Below are positions 1 through 45,221 of a stretch of 45,221 bases of DNA, in pieces. The position numbers were made by a program, and so were the translations under genes. The DNA is taken from positions 1 through 45,221 of the forward strand of contig JACPHU010000025.1 of NCBI GenBank assembly GCA_016188495.1, read 5' to 3'. Source of the DNA: Candidatus Uhrbacteria bacterium. Its GTDB lineage: Bacteria; Patescibacteriota; Patescibacteriia; UBA9934; GWF2-40-263. Numbering within the stretch: the first letter of the stretch is position 1; the number at the start of each line of letters is the position of its first letter. The notes beneath the pieces were generated by a model. The model had not been told where the DNA came from and ran no database searches. It saw nothing but the letters and a program-made list of their open reading frames with translations.

Positions 1-159
1 AGAGTACGAACCATCCGGTTTCTTGTTTCTCTTCAGTTCCCGGCTAATCACTCCATGGTTCCTTTTCAACGCTCTGCCTATATCCCTTAGGCTCCAGTGT
101 CCCTTGAGATACCACTGGATCCTCTCTCTTTCCAAAGATGTGAGCTCTTTGCCTCTCAT
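1..159 (-). mobile_element. IS30-family transposase, N-terminal fragment (runs off window edge)
   Basis: Minus-strand translation MRGKELTSLERERIQWYLKGHWSLRDIGRALKRNHGVISRELKRNKKPDGSYS matches the IS30 N-terminal HTH pattern (L..ER..I......S...IA..L.R....ISRE..RN). Confidence 0.85.
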
Positions 160-353
160 AGATCCTAAATATGGATCTAGTTGACGTTCCTTGGCAAAAC
201 ATGCCGTTTTGGAGAAAGAAGCGATGGGTGGTGCATTGAGTTTAGAACTTGGGTTTGTCAAGGAACTATTGACTTTTTCATCATTTTAGGCTATTATTCT
301 CGGTCAATTTCGTTTTGATTTTGATCTTTCACTCTAACCAGGGAAGGAAGGAA

Positions 354-650
354 ATGGGAAAAAAGAAGGGACGGAATGGAGCCGGGTGGACGAACAGGGA
401 TCTTGATCCGTTCGAAACCCATAGCCCGGATCGGAAGTTCGACTGTTGGACTTCGGAGCTCAGGGAGGTCGAGGAGATGCTCGTTCGAGCGCAAAGTGAC
501 CCGTCAATTTTGCAGAGCGAGCACGACGCTCAGAAGTACGGGGGTCGACTCGTCGATCTCCGGAATCGAATCGTTCATGTCAAGAAAATGCTTGCTACCC
601 CTGCGATGAGGTTAATCGCAAGGCAGCTAGCAGTTCAACGAAAGTCTTGA
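354..650 (+). CDS. hypothetical protein, short charged
   Basis: ORF with AGGAAGGAA SD just upstream of ATG 354. Confidence 0.45.
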   Translation: MGKKKGRNGAGWTNRDLDPFETHSPDRKFDCWTSELREVEEMLVRAQSDPSILQSEHDAQKYGGRLVDLRNRIVHVKKMLATPAMRLIARQLAVQRKS

Positions 651-755
651 TCATCTCGCGCACTTGCGCGGCAGAGAGCCCTTGGCTTGATGTCGTCCAG
701 GTGCGCTCTTTGTTTTATCGACAAAGGAACAAAAATTCAGTATTCTCCAAGATAT

Positions 756-1364
756 ATGCGCGTCATTCTTGTTCATGGCTTTAATGCCAATCCCACAATG
801 AATTTTCATCCTTGGCTTGCCAACCAACTCAGGGATCAGGGATTTGAAGTTGTGACGCCGGAACTCCCTCTTTCGACCAAAGAAGAATTTAATCTCCCAG
901 AGATTATTGAAAAAATGAAACAGGAAGTGGGTTATCTCAAAAGCGATGACGTTCTTTTAGGGCATTCACTTGGGGCTTTTATTATTTTGCAATATTTAGA
1001 AGCGATCGAAATGACACAGACCCCTCGGGCCGTGGTTTTGGTTGCTGCTCCTTGGAATGTGTCTCGACCAGAATTACGACGCCTTTTTTTTGTAGATCTA
1101 GATGCCGATGTCCTGATGTGGAAGGCACGAGAGTTTGTGGTCATTCATTCAAAAGACGATCAACTTGTTCCTTATGAACACGGAGAGCGTTTAGCAGCTC
1201 AGCTTAAAGCTAGATTAGTTACCACAGAAAATGATGGACATTTTATGAGTGAGAAATATCCCATTCTTCTTGAAACGATTGAAGAAATTGCCCGCCGTCC
1301 TTTTGAATTCGAACCTGGTATGAGTTTGAAGGACGATTATACGGATATTCAGACACTCTCTTAA
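756..1364 (+). CDS. RBBP9/YdeN-type alpha/beta (serine) hydrolase
   Basis: MRVILVHGFNANPTMNFHPWL..., nucleophile GHSLGA, C-terminal DGHF. Confidence 0.85.
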   Translation: MRVILVHGFNANPTMNFHPWLANQLRDQGFEVVTPELPLSTKEEFNLPEIIEKMKQEVGYLKSDDVLLGHSLGAFIILQYLEAIEMTQTPRAVVLVAAPWNVSRPELRRLFFVDLDADVLMWKAREFVVIHSKDDQLVPYEHGERLAAQLKARLVTTENDGHFMSEKYPILLETIEEIARRPFEFEPGMSLKDDYTDIQTLS

Positions 1365-1385
1365 ATAAAGTAATATCGTGTTTTG

Positions 1386-1808
1386 TTAATAGTGGTAGGT
1401 TTTACCCGCGAGAATAGTTCCTGCGCGATAAAGCTGTTCCAGAAGCAAGACATAGGCCATTTCGTGAGTAAATGTCATTGGAGAAAGAGAAAGGATTACA
1501 TCTACGTCTTTAAGCAATGAACGATCAAATCCAAACGGACCAGCGATGATAAAGGTGAGTTCTCGTTGACCCTGTTCACTCCATTTTAGAAGGGATTGTG
1601 CAAAGATCTTTGAATCCATTGTTTTCCCGTCTTCGCTGAGTATAATTGTACAAATATCCTCTTTTTTTATATTTGTGGCAGAAAGTTCTTTTACAAGAAT
1701 GATTTCCATCTTCGCATACACACTAAGTCTCTTTAGAAATTCAGAAGAAAGCTCTTCTAAAGGACCTTTTTTCATTTTTCCCACCTGAATGATTTTGATA
1801 CGAAACAT
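1386..1808 (-). CDS. rlmH: 23S rRNA (pseudouridine(1915)-N3)-methyltransferase RlmH
   Basis: IIAGPFGFD...LSLSPMTFTHEMAYVLLLEQLYRAGTILAGKTYHY is the RlmH SPOUT C-terminus. Confidence 0.92.
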   Translation of the reverse strand: MFRIKIIQVGKMKKGPLEELSSEFLKRLSVYAKMEIILVKELSATNIKKEDICTIILSEDGKTMDSKIFAQSLLKWSEQGQRELTFIIAGPFGFDRSLLKDVDVILSLSPMTFTHEMAYVLLLEQLYRAGTILAGKTYHY

Positions 1809-1869
1809 ACAAAGATATCCTATCATTATTTATTCACATCCTGTGGAAGGTTTAGGCCAAATGGCACCC

Positions 1870-1898
1870 TTGACACGTTTTCTTCCATCAACTAAACT
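1870..1898 (+). promoter_or_regulatory. sigma70-like promoter for 23S-5S
   Basis: TTGACA (1870-1875), 17-nt spacer, TAAACT (1893-1898). Confidence 0.5.
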
Positions 1899-2104
1899 GC
1901 CGATGCTATTTGTAAATGAGGTTTTTCTTAAAAGGAACTTTTTCTCCTATTTTATTATCTTGGGGTCAGAGCAGAGTTGGAAACCTACACTCTGGTCCGA
2001 AGAATGACACAGTATCCGAAATCGACCAGTAAAGAACTTTCACAATTGAAGAAGGGTAGTAAGTAGAAAAAATTACAATCGCATATCGATCAAGGTGATC
2101 GAAT

Positions 2105-5245
<3,141 letters not shown>

Positions 5246-5311
5246 ATATTCAAACATTATTGTGTTTGACTTGCTGCTACCCTTCTTCAATTTACAAACA
5301 AAAAATCTTTT

Positions 5312-5423
5312 GTCTTGGTGCCATTTCCAGGAAGGTCACACCCGTTCCCATCCCGAACACGGCCGTTAAGCTTCCTCGGGCCGATGGTAGTGCGATTGCG
5401 CGAGAGTAGGTGGGCGCCAGGAC
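5312..5423 (+). rRNA. rrf: 5S ribosomal RNA
   Basis: CACACCCGTTCCCATCCCGAACACGG and GCGCGAGAGTAGGTGGGCGCCAGGAC with closing terminal stem. Confidence 0.93.
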
Positions 5424-5455
5424 AAAGGATTTTTTGTTTTGTATAATGTGATTCT

Positions 5456-5566
5456 ATGGATGTTACAAAAAAGAATGAATGTGCCATTTGTCGCCTTTTT
5501 AAAAATGTCTTTATTTTTACTTTAGGTGTTTTGGTTGGAATTATTAGCACCATTCTTTTTCTCTAG
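5456..5566 (+). CDS. 36-aa putative single-TM small protein
   Basis: MDVTKKNECAICRLFKNVFIFTLGVLVGIISTILFL*, TATAAT 8 nt before ATG, terminator follows; below the ORF-track size cut. Confidence 0.5.
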   Translation: MDVTKKNECAICRLFKNVFIFTLGVLVGIISTILFL

Positions 5567-5583
5567 ATTTAAAAAAATTTTTC

Positions 5584-5622
5584 AAGAAAATAAAAAATTC
5601 CAGTTAGAGAACTGGAGTTTTT
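5584..5622 (+). terminator. rho-independent terminator
   Basis: CCAGTTagagAACTGG flanked by A- and T-tracts. Confidence 0.75.
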
Positions 5623-5702
5623 TATTTTAAGTTCTGATCACTTGAATTTCACTCTGTCAATCTTGTAAAAAAGAGGCTCCTTGTTATGATGGGAACCACT
5701 AT

Positions 5703-6455
5703 ATGACGTTTCGTTTTATTATACTTGCGGCCGGAAAAGGTACGCGAATGCACCAAAATTTACCTAAAGCTCTTACTCCTATTGGTGGAAAACCCATTCT
5801 TCAGCACCTTTATGAATCAGTAAAAACTTCAGGTGTCGATGGTGTACCGGTGATTGTTGTAGGACCTGAACGTCCAAAACTTTGTGATAGTTGGGGTGGT
5901 GAGTGTGATTACGTTGTTCAAGAACAACAATTAGGTACAGCCCATGCAGTAAATGTTTGTCGTGAGGCTGTAACTGACGCAGACGCACTTATCGTTTTAT
6001 ATGGAGACCATCCATTTGTTTCTCCTCAAACATTACGTAATTTAGCTCAACTCCATCAAAAAAAACACTCCATTGTTTCAATCATGACAACAACCGTTCC
6101 GTCTTTTGATGCGTGGCCTATTTATTTGCATTGGGGACGCGTCATACGCGATTCAAAAGGTTGTACGAAGGCTATTCGCGAGTATAAGGATGCAACAGAG
6201 ACTGAACGTAAAATAACCGAAGTTAATCCGGCTCTCTATTGTTTTGATACTGTCTGGCTTTGGGAAAATATTGGACACATTAAAAATACGAATGCAAATG
6301 GAGAATATTATCTTACGGATTTAGTGGAATTGGCCGTTGCACAAGGACATTCTATTGCAACAATGAGCATTCCTCCTGAAGAAGCTGTTGGAATTAATAC
6401 CCAAGAAGAACGCGAAATTGCGGAAACTCTTCTTTCTAAAAATCATGTCATTTAA
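5703..6455 (+). CDS. sugar nucleotidyltransferase, GlmU N-terminal-like
   Basis: FIILAAGKGTRMHQNLPKALTPIGGKPIL and QLGTAHAV motifs. Confidence 0.87.
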   Translation: MTFRFIILAAGKGTRMHQNLPKALTPIGGKPILQHLYESVKTSGVDGVPVIVVGPERPKLCDSWGGECDYVVQEQQLGTAHAVNVCREAVTDADALIVLYGDHPFVSPQTLRNLAQLHQKKHSIVSIMTTTVPSFDAWPIYLHWGRVIRDSKGCTKAIREYKDATETERKITEVNPALYCFDTVWLWENIGHIKNTNANGEYYLTDLVELAVAQGHSIATMSIPPEEAVGINTQEEREIAETLLSKNHVI

Positions 6456-6990
6456 GCTCGTTATTATTGGTGGTGCCCCAGCTACAGGCAAAACCACTCT
6501 TGCTCAATTGATCGTAGAGAAAACCGGTTTTCGAAATATTTCCAAAGATCAATTAAAAGAGTATTTGTTTGATGTTGTTGAGTATCGAGATCGAGAATGG
6601 TCTCGCGAAATAGGTGCCTTGGCATTCCCTCTTTTTATGGGGATTGTTGAGATGTATTTGAAACGGGGCGAATCGATTATTATTGATAATCCGTTTATTC
6701 ACGCAGCAGATTTAGAATGGTTTCATCGATTTCACAAAGAGTATGGAGTAGAGTTTGTTCAAATCCATCTTGTTGCTGATCCCTCGGTTTTACGTCAACG
6801 ATTTATTGATCGAGCTCAATCATATCGACATCCTGGACATAACGATTCTCTCGAGTCTGTTCTACAGGAATTTGATAAAAGATGGTTCAACAAAACATTC
6901 ATTCCATTACCAATTCCAGGTAAAATAAAAATCGTGGATACAACGGATTTTGAAACCATCAACCACGATGAAATTTTAGATTGGATTTAA
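6445..6990 (+). CDS. P-loop kinase / AAA-type ATP-binding protein
   Basis: Walker A GGAPATGKTTLA; ATG overlaps the upstream stop region. Confidence 0.75.
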   Translation: MSFKLVIIGGAPATGKTTLAQLIVEKTGFRNISKDQLKEYLFDVVEYRDREWSREIGALAFPLFMGIVEMYLKRGESIIIDNPFIHAADLEWFHRFHKEYGVEFVQIHLVADPSVLRQRFIDRAQSYRHPGHNDSLESVLQEFDKRWFNKTFIPLPIPGKIKIVDTTDFETINHDEILDWI

Positions 6991-6996
6991 TAAAAT

Positions 6997-7326
6997 TTAA
7001 CGGTTATCACCGGAACCTTGAATAACCCCTCGTTCTTTTCTGGAAAAGAGTTTTTCAATATTGGCTTGTGCGATATCATCCAAGTCTAGACGAAGTTCGC
7101 CTGCTAGTGCCGCGACATACCAAAGAACATCTCCCAATTCCTGCTTGAGTACTTCTCGAAACTCGTCCGTTACTTCTCCTTGGTGGTCTCGCATAATTTT
7201 TTTTATTTTGTTGAGAACCTCCCCGGTCTCTCCTCCAAGCCCTAAGGCTGGATAATAGAGATTGCGTCCTTGATTGGGATAGAGGGCTGTTGTTGCGGCT
7301 TTGGCTTGATATTCTTCAAAGTTCAT
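6997..7326 (-). CDS. MazG-like nucleotide pyrophosphohydrolase
   Basis: GLGGETGEVLNKIKK...LKQELGDVLWYVAALA. Confidence 0.88.
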   Translation of the reverse strand: MNFEEYQAKAATTALYPNQGRNLYYPALGLGGETGEVLNKIKKIMRDHQGEVTDEFREVLKQELGDVLWYVAALAGELRLDLDDIAQANIEKLFSRKERGVIQGSGDNR

Positions 7327-7348
7327 AGATTTTAAGTGTAGCATATTT

Positions 7349-8629
7349 ATGCGTTACATCGTTGATTGGCACATTCATTCTAAATATTCCCGTGCGTGTT
7401 CTAAACAACTTGAGTTGCCGATCATCGATGCTTGGTGCCAGCGCAAGGGGATTAATATTGTCGCCACAGGGGATTGGACCCATCCTTTGTGGTTTAAACA
7501 TCTTCAGGAAAATCTTGTTGAAACCAGACAAGGTATTTTTAAACTCCGTGATCCCATTGCTCCAGTACTTCCCAATTCTACTTCCACTGAGTTCATGTTG
7601 GTCCAGGAGGTGAGTCAAATTTATAAAAAAGGTGATAAGACTCGTCGGATTCATAATCTTATTTTTTCTCCTTCGCTTGAAACATGTGAGAAAGTGATTG
7701 CTGAATTGAATCGTCGTGAGTTTAATGTAAAAGCCGATGGAAGACCGATTCTTGGGATAGATTCAGAAAGTTTATATAACGTGTTAAAAGAGATCGATGA
7801 AAAGATTATTATGATCCCCGCACATGCGTGGACTCCTTGGTACGCGGTTTTTGGAAGTAAGTCGGGTTTTGATTCTCTCGAGGAATGTTTTGGACAGATG
7901 AGTCAGTATATTTATGCTATTGAAACAGGTCTTTCCTCAGATCCTTCAATGAATTGGCAGCTCTCTTCGCTTGATCAGGTCGTACTGATTTCAAATTCAG
8001 ACGCACATTCTCCAAGAAATTTAGGTCGTGAGGCAAACGTGTTTGAATTTGATGTTCCACCCAATTATGACGAGTTCGTTCGCGTCTTAAAAGAAAAAGA
8101 TGTTGATCGATTTAAATATACGATCGAGTTTTATCCTCAGGAAGGCAAGTATCATTTTGATGGATGCGCCAATTGCCATTTTTCTTCTACACCGCAGGAA
8201 TCTAAACGATTAGATGGTCGCTGTCCCGTCTGTAAGCGTCCTCTTACTCTGGGTGTTCATAACCGCATAGAAGAGCTTGCAGATAGAAAGGTTGAGGCGA
8301 TTCAAAATCGTAAAATTCCTTTTAAATCCATTGTTCCTCTGGCAGAAATTTTAGCAGAAGTCTTTGGGGTTAAATCAACGCAATCTAAGAAAGTAGAAGA
8401 AGTTTATCATCAAATCACTAATCAAATAGGCAACGAATTTACTATTTTGTTAGATACGCCTCTTGAGGTTATTCAAACCGTTACTTCAAATACGATTCTT
8501 GTTTCTGGCATTGAACGGATGCGTACAGGGCAGATTTATATTGAACCAGGATACGATGGTATTTATGGCAAAGTCCGTATTTTTGGTGAGGAAGGGTCTC
8601 CAAAACCTAAACAATCGATTCTTTTTTAG
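7349..8629 (+). CDS. Endonuclease Q family (PHP domain, Zn-binding)
   Basis: DWHIHSKYSRACSKQLE, ATGDWTHP, HAWTPW, NSDAHSP, plus CANC...CPVC zinc site. Confidence 0.85.
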   Translation: MRYIVDWHIHSKYSRACSKQLELPIIDAWCQRKGINIVATGDWTHPLWFKHLQENLVETRQGIFKLRDPIAPVLPNSTSTEFMLVQEVSQIYKKGDKTRRIHNLIFSPSLETCEKVIAELNRREFNVKADGRPILGIDSESLYNVLKEIDEKIIMIPAHAWTPWYAVFGSKSGFDSLEECFGQMSQYIYAIETGLSSDPSMNWQLSSLDQVVLISNSDAHSPRNLGREANVFEFDVPPNYDEFVRVLKEKDVDRFKYTIEFYPQEGKYHFDGCANCHFSSTPQESKRLDGRCPVCKRPLTLGVHNRIEELADRKVEAIQNRKIPFKSIVPLAEILAEVFGVKSTQSKKVEEVYHQITNQIGNEFTILLDTPLEVIQTVTSNTILVSGIERMRTGQIYIEPGYDGIYGKVRIFGEEGSPKPKQSILF

Positions 8630-8633
8630 AAAT

Positions 8634-8671
8634 AAAAAAACTCTCCCACACGTCTGGAAGAGTTTTTTATT
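8634..8671. terminator. bidirectional terminator
   Basis: AAAAAACTCT...AGAGTTTTTT between convergent genes. Confidence 0.6.
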
Positions 8672-8681
8672 TGAACGGAAT

Positions 8682-8807
8682 TTAACGTTTCTTTGCTGCG
8701 GCTTTCTTTTTTGGTGCAGCTTTCTTAACGACTTTCTTTACGGCTTTCTTTTTTGGTGCAGCTTTCTTTACTGGTTTTTTTGCTGCGACTTTTTTCTTTG
8801 CTGGCAT
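8682..8807 (-). CDS. 41-aa Lys/Ala-rich histone H1-like peptide
   Basis: MPAKKKVAAKKPVKKAAPKKKAVKKVVKKAAPKKKAAAKKR*; SD AAAGGAGGTGA upstream; absent from ORF track due to size. Confidence 0.85.
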   Translation of the reverse strand: MPAKKKVAAKKPVKKAAPKKKAVKKVVKKAAPKKKAAAKKR

Positions 8808-9085
8808 AGTTCCGAATCACCTCCTTTGTCCCTGATTTCTCAAGAACAAGTCAGAACCACTCATGACGATCCATCGGATCGTCGGGTTCCTCCTAGGATG
8901 TATGAATTATTAGATGCTCGATCGAGCATTGCACAGAGGTTGGAACATACACAGCTGTTGCATTATGACGTTGAAGATTTTTCAACGCTTGAGAACAGAT
9001 GTTCTCGCAATGCATTCAGTTGTGTACGTTCCAACACGGCGTGCAGTTTTGTCGTCGATGTGAAGGACGTGCTTACATCTACGAT
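8808..9085 (-). ncRNA. long structured 5' leader / possible cis-regulatory RNA of the H1-like gene
   Basis: 26-bp long-range stem (8939-9035) enclosing two hairpins, plus ATGCTCGATCGAGCAT hairpin; good promoter at 9092-9120. Confidence 0.5.
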
Positions 9086-9091
9086 ACCTCT

Positions 9092-9120
9092 ATTGTAAGA
9101 GAAAGAAAGAAACACGACAA
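9092..9120 (-). promoter_or_regulatory. sigma70-like promoter
   Basis: minus strand TTGTCG (9120-9115), 17 nt, TACAAT (9097-9092). Confidence 0.6.
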
Positions 9121-9221
9121 GATCTTTTTGTCTCTGAAAAATTTTTTCAGAATAAAAAAAGTTTTTTCGTTTCTTATTTTTTTTCGTTTCTTATTTTTTT
9201 CTAAATTTTTTTTTAAAAAAA

Positions 9222-10523
9222 TTATTCTTTGACCACAAGAGGAATGGTTTCTTCTGCCCAGTTATAAATCCATTCCATATTTGCGTATCCAACGTTGACA
9301 CATCCGTGTGACATTGGGTGTCCGAAGTTTTGATGCCAGGGCGCATAGTGAATATAGATATGGGGAAAGAAGCGTAAGTTGTAAGGAACCCATCCCAGAT
9401 CATAATTGTAAGGGCTTCCACTTCCATAAAACCACGCATAATGAACAAGGGGAATTTTGGCTAAAACTTGATGATTTCCAAGGGGTGTAGCGTTATTGAG
9501 TCCACTTGAAATAAGAAAAGAATTTCTTAATACTCCCTGTTCAAACGCATACAAACGTTGCTGTGAAATGTCGACCTCGATACGTTTTGGTTCCGTGTAA
9601 GAACTAAATAACAGACGTCCAGGAGCAAAGAGAAGGCGGGTTTCATCAGAGGCTAAACTCAATGTTGTACCAGATTCAGAGAGAGGTTGTACTTCATTGC
9701 GAGTGATGTTAAGGACGGGTCCTGAGACAAGCGATGCGTAAATATTTTTTTTATACGACGTCAGGGAATGAATACCCAAACCATTTATGGAATATTTTTT
9801 TTCAGAAATCACTTCGGGCGAAGTGTGGATAACCATGGTTTTTATTTTTGGTGTCTCGCTCTGTTGTTGTGCAAGAATTAATTTTTTCTCACTGATCGTT
9901 CCTGCAACTCCAGAGCGATCATCCTGATCAAAAGCAAAAAAGTTTTGAATAAGTGTTGGTTCATCGTTCCAAGACCAGATACGTACATGAGGCCCTGCTC
10001 CTGCAGCAGGAAGCGTCACGAGTTCTGCGCGCTCATCACCCACAAGATCTCCGCAGGTTATATTTACACCCGCTCGCATTGCTTCTTCATAGGCAAAAAA
10101 TCCACCCGCATCGATTGCCTCTCCATAACGATTAAAAATACGAATATGAGGACCACCTCCGCGTTGTGGAGCCGTAATAATTTCATTGTGTCCGTCACCG
10201 GTCAGATCACAGGTACTCACATTGATGCCAGTCCCCAATGTGGCGGCATACGCAAGAAAGCTTTTAATTTCCGAACCATCTTGCCGGAGAATGTGAACTC
10301 GCGGTTCTAACCCCAGTCCATTTCCAATAATAATTTCCGAAATACCGTCCGTTCCTAAATCGGCCAATGAAAGACTGATCCCTCCTATCGCATCTCCTGT
10401 GAAGGGAAATTCAATTGACTCATCAAGTGAACCAACGGTGATGGAGGATGGATGTGCTGCCCAAGTAGCATGATGGGGAACAAGCAGACTCACCATCAGC
10501 ACAAGAAGAATCCCTATTTTCAT
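9222..10523 (-). CDS. secreted L,D-transpeptidase (YkuD) with N-terminal FG-GAP-like repeats
   Basis: C-terminal IYIHYAPWHQNFGHPMSHGCVNVGYANMEWIY; N-terminal DLTGDGHNEIITAPQRGGGPHIRIF repeats and signal peptide. Confidence 0.88.
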   Translation of the reverse strand: MKIGILLVLMVSLLVPHHATWAAHPSSITVGSLDESIEFPFTGDAIGGISLSLADLGTDGISEIIIGNGLGLEPRVHILRQDGSEIKSFLAYAATLGTGINVSTCDLTGDGHNEIITAPQRGGGPHIRIFNRYGEAIDAGGFFAYEEAMRAGVNITCGDLVGDERAELVTLPAAGAGPHVRIWSWNDEPTLIQNFFAFDQDDRSGVAGTISEKKLILAQQQSETPKIKTMVIHTSPEVISEKKYSINGLGIHSLTSYKKNIYASLVSGPVLNITRNEVQPLSESGTTLSLASDETRLLFAPGRLLFSSYTEPKRIEVDISQQRLYAFEQGVLRNSFLISSGLNNATPLGNHQVLAKIPLVHYAWFYGSGSPYNYDLGWVPYNLRFFPHIYIHYAPWHQNFGHPMSHGCVNVGYANMEWIYNWAEETIPLVVKE

Positions 10524-10556
10524 ACCAGATCATTATAAAGGATTTTGGGTTAAGAA

Positions 10557-10711
10557 CCTGTTCATAATCTTTTTCCCGACTCCATTTTGCGCCATTTCGG
10601 CTGCAAAATCTTCAGTCCTCCTCAACGTAGCTTTGGCTACGCTTCGTCGTTCTTCAGATTTTTCGCTCAAAATGTCACTAAAATGGTTCTGGAAAAAAGA
10701 TTATGAACAGG
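10557..10711. repeat. 155-bp full-length imperfect palindrome (MITE-like)
   Basis: CCTGTTCATAATCTTTTT ... AAAAAGATTATGAACAGG termini; inner pairs CCATTTT/AAAATGG, AAAATC/GATTTT, GTAGC/GCTAC. Confidence 0.7.
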
Positions 10712-10732
10712 CTCTAAGAGGTGATATTTTTT

Positions 10733-10774
10733 AACTTTATAAAGTTTACTTAGTTTTACTAACTTTATAAAGTT
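10733..10774. promoter_or_regulatory. tandem operator palindromes upstream of HTH-Fic gene
   Basis: AACTTTATAAAGTT at 10733-10746 and 10761-10774, 28-bp period. Confidence 0.7.
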
Positions 10775-10794
10775 TGCTAATCTAGTTACTAGAT

Positions 10795-11727
10795 ATGACA
10801 ACACAACAAAAACTTGAAATTATTAAAAAAATGCTGGGAGTGACACAAACAAAGTTAGCTGAACGCTTCGGAGTTTCTTTTGTGGCATTTAATAATTGGT
10901 GGACGGGAAAATCTACTCCTCGTCCAAAGATGGCAACAGCGATTGATGATCTTTTTTTAGAAGTGACAGGACAGAAAAATATCTCGATAGATCAACTCAT
11001 TGTTAAAAAACAAGCTTTGCATACATTATCGGTCGAACATAAACGTGTGATTGTCGAAATATTGAATCATCCGGATATTCGAGATCAATTCATTCTTAAA
11101 CTGACTTATCACAGTAATAGTATCGAAGGTAGTACGCTTACAGAACCAGATACAGCCGCGATTCTTTTTGACAATGTTGCCTTGCCTGATAAAACATTGA
11201 CGGAACAGCTTGAAGCGAAAAATCATCAAACCGCTTTGAATTTTTTATTTGTTCATGTGCTTCAAAAGAAAAATCTCGACGAGGCATTTGTTCTTAAACT
11301 TCATAGTATTCTTATGAATGGCGTTCGGTCGGATGCGGGCATGTATCGTCGTCATGCGGTCCGAATCGTTGGGGCCAATGTTCCTATGGCTAATTATCTG
11401 CGAATTCCTGATTTAATGCCTATAGTCGTAGAAGAAATTGCCACATTAAAAAAGAAGAGCGATCTCATTCAGGCACTAGCTATTGTTCATGCCAAGTTTG
11501 AACAGATTCATCCTTTTTCTGACGGAAATGGTCGAGTGGGTCGTCTGTTGATGAATGCTATGTTGCTTCAGGCTAATTATGCCCCAGCGATTATTCATCA
11601 AGAACAAAAGCGATTGTATTATACGTATCTTCAAAAAACCCAAACACAAGGTGATCACAGTCAGTTAGAAGATTATTTATGCGATGCTATTCAAGATGGA
11701 TTTTTAATTTTGGAAAGAAAAGCTTAA
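10795..11727 (+). CDS. HTH-Fic family protein (probable AMPylator/TA-like)
   Basis: N-terminal HTH MLGVTQTKLAERFGVSFVAFNNWWTG; Fic motif HPFSDGNGRVGRLL; inhibitory-helix-like SNSIEGSTL. Confidence 0.9.
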   Translation: MTTQQKLEIIKKMLGVTQTKLAERFGVSFVAFNNWWTGKSTPRPKMATAIDDLFLEVTGQKNISIDQLIVKKQALHTLSVEHKRVIVEILNHPDIRDQFILKLTYHSNSIEGSTLTEPDTAAILFDNVALPDKTLTEQLEAKNHQTALNFLFVHVLQKKNLDEAFVLKLHSILMNGVRSDAGMYRRHAVRIVGANVPMANYLRIPDLMPIVVEEIATLKKKSDLIQALAIVHAKFEQIHPFSDGNGRVGRLLMNAMLLQANYAPAIIHQEQKRLYYTYLQKTQTQGDHSQLEDYLCDAIQDGFLILERKA

Positions 11728-11846
11728 GGTCACTCTGGATTGACCAAATAACTTATTCATGCTACAAATCATCGTTCTTTTTACATGTAAGGTGATTCAG
11801 AGAAATGCATAATGCATTTCTAGAAAGATGAAAAGGGGATACACGC

Positions 11847-12575
11847 ATGAAGAAGAAGTTTTTGCTCTTTTTACTGTTTCTTATGACAGCCTGTTGTCCG
11901 TGCAAGGACGTACAGAAGAATGTCTTTGAACAACCTGTTGAAGTTCAACTGGCCTACTTACACAGTGCCAACGACCAAGAGAACTGGAAAATTCCAGAAG
12001 AGACATTTGCTCATCTTGCTCAAACCGCTCCTGCATGGCCCGAGGGACGCCTCGCATTCCGAAGTTTCCGGATCCGTTTCGGTGAGGGGAACGAAGGAGT
12101 TGAAAAGACCTTTGAGGCGCATGTTCAGCGAATTCAAAACGTGATGGGAGAAAAATTCCAGCGATGGGATTATCGCCTGTTCGAGAAGGTTCCATTCCAA
12201 GACGAACCAGTCGAGCGTTTGCGGCTTCTCAATGGTAATACCTCTCACCACGCCGTGGTCGAATGGATCATCATCGATCTCGATGCCAACCGGCAACGGA
12301 AGTCGATCACGGCAGTGCGGGGACCAACGTCACTGGCGGACGAGCTCTTCGTCTTTATTTGGTTGTTCCAGGACTATGTCCAGAACATAAACTACGACGA
12401 GAACCCTGGCCTCTTTGCCGGCGGCTACGAGTTCAACATCCCCGAGCGCGACGGCGGGCCGTGGCAGAACGTGCCCTGCGTGCTCCGCTACCTGAGCGAT
12501 GGCGCCACGATCCTGGATGCCCATTGGCGGAGCAACGACAACTCGGGCTATTCGGTGCCTCTCCTCAGGGAGTAG
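11847..12575 (+). CDS. hypothetical lipoprotein
   Basis: Signal peptide with lipobox-like FLMTAC; SD AAAGGGGAT. Confidence 0.6.
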   Translation: MKKKFLLFLLFLMTACCPCKDVQKNVFEQPVEVQLAYLHSANDQENWKIPEETFAHLAQTAPAWPEGRLAFRSFRIRFGEGNEGVEKTFEAHVQRIQNVMGEKFQRWDYRLFEKVPFQDEPVERLRLLNGNTSHHAVVEWIIIDLDANRQRKSITAVRGPTSLADELFVFIWLFQDYVQNINYDENPGLFAGGYEFNIPERDGGPWQNVPCVLRYLSDGATILDAHWRSNDNSGYSVPLLRE

Positions 12576-12643
12576 CACTTGAGACTTGGGTGCTTTGCAC
12601 TCGGTGGGTTTTGGGACTTGCCCCTTGGTTTTTTGCCCGTTAA

Positions 12644-12685
12644 GCGGATTCGATACGTCAGTCACGATTGACGTATCGAATCCGC
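12644..12685. repeat. perfect 17-bp hairpin
   Basis: GCGGATTCGATACGTCA-gtcacgat-TGACGTATCGAATCCGC. Confidence 0.85.
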
Positions 12686-12704
12686 ATCTGGTTTTTCGGC
12701 TTCT

Positions 12705-12737
12705 AAGAGTCGTATCTGCGTGTACGACTCTTTTTAT
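12705..12737 (+). terminator. rho-independent terminator
   Basis: AAGAGTCGTA...TACGACTCTTTTTATTTTT. Confidence 0.65.
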
Positions 12738-12765
12738 TTTTGAGAAACAAAAAAACCGCTGTTTG

Positions 12766-12841
12766 TGGTGGACCAATGGGGATTCGAACCCCAGACCCCC
12801 TGCTTGCAAAGCAGGTGCTCTACCAGCTGAGCTATTGGCCC
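12766..12841 (-). tRNA. tRNA-Ala(TGC), CCA encoded
   Basis: GGGCCAATAGCTCAGCTGGTAGAGCACCTGCTTTGCAAGCAGGGGGTCTGGGGTTCGAATCCCCATTGGTCCACCA folds as a cloverleaf. Confidence 0.96.
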
Positions 12842-13074
12842 GTCACAAACAACGGTTTTTATAACGGCAAAATGATAACAATCGAAAGCGAAAACGTCAA
12901 CTGAATCGAATTAAATGAATCGAATTAAAATAAAACATACATATGTTTATAAAAGACAAGACCGCACCCACGAGTACGATCTGTCTGCTACGAATGTTCG
13001 TAGCATACGATCATGCCGCAAGTGCGGTTAGGTACCCTTTTGATCACCGTAGTGATTTAAGGGCTAGAAGTTAT

Positions 13075-13431
13075 TCAATGGATCAAGATGCCAGACAGAA
13101 GGAAGTTCCGCAGACGAGCCATCGATTGTTCGAACAGATCCTCCGCGAGGATGACGAGAGTTTTGTCGGGGTAAAGTCCTCGAATACTCGCATTATCCTC
13201 GGTCGTAGAGAAGATCACGATCGCGGTGGCTTCTTCGGCCAATCTGGCGATCGTACCCGCGTTTTTTGAAGAAACGAATTCGTAATGGTTATTCACCCCA
13301 GAGAGAGGGAAGTCTTTTTCATCCTTCCCATTGTTATCAACGACCAGTATGTGGCGTGCGCCACATACAGAGGTGGAGTGATCAGGATACCTGTTAGAAC
13401 AAGTTCCCCATGCACAAATTTGCATAGCCAT
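13075..13431 (-). CDS. hypothetical protein, Cys-containing
   Basis: 118-aa ORF with AAAGGAAG SD; likely operon with the 14032 gene. Confidence 0.55.
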   Translation of the reverse strand: MAMQICAWGTCSNRYPDHSTSVCGARHILVVDNNGKDEKDFPLSGVNNHYEFVSSKNAGTIARLAEEATAIVIFSTTEDNASIRGLYPDKTLVILAEDLFEQSMARLRNFLLSGILIH

Positions 13432-13498
13432 GTTGTTCTTCCTTTCTATTGGAGTGTGATAATAATCTCACATTAAGAAATACAGGGTTTATCTTACT

Positions 13499-14032
13499 TT
13501 AAAGGGCTCGGTCTCCTTTAAATGTTTTAATAGTCGTCACAGGAAGTCGATTGTTGTTGAGGGCGACCATGTCGTCTTTGAACTGGATTGGTTTCCAGAC
13601 GCGTTCCCCCTCTCGATTGATCCACCAGAAGACCAGAACGGCCTTCCATGTGGAGGCTTCCCGTTCTTCCATATGTTCTTTGAGCCTAATGAATTTCTCT
13701 GTCTCCAGAGATTTTCTCGCGAAATCGAGGAAATATTCGTATTCCATCAATTCGCTATCTAAAAAGTACTCCGGCGAACTTTCTATCGCCGGTCCGACCA
13801 AAGTCGTTTCGTTTCCATCAATGGAAAAGGTACACGTGGGTCTCCTAAAAAATTGAAACCCGACGTATTTTTCTCCTGGTTTCATTTCAACACGGGTTGG
13901 GTCAGTGTGATCTATCAACCCGTTCCAGCAATTGAAGACTAGTTCTCGTACATTCGCATAAGCAACGTACCAGGGAATTTCTTCCTTTTTTGCAGAAACG
14001 ACAGCAATTTCGTTGACGATTTGAACTTTCAC
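13499..14032 (-). CDS. hypothetical protein
   Basis: GTG start preceded by SD GGGAGGT; promoter 14080-14108. Confidence 0.65.
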   Translation of the reverse strand: MKVQIVNEIAVVSAKKEEIPWYVAYANVRELVFNCWNGLIDHTDPTRVEMKPGEKYVGFQFFRRPTCTFSIDGNETTLVGPAIESSPEYFLDSELMEYEYFLDFARKSLETEKFIRLKEHMEEREASTWKAVLVFWWINREGERVWKPIQFKDDMVALNNNRLPVTTIKTFKGDRAL

Positions 14033-14079
14033 TTTTACCTCCCTATTTTTTGTTTCCCCATTTTTAAAACTGACATTGA

Positions 14080-14108
14080 AACATATCAGAAAATGCAGTT
14101 TTTGTCAA
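14080..14108 (-). promoter_or_regulatory. promoter TTGACA-N17-TATGTT
   Basis: minus strand TTGACAaaaactgcATTTTcTGaTATGTT. Confidence 0.6.
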
Positions 14109-14139
14109 TATTTTATGACATAGTTTGTATGATATTATA

Positions 14140-14168
14140 TTGACAAAATGGTCTATTTCTGATATTTT
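14140..14168 (+). promoter_or_regulatory. promoter TTGACA-N17-TATTTT
   Basis: TTGACAaaatggtcTATTTcTGaTATTTT, divergent from 14080-14108. Confidence 0.6.
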
Positions 14169-14243
14169 TTGTTGTTCTGTTGATTTTTTGTCTTCAGAAA
14201 AAAATGAAATTTAACCAAAAGTCTTTTTTGAGAGGGATTCAGG

Positions 14244-15563
14244 ATGACGAAAGTTTCTACTCGTGGGTTGTTTTTCTTTCTATTGGGTCTCTTTTTCGTT
14301 TGCGTGTTGGCATGTATGGGGGGTGGAAACAAGATTCAGGCGAAGGTTTCTTCAACCAAAACTCGGGTTCCTGCAAAAAAAGTTCCGAGTATCAAGATGG
14401 ATACCTATACGCTTTATGTTCCACCCGGTCCTGACAGGCTTCCTGACGTTCCTATAAATTTGATGGAAAAGATTCGGGACGGGATGAAGAAGGTCAAGCA
14501 CGTCCGATTAAATACGGACAAATGCGTTCCCATCAGTTCCTCCCAAAAAGGGATAAAGAAGTGTCTGGGCAATTACGTCATTGCGGCCACGAACGCCCAG
14601 GGAAAGATCAAGCTGATCGAAATTTATGGGGGAGAGCCTTCTGCCGCAGGATTCTCGATCGCTTGTGAGCGAAAGGGGGCGTGCGAGAGTGGAGTGAATC
14701 CGCCATTTATCATCCTATCCCCACCCGGGTGGACGGTTGTCGCTTTAAGGACGGTCGTCTTGGATAGGAACAAACATGACGGGGCAAAGCCTGCGGTTTA
14801 TATCCCTTATTCCAGTAGGCTCAATACGCCCCAGCTGAGAAAAATAGGACTCGAGTATATCAGGTCGGCTATTTTGGGCGCGTGGTATGAACTACGCGCT
14901 AAGAAGATAGAAAGTCTGTATATCGAAGATTATCTGATCACGGATTTCGGTACGCCCGACCATGTGGTCACTCTCATTTTGACAGAACAGGTTCTGTCAG
15001 ATGTCGGTTTTGTACAAGGCACGGAAGCTGAAAAACTCGAGATGCTCAATCGGGCGCTTGTGACCCTGGCGGTGAATGGGTCAGAGAGTTTTCAGTACAC
15101 GATTTCTTCTGTTGGAGCCATGGGACTTGGTCAGGGAATGGCTTCGTCCTATCAATCCACCAGAGGAAAATATCCTAAAGCCGATCTTCCTGAAGATGAC
15201 GTGGAGGGTCGAAAGAATCATCATTCAACCATCAAGATGATGGTCTGTCACACAGACGCAGAATGGTGGGCGATTGAGTCTCTGAAAGAAGTTCTGTTAA
15301 AAGACACTTGGAAACGACGGCTTGTTTTTGCCGCCGGATATAACGCCAGCATCGGTACGGTGCGCAAGGCTCTTGATCGTTGCAATAATAAGAACTGGCG
15401 AACGTGCAAACAGTTGCCTAGTCAGACGCAACGGTATCTGGTCAAATACGAGTGGATCTACAAGGTGCTGTTTGATCAGGTGTTCCGTTCTCGCATCAGG
15501 GTGACCCCAGTAGCGAGAGATGTCACTCCTCTTGTTGCACGCAAAACAAAAACACCGATGTAA
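14244..15563 (+). CDS. lytic-transglycosylase-like putative lipoprotein
   Basis: VCVLAC lipobox-like; SLT-like NGSESFQYTISSVGAMGLGQGM and AAGYNASIGTV...LPSQTQRYLVKY. Confidence 0.65.
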   Translation: MTKVSTRGLFFFLLGLFFVCVLACMGGGNKIQAKVSSTKTRVPAKKVPSIKMDTYTLYVPPGPDRLPDVPINLMEKIRDGMKKVKHVRLNTDKCVPISSSQKGIKKCLGNYVIAATNAQGKIKLIEIYGGEPSAAGFSIACERKGACESGVNPPFIILSPPGWTVVALRTVVLDRNKHDGAKPAVYIPYSSRLNTPQLRKIGLEYIRSAILGAWYELRAKKIESLYIEDYLITDFGTPDHVVTLILTEQVLSDVGFVQGTEAEKLEMLNRALVTLAVNGSESFQYTISSVGAMGLGQGMASSYQSTRGKYPKADLPEDDVEGRKNHHSTIKMMVCHTDAEWWAIESLKEVLLKDTWKRRLVFAAGYNASIGTVRKALDRCNNKNWRTCKQLPSQTQRYLVKYEWIYKVLFDQVFRSRIRVTPVARDVTPLVARKTKTPM

Positions 15564-15577
15564 CCCACCGGTGTCTC

Positions 15578-15614
15578 ACGCAGCAGCGAACCCGTTTCGC
15601 TGCTTTTTCTTTTC
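15578..15614 (+). terminator. rho-independent terminator
   Basis: AGCAGCGAAcccgTTTCGCTGCTTTTTCTTTT. Confidence 0.8.
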
Positions 15615-15626
15615 CATTTCATCCTC

Positions 15627-15852
15627 TCAGGGTAAATACCCCGTCAGCTTGCCTGTCGTGAGTAGATCGAACGGCTGCGTATTTTATTGCCTGAGCCTGC
15701 CTGCCGTGAGCTGCCTGCCATGAGCTTGTCGAATGGTCGAACGGTCGAAGGCCGTATTTGCACCCTTCGACTACGGTTCGTCGAACGAACTTTCGCTCAG
15801 GGAATATGCAGCCTGATACCCCGTCAGCTTGGCTCGCGGGGAGTTTCATTAC
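15627..15852. repeat. dispersed REP-like repeat, copy A
   Basis: 57-nt identical opening block ctcagggtaaataccccgtcagcttgcctgtcgtgagtagatcgaacggctgcgtatt shared with 44838 copy; similar through ...cgctcagggaatatg...gataccccgtc...ttcattac. Confidence 0.85.
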
Positions 15853-15874
15853 TCCGTCACTTCATCACTATTCT

Positions 15875-16864
15875 CTACCCCGCTTTATTCGGCGGCACTT
15901 CTCCTTTCAAAAACGCTAAAATATTTTTTGCTGCTACCTGGCTCATGGCTTGTCGCGTGTTTAACGTGGCAGAGGCTGTATGGGGTGTGAGAACGACGTT
16001 TGTAAGTTTTCGCAGTTCCAGATTGTCCGACGGATCGCAGTCAATGAACGGTTCGCATTCATAGACATCTAATCCCGCTCCCGCGATATCGCCCTTCATA
16101 AGCGCCTTTACCAATGGTTTTTCTTGGACAATAGGACCTCGGGCCGTATTAATGAGGAAGGCTGTTTTTTTCATGAGCTTCAGTTCCCGTGCGCCGATCA
16201 GACCTTTTGTGGACACAAGCAATGGCACATGTACTGACACAATGTCCGATTCTTTCAAAAGCTGGTTGAGATTGCGATAGATCGCCCCTGTTTCTTTTTC
16301 TAGTTTTTTGTTTGGTTTGAGGTCTGTATAAATAATCTTCATGTTAAATCCGTCATGAAGACGTCGAACAACTCCTTCGCCAATCCGACCTGTTCCAATA
16401 ATACCGACGGTTTTTCCAAACAGATCTGTTCCCAAAAACAGTTGCGGACCCCATGCATGATATTTCCCCGCGCGTGTAAATTTATCTGTTTCAACAATAC
16501 GATGAGCCAGAGCAAGCATGAGGGCGATCGTATGTTCCGCGACGGATTCCGATACGGAAGGATGCGGGCTGTTGGTGACCATGATTCCTCTCTTGGACGC
16601 TTCTTTGAGATCGATGTTGTCAAAGCCTACCGCATAGTTGGCGACCATTTTCAGTTGCGGACCAGCCGCATCGAAGACTTCCGCGTCGATTCGTTCCGTA
16701 AGAATAGAAAGAATGATGTCGACTCCCTTCACGCGCTTAAGCAGTTCTTTGCGAGGGATCTGTTGGTCTTTTTCATAAATATCCAGTTTAATACTTTTGT
16801 GTTTTTTCAGAAGCTTTATTCCGCTATCGGGAATGTGTCGCGTGATAAAAACGTGTGTGGACAT
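15875..16864 (-). CDS. D-2-hydroxyacid dehydrogenase (glyoxylate reductase-like)
   Basis: GKTVGIIGTGRIGEGVVRRL; NTARGPIV; TPHTASAT. Confidence 0.9.
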   Translation of the reverse strand: MSTHVFITRHIPDSGIKLLKKHKSIKLDIYEKDQQIPRKELLKRVKGVDIILSILTERIDAEVFDAAGPQLKMVANYAVGFDNIDLKEASKRGIMVTNSPHPSVSESVAEHTIALMLALAHRIVETDKFTRAGKYHAWGPQLFLGTDLFGKTVGIIGTGRIGEGVVRRLHDGFNMKIIYTDLKPNKKLEKETGAIYRNLNQLLKESDIVSVHVPLLVSTKGLIGARELKLMKKTAFLINTARGPIVQEKPLVKALMKGDIAGAGLDVYECEPFIDCDPSDNLELRKLTNVVLTPHTASATLNTRQAMSQVAAKNILAFLKGEVPPNKAG

Positions 16865-16879
16865 AGGGAGTAAAGACGG

Positions 16880-17323
16880 TTAAGCCGCCGCTGCCAGTGG
16901 TCGGTCATTTGCTTGAGGTTTGTGGTTGTGATCGTTTTTGTCCTCTTCTTCCAGAGGGTAACGTGTTCTCGCTTTTGTTATTTTTTCTTCTAACTCACTT
17001 GGTGAGCACAGATCAATTTCTTCCATTTGTCCATAAGAAGTTCGATATTCTTCTGGTTGTGTAAATTCTCGAAGGCCGCCTTCTACCTCTTTCATTCCGA
17101 AAGCTTCAGAAGGCCAACCGATCACAGCAAGTTGATTTGTCCGTGTATTTCGTAAAAGCTGGTATGTTTTTGTTTGTTCTTTGTTTTCATCCCAGATTTT
17201 TTCTTCGAAGGATCCTTGTGGAGATATAGTAAGTTCAAGAAGAGTTTTTGGATTTTTTAATTCAAGCTCTTCCGGACTCAATGGTTCGGGAGTTTCTCTA
17301 AATGAGTACAGGTCACGGTTCAT
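16880..17323 (-). CDS. hypothetical protein
   Basis: 147-aa ORF between dehydrogenase and kinase genes. Confidence 0.55.
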   Translation of the reverse strand: MNRDLYSFRETPEPLSPEELELKNPKTLLELTISPQGSFEEKIWDENKEQTKTYQLLRNTRTNQLAVIGWPSEAFGMKEVEGGLREFTQPEEYRTSYGQMEEIDLCSPSELEEKITKARTRYPLEEEDKNDHNHKPQANDRPLAAAA

Positions 17324-17338
17324 ACAAAAAAGTTATGA

Positions 17339-18304
17339 TTATGTAATGAGAATACGTTTGAGTTGTGTTTTGGAAGGCCATGTTGAGAGGATTCCATGTT
17401 TGGCTCCGTGTTTTTGAACAACCGATTCGGCGTTGAGCGTTGCCACAGCTAATGCTTCACGGATATCTTGCGTTTTGATGAGTCCTGCGACAAATCCTGA
17501 TCCGAACGCGTCTCCTGCTCCTGTGCGTGAAATGGATTTTACGTTTGTGGTAGACGCGTGGGCACTCCATCCATCGCGATAAGCAGTTGCCCCATTGGTA
17601 CCGTCGGTAATCACACGAACCGTACCGTTTGTGTGAAGGATTTCAAACATTTCTTCCAGTTTTTTCTTTTTGGTGAGCAGTTGTGCTTCTTCGCGGTTGA
17701 TAGTCAGAACGTCCACCATTTGGACAAGAGGAAGAATAACGGAGAGGCCTGCTTCAAGTTCGGACGAGCCAGGATTCCACGCGATAGAGATGTTCTTTTT
17801 TTTGGCATGGGAAATGATTTTTTTTGCCAGAGCAACATTGCCTCCTAAGGACGTGAGATACAGCCATTTGGCTGTTTCCAGCGCTTTAAGAGGAATATCC
17901 CGCTGAGTGAATTCTCCGCTTACTCCACGATATACCAGAGCCGTACGTTCGCCCCCTTCCATTGTGAGAAGAGTTGAGTAAGCCGTCTGGCCTCCTTTAA
18001 CCAGACGCACAAGGTGCGAGCTTACCCCAAAGCGCGAGAGATCTTCTATGACATCTTTTCCCGGGCCGTCATCACCCACGCGTGTGATGACGGCTGTACG
18101 CAATCCTAGAGATCCGAATGTTGCTGCGGTGTTTGTTGCTCCTCCGCCTGTGGTAAGGAACAGTTCATGAATTTCAATTTTAGATCCAAGCGTCATGCAT
18201 TCTCCTGTTCCCGTAGCAAATTTTTTGGATTTGAGGGCGATGAATTTATCCGACGAAAGAAAAACGTCTCGTGTGGCTGAACCGATCGTAATGATGTCGT
18301 ACAT
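17339..18304 (-). CDS. PfkB-family carbohydrate kinase
   Basis: MYDIITIGSATRDVFL; GGGATNTAATFGSLGL; SRTGAGDAFGSGFVAG. Confidence 0.9.
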   Translation of the reverse strand: MYDIITIGSATRDVFLSSDKFIALKSKKFATGTGECMTLGSKIEIHELFLTTGGGATNTAATFGSLGLRTAVITRVGDDGPGKDVIEDLSRFGVSSHLVRLVKGGQTAYSTLLTMEGGERTALVYRGVSGEFTQRDIPLKALETAKWLYLTSLGGNVALAKKIISHAKKKNISIAWNPGSSELEAGLSVILPLVQMVDVLTINREEAQLLTKKKKLEEMFEILHTNGTVRVITDGTNGATAYRDGWSAHASTTNVKSISRTGAGDAFGSGFVAGLIKTQDIREALAVATLNAESVVQKHGAKHGILSTWPSKTQLKRILIT

Positions 18305-18344
18305 AAGAAAGAGTTAAAGATTGCTCGAATGCTCGCGATCCCGA

Positions 18345-19268
18345 TTAGCCTTTTCCTGAACATCCAAGCAAACGCATTTTTTGCTGGACCACTTTTGTGA
18401 TGAGTTCCTTGGCAGGAGTGAGGATTTTACGAGGATCAATGACTTCTGGATTTTCTGCGAGAAATTTTCGGATTCCTGCATCAAAGGCGATACGCAGATC
18501 TGAATCGATATTTACTTTGTTTATTCCAAGAGCCACTGCTCGTTTGATGTGTGCATCAGAAATACCTTTGGCTTTTTCGATTTTACAGCCGTAGGCAATG
18601 CATACCTTTTTGATCGCATGGGGAATTCCGGAGGCTCCATGTAAAACCAGCGGGATGGGAGCGACTTTTTTAATCTGTTCAAGACGTTTGAAATCAAGGC
18701 GAGAATCGCCTGAAAATTTATAGGCTCCATGGCTTGTCCCAATGGCAACCGCAAGGGCATCGCAGTGCGTTTGTTGGATAAAATCTTGCGCCTGTTTAGC
18801 CCCGGTGAAATGGGCGTTGCGTTCTTCTACGGAGACAAAATCTTCAATACCTGCGATGGCTCCCAGTTCTGCTTCAACGCTGATGTTTGTTTTATGCGCT
18901 AATGCTACGATTTTTTTCGTTTTTGCCACGTTTTCTTTATAAGGGAGCGACGATCCGTCAAACATGACACTTGTATACAAGCCAGATGTTATGGCTCGTA
19001 TAACCAACGCTTCATTTTTTCCATGATCTAAATGAAAGACGACCGGCCGTTTGCTTTTTTTGGCTGCCAAATGAACAAGAGCTCCGAGTTCCTCCATTCC
19101 CGCATATTCGATGGCTCCTTCGCTGGTTGAAAGAATCACCGGAGAGAGTTCTCGCTCGGCCGCTTCCATGACAGCTTGGAGAGTTTCAAGATTATTGATG
19201 TTAAACGCTCCCACGGCGTATCCGCCACGTTGAGCTTTTTGAAGAACAGGCAAGAGAGAGGTGAGCAT
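18345..19268 (-). CDS. fba: class II fructose-bisphosphate aldolase
   Basis: YAVGAFNINNLETLQAVMEAA; VVFHLDHGKN; SVMFDGSSLPYKEN; AVAIGTSHGAYK; LVLHGASGIP. Confidence 0.92.
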   Translation of the reverse strand: MLTSLLPVLQKAQRGGYAVGAFNINNLETLQAVMEAAERELSPVILSTSEGAIEYAGMEELGALVHLAAKKSKRPVVFHLDHGKNEALVIRAITSGLYTSVMFDGSSLPYKENVAKTKKIVALAHKTNISVEAELGAIAGIEDFVSVEERNAHFTGAKQAQDFIQQTHCDALAVAIGTSHGAYKFSGDSRLDFKRLEQIKKVAPIPLVLHGASGIPHAIKKVCIAYGCKIEKAKGISDAHIKRAVALGINKVNIDSDLRIAFDAGIRKFLAENPEVIDPRKILTPAKELITKVVQQKMRLLGCSGKG

Positions 19269-19269
19269 A

Positions 19270-20241
19270 TTAGATATTTTCTATTTGGAATTCGGGGTGA
19301 TTTGCAAGGCGTTTTTGGATTTCTTCCGAGGAAAGAAGTCCTTTTTGAGGACCCACGAATTGCACCACAGAGGCGGCATTGACCGCTCCCCAACGAAGAC
19401 CTTCACTGCAGGATTGTCCGTGCAAAAGTGCGCCAAGATATCCGGTGGCGAATGAATCTCCCGCACCTGTTGCTTCCAGAGTTTTGCCAGGGAAGATAGG
19501 ACAAAAGCGCAAATCATGTCCTCCAAATTCGTAGGCTCCATTTTTTCCATCGGTGATGACGACGTGTTTGGGCCCCAGTTCCATGAGAGCACCTGCAAGC
19601 TTATGAATTTCTAACGTATTAAGTTTGGTGAGGATCTGTGCCTCTTCTCGATTAACGAAAAGAATAAAACAGTGGGCGATCAGATCGTATAACTCTTGTT
19701 TAAGCTGTTTGATCTGGATGCTTCCTGGGTTCATGGCAATTTTGACCCCATCCTTCTTGCTGTATTCAACGACGTCTTTATATAACCGTTCGTACCCGTG
19801 ACCCATTTCAGCAACATAGATCCAGGCAGGATGAGGGAAATGGTCGGGGAGGTGGTATTCACGCTCAATATGTCCGGTCAGAATGGTTTTTTCACCTTTG
19901 AAATTAAGAACGACCGAATAAGAACTTTGGACGTCCGGAATGGTTTGGATAAATTCTATCCCGACACGTTCGCGTGCGAGAACTTCCAGTGCAAGAGGTC
20001 TGGTTGTATCCATTCCCATAAGCGAAAACACAGCTGTTTTTTGTCCCATGCGAGCAAGTCCCACCGCGACGTTGGGTGCCGATCCAGCGATTTGCGAATC
20101 GACAATGTCCACATCGATCTTGGCTCCGTATTCCAGACACAGCTTGCATTCGGGCATTTTGAGTTCGCATTGGACATTGGCGTCATCCAACACAACGAAG
20201 GTGTCGAGCTTAATGTCTCCGATGGTAATGAGGTCGTACAT
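19270..20241 (-). CDS. PfkB-family carbohydrate kinase
   Basis: MYDLITIGDIKLDTFV; GSAPNVAVGLARMG; EATGAGDSFATGYLGA. Confidence 0.9.
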   Translation of the reverse strand: MYDLITIGDIKLDTFVVLDDANVQCELKMPECKLCLEYGAKIDVDIVDSQIAGSAPNVAVGLARMGQKTAVFSLMGMDTTRPLALEVLARERVGIEFIQTIPDVQSSYSVVLNFKGEKTILTGHIEREYHLPDHFPHPAWIYVAEMGHGYERLYKDVVEYSKKDGVKIAMNPGSIQIKQLKQELYDLIAHCFILFVNREEAQILTKLNTLEIHKLAGALMELGPKHVVITDGKNGAYEFGGHDLRFCPIFPGKTLEATGAGDSFATGYLGALLHGQSCSEGLRWGAVNAASVVQFVGPQKGLLSSEEIQKRLANHPEFQIENI

Positions 20242-20252
20242 AGATCTTTAGT

Positions 20253-20284
20253 ATAACAAAAAAGAGCTGTGACAGCTCTTTTTG
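20253..20284. terminator. bidirectional terminator-like hairpin
   Basis: AAAAAAGAGCTGtgaCAGCTCTTTTTG. Confidence 0.65.
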
Positions 20285-20300
20285 TTTGCGCGGCAGACGG

Positions 20301-20690
20301 CTATATTTTTTTTATTTTTTGAGCAAGTTGAACCAGGAAGGCCTGATCGGCAGGAGCAGCATTTGAAGAATCCAGCTGGCCTACTCCGCTCACAGGCACG
20401 AGGTGGACATGAACATGGTCAACGGCGAATCCTTCTACGCCAACTCCGATCCGGGGAACCTGTAGGGCATTTTTTAAGTGCGTGGCGACTTGCTTTGAGG
20501 CTGCTAGAAGGTGTTGGTAAGACGGATCATCCATATCGAAAAGATAAGATGCATGAGCTTTGGGGATGACGAGCGTATGGCCTTCTTGGATAGGATTGAT
20601 ATCAAGAAACGCGAGGTGAGCATCATCCTCCCAGATTTTATGGCAGGGAATGTCTCCTGTAACGATTTTGCAAAAAAGACAGTCAGGCAT
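20301..20690 (-). CDS. HIT family protein
   Basis: CLFCKIVTGDIP; VDHVHVHLVP. Confidence 0.92.
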   Translation of the reverse strand: MPDCLFCKIVTGDIPCHKIWEDDAHLAFLDINPIQEGHTLVIPKAHASYLFDMDDPSYQHLLAASKQVATHLKNALQVPRIGVGVEGFAVDHVHVHLVPVSGVGQLDSSNAAPADQAFLVQLAQKIKKI

Positions 20691-20699
20691 AGATCGAAA

Positions 20700-21869
20700 T
20701 TATGTTCTGGATTTTAAGCTGTTATTCGATTTTTTTCCTCCCCATTTTTTGGGAGTTCTGGACAGGGCTTCCTTCATGACTTTTTGTTGCATCATTTCCA
20801 GAAGTTCTTTTGCGGCTGTGACATGGGCGGGGATGGGTGGAACACCGCGGCCTTGTTTTCTCTGTAGCACTCGATCTGCCGCAAGGGCAATAAAGGGAGC
20901 CGTGAGTCCGAGTCCTTCTTGGACTTCTGTTGGATTTCCTGATTCTCCAAAACGATCTTGAATGCCCACGCATTCCATAGGGACAGGGTTGTTGAGCGCG
21001 AGTGTTTCGGCAACTGCTCCACCTAATCCTCCAGCTACTTGGGCTTCCTCAACGGTGACAACAGCTCCTGTCTCTTTTGCCGCTTTGACAACGATTTTCG
21101 TATCGAAGGGTTTGATCGTGTGCATGTTGATGACACGGCATTCAATGCCATGTTCTTGAGAGAGCATTTGTGCGGCCAAGAGCGCTTCGTACAAAATGGG
21201 TCCTGTGGCGATGATCGTCAGATCATTCCCAAAACGGTAGGTTTCCGCGCGCCCCACTTTGAAAGGGGTTTTGAGTGTTGTGAATACAGGAGATTTTTCC
21301 CGGGCAAAACGTAGATAACAAGGTCCGGCAAGCGATGCCGCGGCCAAGGTTGCTTTTTTCGCTTCCACGGCGTCGCAGCCAATGAGCACGCGCATATTAG
21401 GCATGACGCGCATGATCGCGATATCCTCGATCATTTGATGAGTGGCTCCGTCGGGTCCTACAGAGACTCCGGCATGTGCTCCTGCGATTTTGACGTTCGA
21501 GTTTTGCAGAGCGATCGTCGTGCGAATTTGTTCCCAGTTGCGTCCGGGAGAAAAGGCGGCATAGCTTGAGATAAACGGTATTTTTTCAGCCAAGGACATT
21601 CCCGCGGCAATAGACGCCATCGATTGTTCTGACACGCCTAGTTGGACGAAACGATCAGGATACACTTCTTTAAAAGCTAAAGATCGTGTTGATTCCGTGA
21701 GATCCGCGCACAGGACAATAATATTTTTATTGAGCTTTCCCGCTTCAACCAATCCGTCTCCGTACCCGTTTCGCGTAGGGAGCGCTTTCAGCTTTGCTTC
21801 ATCAAACAGATGGCGCACAAGCCAGGCTTCACGATTGATTCCAGGTTTTATCTTTTGCATGTGAGCCAT
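20700..21869 (-). CDS. transketolase, C-terminal subunit
   Basis: LCADLTESTRSLAFKEVYPDRFVQLGVSEQSMASIAAGMSL; GATHQMIEDIAIMRVMPN. Confidence 0.9.
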   Translation of the reverse strand: MAHMQKIKPGINREAWLVRHLFDEAKLKALPTRNGYGDGLVEAGKLNKNIIVLCADLTESTRSLAFKEVYPDRFVQLGVSEQSMASIAAGMSLAEKIPFISSYAAFSPGRNWEQIRTTIALQNSNVKIAGAHAGVSVGPDGATHQMIEDIAIMRVMPNMRVLIGCDAVEAKKATLAAASLAGPCYLRFAREKSPVFTTLKTPFKVGRAETYRFGNDLTIIATGPILYEALLAAQMLSQEHGIECRVINMHTIKPFDTKIVVKAAKETGAVVTVEEAQVAGGLGGAVAETLALNNPVPMECVGIQDRFGESGNPTEVQEGLGLTAPFIALAADRVLQRKQGRGVPPIPAHVTAAKELLEMMQQKVMKEALSRTPKKWGGKKSNNSLKSRT

Positions 21870-21873
21870 AGGA

Positions 21874-22833
21874 TTAGCGTTTCATATGTGTACGAATTTT
21901 TTGAGCAGCTTTCCATCCCAACCATCCCAGAACCAACAAAGGAATTCCCACACCCACACCCACGATAGCGATCCAGATCACCGCTTCCACGAGCCACTGT
22001 GCAAGTGCCACAACCGCCTGGGCTGCTTCTTTGATGGTTGTGCCAGGACGGAATTCTTTTCCACCCACGGTAACAACCGGCTCTTCGGAAAGGCTCAGAG
22101 TGATCGTTGAAAAGTTCGTCTGGCTGTCCAAATATTGAATTTGCCCTGTGAGGGATTCGATTGTGCTGCGGACGTTTGCCAGTGCCGTTTCCACCTGGAT
22201 CATCTCTTCAACCGTTTTGGCAGCCTGTAGGATTTCTACGTATCGCGCTTCTTGCAACTGAGCGTTTTTGAGCCGGGCGGCAAGATCAATATACTGTTCT
22301 GTCACATCGTCGCTATTGACGGATTCCTGTGTCACGACCAATGCGAGTGCCTTGAGTTCGGTGATGGTCGAATCGAACATGTCTTCTGGAACGCGTACGG
22401 TGGCATACCCAGATTTTGTTCCGTCCGGATGTTCTTGGATCGTTGCATACTGGACGTAACCTTTTTTGGACGTCACGATTGTCTTGACGGTCTGGAGGCT
22501 TTCATCCGCATGATCGACGACTAAATCCAAAGATCCATTTTTGATGACTTTTTGGTCAGTTTCTTGATCGATCGCTTCGTCATAGAGAAGCTCTGGCGAA
22601 GGCGGCATAATGGAGGAGCGAGACATGACCGTATTTTCTGGGATAGGCATTCCTGGAACGGCAAAGAAGGCATCGGCTGCGCCGCTTTGTCCCAAAGATT
22701 CCTCCATGAAAACAGAACCCGTTTTCATTCTTATTGGATTTACAAAGATATTTGCAATAAAGAGGATAATTGCCAGGACTCCCAAGAGCGCGAGTCCTCT
22801 CATGATCCAAGGACGTATCGTTTGAAAAGTCAT
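21874..22833 (-). CDS. DUF4349-like membrane protein
   Basis: KVIKNGSLDLVVDHADESLQTVKTIV...YATVRVPEDMFDSTI...N-term and C-term TM segments. Confidence 0.75.
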   Translation of the reverse strand: MTFQTIRPWIMRGLALLGVLAIILFIANIFVNPIRMKTGSVFMEESLGQSGAADAFFAVPGMPIPENTVMSRSSIMPPSPELLYDEAIDQETDQKVIKNGSLDLVVDHADESLQTVKTIVTSKKGYVQYATIQEHPDGTKSGYATVRVPEDMFDSTITELKALALVVTQESVNSDDVTEQYIDLAARLKNAQLQEARYVEILQAAKTVEEMIQVETALANVRSTIESLTGQIQYLDSQTNFSTITLSLSEEPVVTVGGKEFRPGTTIKEAAQAVVALAQWLVEAVIWIAIVGVGVGIPLLVLGWLGWKAAQKIRTHMKR

Positions 22834-22871
22834 AGAATGTTGATGTTATTTAATTGAGTTTTTTGATGAGA

Positions 22872-23771
22872 TTATTCATGTTCGCTTACGATTCTTCCTG
22901 CTAGCGTTCGAAGTTCACGGATCGCTGTTTCAGATTCTTTTCCAGGATTTGGCGGTTTTCCATGCCAGGAGAAATCGTATTCCATATAATCTATGCCGTA
23001 TCCCGGAATCGTATCGGCGATGATCACCGTCGGTTTTTCTCTCACTCCATGGGCGCGTTCTACGGCGTTCACGAAGTCCCGGATGGAATTTCCCGCACAG
23101 CGGACGACGTTGAGATTAAAGGCTTCAAATTTTTGGACGAGAGGTTCAAGGGGCATGATCTCTTCGGTGGTTCCATCGATCTGGATGTTGTTGCGGTCAA
23201 TGATGAAGGTGCAGTTGTAGAGATGGTTGCGTCCGGCAAACAAAAGAGCTTCCCAAGTTTGTCCGGCGTCTAATTCTCCATCGCTCATGGCGCAATAGAC
23301 GCGCCAAGGGGATCGATCTAGCAGAGCGGCATAGGCCAAACCCACTGCTTGAGAGGATCCAGATCCCAGGGGACCAGAAGTGGTTTCAACTCCAGGAAGT
23401 TTTTCCCGTTCGGGATGTCCTTGAAGGCGGGATCCTAGCTTTCGCAGAGTCATCAACTCTTCTTTGGGAAAGTATCCAGCGTGCGCCATGGCCACATAAC
23501 GGATAGGGCAGATGTGGCCGTTGGAGAGGATAAGGCGGTCACGGTCTTTCCACTGCGGTCGCGCCGGATCATGGACAAGCACATGGAAATACAAGGCAGT
23601 AAAAATATCCGCCATTCCCAACGGCCCTGCTGAATGTCCGGAGCCGGCTTCCACAAGCATATCGATGAGGTCTTCACGTATGGAAGAAGCTTTATTCTCA
23701 AGTTCTTTGAGGGTGTCATCATGTAGATGAAGCGGTTTGCGGACTTTCGGACCCATAGTGAGATTGGGCAT
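22872..23771 (-). CDS. transketolase, N-terminal subunit
   Basis: AGSGHSAGPLGMADIFTALYF; GSLGSG-type GPLGSGSSQAVG; MSDGELDAGQTWEA. Confidence 0.92.
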   Translation of the reverse strand: MPNLTMGPKVRKPLHLHDDTLKELENKASSIREDLIDMLVEAGSGHSAGPLGMADIFTALYFHVLVHDPARPQWKDRDRLILSNGHICPIRYVAMAHAGYFPKEELMTLRKLGSRLQGHPEREKLPGVETTSGPLGSGSSQAVGLAYAALLDRSPWRVYCAMSDGELDAGQTWEALLFAGRNHLYNCTFIIDRNNIQIDGTTEEIMPLEPLVQKFEAFNLNVVRCAGNSIRDFVNAVERAHGVREKPTVIIADTIPGYGIDYMEYDFSWHGKPPNPGKESETAIRELRTLAGRIVSEHE

Positions 23772-23857
23772 AGAGGAAGAAGATAAAATGGCGATTTGAT
23801 AGGTTCATTGTACTCGATTTTTTATCAGATAAGTATCCCGGTGTTATCCGAATGAAT

Positions 23858-23892
23858 AAAAAACCGGAGTATTGCGACTCCGGTTTTTTGTA
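23858..23892. terminator. bidirectional terminator
   Basis: AAAAAACCGGAGTattgcgACTCCGGTTTTTT. Confidence 0.8.
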
Positions 23893-23922
23893 TCCTTTTA
23901 CTACTTTGTTACTTTTTACACT

Positions 23923-24738
23923 CTACTCTACGTTCAATTTTCCTTTCATGCTGGAGTGATAGGCACAGTGGAAGGCGTAATCACCTGCGTCTTCAAAATA
24001 GCGGGTGAAGCTTTCTCCTGGGTTCAGGGTTCCTGTTCCCCAAGATCCGTCGTCAGCTGAAGCGGTGTGCTTGGTGTCGTCATTGTTGACGAAACGCACA
24101 GCTCTGCCTGAGTCAACATCTAATGTGCTTGGGCTATAGCTGTTGTCTTGGATGCTGACCGTGACGTATGTTTGCAGACCTTTATCAGAATCGATGGAGA
24201 ATGCGGTAGCCTCTTCAGAGGCTGGATCATATTGCGAAGCGAATTCCAGGTCGCTTCCTAAGCTGTAGTTGGAGAAGAACCCATCTGGAACATCGTCGAT
24301 CTGCTTATTCCAGGTTGATCCGTACAGTTCCTCGGCAACCTCTTCTGAGACAATGCCATGGAGTTCCCCATTGGCTCCAACGGCATAGACGGTTGGATCA
24401 GAGTTGATTTTGACCATCTTGACTCCTGGTCTGTACGTGACGTTTCCTCCGATCTGGATATCGGAAAGGTCGCTATCGGAAATCCATTTCACATCGTCGA
24501 AGTCCTCAAACCATGTGAAATAGGTCTTGTCGTTTGGAAACACGTAGCGGAAGCCGTCCAAACCGTAGTAATACACGGCGCTATAGGATTCACCACGAAT
24601 CAGATCACCGGCTTCAAGGCTTGCTGCGCTTACGAGGGATGTCGCTCCGGCGGAAGGGATCACGCCTGAAAGGGAAAGGGCGAGTCCTAACACCACGACA
24701 AGTCCGGTTCCTGACAAAAGAGTGAGAGGTTTTGTCAT
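23923..24738 (-). CDS. secreted cupredoxin-domain protein (type I Cu ligands present)
   Basis: C-terminal KHTASADD...GDYAFHCAYHSSMKGKLNV; signal peptide; middle RYVFPNDKTYFTWFEDF domain. Confidence 0.8.
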   Translation of the reverse strand: MTKPLTLLSGTGLVVVLGLALSLSGVIPSAGATSLVSAASLEAGDLIRGESYSAVYYYGLDGFRYVFPNDKTYFTWFEDFDDVKWISDSDLSDIQIGGNVTYRPGVKMVKINSDPTVYAVGANGELHGIVSEEVAEELYGSTWNKQIDDVPDGFFSNYSLGSDLEFASQYDPASEEATAFSIDSDKGLQTYVTVSIQDNSYSPSTLDVDSGRAVRFVNNDDTKHTASADDGSWGTGTLNPGESFTRYFEDAGDYAFHCAYHSSMKGKLNVE

Positions 24739-24829
24739 ATGTTTAAATAAAAAAATTAGATAGATAACACAAGGAGTATAGCATAAAAAAACGATAGATT
24801 CCAAGATCAGCTCGTTTAGATTCCGCTTT

Positions 24830-26308
24830 TTATTTCAACATTTCTAATAGTGTGGACGTTACAGAGTTGAAAAGATCTTGATATCCCGAAAAATTTTCTT
24901 TTGTCATATGATCATCGCCTACAATGACTTCAATGCGACTAAATTCGGGTAAGAGAAGCGTCTGTGTTAATCTCTTTTTTTGTTTTTCCGAAAGTTCTTG
25001 AACCAATCCTTCTGTGTATGTTTGTGTGACGTCTTTGATGTCATACGTACGACCTTCAATCGTTGAAATAGCATCAAAAACAGGTTGGTAATGAGCAGCG
25101 ATAAAGAGGACTTGTCTATCGATTCGTAATTGTTGTTCTTCTATCCATTCTTTTTTTGTTTCATCATCCTTTACCCAACTCGGAAGATGTTCTGGGTTTG
25201 AGAGATATTCATCATTAAAAATATAAGCACCATCAAAATCACAAATTTCTGCGGCGAGCGTGATGTCTTGTTTGTGATTTAACAACGCACCCTGATTCAA
25301 TCGGTTTTCAATGAAAATTCCGGCTTGTTGTCCCAGTAGTCTCGCGTATTCTGAGAGAAATTCCTCAGCGGTTAGTTCTTGTTTTCGTTCTTGAGAAAGA
25401 ATTTGTCTTGAGGATTCAATGATAAGTCGCAATTTATCAGTTCGCTCTGACGATTCTGATTCTTTAAGAACTTTTTCTACGTCATCTACTCGCCAGATAT
25501 TTCGAAAAGCCCGAATATTTTCTCCCAGGATAGCGGATTCATATCCATCCTTAAATTCTTGAGCGTTTAAAAGTTTTTTAAAAAAGATGGGATCAATCTG
25601 ACCTTTGTGTCTTTCAATAAAATCTAGCAGTCCTTCTCCTCTTGTGTCTTGTGGATTATCACTTTCTGGAACAGGCAGATTATTGGTTTGAGCAAACTCA
25701 CGGTCAAATTTGATCGTCTCGACAATTTTTGGCATGCGCAAATGATACGAAGCAAACCGTTGCGTCTGTCTTGCTTCCAACAAGAGATCTCCATAAAAGG
25801 CCGCTCCACGGAATCGAAGAAGTTGTTTTCCCTTTACTTCCAGAAAAAAAAGAGGAGCTACGCCCCTTTTTCCAAGAGGATATGCCCATGATCCTCCTGC
25901 TTGTTCAGCTTTTTGTTGCATTTGTTCATTGTTTGCATTTGAACCGATTCCTTTCCATTGTAGAAAATGATAATCGATACCGTCGATATGTGATGTTTGT
26001 TCGATGAAAGCCGCTTTTCCCATGGAAGGAGTTTCTTTGATCTCTAACCGCTTTTGAGGATATTCAGAAGAAGCGTCTTGTGGAGAAACTCTAAAAAGAG
26101 GTTTACAAAATTCTGTTGGTCCAGCTCCTAAAAACCCTTGTTCCTTTATGACGAGACCAGGAAATTCTGGAATAAGTTCTTTTGTTTCTATGCGTCTTTC
26201 AAGAATGTTCGTTTTTGTTTCTTGTCTTGTTGGACAATTTGAAGCGTGTTCTCCGATATGGAGCGGATATCCGCAGTGTGAACAGATGGGTTGTTCAATC
26301 GATCTCAT
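24830..26308 (-). CDS. hypothetical protein with N-terminal zinc-ribbon-like motif
   Basis: CSHCGYPLHIGEHASNCP; 492-aa ORF. Confidence 0.7.
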   Translation of the reverse strand: MRSIEQPICSHCGYPLHIGEHASNCPTRQETKTNILERRIETKELIPEFPGLVIKEQGFLGAGPTEFCKPLFRVSPQDASSEYPQKRLEIKETPSMGKAAFIEQTSHIDGIDYHFLQWKGIGSNANNEQMQQKAEQAGGSWAYPLGKRGVAPLFFLEVKGKQLLRFRGAAFYGDLLLEARQTQRFASYHLRMPKIVETIKFDREFAQTNNLPVPESDNPQDTRGEGLLDFIERHKGQIDPIFFKKLLNAQEFKDGYESAILGENIRAFRNIWRVDDVEKVLKESESSERTDKLRLIIESSRQILSQERKQELTAEEFLSEYARLLGQQAGIFIENRLNQGALLNHKQDITLAAEICDFDGAYIFNDEYLSNPEHLPSWVKDDETKKEWIEEQQLRIDRQVLFIAAHYQPVFDAISTIEGRTYDIKDVTQTYTEGLVQELSEKQKKRLTQTLLLPEFSRIEVIVGDDHMTKENFSGYQDLFNSVTSTLLEMLK

Positions 26309-26323
26309 AATTTTTATGATCGT

Positions 26324-27163
26324 CTATTCAACAATAATCGCCCCTTCAAACACATTGCGATCTCCATACGTGGAGTAATAATGCCATGTGCCTTTTTCGT
26401 TGAAATAGCGAGTGTAGTGATCTCCTGGATAGAGGGTTCCCGAACCCCAGACTCGATCCCATTCTGTGGCTGAGCGATTTTCGTTTGTGGTGTTGAGCCA
26501 CTCTACCGCGGTTCCGGCAGGGATCGTAATGGTTGATGATTGATAGCCGGATTCAGTGATTTCAACCGATGTAGAGGTTTGGAGATCTTTGTCCTCGTTG
26601 ATGGAGAATGCTTCTATTTGCTCGATCTCTGGATCATATTGGGAGTCGAGTTCTATCTCAGCTCCTAATGTGTAGTTGCCAAACAAACCATCCATCACAT
26701 CATCAACCTGTTTGTTCCATGAGGATCCGTACAGTTGGGCTGCAACGGATTCCGACTCGATAGGGTGCAAGGTACCTCCTGAGGAAACCGCATACACCGT
26801 TGGATCAGAGTTGATTTTGACCATCTTCACTCCTGGCTTGTATGTGACATTTCCTCCGATTTGGATGTTGGCAAGGCTCGCGTCTGAGATCCATTTCACC
26901 TCATCAAAATTTTCGTACCAGGTAAAATAGGTCTTATCATTGGGAAAAACATAGCGAAGGCCATCTGCCCCATAGTAATAGACCGAAGAATAGGTTTCGC
27001 CACGGATTAGGTCTCCTGATTGGATTTCACTCTCTGTTGAAAGTGTCAGGGCATGGGAAGGAAAGGGGAGAGAAAGTAGCATGCTCAACGCCAGTAAGAT
27101 GCCAAGAATATGCCCTGAGCGCAGCGACCAGCGGGAGCGGAGTCGAAGGGTGATGTTATTCAT
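26324..27163 (-). CDS. secreted cupredoxin-fold paralog without Cu ligands
   Basis: Same RYVFPNDKTYFTWYENFDEVKWISDASL domain; C-terminus HYYSTYGDRNVFEGAIIVE. Confidence 0.75.
   Translation of the reverse strand: MNNITLRLRSRWSLRSGHILGILLALSMLLSLPFPSHALTLSTESEIQSGDLIRGETYSSVYYYGADGLRYVFPNDKTYFTWYENFDEVKWISDASLANIQIGGNVTYKPGVKMVKINSDPTVYAVSSGGTLHPIESESVAAQLYGSSWNKQVDDVMDGLFGNYTLGAEIELDSQYDPEIEQIEAFSINEDKDLQTSTSVEITESGYQSSTITIPAGTAVEWLNTTNENRSATEWDRVWGSGTLYPGDHYTRYFNEKGTWHYYSTYGDRNVFEGAIIVE
27113..27150. repeat. REP-like element inside a coding start
   Basis: CCCTGAGCGCAGCGACCAGCGGGAGCGGAGTCGAAGGG. Confidence 0.7.
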
Positions 27164-27839
27164 AAGATAATGAGTTCAGATACAGGTTTAGATCTTTGAG
27201 TGTTTTAGAAGGGTCTTTTGTTTTAAACAGCGCAGATCCTATACACAAACGATTTACCCCTGCTTTCACAAGAGGTTCAATCAGTTCTTGAGTGACTCCG
27301 CCATCTATTTCAATGATGAGGTCACAGCGGTGTGCTCGCGCACTGCGGATTTTGTTGAAAATAAATTCCGCGTCGCCTCCGTGCGGAGAATCTCCAAACG
27401 TCTGGCCTTGATACCCTGGATGCACGCTCATGATGGTGAGTTGGTCTACCTGATGCAGAACCGACTCGATTTCTGAGAGGGGAGATTCTGGATTTAGGGC
27501 AATGCCCGCCTCTAGTCTTAACATATCTTTAATATATCCCGTCACAACCCCCGAAGGCCGATGCATTTCTGTGTGCACGATGGCGCGCGTGAGTGTGGGG
27601 ACATATTTTTTCCATTCTTCAATAATAGGGAGGGGATTTTCCACCATTAAATGAAGTTCCATTTCCACATTTGTTTTTAAAGCGCCGATACGTTCCGGGT
27701 GATACCAGCTTGTGTTGGGGAATAAGGATCCATCAAGCACGTCTACTTGGATGAGGCGGCAGTCTTTTTCTACGGCTCGGAGGTTTTTTTCAAATTCTTT
27801 TTCAGATTCGACCAAAAAGGCCGGTACAATTTCGATCAT
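27156..27839 (-). CDS. rpe: ribulose-phosphate 3-epimerase
   Basis: VDVLDGSLFPN; MELHLMVENP; MSVHPGYQGQTF; EIDGGV. Confidence 0.9.
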   Translation of the reverse strand: MIEIVPAFLVESEKEFEKNLRAVEKDCRLIQVDVLDGSLFPNTSWYHPERIGALKTNVEMELHLMVENPLPIIEEWKKYVPTLTRAIVHTEMHRPSGVVTGYIKDMLRLEAGIALNPESPLSEIESVLHQVDQLTIMSVHPGYQGQTFGDSPHGGDAEFIFNKIRSARAHRCDLIIEIDGGVTQELIEPLVKAGVNRLCIGSALFKTKDPSKTLKDLNLYLNSLSYE

Positions 27840-28300
27840 AATCCAAATTCTTGATTTTCAATTTCATGGACGCGTTGTAAACGGCGTTTATGTCTTTCTT
27901 CACCGCTAAATTCGGTATTAAGCCACGCATCCACGATTTGTTTTGCCTCTTTGACCTCAAGATGGCGGCCAGGCAGACAAAGGATATTGGAATTGTCGTC
28001 CGTGCGCGCGCTTGAGGCGACTTCTTTGTTAAATCCTGTGGCAGCTCTAATCCCTTTTACTTTATTGGCCACGATACAAATACCTTGAGCATTTCCACAA
28101 ATGACAATCCCATGAGCGTTTTCGTCTGTGGCCACACGTTTGGCAACGGCATAGCCGAAGTCGGGATAATCATCGCCATTCACGAGGTTTTCGTTGCCCA
28201 TATCCACAACGCGATATTCTTTCTCTTTTAAATAATCCTCCAGTGCCTCTTTGAGCTCCCAACCCGCGTGGTCTGCCCCAATATAAATAGTTTGTTTCAT
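27836..28300 (-). CDS. rpiB: ribose-5-phosphate isomerase B
   Basis: IYIGADHAGWELKEAL; CGNAQGICIVANKVKGIRAA. Confidence 0.9.
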   Translation of the reverse strand: MKQTIYIGADHAGWELKEALEDYLKEKEYRVVDMGNENLVNGDDYPDFGYAVAKRVATDENAHGIVICGNAQGICIVANKVKGIRAATGFNKEVASSARTDDNSNILCLPGRHLEVKEAKQIVDAWLNTEFSGEERHKRRLQRVHEIENQEFGL

Positions 28301-28309
28301 AGTAGGGCT

Positions 28310-28338
28310 ATTGTAACAGTGGGGTAGTTGAGTAGCAA
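28310..28338 (-). promoter_or_regulatory. promoter of rpiB (leaderless)
   Basis: minus strand TTGCTA, 17 nt, TACAAT (28315-28310), 9 nt to ATG. Confidence 0.55.
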
Positions 28339-28411
28339 AACAGTAGAGTCGCAAATGGATTCAGCAAGATACATTGATTTTTCCCCCTCTCATTGATACG
28401 CTCAACGATGT

Positions 28412-31282
28412 ATGAATTTTCCTGAAAAAGAGTCAGAGGTTCTCAAACAATGGGAACAAAACGGTATTTTTAAAAAGACCTTAGACAAACCTGCTCCAAA
28501 AGGTTCGTTTGTTTTTTTTGAGGGGCCGCCGACCGCCAACGGCAAGCCTGGCATTCACCATGCGGAGTCCCGTGCGTTTAAAGACTGTATTCCCCGTTTT
28601 CGGACCATGCAGGGATATCGCGTGGTACGCAAAGCCGGTTGGGATACTCATGGGTTACCTGTAGAACTTGAAGTAGAAAAACAACTTGGGTTTACTGGAA
28701 AAGCGCAGATTGAAGAATATGGTATTGCCGCGTTTAATGAAAAATGTAAACAAAGCGTTTGGGCATATAAAAAGGACTGGGAAGAATTTACTCAGCGTTT
28801 GGGATTTTGGGTGGATTTAGACCAAGCGTACGTAACCTATCATTCAGAGTACGTTGAATCTTTGTGGTGGGTGGTGAAACAGATTTGGGATCGAGGACTG
28901 TTGTATAAGGATTATCGCGTGACCCCGCACTGTCCGCGTTGTGGAACCTCACTCTCAAGTCATGAACTTTCACAAGGATATAAGGACGTGAAGGATTTAT
29001 CTGTCACAGCAAAGTTTAAAATTGTTGGAAGAGAAAACGAGTATCTGCTTGCTTGGACAACGACTCCATGGACATTGCCGTCAAACGTTGGTTTAGCTGT
29101 GGGTCCGGGCATTGTGTACGCAAAGGTAAAGATGGGTGAAGAGTTTGTCTGGCTTGCCAAAGAACGGCTTGATCAGGTGATGACCATGCCGTATGAGATT
29201 GTCGATGAGGTTAAAGGTGAAACATTGGTCGGACTTGAGTATGAACCGCTCTATCCGTTTGCTTACGAAATGATTCAAGCCAAACAGACAGAGAAAAAAG
29301 GATGGGTCGTGGTTCCAGCAGATTTTGTCACCACCGCTGACGGAACCGGAATCGTGCATACCGCGGTCATGTATGGAGCCGATGACTTTGAACTCGGACA
29401 AAAAGTAGGATTGCCAAAGCATCACTTAGTGAAATTGGATGGAACGTTTATTGAAGGAATGGATTTTCTCTCAGGCCGATTTGTGGCTGATGAAGAAGTG
29501 GCGGTCGATATCATTAAAGATTTGGCACATCGAGGACTCCTTTTTGCCAAAGCCAAATACGAACACTCCTATCCTCATTGTTGGAGATGTAAAACAAAGG
29601 TGATCTATTATGCGAAGGATTCTTGGTATATCCGCATGAGTCAATTGCGAGACGAGTTACTCAAGCAAAATGCCAACATTCACTGGGAGCCAGATCATAT
29701 CCGTGATGGGCGTTTTGGCGAGTGGTTGCGTGAGGTGAAGGATTGGGCTTTTTCTCGCGAGCGTTATTGGGGAACACCGCTGCCTGTCTGGGAAAGCCAA
29801 GATGGTGATCGATTGTGTATAGGGTCATTTGAAGAGCTTCGGTCCCTGGCGAAAGATCCTTCGCTCGTTGGAGAAGCGTTTGATCCTCACCGTCCCTTTG
29901 TAGACGATGTCGTACTGGTCAAAGAAGGAAAAGAATATAAACGCGTGGCGGACGTATGTGACGTGTGGTTTGACTCTGGATGTATGCCTTATGCGCAATG
30001 GCATTATCCATTTGAAAACAAGGAACTGGTGGATTCAGGACAAGCTTACCCAGCCGATTATATTTCTGAAGCGATCGACCAGACGCGCGGATGGTTTTAC
30101 ACACTCTTGGCTGTTTCAACATTGTTGGGAAAAGAACGTCCATTTAAAAATGTCATTTGCTTAGGACACGTCCTTGATGCTCAGGGGAAGAAAATGTCCA
30201 AGTCATTGGGAAACATCGTAAAACCGATGGAGATGATTGAAAAATACGGGGCTGATGCCGTGCGTTGGTACATGTACACGATCAACCAGCCAGGGGAATC
30301 AAAGCGTTTTGATGAAAAAGCGCTTTCAGACATGGTTCGGAAAAATTTCACGATCTTGATGAACGTGGCAGCCTTTTACGAAATGTTTTCCTCTTCAACA
30401 CCAGCAAGAGCAGAGGCTCTCGCCTATGAGATGCGTGTTCAATCAACCCACGTACTGGATAGATGGATTCTCTCCAGGCTCAACAAGCTCGTGAAAGACA
30501 CAACCGATCGTCTTGAGGGATATATCATTACAGAAACCGTTCGAGAGCTGGGATCGTTCATTGATGATCTTTCTACGTGGTATGTGCGTCGCAGTCGGGA
30601 TCGTATGAAAGGGGATGATGTGGCAGATCGGGATGTTGCCATTACCACTCTTCAATACAGCCTTCTCACGCTCTCTAAACTGATGGCGCCGTTTGCTCCG
30701 TTTCTGGCCGAGACCCTGTATAAGCAAGTCGGTGGGGAATTAGAGTCGGTTCATTTGGCCCATTGGCCAATGGCCGACGAAACAGCGATTGATGAAACAC
30801 TCTTGGAAGAAATGGGACGTACACGTTCGATTGTTTCAAAAGCGCTTGAGCGACGCGTAGACGCAGGAATCAATGTTCGTCAGGTATTGGGAGCTATGAC
30901 GGTAATCGTTCCTTCGGGTGAATTTGCTCAAGAGTTTCAAGAGTTGGTACAAGAGGAAGTGAACATCAAAACCATGAAGATTCAAAAAGGGGATTACGCG
31001 GTTGAACTGGATCTCACCCTCACTCCCGAATTGGTGCGAGAAGGACTGGTTCGAGAAATGATTCGTCGCGTGAACGATCTCCGCAAAGAGCAAGGCCTTA
31101 CCATTGCAGATCGTATTGATCTGTACGTGAATGGTCCGGAACAAGTGTTGCTTGCGGTGCAAGAACATCAAAATACCTTGCTCCAAGGGACGCTATCTGA
31201 ATCCGTGCGAACAGAAGGAGGCTTGCCTGCTCGTGTTGCAACATTCAAAACACAGGAATCCGAGATAATCGTGGGGTTTTAA
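28412..31282 (+). CDS. ileS: isoleucyl-tRNA synthetase
   Basis: EGPPTANGKPGIHHAESRAFKD; GWDTHGLPVE; GKKMSKSLGNIV. Confidence 0.96.
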   Translation: MNFPEKESEVLKQWEQNGIFKKTLDKPAPKGSFVFFEGPPTANGKPGIHHAESRAFKDCIPRFRTMQGYRVVRKAGWDTHGLPVELEVEKQLGFTGKAQIEEYGIAAFNEKCKQSVWAYKKDWEEFTQRLGFWVDLDQAYVTYHSEYVESLWWVVKQIWDRGLLYKDYRVTPHCPRCGTSLSSHELSQGYKDVKDLSVTAKFKIVGRENEYLLAWTTTPWTLPSNVGLAVGPGIVYAKVKMGEEFVWLAKERLDQVMTMPYEIVDEVKGETLVGLEYEPLYPFAYEMIQAKQTEKKGWVVVPADFVTTADGTGIVHTAVMYGADDFELGQKVGLPKHHLVKLDGTFIEGMDFLSGRFVADEEVAVDIIKDLAHRGLLFAKAKYEHSYPHCWRCKTKVIYYAKDSWYIRMSQLRDELLKQNANIHWEPDHIRDGRFGEWLREVKDWAFSRERYWGTPLPVWESQDGDRLCIGSFEELRSLAKDPSLVGEAFDPHRPFVDDVVLVKEGKEYKRVADVCDVWFDSGCMPYAQWHYPFENKELVDSGQAYPADYISEAIDQTRGWFYTLLAVSTLLGKERPFKNVICLGHVLDAQGKKMSKSLGNIVKPMEMIEKYGADAVRWYMYTINQPGESKRFDEKALSDMVRKNFTILMNVAAFYEMFSSSTPARAEALAYEMRVQSTHVLDRWILSRLNKLVKDTTDRLEGYIITETVRELGSFIDDLSTWYVRRSRDRMKGDDVADRDVAITTLQYSLLTLSKLMAPFAPFLAETLYKQVGGELESVHLAHWPMADETAIDETLLEEMGRTRSIVSKALERRVDAGINVRQVLGAMTVIVPSGEFAQEFQELVQEEVNIKTMKIQKGDYAVELDLTLTPELVREGLVREMIRRVNDLRKEQGLTIADRIDLYVNGPEQVLLAVQEHQNTLLQGTLSESVRTEGGLPARVATFKTQESEIIVGF

Positions 31283-31299
31283 ATAAAACATAAGGAGCA

Positions 31300-31332
31300 A
31301 ATAAAAAAGGGCAAAGAGCCCTTTTTTATATA
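31300..31332 (+). terminator. rho-independent terminator
   Basis: AAAAAAGGGCaaagaGCCCTTTTTTAT. Confidence 0.8.
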
Positions 31333-31339
31333 GCCTACA

Positions 31340-31368
31340 TTGACAAAATGGTTATTTTGTGCTTAAAT
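31340..31368 (+). promoter_or_regulatory. promoter TTGACA-N17-TTAAAT
   Basis: TTGACAaaatggttATTTTgTGcTTAAAT, shares TTGACAAAATGGT with 14140. Confidence 0.55.
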
Positions 31369-31424
31369 AGTTCGTCTCTGTTAATCTGCATATTGGGTAT
31401 TTGGTATTAAAGGAGGATAGAGAG

Positions 31425-32258
31425 ATGAGTACTTTTCATATCGATTTCGAAACCATGATCCGTTTTAAGGATATCTTCCAACGTGTCGGTATGACGTATG
31501 GAGAGTTCTTGAGATTTTGCGTTTGTCTAGAAGAGTTTTTGTTCGTTATTCGCGGTGAGGGGATTGTCTGTGCTAATACTCTTGACAATCAGGGGTTTCA
31601 TCGACCCTTCACTCCTGAACTCATTGCGATGTGGAATGAGACTATGGGGTTTGATGGACGGAATAGGAACGTTCCAGTTCATTTTTCTTTGCAGGAAGCA
31701 GGAACGCTTGAAAAGCGCTTTTTGGAGGCAGGTTATTCGCTGATGGAAATCGAAAAACTTCTTGAACAGATGGAAGGAATCATTCAGGTAGTTCATGGAG
31801 CCGGAATTCAACGGCGTAAGATTGTTCTGGATCCATCATGTGTTTGTCTGCCATGTCCCCGACGGCGACACGCCTGGTCTATTCAGGAAAATACAGCTTC
31901 AAGAAGGCTTGAGATCGACCCTTCTAAGGTAGGTCTTCATTTTTCCCAGAATCAGTTGCAGGGTCGGGCAATTAGGGGATTTGACTTAATAGCTGAATGC
32001 CAGAAAGAAGGCAGACAGTTATTAGGTGCGGCAGTTCTGGATTATTACCTGAAGTATCCTGTGTTGATTCCTTCAGTTTTTAGGGACTACTCAGGAGAAA
32101 TTTACTTTTTGGATACTATCTTCAAAAGAAAGGGGGCGTTGTACGTTCGCTCTTTGCGGCGGCAACGGGATTTGCCTGGCGATTGTTGGGAGTCTCGTGA
32201 GAGCTGGTTAGGTCATTTTTGGAGAGAAAAAAGAGCAACTGCTATTTTTCTTCCTTAA
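31425..32258 (+). CDS. hypothetical protein
   Basis: Strong SD AAAGGAGGA; co-directional with EndoV gene. Confidence 0.7.
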   Translation: MSTFHIDFETMIRFKDIFQRVGMTYGEFLRFCVCLEEFLFVIRGEGIVCANTLDNQGFHRPFTPELIAMWNETMGFDGRNRNVPVHFSLQEAGTLEKRFLEAGYSLMEIEKLLEQMEGIIQVVHGAGIQRRKIVLDPSCVCLPCPRRRHAWSIQENTASRRLEIDPSKVGLHFSQNQLQGRAIRGFDLIAECQKEGRQLLGAAVLDYYLKYPVLIPSVFRDYSGEIYFLDTIFKRKGALYVRSLRRQRDLPGDCWESRESWLGHFWREKRATAIFLP

Positions 32259-32303
32259 ATTTAGATTCGTGTTTGAAACCTTTTTAGAAATAAGGAGGGG
32301 TAT

Positions 32304-32807
32304 ATGCTGGTTGCGATGGATGTCCAGTACGACGATGCACGTCATGTGGCGCGTGGGGCCTTGATCGGGTTTGAGGATTGGACGTCTGCTCAGACGGTGT
32401 GTGAAAAAGTAGTCTTAGTGGAATCGTTTGCAGAATATCAAGCAGGAGCTTTTTTCCAACGAGAGCTCGGAATCCTGATTCAGCTATTACAGGGCGTAGA
32501 AAACATCACAATCATTGTGATTGATGGATACGCCAGACTACCCAACGGACATGCGCTTGGTCAGATGTTGTCTGAAGCTTTGGGACACGCGTTCCCAATT
32601 GTGGGTATGGCCAAAAGCCCGTTTCGATCAATGGAGAGTCAGTTTGTACACAGAGGGCAGGGGCATCGACCCTTGTATGTGACGGCGGTTGGAATGGATG
32701 AGAAAGAAGCTGCGGCTTATATCAAAAGTATGTACGGCCCTTTTCGTCTTCCAAGCCTTCTTGTTCGAGTGGATCATTTAGCTCGAGGTTACTGTGACCC
32801 GCATTAA
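32304..32807 (+). CDS. endonuclease V-like protein
   Basis: AMDVQYDDA; IIVIDGYARLPNGHALGQML; PIVGMAKSPF; VHRGQGHRPLYVTAVG; LVRVDHLARG; SD AAGGAGGGG. Confidence 0.82.
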   Translation: MLVAMDVQYDDARHVARGALIGFEDWTSAQTVCEKVVLVESFAEYQAGAFFQRELGILIQLLQGVENITIIVIDGYARLPNGHALGQMLSEALGHAFPIVGMAKSPFRSMESQFVHRGQGHRPLYVTAVGMDEKEAAAYIKSMYGPFRLPSLLVRVDHLARGYCDPH

Positions 32808-32828
32808 AACTGCGGGTTTTTATTTAGT
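32796..32828 (+). terminator. rho-independent terminator
   Basis: CCCGCATtaaaacTGCGGGTTTTTATTT. Confidence 0.8.
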
Positions 32829-32980
32829 GTATTGATAATATTTTTTGAATTTTTTGTTGGAGCTAGATTTGTGAGACTTTCCCCTTCTGGTTATACTGTA
32901 CACATTGTGTAGACAGATCTTTTTCTTTTTTGCTCTACTCACGATTAATTTTTGTCTTCCTTTTTTGTTAAGATACTTTT

Positions 32981-33742
32981 ATGTCGATGGATTTTGTAAA
33001 ACTTTTGACGGAACTTGGACTTACGCCTACCGAAACTCGTGTGTATCTTTCTTCGTTAAAACTCGGGCCAACGTCTGTGCAGGAAATTGCCAAACGGGCC
33101 AAACTTTCTCGAACTGCTACCTATGACGTGATCGCTCAGCTTCAAGAGCGCGGACTCATGTCCACGTTTGAACGAGGAAAGAAAAAGTTTTTTAGTGCGG
33201 AAGATCCTGAGCGGGCCGTTGCGTATTTTAAAGGCCGTGTTCATGACTTGGAGGAGCGGATTGAGACGTTTACACGCTCTCTTTCAGAAATGAAAATGAT
33301 GGCAGGAGGGGAGCGTCCGACGGTTCGTTTTTTTGAAGGCCAAGAAGCATTGCATGCGCTTTTTTCAGATTTAGTTTCTACGCATCCGCGAGAACTTCTT
33401 GAGTTATCAAATGTCGATGAGGCATACACTCAACTTGATCAACGCGTGTTGCTGGAGGCTCGCAAAGCATTGGATGAATCAAGAGTAAAAATTAAAATGC
33501 TTCACCGTGGGGAACTGCGTAATCCTCGTAAGGGAGCGGAATATTGTCGTTTACTTCCAGAGTTTGGGGATTTTTCCGGCGAGATTTGGGTTTACGAAAA
33601 TCGGGTGGCGTTTGTAGAGTTTGTCGGAAAAATGGTCACCGTCATCATCGAAAGTAAGATTTTCGCGGATATGGGCCGCGTCTTATTTAACGCCGCTTGG
33701 GCGGTGTGTCGAGCTGATCCTTATAGAAAGATGAAGGAATGA
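32981..33742 (+). CDS. TrmB-family transcriptional regulator
   Basis: LGLTPTETRVYLSSLKLGPTSVQEIAKRAKLSRTATYDVIAQLQERGL. Confidence 0.85.
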   Translation: MSMDFVKLLTELGLTPTETRVYLSSLKLGPTSVQEIAKRAKLSRTATYDVIAQLQERGLMSTFERGKKKFFSAEDPERAVAYFKGRVHDLEERIETFTRSLSEMKMMAGGERPTVRFFEGQEALHALFSDLVSTHPRELLELSNVDEAYTQLDQRVLLEARKALDESRVKIKMLHRGELRNPRKGAEYCRLLPEFGDFSGEIWVYENRVAFVEFVGKMVTVIIESKIFADMGRVLFNAAWAVCRADPYRKMKE

Positions 33743-33796
33743 TTTTCGCATCTACGAAGAGGTGTGTAATCGAATACAGAAATGATCAAGTATTAA

Positions 33797-33826
33797 AAAA
33801 ACTCATCGATTTGATGAGTTTTTTGG
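33797..33826 (+). terminator. rho-independent terminator
   Basis: AAAAACTCATCgattTGATGAGTTTTTT. Confidence 0.75.
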
Positions 33827-34021
33827 TGCCATAGGAGTAGGTGTCTGTGCATGGCGGGACAGCCTCCGTGACGCCGAATTCGGTCTCTCCTCCGCTTAGT
33901 CCTGATCGCCTTTGTCACGTTGTTCGCGGACGACGTGATGTATTCCTCTTGAAATACTCCTATCGCTACGATTCATTCACCAGAGTCGATTCAACATCGA
34001 TGATGACGGGTGGATTTTTTG

Positions 34022-34375
34022 TTAACGTTCAGTCATCTCAAGATAAATTTTTTCTACTTCCGCAACGACCCCTTCTTCTAAAGGATCACGATGTTCGTAA
34101 GGTAAAAATTTTTCAAGATTTTCATGACAGATCGATCCATTTGATTCATAACGACTCGACATAAAGACATGCACTCGCTCAAAAAAACTTTTCCAACTCT
34201 CTCTCACATTGAGTTCTGAACGTTGGCGGCTTGTCTGCATAGCAGGATCAAATACGTTGTCAAAATTTCCCAAAACACCATTGAGAGCATTCCCGCAAAA
34301 ATCCATAAACCGATCTCGAGCACTTTCGATTTCTTCTTTTGGTAGTTTTCTCTCTTGAGATGAAATCTCTTTCAT
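34022..34375 (-). CDS. hypothetical protein
   Basis: 117-aa ORF just downstream of TA pair. Confidence 0.5.
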   Translation of the reverse strand: MKEISSQERKLPKEEIESARDRFMDFCGNALNGVLGNFDNVFDPAMQTSRQRSELNVRESWKSFFERVHVFMSSRYESNGSICHENLEKFLPYEHRDPLEEGVVAEVEKIYLEMTER

Positions 34376-34398
34376 AAAAAAATAATTCGCTGTGAATA

Positions 34399-34671
34399 CT
34401 ACATTGATCTATAAATATCGTGTTGACCGATTGATAAAAAAACAAGATCCCCGTTTTCCATCCGTTCAAAAATGATTCGTACGTTCATAGTGACTGATAT
34501 GGACCAAAGTCCGCTTAAGCGACCTCTGAGCGGATGTAATCGTAAGGATGAATGAAGTGGATTGATCCGAAATCGTTTCTCAACTTCAATAGCTCTTTTT
34601 TGAATTGATTGGTTGAGTTTTTTGAATTCTTTTACAAATTTCGGATGATAAAGAACTGTCTGCACAATCAT
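34399..34671 (-). CDS. RelE/ParE-superfamily toxin-like protein
   Basis: VLYHPKFVKEFKKLNQSIQKRAIEVEKRFRINP...LRLHPLRGRLSGLWSISVTMNVRIIFE. Confidence 0.82.
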   Translation of the reverse strand: MIVQTVLYHPKFVKEFKKLNQSIQKRAIEVEKRFRINPLHSSLRLHPLRGRLSGLWSISVTMNVRIIFERMENGDLVFLSIGQHDIYRSM

Positions 34672-34672
34672 A

Positions 34673-34906
34673 TCATTCCAAAAAATCCGCAATTGATTTT
34701 GCTTTTATAAGCTTATGTGTTTTATGTAATGTGGTTGTTTCTTTGGATCGTTGAACGAGTTCATCTTCACTAATAAGTGCTTGATCGTCTTGTAACAAAA
34801 GAAAGCGGAGATAATCGCTTAGTGTGCGAAAACCACGGGCTCGTGCCAATATTCGAGCCTTTTCTGCTTCCATTTTTGGAACAGAAAGAGAAATAGTCGT
34901 ACGCAT
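34673..34906 (-). CDS. antitoxin-like protein, RHH-type N-terminus
   Basis: MRTTISLSVPKMEAEKARILARARGFRTLSDYLRFLLLQDD, immediately upstream of toxin. Confidence 0.75.
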   Translation of the reverse strand: MRTTISLSVPKMEAEKARILARARGFRTLSDYLRFLLLQDDQALISEDELVQRSKETTTLHKTHKLIKAKSIADFLE

Positions 34907-35174
34907 AAGAAAAAATGATGATTGATTAGGATTTTCTCAATTGGATGCAGAGCGCGAAGAAATTGAGGCTTTTTGTGAGCTGTATTCACATACAGTGACC
35001 CTTCAATAAATTCAGGGTCAATCTGAACTTGTTGAAGATTGAACAAAAAACGTAGATTTCGACAAAGCTATGCACCAAGTGAGAAAGTCCTATTGATATT
35101 AAAATCTTAATACAAGCAGAATCGTTCGTCAAAAATTGAACCAACATTGACTCTAGTCGACGATGGTTCAATTT

Positions 35175-35215
35175 CAAAAACGACTTTCCACAGGAGAGTC
35201 GTTTTTTTCTTTTAC
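35175..35215 (+). terminator. terminator-like hairpin
   Basis: AAAACGACTTtccacaggAGAGTCGTTTTTTT. Confidence 0.6.
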
Positions 35216-35230
35216 TCGTCTATAATTTGG

Positions 35231-35353
35231 TGAATGGCGAAACTCGATGAGATTGCGGTGCACGGGCTGCCGAGCTTCGCGAACCCTATTCATATAGGGA
35301 GAGTGGAGTCGGCGGGTGCCCGTAAGCCGCAAGATCGCGAGTTTCGACATTCA
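35231..35353. repeat. palindromic repeat family, copy 1
   Basis: TGAATGgCGAAACTCGatgagattg...caagatcgCGAGTTTCGaCATTCA; paired with inverted copy at 38391. Confidence 0.85.
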
Positions 35354-35371
35354 CCGTTATAATGACTTTGT

Positions 35372-36232
35372 ATGGCTTACCACAAGACTGTGTTGATTAT
35401 TCCGCCAAACGACGCTGAGGCTGTTATGATCTGTCAATTAGCCCAAAAGCTTGGACTTCCCGTGATTGAATCCAAACAACACCATGGAGCCTCGTTGGAT
35501 AAAGGTCATGATTATGTGAAAGAGGTGACTAAAGGTGGATACACCCAAGTGATTATTGTAGAAATGCCAGGACCCAAAACAGAAGTACGGTTACGCAAGA
35601 GAGGGATTAAGGTTGAGATTATCGATCATCATCATTACACCGGTCTTTCTCGTGCCCATGACAAACAAGGGAAGCTCCTCCCAAGTTCTTTGGAACAGTT
35701 TTTAAAGAAGTTTCGCATTACAGATTCTCGAATGATGGCGTGGGGTTTTACTCCTCGTCTTGTTCGAGGAATTGGCATTCAAGATCGCGGATATGTTTGG
35801 GCTCTGCAGGACGAAGGATATTCTAAAAAAGAAATTAAAGAAGTAATGGCGTTTCACGATCAGCTTATCGCCCACCTTCAAGATCCTAAAAAGGAACAGC
35901 GCAAAAAACGTCTCGCTCAGCGAGCATGGGAGCGTAGAAAAAAGTGGGGAGAGTTTTGGGTTGTCAGCACGAAAGCCGATATGCAACTTCGTCCTGCGCT
36001 TTCTCGTATTATCGTAGAACAAGTGGGAAAGCCCGTTTCTCTTATCATTTTGGAATACGGACGAGGATTGGTGTATGTTCAAGAATCTCCGTATGCTCTT
36101 CATCTGTTCGAACGTTTCGGTGGGTTTACCTTTGGATTAGACCGAAATTGGGGCCACCGAAACGAGTCAGGACAAAAGGTTTTGTTATCGGATATTAAGA
36201 AAGCGATTGAGGTTGTTCAAGAAAAGAAATGA
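35372..36232 (+). CDS. DHH-like phosphoesterase family protein
   Basis: VEIIDHHHYTGLSR motif; leaderless TATAAT 8 nt before ATG. Confidence 0.55.
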   Translation: MAYHKTVLIIPPNDAEAVMICQLAQKLGLPVIESKQHHGASLDKGHDYVKEVTKGGYTQVIIVEMPGPKTEVRLRKRGIKVEIIDHHHYTGLSRAHDKQGKLLPSSLEQFLKKFRITDSRMMAWGFTPRLVRGIGIQDRGYVWALQDEGYSKKEIKEVMAFHDQLIAHLQDPKKEQRKKRLAQRAWERRKKWGEFWVVSTKADMQLRPALSRIIVEQVGKPVSLIILEYGRGLVYVQESPYALHLFERFGGFTFGLDRNWGHRNESGQKVLLSDIKKAIEVVQEKK

Positions 36233-36237
36233 GATGT

Positions 36238-36573
36238 ATGAAGGAAAAGAAAAACATATCTCCTCCTGAAGCCAACAAACACCAAGAACAGGAAATCTTG
36301 ATTTTTTCGGCCGAACTAGGCACACCTCCGCAGATCGATCTTCATGCAAATGATGCACACGAAGCTTGTGGGGCCGTGGATCGTTTTTTAAACGATCAGT
36401 TTATGGCAGGAGAGCGTGTTGGAAAGATTATTCACGGTCGAGGAACAGGAAAGTTGCGCGAGGCTGTTCATCACCTCTTACAAGATCATCCCTTGGTTGA
36501 ATATTATCGCGATGCGCAAGCGCTCCACGCGGTCGGAGGGGTGACATACGTCGTGTTAAGCAGGAAAGCATAA
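36238..36573 (+). CDS. Smr-domain protein
   Basis: IDLHANDAHEACGAVDRFLNDQ...KIIHGRGTGKLREAV. Confidence 0.85.
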   Translation: MKEKKNISPPEANKHQEQEILIFSAELGTPPQIDLHANDAHEACGAVDRFLNDQFMAGERVGKIIHGRGTGKLREAVHHLLQDHPLVEYYRDAQALHAVGGVTYVVLSRKA

Positions 36574-36575
36574 AT

Positions 36576-37160
36576 ATGCGACCTATTCTTATTGGACTTG
36601 CCGGACTCTCTGGTGCAGGAAAATCGACACTTGCCGATCACTTGGAAACGCAAGGCGGTGTGAAGCGGTTTCGTTTTGATGCGTATTATAAAACACAGGA
36701 AGATTGCCCAAAATTGGCTGATGGCCGTTCGCATTGGGATTTGCCGGAGAGTTTGTATTTGGATGAGGTCTATCAAGCATTGGAGGAATTACGAGAAGGA
36801 AACGATATTTTTCTCCCTCTGTATAACCGTCGACTCTGCCGTCGTACAGGAAGTTTATTATTTAAGATTGCCCCCGTTGTTTTTGTTGAGGGACTGCAGC
36901 TTTTTTCTGATCCGCGCATTCGCCAGCTTTTTGATTTGCGTTTGTGGCTGGATGTAGATGAACAAACCGCTCTTGCTCGTCGTTTGGAACGTCAGCCTCA
37001 ATATGACGTGGAGTATCATCGGGCCGTTGCTCTTCCTGCTCAGCGTGAGATCGTGGTTCCTCTCAAAAAATATGCCCACGCCATTATTGATGGATCTGCG
37101 TCCATCCGAGAGGTTTCATCGGCGACAGATAAACTGATTCACACATTCCTTGGGGTTTAG
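36576..37160 (+). CDS. uridine kinase-like P-loop protein
   Basis: GLAGLSGAGKSTLADHL; RFRFDAYYK; VFVEGLQLF. Confidence 0.82.
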   Translation: MRPILIGLAGLSGAGKSTLADHLETQGGVKRFRFDAYYKTQEDCPKLADGRSHWDLPESLYLDEVYQALEELREGNDIFLPLYNRRLCRRTGSLLFKIAPVVFVEGLQLFSDPRIRQLFDLRLWLDVDEQTALARRLERQPQYDVEYHRAVALPAQREIVVPLKKYAHAIIDGSASIREVSSATDKLIHTFLGV

Positions 37161-37186
37161 AACAAGTTCACGTACAATGAATTATT

Positions 37187-38395
37187 ATGTGGAGATTTGA
37201 ATCTGTACACGAACGCTTGCAGACGCGCTCTCTTGATGAAGTGATGAGCTGGGTTGAATGTGACGGACATGTATCTTCGCATGCACAATCTCTTATCGGC
37301 GCTGCTGCAGCGCAAGAACCGCTCATTGCACAGAGTTTAAAAACTCCTCAGGATATTCGCTACCATGCGGAAGGTCCTGTTTTGCATGATCATCTTCGAC
37401 TCATGCTCGCCTTTTTATTTGCTGTTGTCGAAGAAAAAATTCACTTGATTGATATTGAAGAATTCCGTCGGCTTAAAGGGTACGAAGGGGAGATTGAGGA
37501 GCTTGAAGAACTGTTAAAAGAGAAAGTGTCTTTTTTTCAAGTATTTATTTTGTGTCATGATGCTGCCAAATGGCCATCTGTAAGTTTCACCTCTCGAAAA
37601 GGCTCTAAGGGTGAATCTCTTGGATTTCAAACACCCAGAGCTCACATGTACGATCAAGCCGTTCCAGAGCGCATGAAGCGATTGAATGATTATTTAAAAC
37701 TCTATCAAGAGTTTTCTACAGGACAAGAAAAAGATTCAGATCGAGAAACGCAATCACATTTTTATCTGACCTATGGCATCGATGTGCACTATCCACATCA
37801 CGCCAGAAAAATTCACGCGCCTGTTTTTGAAGCGTTGCTAACGCGTTTTTCTCAAGCTCATCAACTCCCTTCCCGAGATCAAGAGATGTTGGCAGATTTG
37901 ATTGCCCATCACATGGAATTTGGAGCGGATTTTTTGCAAGTGCGTCCATCGCGTATTGAACGGTATGTTCATTTGTCCTCTCGCAGAGGCTATGATGCTG
38001 ATGATTTTATCGATCTTCTTCAAGGTTGTCTTTTGTTAGATCATGTCGTTGGATCCAAACGTTTAAACCCTCATGGATATTGGCACGATCCTTCCTCGTT
38101 GATCCATTGTCTCAAAAGCGAGCATGATTACGCTCCACATCGTCGCGCGCAAAAAGAGTTAGAGCGGGAAAATCGTGAAAAAAAAGAACGTCTTCAACTC
38201 TTTAAGGAAGCTGGACTGGATGGAGTTGCGTTAATGGATTTGCTAGAAATGGATCCAGGACCCGAATTCGGATTGATGTTGCGCCGTATCCATGCCGCCA
38301 TTTTAGGCCAAGGGGATTTACCCAAATTTAACGAGAAGATCGATCAAGAATTAGAAACACGCATTACCACTGTTTATCAAAAAATGTTTTTGTGA
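37187..38395 (+). CDS. HD-domain-like hydrolase
   Basis: FILCHDAAKWPSV...IAHHMEFGADF...LLLDHVVG. Confidence 0.6.
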   Translation: MWRFESVHERLQTRSLDEVMSWVECDGHVSSHAQSLIGAAAAQEPLIAQSLKTPQDIRYHAEGPVLHDHLRLMLAFLFAVVEEKIHLIDIEEFRRLKGYEGEIEELEELLKEKVSFFQVFILCHDAAKWPSVSFTSRKGSKGESLGFQTPRAHMYDQAVPERMKRLNDYLKLYQEFSTGQEKDSDRETQSHFYLTYGIDVHYPHHARKIHAPVFEALLTRFSQAHQLPSRDQEMLADLIAHHMEFGADFLQVRPSRIERYVHLSSRRGYDADDFIDLLQGCLLLDHVVGSKRLNPHGYWHDPSSLIHCLKSEHDYAPHRRAQKELERENREKKERLQLFKEAGLDGVALMDLLEMDPGPEFGLMLRRIHAAILGQGDLPKFNEKIDQELETRITTVYQKMFL

Positions 38396-38517
38396 ATTAC
38401 GAAACTCGCGATCTTGATGTTTTCAGGCGCCCGTCGACCCCACTCTCCCTATTCTGATAGGGTTCGTGGGGCTCGACAGCCCGAAAACATCAATCTCATC
38501 GAGTTTCGTAATTCACA
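38391..38517. repeat. palindromic repeat family, copy 2 (inverted vs copy 1)
   Basis: TGTGAATTACGAAACTCG (38391-38408) / CGAGTTTCGTAATTCACA (38500-38517) perfect 18-bp arms; reverse complement aligns to 35231 copy. Confidence 0.88.
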
Positions 38518-38536
38518 ACCTCAAGGAGATTAAATT

Positions 38537-39085
38537 ATGATGGCGTTTATTCAAGGAACAGTTCTACATCAGGGTCTGGGATATCTTCTTGTAGAGTGCG
38601 GGGGAATCGGCTACAAAATTACGCTCCCAGAGACGGTTGCCTACTCTATTCAACAGCAAGTAACTTTTTTTCTTCACGAAGTTTTGCGTGACAATGAACG
38701 GGAGTTATTCGGTTTTGCCTCCATTGCACAGCTCGAATTATTCTGGAAACTCATTGCTGTGTCGGGAGTGGGACCGCGCAGCGGACAGAAAATCGTTTTT
38801 TCTGATCAGACCGACCATATTAAAGCAAAGATTATGGCAGGGGATGTTGTTTCATTGACTCATGTTCCTGGGATTGGAAAAAAGACCGCGCAAAAAATCA
38901 TTCTTGAACTCAAAGGTGCTTTGGCAGAAGAGCCAATGGCTTCTTCGGCAGATTTGGATGCGGTGGAAGCTCTTATCGGATTGGGTTATTCACGACGCGA
39001 CGCTCAAGCGGCTCTTTTGGAATTGGATGATCTGGATACAGAAAGCCGCATTCGGGCAGCGCTCAAACGATTGAGTCATTCTTAG
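38537..39085 (+). CDS. ruvA: Holliday junction helicase subunit RuvA
   Basis: GVGPRSGQKI; VPGIGKKTAQKIILELKG; C-terminal ALIGLGYSRRDAQAAL; SD CAAGGAG. Confidence 0.93.
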   Translation: MMAFIQGTVLHQGLGYLLVECGGIGYKITLPETVAYSIQQQVTFFLHEVLRDNERELFGFASIAQLELFWKLIAVSGVGPRSGQKIVFSDQTDHIKAKIMAGDVVSLTHVPGIGKKTAQKIILELKGALAEEPMASSADLDAVEALIGLGYSRRDAQAALLELDDLDTESRIRAALKRLSHS

Positions 39086-39097
39086 TGGAACAAATGT

Positions 39098-40957
39098 ATG
39101 AAAGGCGAATTTTCTCATGAATCGACACATGAATCAGTCCTCTCTAAAGAACGGAAGGAATCTTCTGTTTTTTTGACTCATAAAGAGATGTATCAACTCT
39201 CCGGGGACCCCGAACTTACACAGAGAGATTTAGAACGATACGAAGACAGTAACAATGAATTGATCGATGTTCTTCCAAAAGTGATTACAGGAATTTTTGA
39301 GAATGAAGATCCTTTTGTTGGTTTGAGTGTCGCTGATCTTATTCCTGAGACCCCAAAGAAAGATCAGAAGGCATTAAGAGAACAGCTTCTTACTCTTGTT
39401 GAAAAAGGATTGAATAAAGAGGATGGCATCTCATCATGCAGGCGTGCTATTGAACTTATCGATCGGGTTCCTGAAAAAGAACAGGAATCCTTAAAAAGAA
39501 AAGCGGCTTCCATTATCAAAGAATGGATGAGCGATGAAGATCCTTTCGTCAGGATTAATGGGTTAAAACTTATTCCTAAACTGTTAGAGACAGATCGAAC
39601 ACCTTTGATTCAGCAGGGGTTAATGGATGAGAATCTGACTATTCGTTTATCTGCTGTTGAATTTATTTCTCTCGCAGCACAAGAACAACAAGATGAAATG
39701 AAACAAAAGAGTGTTTCGATTATTGAAGAAGGATTAAAAGATGATGATCGTTATTTTTTTGAGTCCGCCCTGAGACTTATTGTTCAAGCTCCGATGCAGG
39801 ATCAAGAACGATTAAGAGAAGAGGTTACATCTAGAATTCGAAAAGTATTGGAGAACACAGATGGTCTTTTTGATCAAAAGGAATATACCATTCAGTTGAT
39901 TCCTCAGGCGGCAAAAAAGGATCAAGAATCATTAAGGCACATAGTGACAGGCTTCGTGCAAAGAGGAATGGATGAAATAAGTATTAATGGTATTAAACGT
40001 GCGATGATGCTTATTCCTGAGGCTGGAAAAAAAGATCAAGAACGATTAAAAAATCAGGCAAAGATGAAGATCCAACAATGGATAGATAAAACACCCTATT
40101 CCATTTGTAGACACGGTTTTGCACTCATTCCTCTTCTCCCGAAGGAAGATCAGGAACCGTTCTTTAATCAGGCCGTTTTTCTTATTAAGCAAGAACTGAA
40201 CGATGAAGATTTTTTCGTACGCTTAGAGGCTGTTGAAGATTTTAATCTTATTCCTCAACCTTATCAGGAACGGTTAAAAGCGCAGGTTCTCTCTATTCTT
40301 GAAGAGGGATTCGCTCACAAGGAAAATTTTATTCAACGTCAGACTTTTGATCTTATACCTCAAGTTCCTCAAAAAGATAGAGAATCATTTAGAAGGTTTT
40401 TTCCTCTACGATTGAAAAAAATTGCTGTACAAACGCCTCTTTATAACCATTATCCAGAATCTTTTTTTCATAAGGCTTTTAGAAAAACTGGATCAGGCAC
40501 GACGCTCCTAGACAAGGTTCCTGGCTCGCAACAAGAAACATTAAAAAATAGGGTGATTATTCGTCATATCGATGCGCTCCCTTATTTTTTCTGGAAAAAA
40601 GTTTATGAAGATGCAGAGTTCTGGAAGGAAAAAGGATTTGATTATGTTCCCGTGGAACCTATTGTGAAGGCTTCCTATAATGAGAAAACTAAAAAATTTG
40701 ATGTTGCAACCCGCGTATTGGTTGGACCATCTGTTAGGATGTGGAAGAGAGAGACGTCTCTTTATACCGAATTTATTGATGGTCAAGTCCAAAAAATACA
40801 ATATTTGCTCGAAGAATTGGGAGTAGAACACGGTCACATTCACGAAGGAAATTTCATCGTCTATTTCGACCGTGATGAGCAAGGGGAACCACTATTAGAC
40901 AAACCACCAAGAGTTTACGTGATTGATTTTGATATGGCTGTTTCTTCGGGGAAGTAA
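39098..40957 (+). CDS. HEAT-like repeat protein with C-terminal kinase-like motifs
   Basis: About ten ~38-aa repeats (IP..xKKDQE.L..Q....I..GL.DED...R..A..LI); C-terminal EHGHIHEGNFIVYF...VYVIDFDMA. Confidence 0.75.
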   Translation: MKGEFSHESTHESVLSKERKESSVFLTHKEMYQLSGDPELTQRDLERYEDSNNELIDVLPKVITGIFENEDPFVGLSVADLIPETPKKDQKALREQLLTLVEKGLNKEDGISSCRRAIELIDRVPEKEQESLKRKAASIIKEWMSDEDPFVRINGLKLIPKLLETDRTPLIQQGLMDENLTIRLSAVEFISLAAQEQQDEMKQKSVSIIEEGLKDDDRYFFESALRLIVQAPMQDQERLREEVTSRIRKVLENTDGLFDQKEYTIQLIPQAAKKDQESLRHIVTGFVQRGMDEISINGIKRAMMLIPEAGKKDQERLKNQAKMKIQQWIDKTPYSICRHGFALIPLLPKEDQEPFFNQAVFLIKQELNDEDFFVRLEAVEDFNLIPQPYQERLKAQVLSILEEGFAHKENFIQRQTFDLIPQVPQKDRESFRRFFPLRLKKIAVQTPLYNHYPESFFHKAFRKTGSGTTLLDKVPGSQQETLKNRVIIRHIDALPYFFWKKVYEDAEFWKEKGFDYVPVEPIVKASYNEKTKKFDVATRVLVGPSVRMWKRETSLYTEFIDGQVQKIQYLLEELGVEHGHIHEGNFIVYFDRDEQGEPLLDKPPRVYVIDFDMAVSSGK

Positions 40958-40983
40958 AACAACCTTAAGGTTGTTTTTTACTA
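40957..40983 (+). terminator. rho-independent terminator
   Basis: AAACAACCttaaGGTTGTTTTTTA. Confidence 0.8.
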
Positions 40984-41011
40984 GGAGGTTTTGTCGTATA
41001 CTCTTGGATGT

Positions 41012-41959
41012 ATGAACCAGCTCCAATGGAATCAGTTTGTGCTCGCGCATGGTCCCGCATCCGGGAGTTTTTTGCATTCTTGGGAGTGGGGAGAATTCCA
41101 GAAAGCTGTTGGAGAGCATGTGCGAAGGGAGGTCATTACTCATGAAGACAAAACAATAGGTCTGGCTCAGTGGTTAGATCGCACGCTTCCATTATTTGGA
41201 ACGTATAGTTTTTGTCCCAAGGGTCCTGTATTTTCTCAGGCGACGGATTTGTTTCAATGGAAACGTCTTTTTCAAAACCAGCTGTTTTTGCGCGTAGAGC
41301 CTGAAAAACAAGTGCTGATGAGCCAGGCACACAAGTCTATCGATCTTGATCCTGCACATACTCTTTTGACAGATCTTACACAAAGCGAGGAATCGTTGAT
41401 GTTCGGGATGCATCCCAAAACCCGATATAATATCCGCGTTGCCCAAAAGCATGGTGTGCAGATTCACACGCACACGACGGACTTTGAAATGGTATGGAAT
41501 ATGTTCGAGCAGACGTCTACACGTGGTCAATTTCGTCTGCATGCCAAAAATTATTATCGTCAGATGGTGCAATTGCTCCACACAGGAGAATGTCAGGCTT
41601 TTTTGGCTCTCGCCACTCATCAGAATCTTTTGCTTGCCGCAAACATCATGATCGATTTCGGATCGACTCGAACGTATCTACACGGCGCTTCTTCTAATGA
41701 ATATCGGAATTTGATGGGACCCTATTTGCTTCATTGGGAATTGATGAAGCAGGCCAAGCAAAAGGGAATGGAGACCTATGATTGGTGGGGCATGGCCCCG
41801 CCTGCGGCGACAGGAGATCATCCATGGGCAGGCATTTCTCGATTTAAAAGAGGCTTCGGAGGAACAGAATGCCAAAGTCCGGGAACGTATGATGTGATTG
41901 GGAAACCGATGAGATATTACTTTTATCAATTAGCACGTAGATTTAGACGAATGATATGA
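41012..41959 (+). CDS. FemAB-family aminoacyltransferase (peptidoglycan bridge type)
   Basis: GSFLHSWEWGEFQ; HPKTRYNIRVAQKHGVQ; YLHGASSNEYRNLMGPYLLHWELMKQAKQKGMETYDWWG. Confidence 0.85.
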   Translation: MNQLQWNQFVLAHGPASGSFLHSWEWGEFQKAVGEHVRREVITHEDKTIGLAQWLDRTLPLFGTYSFCPKGPVFSQATDLFQWKRLFQNQLFLRVEPEKQVLMSQAHKSIDLDPAHTLLTDLTQSEESLMFGMHPKTRYNIRVAQKHGVQIHTHTTDFEMVWNMFEQTSTRGQFRLHAKNYYRQMVQLLHTGECQAFLALATHQNLLLAANIMIDFGSTRTYLHGASSNEYRNLMGPYLLHWELMKQAKQKGMETYDWWGMAPPAATGDHPWAGISRFKRGFGGTECQSPGTYDVIGKPMRYYFYQLARRFRRMI

Positions 41960-42624
41960 ATACCGTTTTTATTACCGGAACAGACAAAGGAATTGGAAAA
42001 GCATTGTGCGAGAAATTTCTTGCAGAAGGATTTTTTGTGATCGGAACGTACTTTAAAGAACCCGCTCTTGTTCATCCTCAGTTTTTGGGTATCCCGTTAA
42101 ATTTAGCGGATGCTCGCTCGATTTCGTCTTGTGTAAGTGAGATAAAAGCCATGGGAAGAACGATCGATCTATTGATTAATAATGCCGGAGTGCTTGTAGA
42201 TGAAGATCAAACGTCCGTTGAAATTGATCGATTGCGCAAAACGCTCGACGTTAATTTGATTGGAACCATTGATTTTACTCAACAGATGCTTGCGCATCTT
42301 GCCTCTAAATCCCACATTGTGAACATTTCTTCAACGGCTGGATCTTTGTCTTTGGTTGGGAAAGTATCTCATTTTATGGGTCACTATCCGGCCTATAAAA
42401 TATCCAAAGCCGCTCTTAATATGTATACTCGTGTTCTGGCCTTGGAATTGGCTGATACAGGCATCATCGTATCTTCCGTCCATCCTGGTTGGGTCAAAAC
42501 GGATATCGGAGGACAAGAGGCGACGTTGACTCCCCAACAGGCAGCAGAGGGAATTTATGCTGTTGCCACCATGCGTCCAGAATCAGGAGGTTTTTGGTTC
42601 GCCGGCGAACCGCTGCCGTGGTAA
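41956..42624 (+). CDS. SDR-family oxidoreductase
   Basis: VFITGTDKGIGKAL; LLINNAGV; SSTAGS; YPAYKISKAALNMYTR. Confidence 0.92.
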   Translation: MNTVFITGTDKGIGKALCEKFLAEGFFVIGTYFKEPALVHPQFLGIPLNLADARSISSCVSEIKAMGRTIDLLINNAGVLVDEDQTSVEIDRLRKTLDVNLIGTIDFTQQMLAHLASKSHIVNISSTAGSLSLVGKVSHFMGHYPAYKISKAALNMYTRVLALELADTGIIVSSVHPGWVKTDIGGQEATLTPQQAAEGIYAVATMRPESGGFWFAGEPLPW

Positions 42625-42644
42625 GCATTCCATCAGCCTTAAAG

Positions 42645-42807
42645 GCACCCGTCGCTTAGCGGATACCCGCCCGACCGTCGAACGATCGTTCGGGCGGGCC
42701 CGCCCGACCGTCGAACGACTGAACAGGAGTCCTTGTCGTTCAGTCGGGCGGGAAGCGTCGGCCTCCGGAGCCGAAGATCAGAGGTTCGAATCCTCTCGGG
42801 TGCACCA
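42645..42807 (+). tRNA. tRNA-Arg(CCG) interrupted by an 87-nt insertion at the D-loop/D-stem junction
   Basis: Removing 42666-42752 gives a canonical 76-nt tRNA: GCACCCGTCGCTTAGCGGATAAAGCGTCGGCCTCCGGAGCCGAAGATCAGAGGTTCGAATCCTCTCGGGTGCACCA; all four stems pair perfectly. Confidence 0.85.
42666..42752. repeat. tandem palindromic insertion within tRNA-Arg
   Basis: 20-nt direct repeat CCCGCCCGACCGTCGAACGA at 42666 and 42699; hairpins CCCGCCCGA/TCGGGCGGG and CCCGCCCGAC/GTCGGGCGGG. Confidence 0.9.
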
Positions 42808-42872
42808 GAAGGTTTTTCTCAAGTAGTAGAATAAAAAAAGATTTAATGAAAGATTCATCTATATTATTTATG

Positions 42873-43691
42873 TCCACACCTGAAACACTTTCTGGTCCAG
42901 ATCCTCGCGAGGCAGTACCTTCTTCTGTGGAGTTAGGGGGTGAAACAAGAGAAGGTCTGGAGGAAGGCAAAGGAGAGGTATTAGAACCGTCTCCAGAAGA
43001 AAAATTAGAAAAAATAGAAGAAAGAATTGAATCGCGAGAACAGAGAATCGAACAGGTGGTTGAGTCCATTGAAAAAACGAAAGCCGATTTGGCCGTGTTG
43101 AGAGAGAATCTGGGACTTCCTCCTTTGGAAGAGATCCCTTTCAGTATTTCTTCTGACGAGCGGTCTTTGGAGGATTTGCAAACAGAACATGACGCATTAG
43201 AAAAACAAAAAGAAGAACTCGTGAATCAGCAAGAAAAACACAAATTGATTGAAGAAGAAAAGGCAAAAATTTTACAAGAAAAAATAGACGAATTGTTCAA
43301 ACAGTTTGAAGGATTAGGCATCCAGGATTTAGAAAGTCTGTTCAACACAGGAAAAATGTCTAACGGACAGCCTGTGGAAAGCAAGTCCATGGGGTTATTG
43401 GATCCCGAAATGGCAAAATCTTTGGTTCAGGCGTTTAAAGAGGGGGTCAAACTTTTACCCAACATTCTCAAAGCTCTCCCAGATTTGTTAAAGAAATTTG
43501 ATGAAGATTTAACAAAAGAAGCGAAAGAACGTGTGGAAAAGAAATTAGAAGAAGAGAAAAAAGTTTTAAAACAAGAAGAGAAAAAAGAAGAACAGGGTGA
43601 ACAATCAGAAGAGTCAATCATCGGATTAAACGAATCAGAACAGGAAGGATCCGTTGTTGAACCGGTAAAAATAGAAAATCCTCACGTGTAA
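42873..43691 (+). CDS. acidic/charged coiled-coil hypothetical protein
   Basis: Long Glu/Lys/Gln heptad-like stretches; no signal peptide. Confidence 0.6.
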   Translation, partial: STPETLSGPDPREAVPSSVELGGETREGLEEGKGEVLEPSPEEKLEKIEERIESREQRIEQVVESIEKTKADLAVLRENLGLPPLEEIPFSISSDERSLEDLQTEHDALEKQKEELVNQQEKHKLIEEEKAKILQEKIDELFKQFEGLGIQDLESLFNTGKMSNGQPVESKSMGLLDPEMAKSLVQAFKEGVKLLPNILKALPDLLKKFDEDLTKEAKERVEKKLEEEKKVLKQEEKKEEQGEQSEESIIGLNESEQEGSVVEPVKIENPHV

Positions 43692-43714
43692 TTTTCTGAA
43701 CGTATTTTAAAAAA

Positions 43715-43742
43715 ACAGCTCACCGCTGTTTTTTGTTTTGTA
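43715..43742 (+). terminator. rho-independent terminator
   Basis: AAACAGCtcaccGCTGTTTTTTGTTTT. Confidence 0.75.
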
Positions 43743-43842
43743 ACAGTCTTTATTCACATTGACGTTCTAACATTTTGGGTTTATAAAGGATCGGCGTGTG
43801 GATCTCCCATACGTTGTGCAAGTCCTTCTCAGGAGAGACGTC

Positions 43843-44115
43843 ATGAAGAAACTGCTCGTCGTTGCCCTGTGTCTTATGTCCACCACCTCCCTTTCCGTTC
43901 AGGCTGGACCCGCCACTGGGCGGGACCACAAGATCGCCGGCAAGATCGCGACCCACCTTTCTTCCAAGGAGAACGGGGGCGGAGTTCCCACCGAAAACGG
44001 AACCTGGTCCTGGCACAGCGATTTCATGGAGAAGCTGTGCGAGAGCGTTTCAAGTCCTTTTGGGGACGTTGCCTGTGACTACTGGACTGGCCACTCTGAA
44101 CGTCAGAAAAAATAA
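43843..44115 (+). CDS. small secreted hypothetical protein
   Basis: MKKLLVVALCLMSTTSLSVQA signal peptide, SD AGGAGA, promoter-like TTGACG-N17-TATAAA upstream. Confidence 0.65.
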   Translation: MKKLLVVALCLMSTTSLSVQAGPATGRDHKIAGKIATHLSSKENGGGVPTENGTWSWHSDFMEKLCESVSSPFGDVACDYWTGHSERQKK

Positions 44116-44208
44116 TCAAAAGAGACCGAACGATCAATAAACTGAATCGACTTGCTTGCAGGCGATAGGTTTGTTGACTGTTTGTAGATTCTTTTGATCC
44201 AAACCCTA

Positions 44209-44240
44209 CGCTCATCCATGCTTGGATGAGCTTTTTAATA
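44209..44240 (+). terminator. rho-independent terminator
   Basis: GCTCATCCatgcttGGATGAGCTTTTTAAT. Confidence 0.75.
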
Positions 44241-44354
44241 AAAAAAGTTTATAAATAAAAACAGCTATAAACATTATTTTAGGATCAATAAATTTATTTT
44301 TTAAATCATTTTATACAAAAATGACATTAAAATAAAATGAGTCGTCAGAGACTC

Positions 44355-44383
44355 TTGACAGAAATTCTATTTTCTGGTATCCT
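44355..44383 (+). promoter_or_regulatory. strong promoter
   Basis: TTGACAgaaattctATTTTcTGgTATCCT, 17-nt spacer. Confidence 0.65.
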
Positions 44384-44761
44384 ATACACACTGATTACTC
44401 AAGTAACGAGTCGTCCGGTGAGTGTACAAGATTGGCGAGCTTATCACGCCAAGATCGTGCATTGACCGGACCACTCACGTTGAGTGGTTTTTCGCGCCCA
44501 GTCCCGCCAGATAATGGCCGGGAGTGCGCGCTGAGTGCCAGAAATCCAGGGCAGGAAGAATATCGCCCTGGTCAGCTCGCATCGTTGCGGTCCTCCGCCG
44601 GAAACCTAAGTCGTCCGATGTGAAGGCATTCCTTCCATCAAACGCCTTTTGGGCAGTTGATGTTAATAGGACTCAGGTGGTCGCCGCCGGAATTTGCCGC
44701 TATGATCGGTTGAGCTGTTTGTAACAAACCTCATTTGTAACAAACCTCAAAGGAGGCTCTC

Positions 44762-44791
44762 ATGCGCCGACGTCCAAGCCAATTCGGCTAG
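44762..44791 (+). CDS. 9-aa micro-ORF MRRRPSQFG
   Basis: Perfect SD AAAGGAGG 6-7 nt upstream of ATG; terminator right after stop. Confidence 0.4.
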   Translation: MRRRPSQFG

Positions 44792-44799
44792 CGTCCCAA

Positions 44800-44831
44800 C
44801 CCCACGAAACTTCTTCGTGGGGTTTCTTTTT
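44800..44831 (+). terminator. rho-independent terminator
   Basis: CCCCACGAAacttcTTCGTGGGGTTTCTTTTT. Confidence 0.85.
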
Positions 44832-44837
44832 ATTCCC

Positions 44838-45038
44838 TCAGGGTAAATACCCCGTCAGCTTGCCTGTCGTGAGTAGATCGAACGGCTGCGTATTATTGCC
44901 TGAGCCTGTCTGCGGTGAACTTGTCGAATCCGTCGAAGGCTGCATATGAGCCCTTCGACTCCGGTTCGTCGAACGAACCTCCGCTCAGGGAATATGAAGC
45001 GTGATACCCCGTCCGCTTGCGGCGGGGTTATTCATTAC
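44838..45038. repeat. dispersed REP-like repeat, copy B
   Basis: Same 57-nt opening block as 15627 copy, then ...cgctcagggaatatgaagcgtgataccccgtc...ttcattac. Confidence 0.85.
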
Positions 45039-45221
45039 AGCTTCATTTTCTTATCAAATTCCCCTTCGACTGCGCTCCTGTGCCGTGAACCCATAAATTC
45101 AAATTCCCAACAATTTCATCACTTGGTAACCTAAAAGAACCATCGCGTAATGGACGAGGTATCCGTAAACAGATCTTGGAAAAGAAGTGACCAGATGAAG
45201 ATGCTCTTTGAGATAGTCGAA

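Follow-up and report, generated by a model that had tools for sequence, protein, structure and literature searches.

The messenger RNA of a short Lys/Ala-rich (KA) gene in Uhrbacteria, very small bacteria most of which are uncultured, is predicted to be held together at its two ends by a kissing contact between hairpin loops. Comparative analysis gives good support to the proposal that the apical loop of the 5'-terminal hairpin, P1, and the loop of the intrinsic terminator, T, evolve as a base-paired unit. The gene was studied in a 45,221-nucleotide stretch of DNA from Candidatus Uhrbacteria bacterium (contig JACPHU010000025.1), here called the window, in which the transcript is read from the minus strand.

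The KA Locus and Its Transcript

The window contains a 41-residue Lys/Ala-rich histone-H1-like open reading frame (MPAKKKVAAKKPVKKAAPKKKAVKK..., 8807–8682), preceded by the Shine-Dalgarno sequence AAAGGAGGUGAU / AAAGGAGGTGAT (8827–8816) and by a leader of ~278 nucleotides. Both elements had been proposed in an original prediction made on this DNA and are present in the sequence, as is the promoter that it placed at 9120–9092. This promoter consists of TTGTCG (9120–9115), a 17-bp spacer, and TACAAT (9097–9092), and it is conserved in relatives. At the KA loci examined, ATCG or GTCG lies downstream of the −10 box at near-constant spacing. Because of this spacing and the conservation of the promoter, the A of ATCG at 9085 is a reasonable transcript start, and the putative transcript would run from there to an equally putative end at about 8634, a length of 452 nucleotides.

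The original prediction stopped at the reading frame and missed the intrinsic terminator at 8666–8637, AAAACUCUUCCA-GACGUG-UGGGAGAGUUUU, whose loop pairs with P1. The terminator is bidirectional and is common to the convergent PHP-domain gene (7349–8629), so that the mRNA of this neighbor would end in a loop resembling that of P1.

At the equivalent position in relatives there are KA-rich reading frames of 20–147 residues. They share the low complexity, basic Lys/Ala-rich repeats that are a trait of Hc1/Hc2-type proteins. Neither the 41-residue product nor a 147-residue relative matched a Pfam family in searches of a kind that low complexity limits. The locus is syntenic, situated between L,D-transpeptidase and PHP-domain genes, and most genomes have one syntenic copy. 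The upstream neighbor in the window (9222–10523) encodes an L,D-transpeptidase of the YkuD type that contains FG-GAP-like repeats, and an L,D-transpeptidase adjoining KA genes recurs across the order. Elsewhere in the window, a 23S rRNA match at 2116–5236 covers 3121 bases against a model of 2925 positions, which suggests an insertion or intervening sequence.

The Leader Contains Three Conserved Hairpins

Region 9100–8660 has a predicted folding energy of −128.8 kcal/mol, compared with −92.9 ± 5.4 kcal/mol for dinucleotide shuffles (z = −6.6, 0 of 100 shuffles as low), in agreement with the long structured leader of the original prediction. Three hairpins recur among relatives. P1 (9085–9051), recognized from folding and covariation, would form about the first 35 nucleotides of the window transcript, and nucleotides 1–33 across the family. 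P2 (9046–8929), CUGCAC...GUGCA(A), was delimited by covariation and length comparison. P3 (8929–8914), AUGCUC-GAUC-GAGCAU, was found by pattern search and has the near-invariant core GCUCGAUCGAGC (8927–8916). Across the family the P3 core reads GCUC-GRUC-GAGC, and its stem is kept in the variants ACUCGAUCGAGU and GCUCGGUCGAGC.

Among 23 distinct sequences, double changes occur at 8 of 11 pairs in P1, 5 of 6 in P2, and 1 of 5 in P3. For the three hairpins together this amounts to 14 of 22 pairs, with a covariation score of 0.334 against 0.131 for shuffles (matched by 0 of 500), in an alignment that leans towards structure, having been fitted to the covariance model. The covariation supports P1, P2, and P3 as RNA structures, and a cis-acting structured RNA ahead of the histone-H1-like gene is strongly supported. 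The covariation and conservation that were to be sought in relatives were thus both found, and the cis-acting RNA of the original prediction, as a leader or as its P1 core, extends to 32 genomes. An Rfam search had also been suggested; with Rfam 15, the window gave only rRNA and tRNA at the gathering score and nothing credible at a relaxed threshold.

The most prominent structure of that prediction fared less well. A 26-bp stem with two enclosed hairpins (9035–8938) is present in the predicted fold, as are the ATGCTCgatcGAGCAT and CGATCCatcGGATCG hairpins, but the stem and the hairpins that it encloses are specific to the window genome. They form an insertion that enlarges P2 by about 100 nucleotides and is the least conserved part of the structure; the P2 hairpin of relatives is 15–35 nucleotides long. 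The insertion occurs in no relative and only once within its own genome. In the comparison of sequences, the conserved unit is P1 with the terminator loop rather than the 26-bp stem.

The P1 and Terminator Loops Covary

The 6–8 nucleotides in the apical loop of P1 are complementary to those in the terminator loop downstream of the KA reading frame. In the window, CACGUC (9071–9066) pairs with GACGUG (8654–8649). The commonest combination among relatives is CGCGUC:GACGCG; genera g6 and g14 have CGCGCC:GGCGCG and g8 has UGCGCC:GGCGCA. One G·U pair is found in UGCGUC:GACGCG (g10 and part of g16) and one in CGCGUC:GACGUG (g13). The two loops pair at 31 loci in 30 genomes of 14 genera, with 6–9 bp as a rule and 5 bp at one locus (L023); for the orthologues L044 and L213, 9–10 bp are predicted.

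A gap-free composite alignment was made of 29 sequences, with the terminator core set manually in the matching register. In this alignment, 99.4% of the cells of the six core pairs hold standard pairs, compared with 7–63% in slid controls and 95.7% in shuffles. Double changes are present at three of the six core pairs (CG/UG/UA, GC/AU/GU, and UA/CG), and both flanking pairs covary (GC/GU/UA, and on the 3' side AU/CG/UG/GC/GU). The covariation score was matched by 0 of 500 shuffles. Because shuffles ignore relatedness, terminators were also permuted among whole genera, and permutation among the 14 genera gave p = 5e-5. On a tree of the PHP-domain protein, from which one genome (G012) was left out, the core double changes require at least about four events, one of which is, at best, common to g6 and g14. 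Independent core double changes are few: positions 1 and 2 account for at least one each, and position 5 for probably two. Two of the six core pairs are invariant and CGCG is self-complementary, so that part of the complementarity is uninformative.

The pairing is supported as specific to the KA gene. When 197 terminator-like hairpins, taken from 403 kb of sequence of 19 genomes, were scored against the P1 loop of their own genome, only the KA terminator, read on either strand, reached at least 15; the best of the other hairpins scored 14.5. In two genomes the KA gene is cut by a contig end, and the P1 loop was read before the other contig was consulted. The terminator on the other contig contains UGACGCG in G031, a 7-bp match (CGCGUCA:UGACGCG), and GACGC in G021, a 5-bp match (GCGUC:GACGC). 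Where the KA gene is duplicated in tandem (G006, locus L229), each copy has a P1 and a matching terminator loop.

Distribution among Uhrbacteria

A DNA search of 59 related genomes matched nine others, each ahead of a short KA-rich reading frame. A search with the near-invariant pattern GCTCGATCGAGC located the leader in numerous members of this family, at roughly one copy per genome, and the reversed-pattern control gave zero. As a general marker the GCTCGATCGAGC palindrome was rejected: eight loci fetched with it in the family were chance matches in G+C-rich coding sequence, and a longer pattern of this type, run over genome contigs, gave mostly chance matches outside Uhrbacteria. Of the 73 genomes available for the order, a P1-P2-P3 covariance model matched 25. 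These all belong to the family, and the count includes the window genome and one chance match. Among 381 genomes of the class, the model found nothing credible outside the family. Weak matches at L064–L066, L068, and L273 have no KA reading frame visible nearby and were taken as chance. Genera with diverged leaders were reached through synteny with the convergent PHP-domain gene. In total, the leader or a P1 core precedes a KA-rich reading frame in 32 genomes of 15 genera, all in one family of Uhrbacteria.

In g3 and g7, each represented by two genomes, the KA gene has a short leader that lacks P1 and a terminator without the loop motif; the two partners are absent together. On inspection, families f3 and f4 of the order have KA genes with structured leaders of their own and no clear P1-T kissing. 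The KA-rich genes of f4 (L233, L235–L237, L244, L246, L248, and L252) have a different 5'-terminal hairpin, and most of these loci have, at the terminator or immediately ahead of it, a long hairpin with an SD-like GGAGGAG near its tip. Several f4 leaders have no Shine-Dalgarno sequence beside the start codon, and the f4 transcripts may carry a ribosome-binding element at the 3' end. In f3 (L275–L277), the KA-rich genes are directly downstream of an L,D-transpeptidase. A leader hairpin is conserved there, GTTACG..CGTAAC in L275 and L276, and the terminator loops of L276 and L277 contain ATGCTTG.

A Putative Shine-Dalgarno Switch in Three Genera

The window belongs to a group of genera, g1, g5, and g15, whose leaders have a 3' half that can, according to models, fold in two ways that hide or expose the Shine-Dalgarno sequence. 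This switch is confined to these genera, and the case for it comes mainly from sequence conservation and from energy models. Its parts in the window are a putative anti-SD, CAUCCU (8900–8895), followed by strand A with the SD-like GGAGGAACC (8893–8885); strand B, GGUUCUGACUU (8858–8848), which can pair with A or with C; and strand C, UUCGGAAC (8816–8809), the alternative partner of strand B in the structure model. The SD-like motif GGAGGAAC, which is distant from the start codon, and the strand B motif GUUCUGACUU are invariant in the 10 leaders of these genera. Strand C has the consensus UC[A/G]GAAC, and both pairings of strand B are possible in 10 of 10.

The A:B state is the lowest-energy fold in all 10 Shine-Dalgarno regions and leaves 0–3 of the 6 SD bases free. 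The B:C state lies 1.2–5.8 kcal/mol higher, with 4–6 SD bases free in 8 of the 10. When the full 452-nucleotide transcript of the window is folded, the B:C form has the lowest energy. Covariation in the switch region is slight, for example C/G to A/U in L044. The other genera keep the P1-T pair and have different SD arrangements; hairpins ahead of their KA genes contain GGAGG motifs related to GGAGGAAC. A leader peptide was considered and rejected, as the short reading frames after GGAGGAAC, judged by eye, differ in frame and length between species.

Discussion

We favor an end-to-end kissing-loop mRNA that sets the stability or translation of a nucleoid protein as the probable function of this RNA. 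The pairing of P1 with T is itself well supported by covariation, and its effect would be as follows. The 5'- and 3'-terminal hairpins would form a kissing-loop complex, usually of 6–9 bp, in which the 5' end and the terminator are folded together. T is present only once transcription has ended, so the contact would mark completed messages, and a finished message would be in a different state from a nascent one. The kissed state probably shields both ends of the RNA from nucleases, sets ribosome loading, or does both, and finished RNA could differ from nascent RNA in its access to ribosomes. In this way the contact would set the dose of a DNA-binding protein that is very basic, and the gene is a plausible one for such dosing. 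In g1, g5, and g15, output is probably set at the bistable element beside the start codon, where A:B together with the anti-SD:SD pairing would hide the ribosome site and B:C would expose it. The kissing complex may bias this element, a further step in the proposal; the other genera keep the kissing contact without the element. It is also possible that the contact joins two separate copies of the mRNA.

Some of the same observations might be read as autoregulation: the KA protein, which is very basic, or some other protein would bind to P3 or to the P1-T complex and repress the mRNA that encodes it. Lys and Arg are very abundant in the product, and the near invariance of the P3 core is what would be expected of a recognition site. 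The KA sequences, however, are of low complexity, vary from 20 to 147 residues, and have no recognizable family, and P3 is absent from g2, g9, g10, and g16, all of which keep the P1-T pair. We regard this reading as doubtful, though it is compatible with the kissing-loop explanation and the two are not exclusive.

The layout of a small reading frame, a long structured leader, and pairing between the 5' and 3' ends recalls the fold-back of type I toxin mRNAs such as hok and aapA, whose full-length form is translationally inert and is activated by 3' processing (PMC6733600). Applied to the KA gene, the closed full-length mRNA would be inert, 3' trimming would free the active form, and the protein would be harmful in excess; the hiding of the SD in the lowest-energy leader fold agrees with this. 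The 3' element, however, partners P1 rather than the SD or the translation initiation region, the terminator hairpin would be hard to trim, and a KA-rich product encoded by one syntenic copy in most genomes is unlike a hydrophobic type I toxin. We consider a toxin-like fold-back unlikely.

It is quite improbable that the leader is a metabolite riboswitch or ion sensor, with P1–P3 as aptamer and strands A, B, and C as expression platform. A leader with several conserved hairpins and, after them, pairings around the SD that exclude one another would suit such a device, but few unpaired nucleotides are conserved beyond the P1 loop and P3, several genera lack P2 and P3, pairing with T accounts for the conserved P1 loop, and Rfam offers no match. 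Regulation by CsrA, considered because of GGA in hairpin loops, was rejected: csrA (PF02599) was found in 0 of 20 relatives including the window genome, and control genomes were positive.

Most improbable is a reading at the DNA level, with CGCGTC/GACGCG as one inverted motif through which a regulator loops the gene or as what is left of a mobile cassette with terminal inverted repeats. A single 6-mer does occur at the two sites in opposite orientations, so that protein-DNA co-evolution could yield the same covariation. Each site, however, forms part of a hairpin's apical loop in the RNA, one at the 5' end of the transcript and the other in the terminator; the stems differ between the ends, the P1 stem covaries strongly, and the flanking loop positions covary as well. 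The locus also keeps its place between the L,D-transpeptidase and PHP-domain genes in synteny and is not mobile. The differing stems and the synteny also led us to reject terminal inverted repeats of a mobile element as such.

The kissing-loop explanation, if true, would provide a bacterial counterpart of closed-loop mRNA. Terminator loops are usually regarded as filler; here the terminator loop appears constrained to pair with the first hairpin of its own message across 15 genera, a phylogenetically supported case of a bacterial mRNA closed end to end. The fuller proposition, that the terminator loop exerts translation or stability control on completed transcripts only and so doses a histone-like protein in Uhrbacteria, we hold to be evenly balanced between true and false. 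It makes testable the idea that terminators carry information back to the 5' end, and it would place an RNA control point on chromosome packing in Patescibacteria, a group for which, to our knowledge, little is known of post-transcriptional control. It also offers a search rule for any genome, in which the loop of a 5' hairpin is compared with the loop of its own terminator. In the open-licence literature we found no earlier description of this RNA in Uhrbacteria or Patescibacteria, nor of leader-loop/terminator-loop kissing for a histone-like gene. Pairing between the 5' and 3' ends of an mRNA is known from icaR, hok, and aapA; such control of a DNA-packing gene looks to be undescribed.

Comparison with Known Systems

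In the icaR mRNA of Staphylococcus aureus, a 3'-UTR motif pairs with the 5'-UTR of the same message and affects translation and decay, and compensatory mutations restore the contact (PMC3868564). The KA mRNA likewise has a 3'-UTR motif complementary to its own 5'-UTR, with a covarying core that is almost fully paired in the 29 aligned sequences. The icaR motif, UCCCCUG, lies 260 nucleotides past the stop codon in a long 3'-UTR and base-pairs with the SD itself; the contact lowers translation and gives rise to a site for RNase III (PMC3868564). In the KA mRNA, by contrast, the partners are the loops of the 5'-terminal hairpin and of the terminator; the P1 loop lies near nucleotides 12–20, well upstream of the SD, which the 3' motif does not occlude.

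The hok and aapA mRNAs also have a 5'-3' long-distance interaction, and 3' processing activates their translation; in aapA the contact sequesters the SD, and the toxins are hydrophobic and have antisense antitoxins (PMC6733600). A small reading frame, a long structured leader, and ends in contact are shared with the KA case, where comparative evidence points to the contact. The KA loop-loop contact differs in lying away from the SD, the product is Lys/Ala-rich and strongly basic, and the terminator is stable. The chlamydial hctA gene is silenced by the trans-acting small RNA ihtA (PMC13317200). There too an RNA controls a histone-H1-like nucleoid protein gene post-transcriptionally, as is predicted for the KA gene, but ihtA is a separate RNA acting in trans, whereas the control RNA of the KA gene would be the leader and terminator of the mRNA itself. 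The KA mRNA is therefore not a member of the icaR, hok/aapA, or hctA systems, since only the principle of a 5'-3' contact is shared, and the SD target, the toxin, and the trans RNA differ.

The 3' translation enhancers of plant viruses kiss a hairpin loop in the 5'-UTR and close an uncapped mRNA end to end, and the 3' element recruits translation factors in a viral and eukaryotic setting. The recruitment of translation factors by a 3' element is a viral feature that sets these enhancers apart, whereas end-to-end closure through two loops is the likeness predicted for the KA mRNA.

Follow-up and report, generated by a model that had tools for sequence, protein, structure and literature searches.

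Near the end of the window, by which we mean the whole stretch of 45,221 nucleotides analyzed here (the entire contig C10 of a 1.19-Mb genome of “Ca. Uhrbacteria”, G000), a promoter, a series of hairpins and a nine-codon reading frame follow one another between positions 44341 and 44831, which raises the question of whether the RNA, the ribosome translating it or the encoded peptide is what matters at this locus. The preliminary description had viewed it as a locus for a structured RNA that has a promoter, a micro-ORF and a terminator of its own and matches none of the known RNA families, and this view holds up. All of the elements that it named were found again in the window sequence, at positions that are right to within 2 nt. 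It had also placed AGTCGTCCGRTG at two sites, of which the first was confirmed at 44409, but the second starts at 44609 rather than at 44607. The features are as follows:

44355..44383, forward strand: promoter TTGACA-N17-TATCCT, with the -35 element at 44355-44360, the -10 element at 44378-44383 and a TG before the -10
44393..44415, forward strand: hairpin h1, GATTACTC / GAGTCGTC, shared with a paralogue and an orthologue, with one pair altered on both sides
44413..44487, forward strand: insert specific to the window, a GTCCGGT...ACCGGAC hairpin plus CCACTCAcgtTGAGTGG-TTTTT, which the copies on contig C2 and in genome G004 lack
44502..44523, forward strand: inner part of hairpin h2, TCCCGCCAgataaTGGCCGGGA, with TCCCG..CGGGA at 44502
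44542..44577, forward strand: hairpin h3, a conserved element AAATCCAGG-N16-CCTGGTCAGCT present in all three copies from genus g1
44718..44749, forward strand: perfect 2 x 16-nt tandem repeat TTTGTAACAAACCTCA, each unit of which ends in CCTCA
44749..44756, forward strand: near-perfect Shine-Dalgarno (SD) sequence AAAGGAGG, with the ATG 5 nt further on
44762..44791, forward strand: micro-ORF of nine codons, ATG...TAG, encoding MRRRPSQFG with a UAG stop, one of the micropeptides that end in [Y/F/H/R][P/T]SxF[G/V]-stop
44798..44831, forward strand: intrinsic terminator with an 11-bp stem (44798-44824), a 5-nt loop and a T tract

Within the window-specific insert, GTCCGGT at 44413 pairs with ACCGGAC at 44465, enclosing TTGGCG at 44432 and CGCCAA at 44447. 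The CCACTCAcgtTGAGTGG segment at 44471, followed by TTTTT, resembles a terminator, yet it is absent from the list produced by the terminator scan. Further downstream, CCAGGGC at 44546 pairs with GCCCTGG at 44565, and the CCTCA at the ends of the repeat units could in principle pair with the GAGG of the SD. Taken together, these elements make up an autonomous transcription unit, with a promoter, a predicted folded RNA of approximately 440 nt, an SD, a micro-ORF and a terminator. The window ends 390 nt past the terminator, and positions 44828-45012 are occupied by a dispersed repeat, TATTCCCTCAGGG...CTCAGGGAATATG, the first approximately 24 bases of which match contigs C14 (twice), C24, C25 and C28 of the same genome and contig C16 of G004, the copy on C24 being alike over the full length.

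The 444-nt transcript (approximately 44388 to 44831) has a predicted folding energy of -187.3 kcal/mol, as compared to -139.9 +/- 5.8 kcal/mol in dinucleotide shuffles (z = -8.2), and none of 100 shuffles was as low. Because of this fold and because homologues exist, the locus is more than a product of chance. The Rfam scan that had been proposed for it (Rfam 15, at gathering score and with permissive E-values) matched no family, and within the RNAs of the window, C2, G004, G007, G011, G027, G104, G269 and Pseudodesulfovibrio pelocollis there were just sub-threshold matches with chance E-values. ARAGORN reported two ordinary tRNAs and nothing else in the window, and eight related loci were likewise free of tmRNA matches. 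We rejected a tmRNA, since neither ARAGORN in these nine loci nor the Rfam tmRNA model found the tRNA-Ala-like acceptor domain, and since the predicted ORFs have an SD and an ATG or GTG rather than being entered without a start codon. Searches of open-access papers on Patescibacteria or CPR in connection with RNA or peptides turned up nothing on such an RNA. Elsewhere in the window, positions 2116-5236 match the 23S rRNA over 3121 nt; the model is 2925 nt long, and since the match is longer, this rRNA may have insertions of the kind often seen in CPR.

The comparative search suggested earlier did yield homologues, as BLASTN identified a diverged paralogue on contig C2 of the same genome and a copy in the congener G004. 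The latter is a positional orthologue with the same upstream genes, which code for a FemAB-type protein, an SDR, a 281-aa protein and a small secreted-type protein. In G001 and G003, by contrast, a convergent surface-protein gene comes directly after the SDR gene, and the genes for the 281-aa protein and the small protein are missing, as is the RNA. Relative to these two genomes, the gene for the 281-aa protein (42846-43691), the gene for the small secreted-type protein (43842-44115, MKKLLVVALCLMSTTSLSVQAG..., with an orthologue in G004 and no Pfam match) and the RNA are inserted together. The copies in the window, C2 and G004 have in common the promoter, all three hairpins (h1 to h3) and the motif AAATCCAGG-N-CCTGGTCAGCT, and in their alignment 91.5% of the structure cells pair, as compared to 30-46% when the partner is slid. 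A match to a known family or a structure that is not conserved had been named as arguments against the locus; no family was matched, and the 5' hairpins are kept in both the paralogue and the orthologue.

When 73 order-level and 384 class-level genomes were searched with a covariance model of the 5' domain, G000 and G004 were the only ones with convincing matches. Its matches in G052, G010, G346, G186 and G194 (E 2e-5 to 9e-3) look like chance combinations of a promoter and a hairpin and were discarded. The weak match in G010 (E 0.009) falls in a promoter-to-terminator stretch of approximately 400 nt with several hairpins (L046 1480-1930). It is conceivable, but improbable, that the RNA itself is functional as a large structured non-coding RNA, on which the micro-ORFs merely load ribosomes that protect or remodel it. 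The folding is strong in most copies (z = -8.0 in G004, -8.5 in G269 and -11.8 in part of G011, next to the -8.2 of the window) and the 5' domain is conserved within the genus, as such a role would imply. However, the excess over shuffles is weak in G009 (z = -1.2) and Pseudodesulfovibrio (z = -3.0), covariation in the three sequences is not significant, and the model detected no RNA similarity outside the genus in the order and class genomes, while the peptide is kept.

The G004 copy contains three micro-ORFs behind AGGAGG-type SDs, MRINRFAGHGW, VSVLYTSGFV and MRRHPSHFG (GTG starts are written as V), and the C2 copy, in which a module of the hairpin GAGCAGACAGACC..GGTCGAGTCTGC and the SD is duplicated, contains four, MKEYPSGFG, MRISFSSGVGW, MHRLHRLAKALG and VYGRYTSGFV. 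Since most of these peptides, when aligned at their stops, have [Y/F/H/R]-[P/T]-S-x-F-[G/V], we searched with the pattern SD-N-RTG-N-[W][S]N-NNN-TTY-GKN-TAR, which is independent of the RNA sequence. At the level of the order, the matches were MRYPSKFG in G007 and MGYPSGFV in G011, the latter in a GC-rich stretch of approximately 2.5 kb with a single promoter, no convincing long protein gene and the further micro-ORFs MSHLSGFV and MPGPCQCRLRDG. At the level of the class, they were MEYPSGFV in G104, MHTSGFV in G027 and, 300 nt apart in G269, the pair VKEFFTGFV and VKKYFTGFV, and a relaxed pattern retrieved VYPSHFG in G031 and MRDKFPVGFV in G009. A strict YPSxF[GV] scan of 85,462 GTDB genomes returned five records, namely “Ca. 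Uhrbacteria” UBA12432 (G011) and GW2011_GWC2_41_11 (G007), “Ca. Buchananbacteria” CG10_33_19 (G104), P. pelocollis SB368 and a Flavobacterium, the last of which was rejected as out of frame inside a gene.

The loci extend to “Ca. Uhrbacteria” relatives, to “Ca. Buchananbacteria” and a further family of the class, and to P. pelocollis, which is cultured. Each has the same type of promoter, and most are without a long protein gene, while DNA similarity between genera is undetectable. The promoters read TTGAC[AG]-N17 with a TATNNT-like -10 at 10 of 11 loci, one of which has TAAAGT, and TTTGTA-N17-TATAAT at the eleventh, in Pseudodesulfovibrio. There was no convincing match beyond the known loci when the pattern was run over 384 genomes of the phylum, and three of the loci, used as BLAST queries, had no match among phages or plasmids. 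We rejected a match in G649, which is antisense inside a gene, and those in G030, G032, G103, G109, G168 and G216, which overlap long ORFs, and left undecided two candidate members, MFPSHFG amid an ORF-crowded stretch in G065 and, in an AT-rich operon of G408, MSRSGFV, which lies between two of the genes. In G007 (L063, minus strand, 3172-2109), MRYPSKFG comes after a Cys-rich (CxxC) protein of approximately 240 aa without a Pfam match, apparently on one predicted transcript.

Across the loci, there are micro-ORFs, mostly of 6-11 residues, that end in this motif directly before the stop codon, and each RNA has one to four of them. When ORFs of 5-16 codons with a GGAGG-type SD are counted, the first eight loci contain 2.0 per kb in sense and none in antisense, against a background of 0.071 per kb (297 kb), and after leaving out one anchor per locus there are 9 such ORFs against 0.6 expected (P about 2e-8). 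The Phe, the [G/V] and the TAR were imposed by the search patterns at most loci and are therefore evidential only in those neighbours that no pattern retrieved. These are, in G031, MTYKYPSEFF, which starts with GTG, and MLPSHFL, and, in G009, MHHSQFG, which has a UGA stop; all three carry the motif. The case is thus strongest for the Pro/Thr and Ser residues, and position -5, which is free in the order and class patterns, is Pro or Thr in 7 of 11 intergenic matches (P about 2e-5). In the last five codons of 15 representatives, which are not fully independent of one another, there are 166, 180 and 357 pairwise differences at codon positions 1, 2 and 3, the invariant Phe uses both of its codons, and Ser is encoded by AGC as well as TCN. 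The residues at unconstrained positions, the ORFs that were not retrieved and the third-position changes together argue that selection acts on the peptide. The peptide is kept with synonymous codon changes across unrelated RNAs, as expected of the conserved micropeptide gene family that we propose, and we consider it very probable that this family of micropeptide-encoding RNAs is real.

The pattern by itself proves nothing, since its counts over the whole class are no higher than those of a reversed-pattern control, as they would also be if the micro-ORFs were chance combinations of an SD and an ATG within an unrelated structured RNA. That they are is very improbable, as the matches kept after screening are in frame, intergenic, behind a strong promoter and often clustered (those inside genes were dropped by position, not by peptide), and the neighbours that were not retrieved carry the motif. 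The run CGC CGA CGT near the start of the window ORF, which had brought attenuator leader peptides to mind in the preliminary description, could, with a terminator after the ORF, belong to an attenuator or leader in which Arg codons act as the sensor for a gene just past the end of the contig. This idea is unsupported and we regard it as exceedingly improbable. The Arg run is found in the window and the G004 orthologue only, and the conserved part of the peptides is the C-terminus (PSxFG, YPSGFV). The next gene in G004, G009, G027 and G031 codes for a DUF11 surface protein and is convergent, and therefore beyond the control of the RNA, so that a co-oriented cognate gene is lacking downstream. 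Furthermore, the gene order exists without the RNA in G001 and G003, and the relatives usually have several such ORFs and share no gene that these could control.

Because the promoter, the SD and the peptide are conserved between genera and the sequence of the RNA is not, the peptide would most likely be the functional product, and we give a probability of roughly 0.5 to the reading that the released peptide, not the nascent chain, is what acts. The strong sigma-70-type promoter would then drive a long folded RNA, and the conserved product made from it would be the 9-residue MRRRPSQFG. The micro-ORFs would be translated, and their shortness and strong SDs may allow ribosomes to re-initiate on them without leaving the RNA, by analogy with the 7-codon mccA. 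The fold would chiefly stabilize the message, such RNAs would yield peptides efficiently, and the released (formyl-Met) peptide would act in trans. Reiterative translation is possible for micro-ORFs of 2-8 codons, and 71, 30 and 6 rounds have been estimated in vitro for mccA genes of 7, 11 and 15 codons (PMC6495379). Among the neighbouring genes examined, no transporter, modifying-enzyme or receptor gene is common to the loci, and the neighbours vary (DUF11 surface protein, recR, miaB/rluA-type genes, metK, rnhB, hipBA). This counts against a released peptide, as does the length of the RNA, which greatly exceeds what nine codons require. The conserved residues adjoin the stop, which together with an excess of UAG fits a role in termination at least as well.

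Such a role is the foremost alternative explanation, though one that we think rather doubtful. The nascent SxF[G/V] C-terminus at the peptidyl-transferase centre would slow RF1-dependent release in cis, whereby ribosomes would be held on the RNA or its folding switched. The motif is anchored at the stop while the length of the peptide ranges from 6 to 10 residues, and the peptides are too short to exit the tunnel. UAG accounts for 14 of the 18 micro-ORF stops as compared to 7 of 34 in the window genes (UAG:UAA 14:3 against 7:22), a comparison in which the window genes are the sole reference and base composition varies among the loci. The loop of a strong hairpin encloses several of the stops, strikingly so in copies such as GGGTTTCGTG-TAA-ACGCAACCC, but this is not a general rule (mean percentile 0.63, P = 0.04, 21 ORFs), and the same test showed no unusual degree of unpairing at the SDs in the predicted folds. 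Arrest peptides, moreover, usually control a gene next to them, and the loci have no such gene in common.

In size and layout, the loci most resemble mccA, the microcin C precursor gene, which is likewise an autonomous gene that has <10 codons and a strong SD, lies on a terminated RNA and is of a length suited to reiteration (PMC6495379). However, MccA precursors end in Asn and are paired with mccB, whereas the present peptides end in Gly or Val and sometimes Phe or Leu, and one RNA may carry several different ORFs. With a C-terminal Asn in 0 of the 18 main-group peptides, whose last residue is always G, V, F or L, and no mccB (ThiF-like) domain among the Pfam-scanned neighbouring proteins at the loci examined, we rejected a microcin C cluster. 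In the stop-anchored motif, the closest resemblance is to arrest peptides. Leader and arrest peptides (TnaC, ErmCL, amino-acid attenuators) are short ORFs in structured RNA with conserved residues near the stop, but the present loci differ in having no regulated downstream gene, repeated ORFs and a free-standing transcription unit. E-peptides such as MRLFV, which are encoded within the 23S rRNA, provide erythromycin resistance; they too are very short and SD-driven with a hydrophobic C-terminus (F-V), but the present ORFs lie outside rRNA and have a different consensus, and a link to macrolides is not indicated. The Rfam families tmRNA, OLE, GOLLD and ROOL are also long folded bacterial RNAs, and tmRNA has a short reading frame as well, but the loci searched gave no Rfam or ARAGORN match. 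Dual-function sRNAs (e.g. PMC5521070) similarly combine a structured RNA with an encoded peptide, but here the peptides are mostly 6-11 residues long, there are several per RNA, and the peptide rather than the RNA is kept.

The genetic arrangement thus appears, provisionally, to be new in kind, being neither a tmRNA, an attenuator, a microcin C cluster nor a curated Rfam family. Tentatively, and at slightly less than even odds, we suggest that these free-standing, fast-evolving folded RNAs of approximately 0.4-2.5 kb represent a new element of ultra-small uncultured bacteria that was sporadically acquired elsewhere. It would carry arrays of strong-SD micro-ORFs for stop-anchored micropeptides of one (perhaps two) families, and would hold or reprogram terminating ribosomes or release peptide in bulk. 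The sequence comparisons point to a family of tiny-peptide genes in distant bacteria that appears not to have been described. Genes of 6-11 codons fall under every annotation threshold, and conserved micropeptides on unconserved folded RNAs would, if true, mean that a whole class of gene products in bacteria has been missed. In the Patescibacteria (“Ca. Uhrbacteria”, “Ca. Buchananbacteria”), which are poorly understood, they would offer a testable RNA/peptide system, and since one copy belongs to a cultured sulfate reducer, P. pelocollis, its expression is directly measurable.

This copy encodes MNTYKNEPNI, MSQYPSGFV and MQRIRAPDQS on a promoter-to-terminator unit of approximately 410 nt, and P. 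pelocollis is alone among 349 genomes of the Desulfovibrionales in having an in-frame match. The RNA is adjoined by an IS110 transposase and a hipBA pair, which, together with the single occurrence in the order, suggests that the locus was acquired horizontally. At L150 9827-12176 and L128 2197-2538, the IS110 transposase gene is placed between a gene for a HipB-like HTH protein and hipA. Three micro-ORFs picked by eye end in N-[D/E]-[P/T]-x-[I/L/P]-stop and may represent a second micropeptide family, namely MAKNDTFP in G027 (L098 641-667), MRIVSFERMLGNDPFL in G104 (L096, minus strand, near 2634) and the MNTYKNEPNI of P. pelocollis (L128, minus strand, near 1874).
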